Positions 1 to 14,032 of a stretch of 14,032 bases of DNA are shown piece after piece (position 1 is the first letter of the stretch; each line of letters opens with the position of its first letter). The notes under the pieces are model-generated. The model searched no databases. It was not told the origin of the DNA and saw nothing but the letters and a program-made list of their open reading frames with translations. The stretch is from NCBI GenBank assembly GCA_004195335.1, contig SDWK01000679.1:1-14032 (forward strand). Reading direction: 5' to 3'. The position numbers and the translations under genes were made by a program. The DNA comes from Shewanella sp. (GTDB lineage Bacteria > Pseudomonadota > Gammaproteobacteria > Enterobacterales > Shewanellaceae).

Positions 1-19
1 AGATGTGTATAAGAGACAG
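1..19 (+). other. Tn5 mosaic end / Nextera adapter residue (artefact)
   Basis: Bases 1-19 read AGATGTGTATAAGAGACAG, which is identical to the 19-bp hyperactive Tn5 mosaic end used in tagmentation libraries. It sits exactly at the start of the window. It is almost certainly untrimmed library adapter and not biology, so the genomic sequence begins near base 20. Confidence 0.95.
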
Positions 20-26
20 GGTATAA

Positions 27-917
27 CTAATTTATGAGTCGATTCTTAAACATAGATTCAATTTCCAGAAATAACCACTCCATCACAGGGCCATAGGCCC
101 TATCGCGTCGGTTCACCACTCCCATTTCAACAAGCAGAGGATCGGGGATATTATCGGTCGACAACTTCATGACATCATTAGTGTACCATTCTGAATTCAC
201 CACATGTTCGGGCACCAGTGCCCAGCCTATACCTCTAATAACCAAGGCCGTAATGTAATAATAACTGTCAATATACCAGTGATTTGCAGATAGAGCCTTA
301 GACTGACTATTGCCAATACGATCGCGAATAACCAGCTGACGGTATTGATTAAGCTGCTCAATGGTCGGCGACTCTATGGCTGATAAGGGATGCTTAGGTG
401 AGACGATCAACGAGTGGCAAAACTGGCCGATAGACATAAACTCCAACGAATCTGAAAGAGACTTAACATAAAACAGTATCCCAATGTCCGCCTTACCCTC
501 ATCGACCCATTGAGCAATATCATCTTGAGAGCCATTTTTTATAGTGAGTTTTAGCAGAGGAAATCGCTCGGCCACACGTTCAAACAAGGATTCGAATGCA
601 TTGATTGGTACCGCTTCATCCATAGCAACGGTCAATACTATCTCTTCGCCTGTTGTCACCGTCATGGCTCTCGACTGCAGCCTCTGACACTGCTCGAGCA
701 CAGCCTGAGCCTCAATATACATATCTTTGCCATGCTGAGTTAATACCGGCAATTTCGCCGTTCTGTCGAATAACTCGAAACCAAGATCGGCCTCTAGATT
801 CGCGATAGCAGTACTCACTCGGGATTGCGCACGGCCCAGTTTTCGAGCCGCAGCAGAAAATGAGCCATGGTTTACCGACAGCACGAATGCCTCTAGCTGC
901 GCTAGGGTCCAATTCAT
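27..917 (-). CDS. LysR-family transcriptional regulator
   Basis: 296-residue LysR-type regulator, close to the usual family length of about 300. The N-terminal winged helix-turn-helix covers roughly residues 3-62 (LAQLEAFVLSVNHGSFSAAA, then LGRAQSRVSTAIANLEADLG and ELFDRT). It is followed by a linker helix and a periplasmic-binding-protein-like effector domain from about residue 88 to the end. I start it at the ATG at 915-917, because GGAGGT lies 3 bases upstream; the reading frame stays open 20 codons further to 977, but those codons would overlap the ribosome binding site. It is transcribed divergently from the MATE transporter with about 110 bp between them and a LysR-type box in the gap. 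Control of the transporter and of itself is therefore the natural inference. The effector is unknown. The stop codon (27-29) lies only 7 bases inside the adapter junction, so the gene is complete but any terminator is lost. Confidence 0.92.
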   Translation of the reverse strand: MNWTLAQLEAFVLSVNHGSFSAAARKLGRAQSRVSTAIANLEADLGFELFDRTAKLPVLTQHGKDMYIEAQAVLEQCQRLQSRAMTVTTGEEIVLTVAMDEAVPINAFESLFERVAERFPLLKLTIKNGSQDDIAQWVDEGKADIGILFYVKSLSDSLEFMSIGQFCHSLIVSPKHPLSAIESPTIEQLNQYRQLVIRDRIGNSQSKALSANHWYIDSYYYITALVIRGIGWALVPEHVVNSEWYTNDVMKLSTDNIPDPLLVEMGVVNRRDRAYGPVMEWLFLEIESMFKNRLIN

Positions 918-943
918 AATACCTCCATCAATACGCTTAACCC

Positions 944-958
944 ATCCGAAATACGGAT
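944..958. promoter_or_regulatory. Candidate LysR-type operator between LysR and MATE genes
   Basis: ATCCGAAATACGGAT is a perfect dyad with 5-bp arms around AAATA, and it fits the T-N11-A pattern known for LysR-type regulators. It lies 27 bp upstream of the LysR start and 70 bp upstream of the MATE start. Two further half-sites occur in the same gap: ATCCG at 977-981 and CGGAT at 1008-1012. LysR proteins often bind one strong dyad plus weaker activation half-sites, so this layout is plausible; binding itself is inferred. Confidence 0.5.
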
Positions 959-1027
959 AGAAACCAACTTCAATCAATCCGCTTATTGAGAGTATCCTAT
1001 TGGCTCCCGGATATACCAGAAAATATT

Positions 1028-2434
1028 ATGCAAGCCAACAACCTAGATATCGCAAACGAACGTTCCATCAAGCGCACCTTCTGGCGTTACGCTATCCCTT
1101 CGATAGCAGCCATGCTAGTGAATGGCCTTTATCAAATCATCGACGGTATGTTTATCGGACATTATCTTGGCTATCAAGGTTTAGCGGGTATCAGTATATC
1201 CTGGCCTATTATCTACGTGATTGCCGGAGTGGGCTTAATGATAGGCATGGGCGCCGGCAGTCTGAATTCTGTTAGTCGCGGCAGAGATGCGGCAACCCAA
1301 AAAGACTCTATAGAGGCCAGTAGGACTCATGCAGAGATGGCCAAAACACTATACACGGCCATGGGTTTAGCCATAGGTTTTGGGCTTCTCTTCTCGTACC
1401 TACTCTTTTTAAACGGCACCCATCTACTGCTTGCCCAAGGCGCAGAAGGTCAAGTCCTCGTATTGGCACAAGACTATCTCTCTCCTTTCGTGTGGACGGC
1501 AGCGATTACTATTCTGGCATCCGCTTTACCTATACTCATTAGAAACGATGAGAGTCCGAACATTGCGACGGCGCTGATGGTTACCGGAGCATGCATGAAT
1601 ATCGTGCTGGACTACCTGCTCATCGTTCAGTTTGACATGGGACTTAAGGGGGCCGCACTCGCTACCGTATGCGCGCAACTGTCGGTGTGCGTGGGTGGTT
1701 TCGCTTACTTTCTTTCGACTAAAACACAACTCAAATTATCGGCACATCGCCCAAGCTTCAATACTAAACTCGCCGCTAGAATACTATTATTGGGTTCATC
1801 GAGTTTTGTTATGTACATCTATACCAGCTTTGTCTTTGCGCTGCATAACCGTCTGTTTATGGAATATGGCACATCCATAACCGTCGCGGCCTTCGCCATT
1901 GTCGGATATCTGATGGTTCTCTATTACTTCATCGCCGAAGGGATAGGAGAAGGTATGCAACCACCGGTCAGTTTCTTTTTGGGGGCGGCGCAGCCCCACA
2001 ATATAAAAAAGATGGTCCTGTTGGCAGCAACGGTTACCCTCACAATAGGTCTGAGCTGGGTGGCCATACTCAATCTGTTTCCAGAAATCATGATAGGACT
2101 ATTTAACAGTGATGATCCAACGCTGATACAGGAAGCCGTTACCGGTATTCATCTGCACCTGTTTGCTATGTTTATCGATGGCCTCATAGTACTCGCCATT
2201 ATGTATTTTATGGCTGTTAATCAAGGGGGTAAATCACTAGCAATTTCGATTGGTAATATGCTTATCCAACTTCCTTTCCTCTATATATTGCCGAAATGGC
2301 TGGGAATATATGGTGTCTGGATAGCAATGCCACTCTCCAATGTCGTCATGTTTCTTATCGTTGCACCTATGGTGTGGTATCACTTGAATGCGGCTACATC
2401 GCATAAGCAGATACCAAATCTGGTCACAGTTTAA
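1028..2434 (+). CDS. MATE-family multidrug efflux transporter
   Basis: 468 residues of strongly hydrophobic protein with about 12 predicted membrane segments in two related halves, as in MATE antiporters, which export cationic drugs and other compounds using Na+ or H+ gradients across the inner membrane. Family-like stretches include FWRYAIPSIAAMLVNGLYQI near the N-terminus with IDGMFIGHYLG after it, and GIGEGMQPPVSFFLGAAQP at the start of the second half. The frame is open from a TTG at 986, giving 14 more residues, but I prefer the ATG at 1028 because the product then begins just before the first MATE helix. Neither start has a good ribosome binding site. TTGAGA at 986-991 could instead be a -35 element, with a poor -10 near 1010. 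Divergent LysR regulator upstream; substrate cannot be read from sequence. Confidence 0.9.
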   Translation: MQANNLDIANERSIKRTFWRYAIPSIAAMLVNGLYQIIDGMFIGHYLGYQGLAGISISWPIIYVIAGVGLMIGMGAGSLNSVSRGRDAATQKDSIEASRTHAEMAKTLYTAMGLAIGFGLLFSYLLFLNGTHLLLAQGAEGQVLVLAQDYLSPFVWTAAITILASALPILIRNDESPNIATALMVTGACMNIVLDYLLIVQFDMGLKGAALATVCAQLSVCVGGFAYFLSTKTQLKLSAHRPSFNTKLAARILLLGSSSFVMYIYTSFVFALHNRLFMEYGTSITVAAFAIVGYLMVLYYFIAEGIGEGMQPPVSFFLGAAQPHNIKKMVLLAATVTLTIGLSWVAILNLFPEIMIGLFNSDDPTLIQEAVTGIHLHLFAMFIDGLIVLAIMYFMAVNQGGKSLAISIGNMLIQLPFLYILPKWLGIYGVWIAMPLSNVVMFLIVAPMVWYHLNAATSHKQIPNLVTV

Positions 2435-2499
2435 GTTCCACACTTATGCTGGATAAAGAAAGTAGAGGTGTTCGGAAGGGGGATCCCGATGAAAAGGTA

Positions 2500-2529
2500 A
2501 TCGCAAACCCAGTTAACTGGGTTTACGAT
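2500..2529. terminator. Near-perfect 30-bp palindrome between convergent genes
   Basis: The core AAACCCAGTTAACTGGGTTT (2505-2524) is a perfect 20-bp palindrome. After one mismatch (2504/2525) the arms continue for 4 more pairs (2500-2503 with 2526-2529), so 14 of 15 pairs match. As RNA it forms a strong stem with a TTAA loop on either strand. It lies 66 bp after the MATE stop and covers the last codons and stop of the lytic transglycosylase gene. It may act as a bidirectional transcript end, but neither strand has a proper T-run, so the terminator call is tentative. Confidence 0.45.
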
Positions 2530-3283
2530 AGCGCTCGAGCAAGATCCTCACCCGTTTTACATAGGCTTGGGTCTCTGGGTAAGGCGGGATCCCCTTATAA
2601 TGAGTGACGTTTGTAGGACCGGCATTGTAGGCGGCACAAGCTAAGTCGATATCGCCATCGAAGCGCTTGAGCATTTGAGCTAAATATTTTGCCCCCCCAT
2701 CAATATTTTGTTCCGGCTTAAAGGCGTTTTTAACCCCCAACTCTTTCGCTGTTTCAGGCATAAGCTGCATCAGCCCCATAGCCCCGGAACGAGACAAGGC
2801 AAATACATTAAATGCCGATTCTGCGTGAATAACCGCCCGGATAAGTGCAGGCTCAAGGTTATGGGTATTGGCGGCGTGATTAATTAACTCATCGTAATCT
2901 CTCGAAAAAAGCGGCATTTTTTTCCAATCGAGACTGGAGTCGAGTTGGCACGCATAGCAATCATATAAAAGTACCTGATACTTAGTCGCCCCCGGTGCAT
3001 GGTCAGAGAAAGCCGTTACGCCATTTTCCTGCTTATATTGATACACCTTAAGCTGATTATCTTCGCCCTTTGAAGAAGAGGAAGAGGATAAGGAGGGAAT
3101 AGAGTGAGCAGCAGAGGCATTGCTCAGTATCCCCGCTGTAGAGTAACTCGCTTTATAATGAGGTTTGCTATCTCCCTCTTCAGTCCCCAGAGCAACAATC
3201 TGCGCATAACCGAGCTGCATGCCGCTAAACCAAAGCAGAAAGCTGACAATGCCACCACACCAGAGAAGATGCCTAGATTTCAT
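2513..3283 (-). CDS. Secreted SLT-domain lytic transglycosylase
   Basis: 256-residue exported peptidoglycan lytic transglycosylase, which cleaves the MurNAc-GlcNAc bond to give 1,6-anhydro ends. An N-terminal signal peptide (about residues 1-28, hydrophobic core GGIVSFLLWFSGMQLGYA) is followed by a serine-rich linker (62-72). Next comes a small DUF4124-like stretch (about 78-115, YQYKQENGVTAFSD) with a CYAC motif at 109-112. The SLT domain spans about 130-250: catalytic Glu155 in HAES, GLMQLMPETA at 170-179, AAYNAGP at 217-223 and the tyrosine-containing PETQAYV. The layout resembles single-domain soluble SLT proteins more than Slt70 or MltC. Its ATG overlaps the stop of the upstream DUF3137 gene (TGATG), so the two are probably translationally coupled. 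It is the last gene of a lemA-DUF3137-SLT operon. No lipobox is visible, so the product is probably periplasmic. Confidence 0.9.
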   Translation of the reverse strand: MKSRHLLWCGGIVSFLLWFSGMQLGYAQIVALGTEEGDSKPHYKASYSTAGILSNASAAHSIPSLSSSSSSKGEDNQLKVYQYKQENGVTAFSDHAPGATKYQVLLYDCYACQLDSSLDWKKMPLFSRDYDELINHAANTHNLEPALIRAVIHAESAFNVFALSRSGAMGLMQLMPETAKELGVKNAFKPEQNIDGGAKYLAQMLKRFDGDIDLACAAYNAGPTNVTHYKGIPPYPETQAYVKRVRILLERYRKPS

Positions 3284-4293
3284 CAGAGACCCGTATATTC
3301 ATCGAGTTTTAGTACTTCAATCATAGCAAAGAGCTGTCTCATCTCTCTGTTAATTTGGCTGAACTCATACTCAAATGTGGCTCCATTAAAAATGGAGCCC
3401 AGCTCGAATCGATTTTCTTTGCTGGCTAACATGATGAGTAACTTATCTTCATAGAAGGCACATTGAAACTGCCCAGAAAAGCAGTTGGCTAACTCCTGTA
3501 ACCGCTCCATAAAAGAAACGGTCAATAGATAACGCGCCTCAACCTGATCAGATGAAAATACGTCGAATAATTTCTCAAAGCGGGGGTCTTCAAGCTTGAC
3601 CCTGGACAAGCGCTTAAAGGAGTCTGAAAAGAAGTTCATCACACTACCGCGATTGCGTACCACCACAGTATGACCATTAAACTTCTTATGGCAGCTGAGT
3701 TGCACCATCACGCCATTAAATACTGTTTTGGTCTCGGTGCGCTTATCTCCCCTAACTTCCTTAGTGAGAGCCAACTCATTGATCGTTATCTCGATACCCC
3801 GATGAGTTCCTTGGACGTAATCATCAAAATGTGAATTGTCATAACTAGGCAGTAGCTTTGAACGCTTGAGCGTCGTCATGCTCATACGATGCGTCGGGCT
3901 AAAGATAAAATCGTCACCAAAATAGCGAAAAATCTTAGGGAAAACCTGCTGTTTAACATCACTCTGATAATGGGTAACAGGTCTGGAGCACCACCAAAAC
4001 AGAGGAACCAGCGGCAACAAATAGAAGGGCCAAGGTATAACGATCATCTGTGTAGAATCGAATAAAAGACAGGTAAAGAACACCACAGCAAAAATACCGA
4101 TGCTCATGTATACCCGCAGCCTTAGTGCCTTTAAGCAAGCCACTCGACGATTCTCAAACTTGCGTGCCACTGGTTCTATATGTTCATCGTAGTGAGCCTG
4201 TAATGATTCGAGTTCATCATCCACGGCCCTCAGTGGCTTTGCTTGACGCTTAGGCTTTATACGCGCACCAAAAATAAAACTAATTATATTCAT
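3283..4293 (-). CDS. DUF3137-family membrane protein
   Basis: 336 residues. A charged N-terminal segment (1-60) is followed by two hydrophobic helices (about 61-78, VYMSIGIFAVVFFTCLLF, and 83-101, ending PLVPLFWW), and then by a large soluble domain of about 230 residues. This is the organisation of the DUF3137 family, whose genes commonly sit beside lemA; no biochemical function is established that I know of. The soluble domain contains FNGVMVQLSCHKKFNGHTVV and a C-terminal part with MLASKENRFELGS. The ATG at 4293 has no convincing ribosome binding site, and the next Met is at residue 63, between the cytosolic part and helix 1. It lies 56 bp after lemA and overlaps the transglycosylase start by one base, so it is the middle gene of a three-gene operon. 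Function should be treated as unknown; an envelope role is inferred from the neighbour. Confidence 0.85.
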   Translation of the reverse strand: MNIISFIFGARIKPKRQAKPLRAVDDELESLQAHYDEHIEPVARKFENRRVACLKALRLRVYMSIGIFAVVFFTCLLFDSTQMIVIPWPFYLLPLVPLFWWCSRPVTHYQSDVKQQVFPKIFRYFGDDFIFSPTHRMSMTTLKRSKLLPSYDNSHFDDYVQGTHRGIEITINELALTKEVRGDKRTETKTVFNGVMVQLSCHKKFNGHTVVVRNRGSVMNFFSDSFKRLSRVKLEDPRFEKLFDVFSSDQVEARYLLTVSFMERLQELANCFSGQFQCAFYEDKLLIMLASKENRFELGSIFNGATFEYEFSQINREMRQLFAMIEVLKLDEYTGL

Positions 4294-4349
4294 GAGACGT
4301 TAAACGAAATAATCGATCGCAAGGTTGCGGCACCGAGTACCGCATAAGA

Positions 4350-4919
4350 TTATTTAAGGTAATCAGAGGAATCAACTGGCGCCTTCGACGCTTCATCGGC
4401 TTCATAGAAAGGCATAACTTTGATAGTCGCCATAGAGGCGATAATTGAACCGGGGAAGATCTCCACCGCATTATTAAGCTCAGTTACCGACGCATTGTAG
4501 AAACGGCGCGCGGCAGATATATGTGCCTCAACTTCATTATAAGTTTGCATCGCTTGTAGCATAGTATGGTCGGATTTTAGTTCAGGGTAGTTTTCAACAC
4601 TCACCATTAACTGTCCCATCTTGCCATTCAGAAGCTCAGCCTTTACCAAGTGATTCTGGATAGCTGATGCATCACTGGTGTCATATGATTTTTCAACCTG
4701 GGCACGCAGCTCGGTGATCTCAGTCAATAGCGACTTTTCATGATCCATAAATTTCTGAGCAATTTTTAAAATATTGGGGACTAAATTCGATCTTTTTTTC
4801 AGTTGAACATCTATTCCTGATAGAGCTTCGCGAACAGAATTACGCTTTTTAATCAGACTGACGTACCAAAGGTAGGCAATAATGACCAGTAGCCCTAAAC
4901 CTAACAACAAGCCTTCCAT
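4350..4919 (-). CDS. LemA-family membrane-anchored protein
   Basis: 189-residue LemA-family protein, the family's usual length. An N-terminal hydrophobic anchor (about residues 2-24, GLLLGLGLLVIIAYLWYVSL) is followed by the family's helical bundle. Typical family stretches are visible: RNSVREALSGIDVQLKKRSN followed by LVPNIL near residues 27-51, and the C-terminal RRFYNASVTELNNAVEIFPG. The start is the ATG at 4917-4919, with AAGGA 6 bases upstream. LemA proteins are thought to face the periplasm, but their biochemical role is not settled. This is the first gene of the operon lemA-DUF3137-transglycosylase, and its promoter must lie in the AT-rich region above 4920. No clear -35/-10 pair stood out there. 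Confidence 0.93.
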   Translation of the reverse strand: MEGLLLGLGLLVIIAYLWYVSLIKKRNSVREALSGIDVQLKKRSNLVPNILKIAQKFMDHEKSLLTEITELRAQVEKSYDTSDASAIQNHLVKAELLNGKMGQLMVSVENYPELKSDHTMLQAMQTYNEVEAHISAARRFYNASVTELNNAVEIFPGSIIASMATIKVMPFYEADEASKAPVDSSDYLK

Positions 4920-5443
4920 TGTATGTCCTTATTATTCTGATTTAACTTCAATATTTTCAGCTTTTATCTAAAGCCATAACTCCCTACCATTACCTATTTT
5001 TTACCTTATTTCCAGATATTTATCGATGTTGTCGGCCAAATAATAATGTGTACTAATTGTGCTTTTTTCACAATGATTGCCCCTTCTATGACATTTGAAC
5101 AAAAGTAAACACACGCTAACAACCGATTAGCCACACAAATCGATAGTAACCATAAAAATGGACTTAAAAATAAAAGAATAAAATAAAAACCAAAACAATT
5201 GCTTTGTTTTCAATAAATTGATAAAGAACAGCGAGGGGTAAAAAACAAACACCCTCTCAAAAACAATCTAACAATTCCCTGCTACAGACAAAGTTAACCT
5301 AACAAAACCACCATTAAGAGAGATATTATTCAAGATGCGTTCAATAACATGATTTTAACCCTATTTTTCATATCCTGCAGCAACTCACTATCGTATTAAC
5401 GTCAACAATCGCAATGCCATAGAAGCACTCATTTGCGGCGAAC
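4920..5443. other. AT-rich non-coding region upstream of lemA
   Basis: No convincing protein gene is seen here. The lemA promoter should be in its left part, reading leftwards. The stretch from about 5103 to 5250 is strikingly A-rich on the plus strand, with repeated A-tracts between 5150 and 5190 that suggest intrinsically curved DNA or H-NS-like binding. Inverted repeats present: ATTGTG/CACAAT (5056-5074, 7-bp spacer) and GAGGGGT/ACCCTC (5233-5256). Neither is followed by a T-run. Confidence 0.6.
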
Positions 5444-5478
5444 CATTCAGTCTCCATACAGGCAAACGATGACATAAT
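5444..5478 (+). promoter_or_regulatory. Candidate response-regulator promoter for sRNA 1
   Basis: CATTCAG (5444-5450) and CATACAG (5455-5461) form a direct repeat with 11-bp start-to-start spacing, the normal footprint of an OmpR/PhoB-family dimer. CATAAT at 5473-5478 is a good -10 box. The expected -35 position (about 5450-5455, GTCTCC) does not resemble TTGACA and falls inside the repeat, as in an activator-dependent promoter. The promoter at 5593-5627 has the same repeat at exactly the same distance from its -10. Confidence 0.5.
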
Positions 5479-5484
5479 AAATCC

Positions 5485-5561
5485 CATGAAGTCCAGTTAC
5501 ATCATCTCGTTATCTTATCGTTACACATCCTTTTCAGGCTCTAATTTGAGCCTATTTTTTT
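5485..5561 (+). ncRNA. Putative small RNA, copy 1 of a tandem pair
   Basis: Predicted transcript of about 77 nt. The start is estimated 7 bases after the CATAAT -10 box, and the end is the terminator with stem AGGCTC/GAGCCT and seven Ts. It has no ribosome binding site and no plausible reading frame. It resembles the next element in layout: the same upstream 11-bp repeat, a pre-terminator pyrimidine stretch (ATCCTTTTC here, ATCCCTTTTG there), and the same T-run followed by GCCTG. The T-run makes it a candidate Hfq-dependent regulator. I do not recognise it as a named sRNA family; the 5' end is an estimate. Confidence 0.45.
5536..5561 (+). terminator. Rho-independent terminator of sRNA 1
   Basis: AGGCTC (5536-5541), six-base loop TAATTT, GAGCCT (5548-5553), then A and seven Ts (5555-5561). 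This is a textbook intrinsic terminator on the plus strand, although no protein gene lies upstream of it on this strand for more than 3 kb. That is the main reason for proposing a small RNA. Confidence 0.8.
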
Positions 5562-5592
5562 GCCTGTAACCCAACGGAAAATAGAGTGTTTT

Positions 5593-5627
5593 CATTCAGT
5601 TTTCATACAGTCAACGTGAGCTATATT
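5593..5627 (+). promoter_or_regulatory. Candidate response-regulator promoter for sRNA 2
   Basis: CATTCAG (5593-5599), TTTT, CATACAG (5604-5610): the same 7-mers as in copy 1 with the same 11-bp start-to-start spacing. The repeat extends to TTTTCATTCAG/TTTTCATACAG, two adjacent 11-mers. The -10 box TATATT is at 5622-5627, 12 bases after the repeat as in copy 1. The -35 position (GTTTTC at 5599-5604) is poor and overlaps the repeat, pointing to activation by a bound regulator. Confidence 0.55.
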
Positions 5628-5633
5628 GGTCAC

Positions 5634-5732
5634 AAGCAAACATGATGACAACCAACCCCAACTGATTGACTTGATGTAATTGCTAGCGCAACCCTATCCC
5701 TTTTGACTCCATATTTATGGGGTCTTTTTTTT
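5634..5732 (+). ncRNA. Putative small RNA, copy 2 of a tandem pair
   Basis: Predicted transcript of about 99 nt. The start is estimated 7 bases after TATATT, and the end is an intrinsic terminator with an eight-T run. The 5' half contains an unstructured-looking AC-rich stretch (ACAACCAACCCCAAC, 5648-5662) that could pair with G-rich ribosome binding sites. It shares promoter architecture, the pre-terminator stretch and the post-terminator GCCTG with copy 1 149 bp upstream, suggesting tandem duplication followed by divergence, as in the OmrA/OmrB pair of enterobacteria (analogy only). A seven-codon ORF (5642-5665) is present but has no ribosome binding site. Confidence 0.5.
5705..5732 (+). 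terminator. Rho-independent terminator of sRNA 2
   Basis: GACTCCAT (5705-5712), loop ATTT, ATGGGGTC (5717-5724): eight pairs including one T-G wobble, followed by eight Ts (5725-5732). It is strong and plus-strand directed, with no protein gene upstream on that strand. Confidence 0.85.
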
Positions 5733-5984
5733 GCCTGATTCTCAGCTGATTTAACAGATATTTTATTTCCTTCTCAACTGGATATTTGTATTGGGGCTGT
5801 CGGTAGGATCTGGAGCTGGGGGCTATTACGCACCTTAAATGAAAAGCTAGCACCTAAAGGTTAGGAAAAAGACACCAAAAGACTCGGTTGAGTCACTGAA
5901 GCTTAAAATATAACGCAGAAATTGAGGTTACCCAGTGCTGCGCCTTTATATATTCGCTACTCACATTTTAATGAGTGTTAACGT
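5733..5984. other. Non-coding stretch between sRNA 2 and the MscS-like gene
   Basis: No gene is seen. It contains a G-rich plus-strand run (5793-5822) with five G tracts of 2-5 in an AT-rich setting, a hairpin serving the minus-strand gene at its right (5873-5894), and a second small dyad ACTCA/TGAGT near 5960-5977 just after the stop of that gene. Confidence 0.6.
5873..5894 (-). terminator. Weak terminator downstream of the MscS-like gene
   Basis: On the minus strand GACTC-AACC-GAGTC (5894 to 5881) is followed by TTTTGGTG and then another T tract. The stem has only 5 pairs and lies about 90 bp after the channel gene's stop, so it is a modest candidate. Confidence 0.4.
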
Positions 5985-6833
5985 TTACTGTAGGTCTTCT
6001 TTACCAAATGCTTCATGGTAAGCAATCATAAAGTCTTCGCGAATAAGCTGCTCTAAATGGGATGCGCGCTCAGTGGGACAAAAAATCATAATATGGATAT
6101 TTTGCTCGCCCGCTGGACCACTATTGATATGGATATGCGGCTCTGGGCCTGGTAAATCAACGCCCGCATGTTTTTCAATAATATTATTATAGCGTTTCGC
6201 CACTTCGTGAAAGTCTTCACAATGCGCTTCAATTTTTTCGTGTAATTCAGGAAAGAGAGAATATAAGTTAAAGAATTCAACCACGGTAATATGAAAGTTA
6301 TGGTAGACATAGCGCTTCATAAAATTAAGGTTCTTGACCGCATAGGTAAAGAACATGCTGTTAGGTAGCGTCGCCGTTTTACCTGTGTAGTGGTATTGAC
6401 CGTGGTGTAGATCTATTTCTTGGATCACTGTCGCCATTAAATTATGTTCAATGACCTCACCACATAATTGACCCACTTCAATCCAATCGCCAATGACAAA
6501 TGAGCGTGAACTCGCACGCTGAATTGAGCCTGTAAAACACAATATAATCTCTTTTGATGCCACCACAATCGCGATAGCAATGGCGGTAACTGACAGTGCA
6601 AATTTATTTATCTCTGTCTGCCAAAGCATAAATAAAATCATCAGGATTAAGATAAATGTGCCGTTTTTGGTACGCGACATCCACTTGCGCTGCACCTCAG
6701 TTAAAAACGCGATATCACCACGAATTTTCGAGATGACAAAACGTTTAATCAGTGAGATTAAAACTATCACCAAGACGGTCAATAAAAGCTTATGAGTTAG
6801 TAAAAAATCAACGGCAATGTTAAGTTTATCCAC
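5985..6833 (-). CDS. MscS-family mechanosensitive channel protein
   Basis: 282-residue small-conductance mechanosensitive channel family protein of the inner membrane; such channels open under membrane tension to release solutes after osmotic downshock. Three hydrophobic helices are visible: about 13-33 (HKLLLTVLVIVLISLIKRFV), 57-73 and 77-101, the last being the pore-helix equivalent (ALSVTAIAIAIVVASKEIIL). The MscS beta domain follows (FVIGDWIEVGQLCGEVIEHN, 112-131) with TLPNSMF at 155-161, and then an alpha/beta C-terminal domain. The pore helix lacks the regular Gly/Ala ladder of E. coli MscS, so it belongs to a divergent subfamily and gating may differ. The start is GTG at 6831-6833, supported by AGAGGG 4 bases upstream. 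It is divergent from the GST gene, with a 225-bp gap carrying an inverted repeat. It appears monocistronic. Confidence 0.88.
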   Translation of the reverse strand: MDKLNIAVDFLLTHKLLLTVLVIVLISLIKRFVISKIRGDIAFLTEVQRKWMSRTKNGTFILILMILFMLWQTEINKFALSVTAIAIAIVVASKEIILCFTGSIQRASSRSFVIGDWIEVGQLCGEVIEHNLMATVIQEIDLHHGQYHYTGKTATLPNSMFFTYAVKNLNFMKRYVYHNFHITVVEFFNLYSLFPELHEKIEAHCEDFHEVAKRYNNIIEKHAGVDLPGPEPHIHINSGPAGEQNIHIMIFCPTERASHLEQLIREDFMIAYHEAFGKEDLQ

Positions 6834-6877
6834 AAAACCCTCTTTAATACTTAAAAAGTTGGTGCAATCCAGACTAG

Positions 6878-6902
6878 TAAATCATCGTAAATTAATGATT
6901 TA
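6878..6902. promoter_or_regulatory. Inverted repeat in the MscS/GST divergent region
   Basis: TAAATCAT, 9-bp spacer, ATGATTTA: perfect 8-bp arms, 25 bp overall. It lies 45 bp upstream of the channel's GTG start and 157 bp upstream of the GST gene, so it is a candidate operator for the channel gene. No regulator gene lies nearby and I do not recognise the motif. A palindromic TGACGTCA also occurs at 6920-6927. Confidence 0.35.
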
Positions 6903-7058
6903 AGCGTTATTGCAGATGATGACGTCACTCTAAGGTTATCATAGCTAAAAAACAAGTTTGCCTAAGCTGGCCACCTGCCCACTTGATATAAAGTTATGCT
7001 TAGTCAGCCTGCTAAATATAAGATATTTCGATAGTGAAATGGAGTTAATGTTATCGCT

Positions 7059-7736
7059 ATGAACAAGCCCTCACCTCTACCTGTACTTTACTCTTTGCGA
7101 AATTGCCCCTACGCCATGCGCGCGAGAATGGCTATATATGTTTCAGGCCAAGCCGTGCTGCTGCGCGATATCGTATTAAGCGATAAGCCTGCTCATATGC
7201 TCCAAGTCTCGCCCAAGGGAACGGTTCCGGTTTTAGTGCTGCAAAATGGCGAGACGTTAGAGCAAAGCCTAGAGATAATGATGTGGGCTTTTGGGCAAAG
7301 CGACCCTAGTAATTACTTAATTAGTGATGGTCCAAATACACGAGCCGAAATGCTGAGTTTAGTCGACCTTTTTGATACCGAGTTTAAGCTATGCCTTGAG
7401 AAGTATCGCAGCGCGAAACGTTATCACGACGAAAGTCTATTAGCGCACAGGTTAGCTTGTGAGCATTATTTGCAAGTATTGGAGCGGAAGTTATCTCAAC
7501 ATCCATATTTGATGTCTGACAAGCCAAGTTTAGCGGATTTAGCGATAGTGCCTTTTATTCGACAGCTGGCCAGAGTTGAGCGCCAATGGTACTTACAGTC
7601 GCCATATCCCAATATTAGAAAATGGCTCAACGGTTACTTACAAAGCCAGATGTTCAGTAAAGTGATGACTAAATATCCGTTGTGGCTAACCGCAAAATCT
7701 TTGATCGTTTTTGCTGCTGATAAGCCATTAAGTTAA
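7059..7736 (+). CDS. Glutathione S-transferase family protein
   Basis: 225 residues with the cytosolic GST fold. The N-terminal thioredoxin-like domain (about 7-80) carries a CPYA motif (Cys16-Ala19) at the active-site position, cis-proline Pro57 in KGTVPVL, and the glutathione-binding EQS at 68-70. The all-helical C-terminal domain (about 92-215) has the SLAD N-cap motif at 157-160. The active-site Cys in CPYA, where many GSTs have Ser or Tyr, suggests an omega-, beta- or glutaredoxin-2-like enzyme with thiol-transfer or reductive activity more than classical conjugation; the substrate is unknown. The ATG at 7059 is essentially the only start, since an in-frame stop lies at 7035-7037. The nearest GGAG (7041-7044) is unusually far away at 14 bases. 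A possible -10 is TATAAG near 7018. It converges on the RND operon. Confidence 0.88.
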   Translation: MNKPSPLPVLYSLRNCPYAMRARMAIYVSGQAVLLRDIVLSDKPAHMLQVSPKGTVPVLVLQNGETLEQSLEIMMWAFGQSDPSNYLISDGPNTRAEMLSLVDLFDTEFKLCLEKYRSAKRYHDESLLAHRLACEHYLQVLERKLSQHPYLMSDKPSLADLAIVPFIRQLARVERQWYLQSPYPNIRKWLNGYLQSQMFSKVMTKYPLWLTAKSLIVFAADKPLS

Positions 7737-7809
7737 CTGCAATTTTTGCAAATCCCCTGTTCTAAGTTCGGAAACCAATAGTCTTCCCGTTATCCAGCAA
7801 AAGCCCAAC

Positions 7810-7835
7810 AAAAAGCCCGACAATCGCCGGGCTTT
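7810..7835 (-). terminator. Terminator of the RND efflux operon
   Basis: AAAGCCCG (7812-7819), 8-base loop, CGGGCTTT (7828-7835): a perfect 8-bp GC-rich stem. On the minus strand it continues into five Ts (7814-7810), 25-50 bp after the permease stop. The plus-strand side has only CTTTGAAGG, so it serves mainly the minus strand, though it may also stop GST readthrough. Confidence 0.85.
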
Positions 7836-7860
7836 GAAGGTTTAAGCAAATAAGCTAGTA

Positions 7861-10800
7861 CTATTCAGCCGTTGGTGTTGGTGCTTCTGCTTTAGCACCT
7901 TTCCTCTCACGCTTGCTGAAGATACGTTCAACAACCACGAAGAAGATTGGGATAAAGAAGAGCCCCATAAACGTCGAGCTCATCATGCCGCCCAGTACAC
8001 CCGTACCGATAGCATTCTTACTACCCGAACCTACGCCCGTACTAATGGCCAGAGGTACAACACCGAAGCCAAAGGCTAATGAGGTCATCAGAATAGGACG
8101 CAGACGCACACGAACCGCATGCAAGGTTGCTTCAACTAAGCCCGCGCCCTTGTCATAGAACTCTTTGGCGAATTCTACAATCAAGATGGCGTTCTTGGTC
8201 GCGAGACCCACCGTGGTTAATAGACCTACCTGGAAGAACACGTCGTTAGGTAAACCACGAGCATTCATCGCAATCAATGCACCGATAATACCCAGCGGTA
8301 TAACCAAAATAACCGAGAATGGAACCGACCAGCTCTCATAGAGTGCCGCTAAGACCAGGAATACCACCACAATAGACAGTGCGTATAGCATCGGCGCCTG
8401 GTTACCAGAGAGACGCTCCTCATAAGATAGACCGTTCCATTCGACACCAAATCCTGGTGGCAATTGCTTAACCATATCTTCGATGATATCCATCGCTTCA
8501 CCAGTGCTAAAGCCAGGTGCCGTACCGCCTTGGATGTTCATCGCGGGCAAACCATTGAAACGCTCTAAACGCGGAGAGCCATATTCCCACGTGCCAGTAG
8601 CAAAGGCTGAGAATGGTACCATGTCGCCTTTAGTGTTTCGGACGAACCAGGTATCGATATCTTCAGGCTGCATACGGTATTCCGCGTCACCTTGAACATA
8701 CACTTTCTTCACGCGTCCACGGTCGATAAAGTCGTTGACGTAGTTACCACCCCAAGCCGTACCCAGCACGCTGTTTACCGCATCAATATCTACACTTAAT
8801 GCACGCAATTTAGCGTGATCGAGATGTATCTGATACATGGGCGAATCTTCCTGACCGTTTGGACGAACGCCCACTAGGTTAGGATTCTGTGATGCCATGC
8901 CCAGCAGCATATTACGCGCTTCGACTAGCTTATCGTGGCCTTGACCATCTCTATCCTGCAGATAGAAATCAAAACCGTTAGCCGTACCCAGTTCGATAAC
9001 CGCCGGCGGCACGAAGGCAAACACGAAGGCTTCTTTCATCTGCATAAACATGCCCATGGCACGTCCGGCGACTGATTGCACATCTTGGCCAGGCTCGGTT
9101 CGTTCAGACCAATCTTTCAAGCCCACAAACGCAAGACCCATGTTCTGGCCCTTACCGGCGAAACTAAATCCCGATACGCTAAATACAGATTTAACGTTGT
9201 CGCCTTCAGCAGTCAAATAAAAGTCAGTCACATCCTCCAAGACCTTTTTCGTCGCTTCTTGAGTCGAGTTTACCGGCAAGATAGCCTGAGTAAACAAGAT
9301 CCCCTGATCTTCATCGGGAAGGAAAGCCGTTGGCATACGCATAAAGATCCAACCCACTGCGACCGTAATGGCTAAGTAAACCATCATGGTACGACCGGCA
9401 CGTTTGATCATGGCAGCAACGCTTGCCTCATAACGAGAGGTCAATGCATCAAACTTACGGTTAAACCAACCGAAGAAGCCTGTTTCTACCGCGTGCTGTC
9501 CCTTCGCGATGGGCTTTAACATGGTGGCACATAGAGCCGGAGTCAAGATGAGCGCAACCATCACAGATAACGCCATAGCCGATACGATCGTTATCGAAAA
9601 CTGCCTGTAGATCACACCGGTAGAACCCGACATGAATGCCATAGGAATGAATACCGCCGACAGGGTCAGACCAATACCCACAAGCGCGCCGGTGATCTGA
9701 TCCATCGACTTCTTGGTAGCCTCGACAGGACTGAGTCCCTCTTCGGACATCACTCGTTCGACGTTCTCTACCACGACGATGGCATCATCCACCAGCAGAC
9801 CAATGGCCAGAACCATGGCAAACATGGTTAAGCTGTTGATTGAGAAGCCGGCAGCCGACAGAATCGCAAACGTGCCTAAGAGTACAACCGGCACCGCAAT
9901 CGTTGGAATTAGCGTTGCACGAAAGTTCTGCAAGAACAGATACATGATCAAGAATACCAGTACGATAGCCTCTATCAGGGTTTCTACCACGCCTTCGATA
10001 GACTTCTCTACGAAGGGAGTGGTGTCGTAGGGATAAACCACTTCCATACCTTGCGGGAAGAAAGGTTTCAATTCAGCAATTTTCGCGCGTATACCTTCAG
10101 CGGTTGCTAATGCGTTAGCACCTGTCGCTAACTGAATACCGATACCGGCTGCGGGCTTACCGTTATAGAATGATTCTACATTGTAATCTTCAGCTCCCAG
10201 CTCAACACGGGCTACATCTTCCAGGAACACCTTAGCACCGGTCGAGTCGGCCTTGATAATGATCTTCTTAAACTGGTCAGCCGTCTGCAGACGACTCTGT
10301 GCCGATACCGTTGCGTTCAGTTCCTGCCCGGCAACCGATGGAGAGCCACCTAATTGTCCTGCTGAAACCTGCGCATTTTGCTCTCTGATAGAAGCAATAA
10401 TATCTTGGCTGGTCAGGTTGTACTGAGTCAGTTTCAGTGGATCGAGCCAGATACGCATCGCATACTGGGCACCGAATAACTGAATCGTCCCCACACCAGG
10501 TACACGACTCATTGGATCTTGAATATTTGAACCGACATAGTCTGAAATATCATTCTTATCCAGTGAACCATCCTGGGATACGAAACCCACAACCATCAAG
10601 AAGCCAGCACTGGACTTAGCGACGTTAACACCTTGTGCCTGAACCTCTTGCGGTAACAGTGGCATTGCAAGCTGAAGCTTGTTCTGCACCTGTACCTGGG
10701 CGATATCAGGATCGGCCTCGGCATTAAAGGTTAAGGTAATTTGCGCATTACCAAAGCTATCACTGGTTGATGAGATGTAGCGAAGATGGTCAAGACCCGT

Positions 10801-11007
10801 CATTCGCTGCTCGATAACCTGAGTTACCGAATCTTCCATCGTCTTAGCCGATGCGCCCGGATAAACAGCGCTAATCACAACCGACGGAGGTGCAATACTC
10901 GGATATTGCGATACGGGTAAACCGAGGATAGATAACACCCCAGCCAGCATCACGATAATGGCGATCACCCAAGCAAAAATAGGGCGATCGATAAAGAAAC
11001 GTGCCAT
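7861..11007 (-). CDS. RND multidrug efflux permease, AcrB/MexB type (HAE1)
   Basis: 1048 residues, matching AcrB/MexB (about 1049 and 1046). It is an inner-membrane trimeric drug/proton antiporter. The N-terminus [20 protein letters not shown] is typical. Proton-relay residues are present: Asp407 and Asp408 ([18 protein letters not shown]) and the TM10 lysine in [10 protein letters not shown] (Lys938, matching AcrB Lys940). Phenylalanines of the distal drug pocket align with AcrB: Phe136, Phe178, Phe609, Phe614, Phe616 and Phe627, the last four offset by one. The switch-loop region reads [12 protein letters not shown]. Nothing suggests inactivation. It starts 9 bases after the adaptor gene, whose TAG stop overlaps the AGGG ribosome binding site, so translational coupling is likely. 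No TolC-type channel gene is adjacent; one encoded elsewhere must be used. Broad drug, dye and bile-salt export is the family expectation, not shown here. Confidence 0.97.
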
Positions 11008-11016
11008 AGTTCTACC

Positions 11017-12174
11017 CTATTTCTGTTGTTGTGCTTGAGATTTCTTATCCGCCACGAGCGGGCCCGCTTTAACAGGTGCACCTGGGCGAATCTTTTGAAG
11101 GCCTTCAACAATAAGTTGATCACCTACAGTTAAACCATCAGTAATACGCCACTGGTTATTAATCACTTCAGCAGTCGTCACTATTCGAGCGGCCACTTTA
11201 CCTTCAGCATCGATAACCATTGCAACGGCTTCACCTTTGGTATTACGCGTAATCGCTCTTTGAGGGACTAAAATCGCTTCAGGATCGGTACCGGTATTGA
11301 GCACTGCACGTACATACATGCCTGGCATTAATACGCCATCAGGATTAGGAAACTCTGCGCGCAAAATAACTGAACCAGTGTCTTCATTGACACTCACTTC
11401 AGCGAACTGCAACACACCATCGTGCATGTATGTCGTACCGTCTTCCAAAATCAGCTGCACACCCGCGTTATCAGCCGCCTTGAGTTGACCCTGTTTTAAC
11501 TTAGATTTCAGACGTAACATTTGCGCACTCGATTGCGCAATCTCGATATTAATGGGATCGAGTTGCTGAATGGTCGCTAATGTCTGAGTTTGATTTGCCG
11601 TAACAAGTGCACCTGCAGTCACTGAAGATTTACCCACTCGCCCTGCAATAGGCGCACGCACTTCGGTGTACTTAAGATTAATGTTTGCAGTATTAATCGC
11701 CGCTTCAGCAACGGTAACTCTTGCTAATGCTTCTTTGTAAGCCGCATCGGCTTCATCATAGTCCTGCTCGCTTATAGAATTAAGCGTGACCAACTTTTCA
11801 AAACGTAATGCTTTTGCTTTCGCAGAGACTAAGTTAGCTTGTGCGCTTTTAAGATCCGCTTCAGCACTGATCAGTGCTGCAGTGTAAGTCGCTGAATCAA
11901 TCTGATATAAAGATTGACCTTTTTCAACATCTTTCCCTTCCACAAAGCCGCGAGTAATAATGATACCGCTAACTTGAGGACGAACCTCCGCTTCCAAATA
12001 GGCTTTACTACGACCAGGCAATTCAACCAAAATTGATTGAGGCTTTGCCTCTACTTTTATAACACCTACTTCCATAGGTCCACGTTCCTGCGGCCCTTGT
12101 TCAGGTTTTTGTCCACAAGCAGTTATCCATAACGCCACACTTAAAACAGAGGCAATTTTCACTATTTGCCGCAT
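11017..12174 (-). CDS. RND efflux periplasmic adaptor lipoprotein, AcrA/MexA type
   Basis: 385-residue membrane-fusion protein linking the permease to an outer-membrane channel. A lipoprotein signal ends in LWITAC with lipidated Cys20 followed by Gly21. Residues 53-72 (PGRSKAYLEAEVRPQVSGII) open the lipoyl/barrel-sandwich domain. An alpha-helical hairpin spans about 97-168, and its tip sequence starting at Arg124 (RFEKLVTLNSIS) matches the RxxxLxxxxxxS channel-docking motif of AcrA-type adaptors. The second lipoyl half (TEVRAPIAGRVGKSSVTAGA) and the beta-barrel and membrane-proximal domains follow. The ATG at 12174 has AGGAG 5 bases upstream. It is the first gene of the operon and has no adjacent TetR-like repressor, unlike acrR-acrAB. 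On the minus strand TAGAAT around 12229-12234 is a possible -10, with a poor -35. Confidence 0.95.
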   Translation of the reverse strand: MRQIVKIASVLSVALWITACGQKPEQGPQERGPMEVGVIKVEAKPQSILVELPGRSKAYLEAEVRPQVSGIIITRGFVEGKDVEKGQSLYQIDSATYTAALISAEADLKSAQANLVSAKAKALRFEKLVTLNSISEQDYDEADAAYKEALARVTVAEAAINTANINLKYTEVRAPIAGRVGKSSVTAGALVTANQTQTLATIQQLDPINIEIAQSSAQMLRLKSKLKQGQLKAADNAGVQLILEDGTTYMHDGVLQFAEVSVNEDTGSVILRAEFPNPDGVLMPGMYVRAVLNTGTDPEAILVPQRAITRNTKGEAVAMVIDAEGKVAARIVTTAEVINNQWRITDGLTVGDQLIVEGLQKIRPGAPVKAGPLVADKKSQAQQQK

Positions 12175-12503
12175 GAGAACTCCTAATAAAGCTATCTATC
12201 AAACATAACAATCCGAGCAGCAGGAAATTCTACGGCTTCATTTATTGACAGCATAATTTTTGTGTAAGATTTGAACCTGTCTTTATCTCATAACTGGGCC
12301 CTCTCAACAAGGAGTACAAGCCTTAAATTTTGTAAACAAATGCAAATTTCCTCCTTAAATCAGCGATTTGTGTTGCGTATGAGTTAAATTTAACATCCTT
12401 GGTTCATCCTTGTTACCTGTTTGTTTTTTTACAAGTGCCGAGTATGCCTCAAACTCACCATTACATTCACAGCTTAACCCCAAGCCAGCCAACGATCCGT
12501 TCA
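12175..12503. other. Regulatory region between the RND operon and torF
   Basis: No protein gene is seen here. Left part: promoter of the RND operon (minus). Visible structures are the dyad TTTGTAAACAAA (12329-12340) flanked by AAGGAG/CTCCTT arms (12309-12355), the perfect 12-bp palindrome GTTAAATTTAAC (12383-12394), and a direct repeat of two adjacent 11-mers CATCCTTGGTT/CATCCTTGTTA (12394-12415). A seven-T run at 12424-12430 has no stem before it, so I do not call a terminator. Confidence 0.5.
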
Positions 12504-12519
12504 TTCATAATTGTTCATA
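12504..12519 (+). promoter_or_regulatory. TorR operator upstream of torF
   Basis: TTCATA-ATTG-TTCATA is an exact match to the direct repeat TTCATA-N4-TTCATA reported as the TorR binding site of Shewanella oneidensis (torECAD, torR and torF promoters; Bordi et al., J Bacteriol 2004, from memory). That work placed the torF operator at -74. Here the centre (12511.5) is 73-74 bases before the start expected from the -10 box TATAGT at 12572-12577. TorR is the response regulator activated by TorS in the presence of TMAO. Confidence 0.88.
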
Positions 12520-12520
12520 T

Positions 12521-12545
12521 TATGACGTTATTGATTCACGTCATA
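12521..12545. promoter_or_regulatory. Inverted repeat between TorR operator and torF promoter
   Basis: TATGACGT, 9-bp spacer TATTGATTC, ACGTCATA: perfect 8-bp arms, centred about 51 bases before the predicted torF start and touching the TorR site. It includes TTGATTCACGTCAT, a partial match to the FNR/EtrA consensus (TTGAT-N4-ATCAA) with a good left half and an imperfect right half. It may bind a second regulator; which one is unknown. Confidence 0.4.
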
Positions 12546-12571
12546 TCCCATCGCCATTCATAAGTTAACCC

Positions 12572-12577
12572 TATAGT
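12572..12577 (+). promoter_or_regulatory. Predicted -10 box of torF
   Basis: TATAGT differs from TATAAT at one position. No good -35 is present 16-18 bases upstream (sequence around TCGCCA), as expected for an activator-dependent promoter. Its distance from the TorR operator agrees with the published torF geometry. It is flanked by two GTTAAC palindromes (12564-12569, 12587-12592). Confidence 0.6.
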
Positions 12578-12609
12578 AACAACTGTGTTAACAAATAATT
12601 CAATATGAG

Positions 12610-13368
12610 ATGAGAACCATGACTATCCAGATGAAACTACAGTACAAGATACTTTTAGGCGGACTACTACTCTCCGCGGCTTCATTTGCACAAGCCGAAA
12701 ATGAAGCTGAGGTTCTCGGTGGCACAATCAGTGGCAACCTGACCTTTGCTTCCGATTATGTATTCCGTGGCGAGTCTGAAACCATGGATGGTGATGTCCC
12801 GGTAGTTCAAGGGACACTAGGTTGGGGCAATAATGATGGTTGGTATGGCGGTGTATTTGCGTCAAATATCAAATTTGCCGATCCCAATCTGGAAATCGTT
12901 ACCGCACCCTATATTGGAAAGGCCGGTGAGTTCGGTGACAGCGGTATCACTTATGATGTCATGGTGTTCTCATATCTTTATCCGGGTGCTTCTTACTCCA
13001 ACTACACCGAACTCTGGATGAAAGTCGGTAAGCAGTTCGGTCAGGCCAACATCCAACTCGAAGTGACTCCTACAATCGATGACTGGTTTGGTGTCGATGG
13101 TTGGCAAGGCGTTAACTATTCAATTCACCCAAGCTATGCATTCAACAATGGTCTGAAAATATCGGGTTCTGTTGGTTATCAAGATCTTGATGGGGACAAT
13201 GCGGAAGGCTGGGGACACTGGAACTTAGGTTTCAGCAAAGCATTTTATGGCCTGAACTTCGACCTTAGATATCACGGCAGTACCGTCGATGAGACTCACA
13301 AGGTTTATGGTACGCAGACAGAAATTTTTGATGACCGTGTCGTTATCGGCATCAACAAGAGTTTCTAA
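12610..13368 (+). CDS. torF: TorF-family outer-membrane protein (putative porin)
   Basis: 252 residues (249 or 245 if translation begins at the in-frame ATGs 12619 or 12631; none has a strong ribosome binding site). A clear signal peptide, KLQYKILLGGLLLSAASFAQ, ends at AQA before Glu30. The mature protein begins ISGNLTFASDYVFRGES, characteristic of the TorF-family putative porins (TIGR02001/Gcw_chp). It shows alternating beta-strand patterns, many Gly/Tyr/Trp residues and a C-terminal Phe after VVIGINKS, an outer-membrane assembly signal. The upstream TorR operator and matching promoter geometry make this the counterpart of S. oneidensis torF, which is induced by TorR with TMAO. Its molecular role is unknown; a link to TMAO uptake or respiration has been proposed. 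The gene is alone and followed by a strong terminator. The tor structural operon is not in this window. Confidence 0.88.
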   Translation: MRTMTIQMKLQYKILLGGLLLSAASFAQAENEAEVLGGTISGNLTFASDYVFRGESETMDGDVPVVQGTLGWGNNDGWYGGVFASNIKFADPNLEIVTAPYIGKAGEFGDSGITYDVMVFSYLYPGASYSNYTELWMKVGKQFGQANIQLEVTPTIDDWFGVDGWQGVNYSIHPSYAFNNGLKISGSVGYQDLDGDNAEGWGHWNLGFSKAFYGLNFDLRYHGSTVDETHKVYGTQTEIFDDRVVIGINKSF

Positions 13369-13430
13369 TTTTCATCGTTTAACTTGTTAACTCTTGAACA
13401 AGCTTATTGCTCACTTCCCAGCATCTCTTT

Positions 13431-13457
13431 GCCAGCCCTAACAAGCTGGCTTTTTTT
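13431..13457 (+). terminator. Rho-independent terminator of torF
   Basis: GCCAGC (13431-13436), 8-base loop, GCTGGC (13445-13450), then seven Ts (13451-13457), about 60 bp after the torF stop. The opposite strand has no T-run, so it acts only on the plus strand. Confidence 0.9.
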
Positions 13458-13568
13458 CTGTTAAAAACTCTCTCTTAAAACCCCAAGCCCTCAAGCTAGA
13501 TCCTGAAACCAGTTCAAGATGACGGCTAAGGCTGATGTCTTACCACTTATAACTTACAGCTACTGGCT

Positions 13569-14032
13569 CTAAAGTCGATTATCTCCAACACTGCAGGCTA
13601 AGATCCGACTGATATCGGCCAGACTCCGCCCCGACTCCTGCTGCCATCGATTAAACACGGCCTGAACCTGATTGAGCCCACTCTTAGAGCTGAAGCCAAA
13701 GTCCACCAAGTGATGTGCCTTCAAATATCCCTGCACATCGCCAGTCAACAAGAAGGTGTCCTTACCTATGGCGCGTAGAAAATAGGGACCGGTATTCCCT
13801 CCTAGGCGGGTTCCGCGTCGCTTTAGCACAGACCAAAGGGCCGTGATCTCCTCACTTGGCCAATTAGCAATATATTCGGCCAGACTGCCGTGCTCCTTAG
13901 CAATATCATCTGTCATCAAGGCATTGTCGTAAATGGCCATCGTCTTCTTCATATGCCGAATCAGATTAGGATCGGTTGCCCTTTGATGCAACTGCTCCGG
14001 TGACAACATCAGAATTTTATGGGGTTCAAAAT
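13569..14032 (-). CDS. DNA-3-methyladenine glycosylase I family protein, 5'-truncated by window edge
   Basis: The frame is open to the right edge, so the ATG at 14009 is an internal Met and not the start; the upstream in-frame residues (FEPHKIL) continue the family pattern. About 154 C-terminal residues are present. Recognisable family stretches are WPSEEITALWSVLKRRGTRL followed by GGNTGPYFLRAIGKDTFLLT, and the C-terminal RWQQESGRSLADISRILACS. These enzymes excise alkylated adenine (3-methyladenine) from DNA by N-glycosidic cleavage. The C-terminus lacks the His/Cys zinc-snap residues of E. coli Tag, so it belongs to the Tag-like, longer (about 240-residue) branch often annotated as glycosylase I, whose activity is less certain. 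The N-terminal catalytic part lies outside the window. No minus-strand terminator is evident after the stop. Confidence 0.85.
   Translation of the reverse strand, partial: FEPHKILMLSPEQLHQRATDPNLIRHMKKTMAIYDNALMTDDIAKEHGSLAEYIANWPSEEITALWSVLKRRGTRLGGNTGPYFLRAIGKDTFLLTGDVQGYLKAHHLVDFGFSSKSGLNQVQAVFNRWQQESGRSLADISRILACSVGDNRL

Follow-up and report, generated by a model that had tools for sequence, protein, structure and literature searches.

Arrays of predicted small RNA (sRNA) genes beside lemA form a family across much of the genus Shewanella, and two such units, arranged in tandem, lie in the window (the whole 14,032-nt stretch of Shewanella sp. DNA analysed here). The two are very probably real sRNA genes. 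They are proposed to encode trans-acting sRNAs, each from its own response-regulator-dependent promoter, which is probably read by the envelope-stress regulator PhoP. The promoter geometry, the terminators, their conservation, the genus-wide array and the co-occurrence with phoP can all be read from the genomes. Two tandem sRNA genes had been the original prediction for this locus, a reading that promoters, terminators and conservation in relatives support; drawn up without relatives, it had the genus-wide array and the PhoP link out of reach.

Both units share one design and lie on the plus strand in a gap of approximately 1 kb between a lemA-type gene and an MscS-like gene (Table 1), where the open reading frame (ORF) list of the window offers no credible protein gene. 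As originally noted, a plausible plus-strand gene is also missing upstream, in the interval from the end of an ORF at 2434 to the first unit; the sole plus-strand ORF of at least 60 codons there (3104-3454) overlaps minus-strand genes. The sequence CATTCAG-N4-CATACAG is found at 5444-5461 and 5593-5610, followed both times by exactly 11 nt and then a -10 hexamer. This repeat had been listed among the short patches common to both units, which are real; beyond being a shared patch, it forms a candidate regulator box at fixed spacing, which had gone unrecognised. An 11-bp direct repeat in place of the -35 element is the promoter layout activated by OmpR/PhoB-type response regulators. A sigma-70 consensus scan detected the promoter of unit 2 and missed that of unit 1.

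A terminator scan located both terminators where they had been claimed, at 5536-5561 and 5705-5732, with stems at 5536-5553 and 5705-5724. Across 4800-6300, three terminator sites were found on either strand, versus 1.0 (sd 1.0) in shuffles. The predicted 5' ends (5485 and 5634) and transcript sizes (77 and 99 nt) are in line with the -10 hexamers. The predicted folding of the RNAs beats most dinucleotide shuffles (z of -2.8 for RNA 1 and -2.4 for RNA 2), and both have a U-rich stretch ahead of the terminator stem as well as a 3' tail with 7-8 U. Viewed as an intrinsically terminated sRNA gene, each unit thus possesses its own predicted promoter (box and -10 hexamer at fixed spacing) and a rho-independent terminator at its 3' end.

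Table 1. Features of the lemA-adjacent locus in the window
Feature	Position	Strand	Remarks
lemA-type gene	4350..4919	-	Named by sequence recognition; divergent neighbour, locus marker across the genus
Candidate regulator box, unit 1	5446..5461	+	TTCAGTCTCCATACAG; TTCAG-N6-TACAG; direct repeat of 11 bp where a -35 element would stand
-10 hexamer CATAAT, unit 1	5473..5478	+	11 nt past the box
Predicted small RNA 1, 77 nt	5485..5561	+	3' end is terminator 5536-5561
Candidate regulator box, unit 2	5595..5610	+	TTCAGTTTTCATACAG; same direct-repeat design as unit 1
-10 hexamer TATATT, unit 2	5622..5627	+	11 nt past the box
Predicted small RNA 2, 99 nt	5634..5732	+	3' end is terminator 5705-5732
MscS-like gene	5985..6833	-	Named by sequence recognition; convergent neighbour in the source genome

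An alignment of the locus across relatives, suggested at the outset as a check, revealed conserved promoters and terminators and much less conserved flanks in five genomes (the source genome and four relatives). Counted as positions invariant in all five, box 1 is conserved at 14/16 and box 2 at 15/16, the -10 hexamers at 5/6 (unit 1) and 6/6 (unit 2), the RNA bodies at 38/51 (RNA-1) and 63/71 (RNA-2), and the terminators at 25/26 (terminator 1) and 21/28 (terminator 2). Outside the units, the corresponding figures are 66/156 upstream, 18/32 in the spacer and 19/101 downstream. The units, far more than the flanks, hold the conservation. A looser form of the promoter pattern, TTCAG-N6-TACAG-N12-A-N3-T, has just two matches in the 5.9-Mb source genome, both at these units; its reversed control has none there and, among five other genomes, two in G086.

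DNA similarity to the window region extends to 12 of 129 genus genomes, the source genome included. Four other genomes show an 84-87% match along most of the query; some of the weak matches occur in tandem series. The promoter reaches considerably further: the strict pattern TTCAG-N5-ATACAG-N11-TA-N3-T is present in 66/129 genomes (reversed control, 3/129), its GTACAG form in 50/129 (control, 4/129), and the two forms combined in 92/129. G124, G029 and G002, which have PhoP and a lemA ortholog and lack an ATACAG match, carry arrays with the GTACAG box. A second set consisted of 65 loci of LemA relatives from named genomes, 47 of them Shewanella by title; because several genomes occur in both sets, the two are not independent. 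With a unit defined as a box (at most one mismatch) plus a terminator, 43/47 Shewanella loci and 0/18 non-Shewanella loci were positive, and the rule yielded 70 units versus 1 with the reversed box. Among the loci that it missed, L252 and L287 contain, when read by eye, a strict box and a terminator outside the rule, and L244 a two-mismatch box at the right spacing with a terminator, which was accepted as a unit; reading of L249 did not reveal one. Adding these three to the rule-positive loci gives at least one unit in 46/47 Shewanella lemA loci. Sequence of sufficient length follows 63 strict boxes in 41 loci, and 61 of these 63 have a terminator within 200 nt, compared with 2.3 expected from shuffled downstream sequence; 24 different 5' stem arms occur among the terminators behind strict boxes in the 47 named loci. 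On the lemA strand, these loci contain no strict box.

The sRNA reading is a prediction from sequence, and the promoters and terminators could in principle be chance or relic elements devoid of function. We regard this as scarcely credible in view of the conservation pattern, the repeated occurrence of units at a single locus throughout the genus and the few matches of the reversed-pattern controls (3/129 and 4/129 genomes; 1 site).

The collected set comprises 90 units from 49 genomes, selected for box and terminator (one double-parsed unit of G016 was excluded), with 1-5 units per genome and lengths of 61-143 nt; at least two units are present in 30/49 genomes. At the -10 positions that the search pattern leaves unconstrained, T is found in 75/90 and A in 81/90 units. 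Arrays of G068, G089, G034 and G124 contain near-identical copies, and other arrays, including the window pair, have promoter and terminator-side patches alone in common. The RNA bodies of the window pair could not be aligned by eye; promoter box and terminator-side patch make up most of what the two still have in common. The old tandem duplication that had been proposed for this pair gains indirect support from the 3-5 tandem copies, some near-identical, at the same locus elsewhere in Shewanella. The motif [TC]CCC occurs in 74/90 unit bodies, against a mean of 52 and a maximum of 61 in 200 shuffles, the units being related to one another. Overall, the RNA bodies are rich in C and change rapidly.

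In place of free sRNAs, such units might be short leaders, attenuators or genes for small peptides. In several species that were read, a transporter gene of the same orientation starts approximately 180-330 nt past the units, which would suit a leader; in the window, however, the next gene downstream is convergent, and the units are terminated and repeated. A 27-codon ORF can be traced in RNA 1, beginning with the second nucleotide (window 5486-5569), but by eye it lacks a ribosome site, its residues vary among relatives and it is truncated in G117 by a 1-nt deletion. The peptide reading of RNA 1 was rejected for want of conservation by eye, and leaders and peptides together are very improbable.

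For the regulator, we take the box shape to suggest CreB, PhoB, CpxR and OmpR as leads; the genomic evidence points to PhoP, which probably reads the box as an activator of the units. In an order-wide sample of 295 genomes (L103 and L104 were left out of the context reading), the box was matched in 23 genomes and the reversed control in 3. The 23 comprise six Shewanella, nine members of genus g35 and eight scattered genomes. Nine of the 15 g35 genomes thus have a match, and in 8/15 it lies directly upstream of an OmpR-family response-regulator gene. The single g35 regulator tested (L069) scores best with the NCBIfam model for PhoP (238 bits, below the cut-off of 336; next RppA, 180). The same model is best for its ortholog in the source genome, G000:C598 (243 bits, below the cut-off of 336; next PmrA, 177). 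The neighbouring kinase in the source genome is matched best by PhoQ (191 bits, below the cut-off of 497; next CreC, 87), via the kinase half alone, the sensor half being unmatched.

The Shewanella phoP promoter carries a related element, TCAG-N6-TTAAG-N11-TA-N3-T (a pattern taken by eye from an alignment), in 30/30 loci, which are the best-scoring 30 of the 120 genomes with a PhoP match. It has the geometry of the array box with changed half-sites: the second is TTAAG throughout, not TACAG, and the first is TTCAG in 20/30 and GTCAG in 10/30, the source genome being among the 10. A box on phoP in g35 and a related element on Shewanella phoP would be expected of PhoP autoregulation. As a candidate PhoP site, the array box stands on g35 phoP in 8/15 genomes and in altered form on Shewanella phoP. 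The enterobacterial PhoP box consists of GTTTA repeats and differs in sequence from TTCAG-N6-TACAG.

Co-occurrence of box and regulator is consistent with the same assignment. PhoP is matched at E<=1e-60 in 120/129 genus genomes, with stop codons in G025 and G067, and the strict box is present in 92/118 genomes with intact PhoP versus 0/11 without (Fisher 3e-7, uncorrected for relatedness). Weak witnesses among the genomes without intact PhoP are G111 (52% complete) and G067 (90%). Shewanella sp. AS1 (G103), with the sole unit-less lemA locus of the 47, has no PhoP match. Conversely, 26/118 genomes have intact PhoP and lack the strict box, 17 of them in a group with 78-84% PhoP identity. The PhoP link is confounded by phylogeny.

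The array could be real and its box read by another OmpR/PhoB-family regulator, for example a CreB-like one, with phoP as one of the targets. The CreB box, TTCAC-N6-TTCAC, has the same spacing as the array box, regulators of this class generally use 11-bp direct repeats at -35, and the source genome has 18 PF00486 matches, two of which were covered by the presence test. We nevertheless consider such a regulator unlikely, given the box on g35 phoP with its relative on Shewanella phoP, and the absence of the strict box from 11/11 genomes without intact PhoP. The other candidate tested, the paralogous L089-type regulator, fails: at E<=1e-80 it is absent from 12 genomes, yet 6/12 have boxes. L089 is present in 7/11 genomes without intact PhoP.

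Several protein-coding genes away from lemA also carry the box. An outer-membrane beta-barrel gene (PF13505) has it upstream in four Shewanella genomes (L029, L034, L046, L053), approximately 50 nt ahead of the start codon in L034, and is likely a protein-coding member of the regulon. The gene of a YscW-domain lipoprotein (PF09619) has it in three (L180, L197 and L199, from G008, G047 and G050, respectively), where it is the only match to either strict pattern. Further boxes precede a metallophosphatase gene (PF00149) in three genomes, a MipA-like gene (PF06629) in G086 alone, and, in four genomes each, two small genes without a Pfam match, one that encodes a short membrane protein and neighbours a maf-like gene (L051, L055, L058, L065) and one for a 105-residue protein (L049, L052, L057, L060). 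Pfam identity was assigned from one protein per group, and several query proteins were of partial length. Matches within coding sequence (L024, L050, L063) are probably due to chance. Together, the box on 46/47 named lemA loci and on envelope genes in some genomes (outer-membrane barrel, MipA-like, YscW-domain lipoprotein) offers a testable regulon.

With PhoP as the reader of the box, we infer the following course, from transcription and PhoP binding through to antisense action. An envelope signal received by the partner kinase of PhoP would lead to phosphorylated PhoP and turn both RNAs on together. Phosphorylated PhoP would bind the 11-bp direct repeat TTCAG-N6-TACAG, which would stand in for the -35 element, and RNA polymerase would start approximately 7 nt past the -10 hexamer and release short RNAs. 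Their C-rich unpaired stretches and U-rich 3' ends would permit pairing with mRNAs, which probably come from envelope genes, and Hfq would probably assist; the U-rich stretch and the 3' U run are compatible with Hfq binding. The likeliest mode of action is antisense repression, with envelope mRNAs as targets and Hfq as a probable helper. Five genomes were searched for exact complements of each of two presumed seeds (11-mers); both seeds had matches in 5/5 genomes, and neither had a start-codon site that was conserved. Arrays aside, sites common to at least two genomes (two pairs for one seed, several for the other) lie within coding sequence or antisense to it. Because neither seed has a conserved start-codon site, no target is claimed. 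A perfect 11-nt complement of RNA 2 lies in the source genome at L304, around position 1500, 52 nt ahead of the start codon of an ORF that looks CyaY-like by eye; the four other genomes searched have no exact match to this site.

Instead of pairing with mRNAs, the RNAs might act as protein-binding sponges of the CsrB/RsmY type. Repeated GGA loops are the defining feature of Csr/Rsm sponge RNAs, and RNAs of this size that occur in several tandem copies and are driven by a two-component system can belong to this class. In some short units, the 5' region does contain an ACGGA or AAGGA. GGA is, however, absent from both window-unit bodies, which accordingly lack the several GGA loops of the class; more than one GGA is rare elsewhere (by eye, uncounted), and an Rfam match is missing. 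The sponge reading is therefore highly unlikely. Copies of one RNA of the kind, RsmX, are mentioned in the accessible text of PMC4132741.

Neither unit had been recognised as a named sRNA family, and Rfam covers neither, in the window or in 20 related loci. Among the latter, no match reached the gathering score. For the window, the sole match at E up to 5 was suhB/mmgR (RF00519), at chance level (19.2 bits, E 4.2; gathering threshold 41 bits), and was rejected. OmrA/OmrB are OmpR-dependent tandem sRNAs that form a fixed pair; they resemble the array in that neighbouring sRNA genes have a response-regulator site in common, and differ in regulator, locus and sequences. PhoP-induced sRNAs are represented by MgrR and PinT of E. 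coli and Salmonella (PMC11825808, accessible text), which would have control by PhoP in common with the units, provided that the PhoP assignment is correct. Unlike the units, they are not known to form such arrays, and no Rfam match links the two groups. LhrC1-5 of Listeria monocytogenes is described in the accessible text of PMC4132741 as a LisRK-dependent multicopy sRNA, and UCCC motifs of LhrC and staphylococcal sRNAs as binding targets. As in LhrC, whose copies all need a two-component system under envelope stress, the Shewanella array has multiple short sRNA copies with C-rich motifs and the same regulator site, and its [TC]CCC-rich bodies are reminiscent of the UCCC motifs that LhrC carries in unpaired stretches. 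The LhrC copies, however, are near-identical, in a Gram-positive host and under another regulator, whereas the Shewanella copies differ strongly from one another, both inside a species and from one species to the next; target binding by UCCC is established for LhrC, whereas the Shewanella units are known here from sequence alone. PhoP-induced sRNAs and multicopy two-component sRNAs are thus known kinds, whose layout the array shares, and it fits no Rfam family.

Respiration and extracellular electron transfer are studied with Shewanella as a model, yet its sRNA layer and PhoP regulon are little described in the literature searched. For S. piezotolerans WP3, 209 sRNAs have been predicted (PMC5471319); the words "lemA" and "tandem" do not occur in the accessible main text of that paper. 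A description of the array was not found in the literature searched (including accessible text of PMC5471319, PMC5826389, PMC12442407, PMC2908699, PMC11825808 and PMC4132741), most subscription journals lying outside its scope. An array family with a common, probably PhoP-read switch thus appears to represent an undescribed layer of gene control in Shewanella.

Tentatively, and as a possibility that we hold in some doubt, the lemA-adjacent locus may be a site of sRNA diversification, at which PhoP-driven units duplicate in tandem and the RNA bodies then vary freely while promoter and terminator stay fixed, leaving each species with its own PhoP-controlled set and partly different targets. In any case, arrays of 1-5 tandem copies, ranging from near identical to unalignable, provide a natural series in which the origin and subsequent change of small RNAs can be followed.

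Two observations concern the surroundings of the units. LemA proteins 65-70% identical to that of the window occur in metagenome-assembled genomes labelled Alphaproteobacteria, Proteobacteria or Sneathiella (L268, L270-L273), at loci without a rule-defined unit; transfer or misbinned contigs are possible explanations. Downstream of the units (window 5740-6833), an MscS-like gene is present where several relatives have a transporter gene (AbgT-like by eye), which indicates that the locus was rearranged in one or the other.
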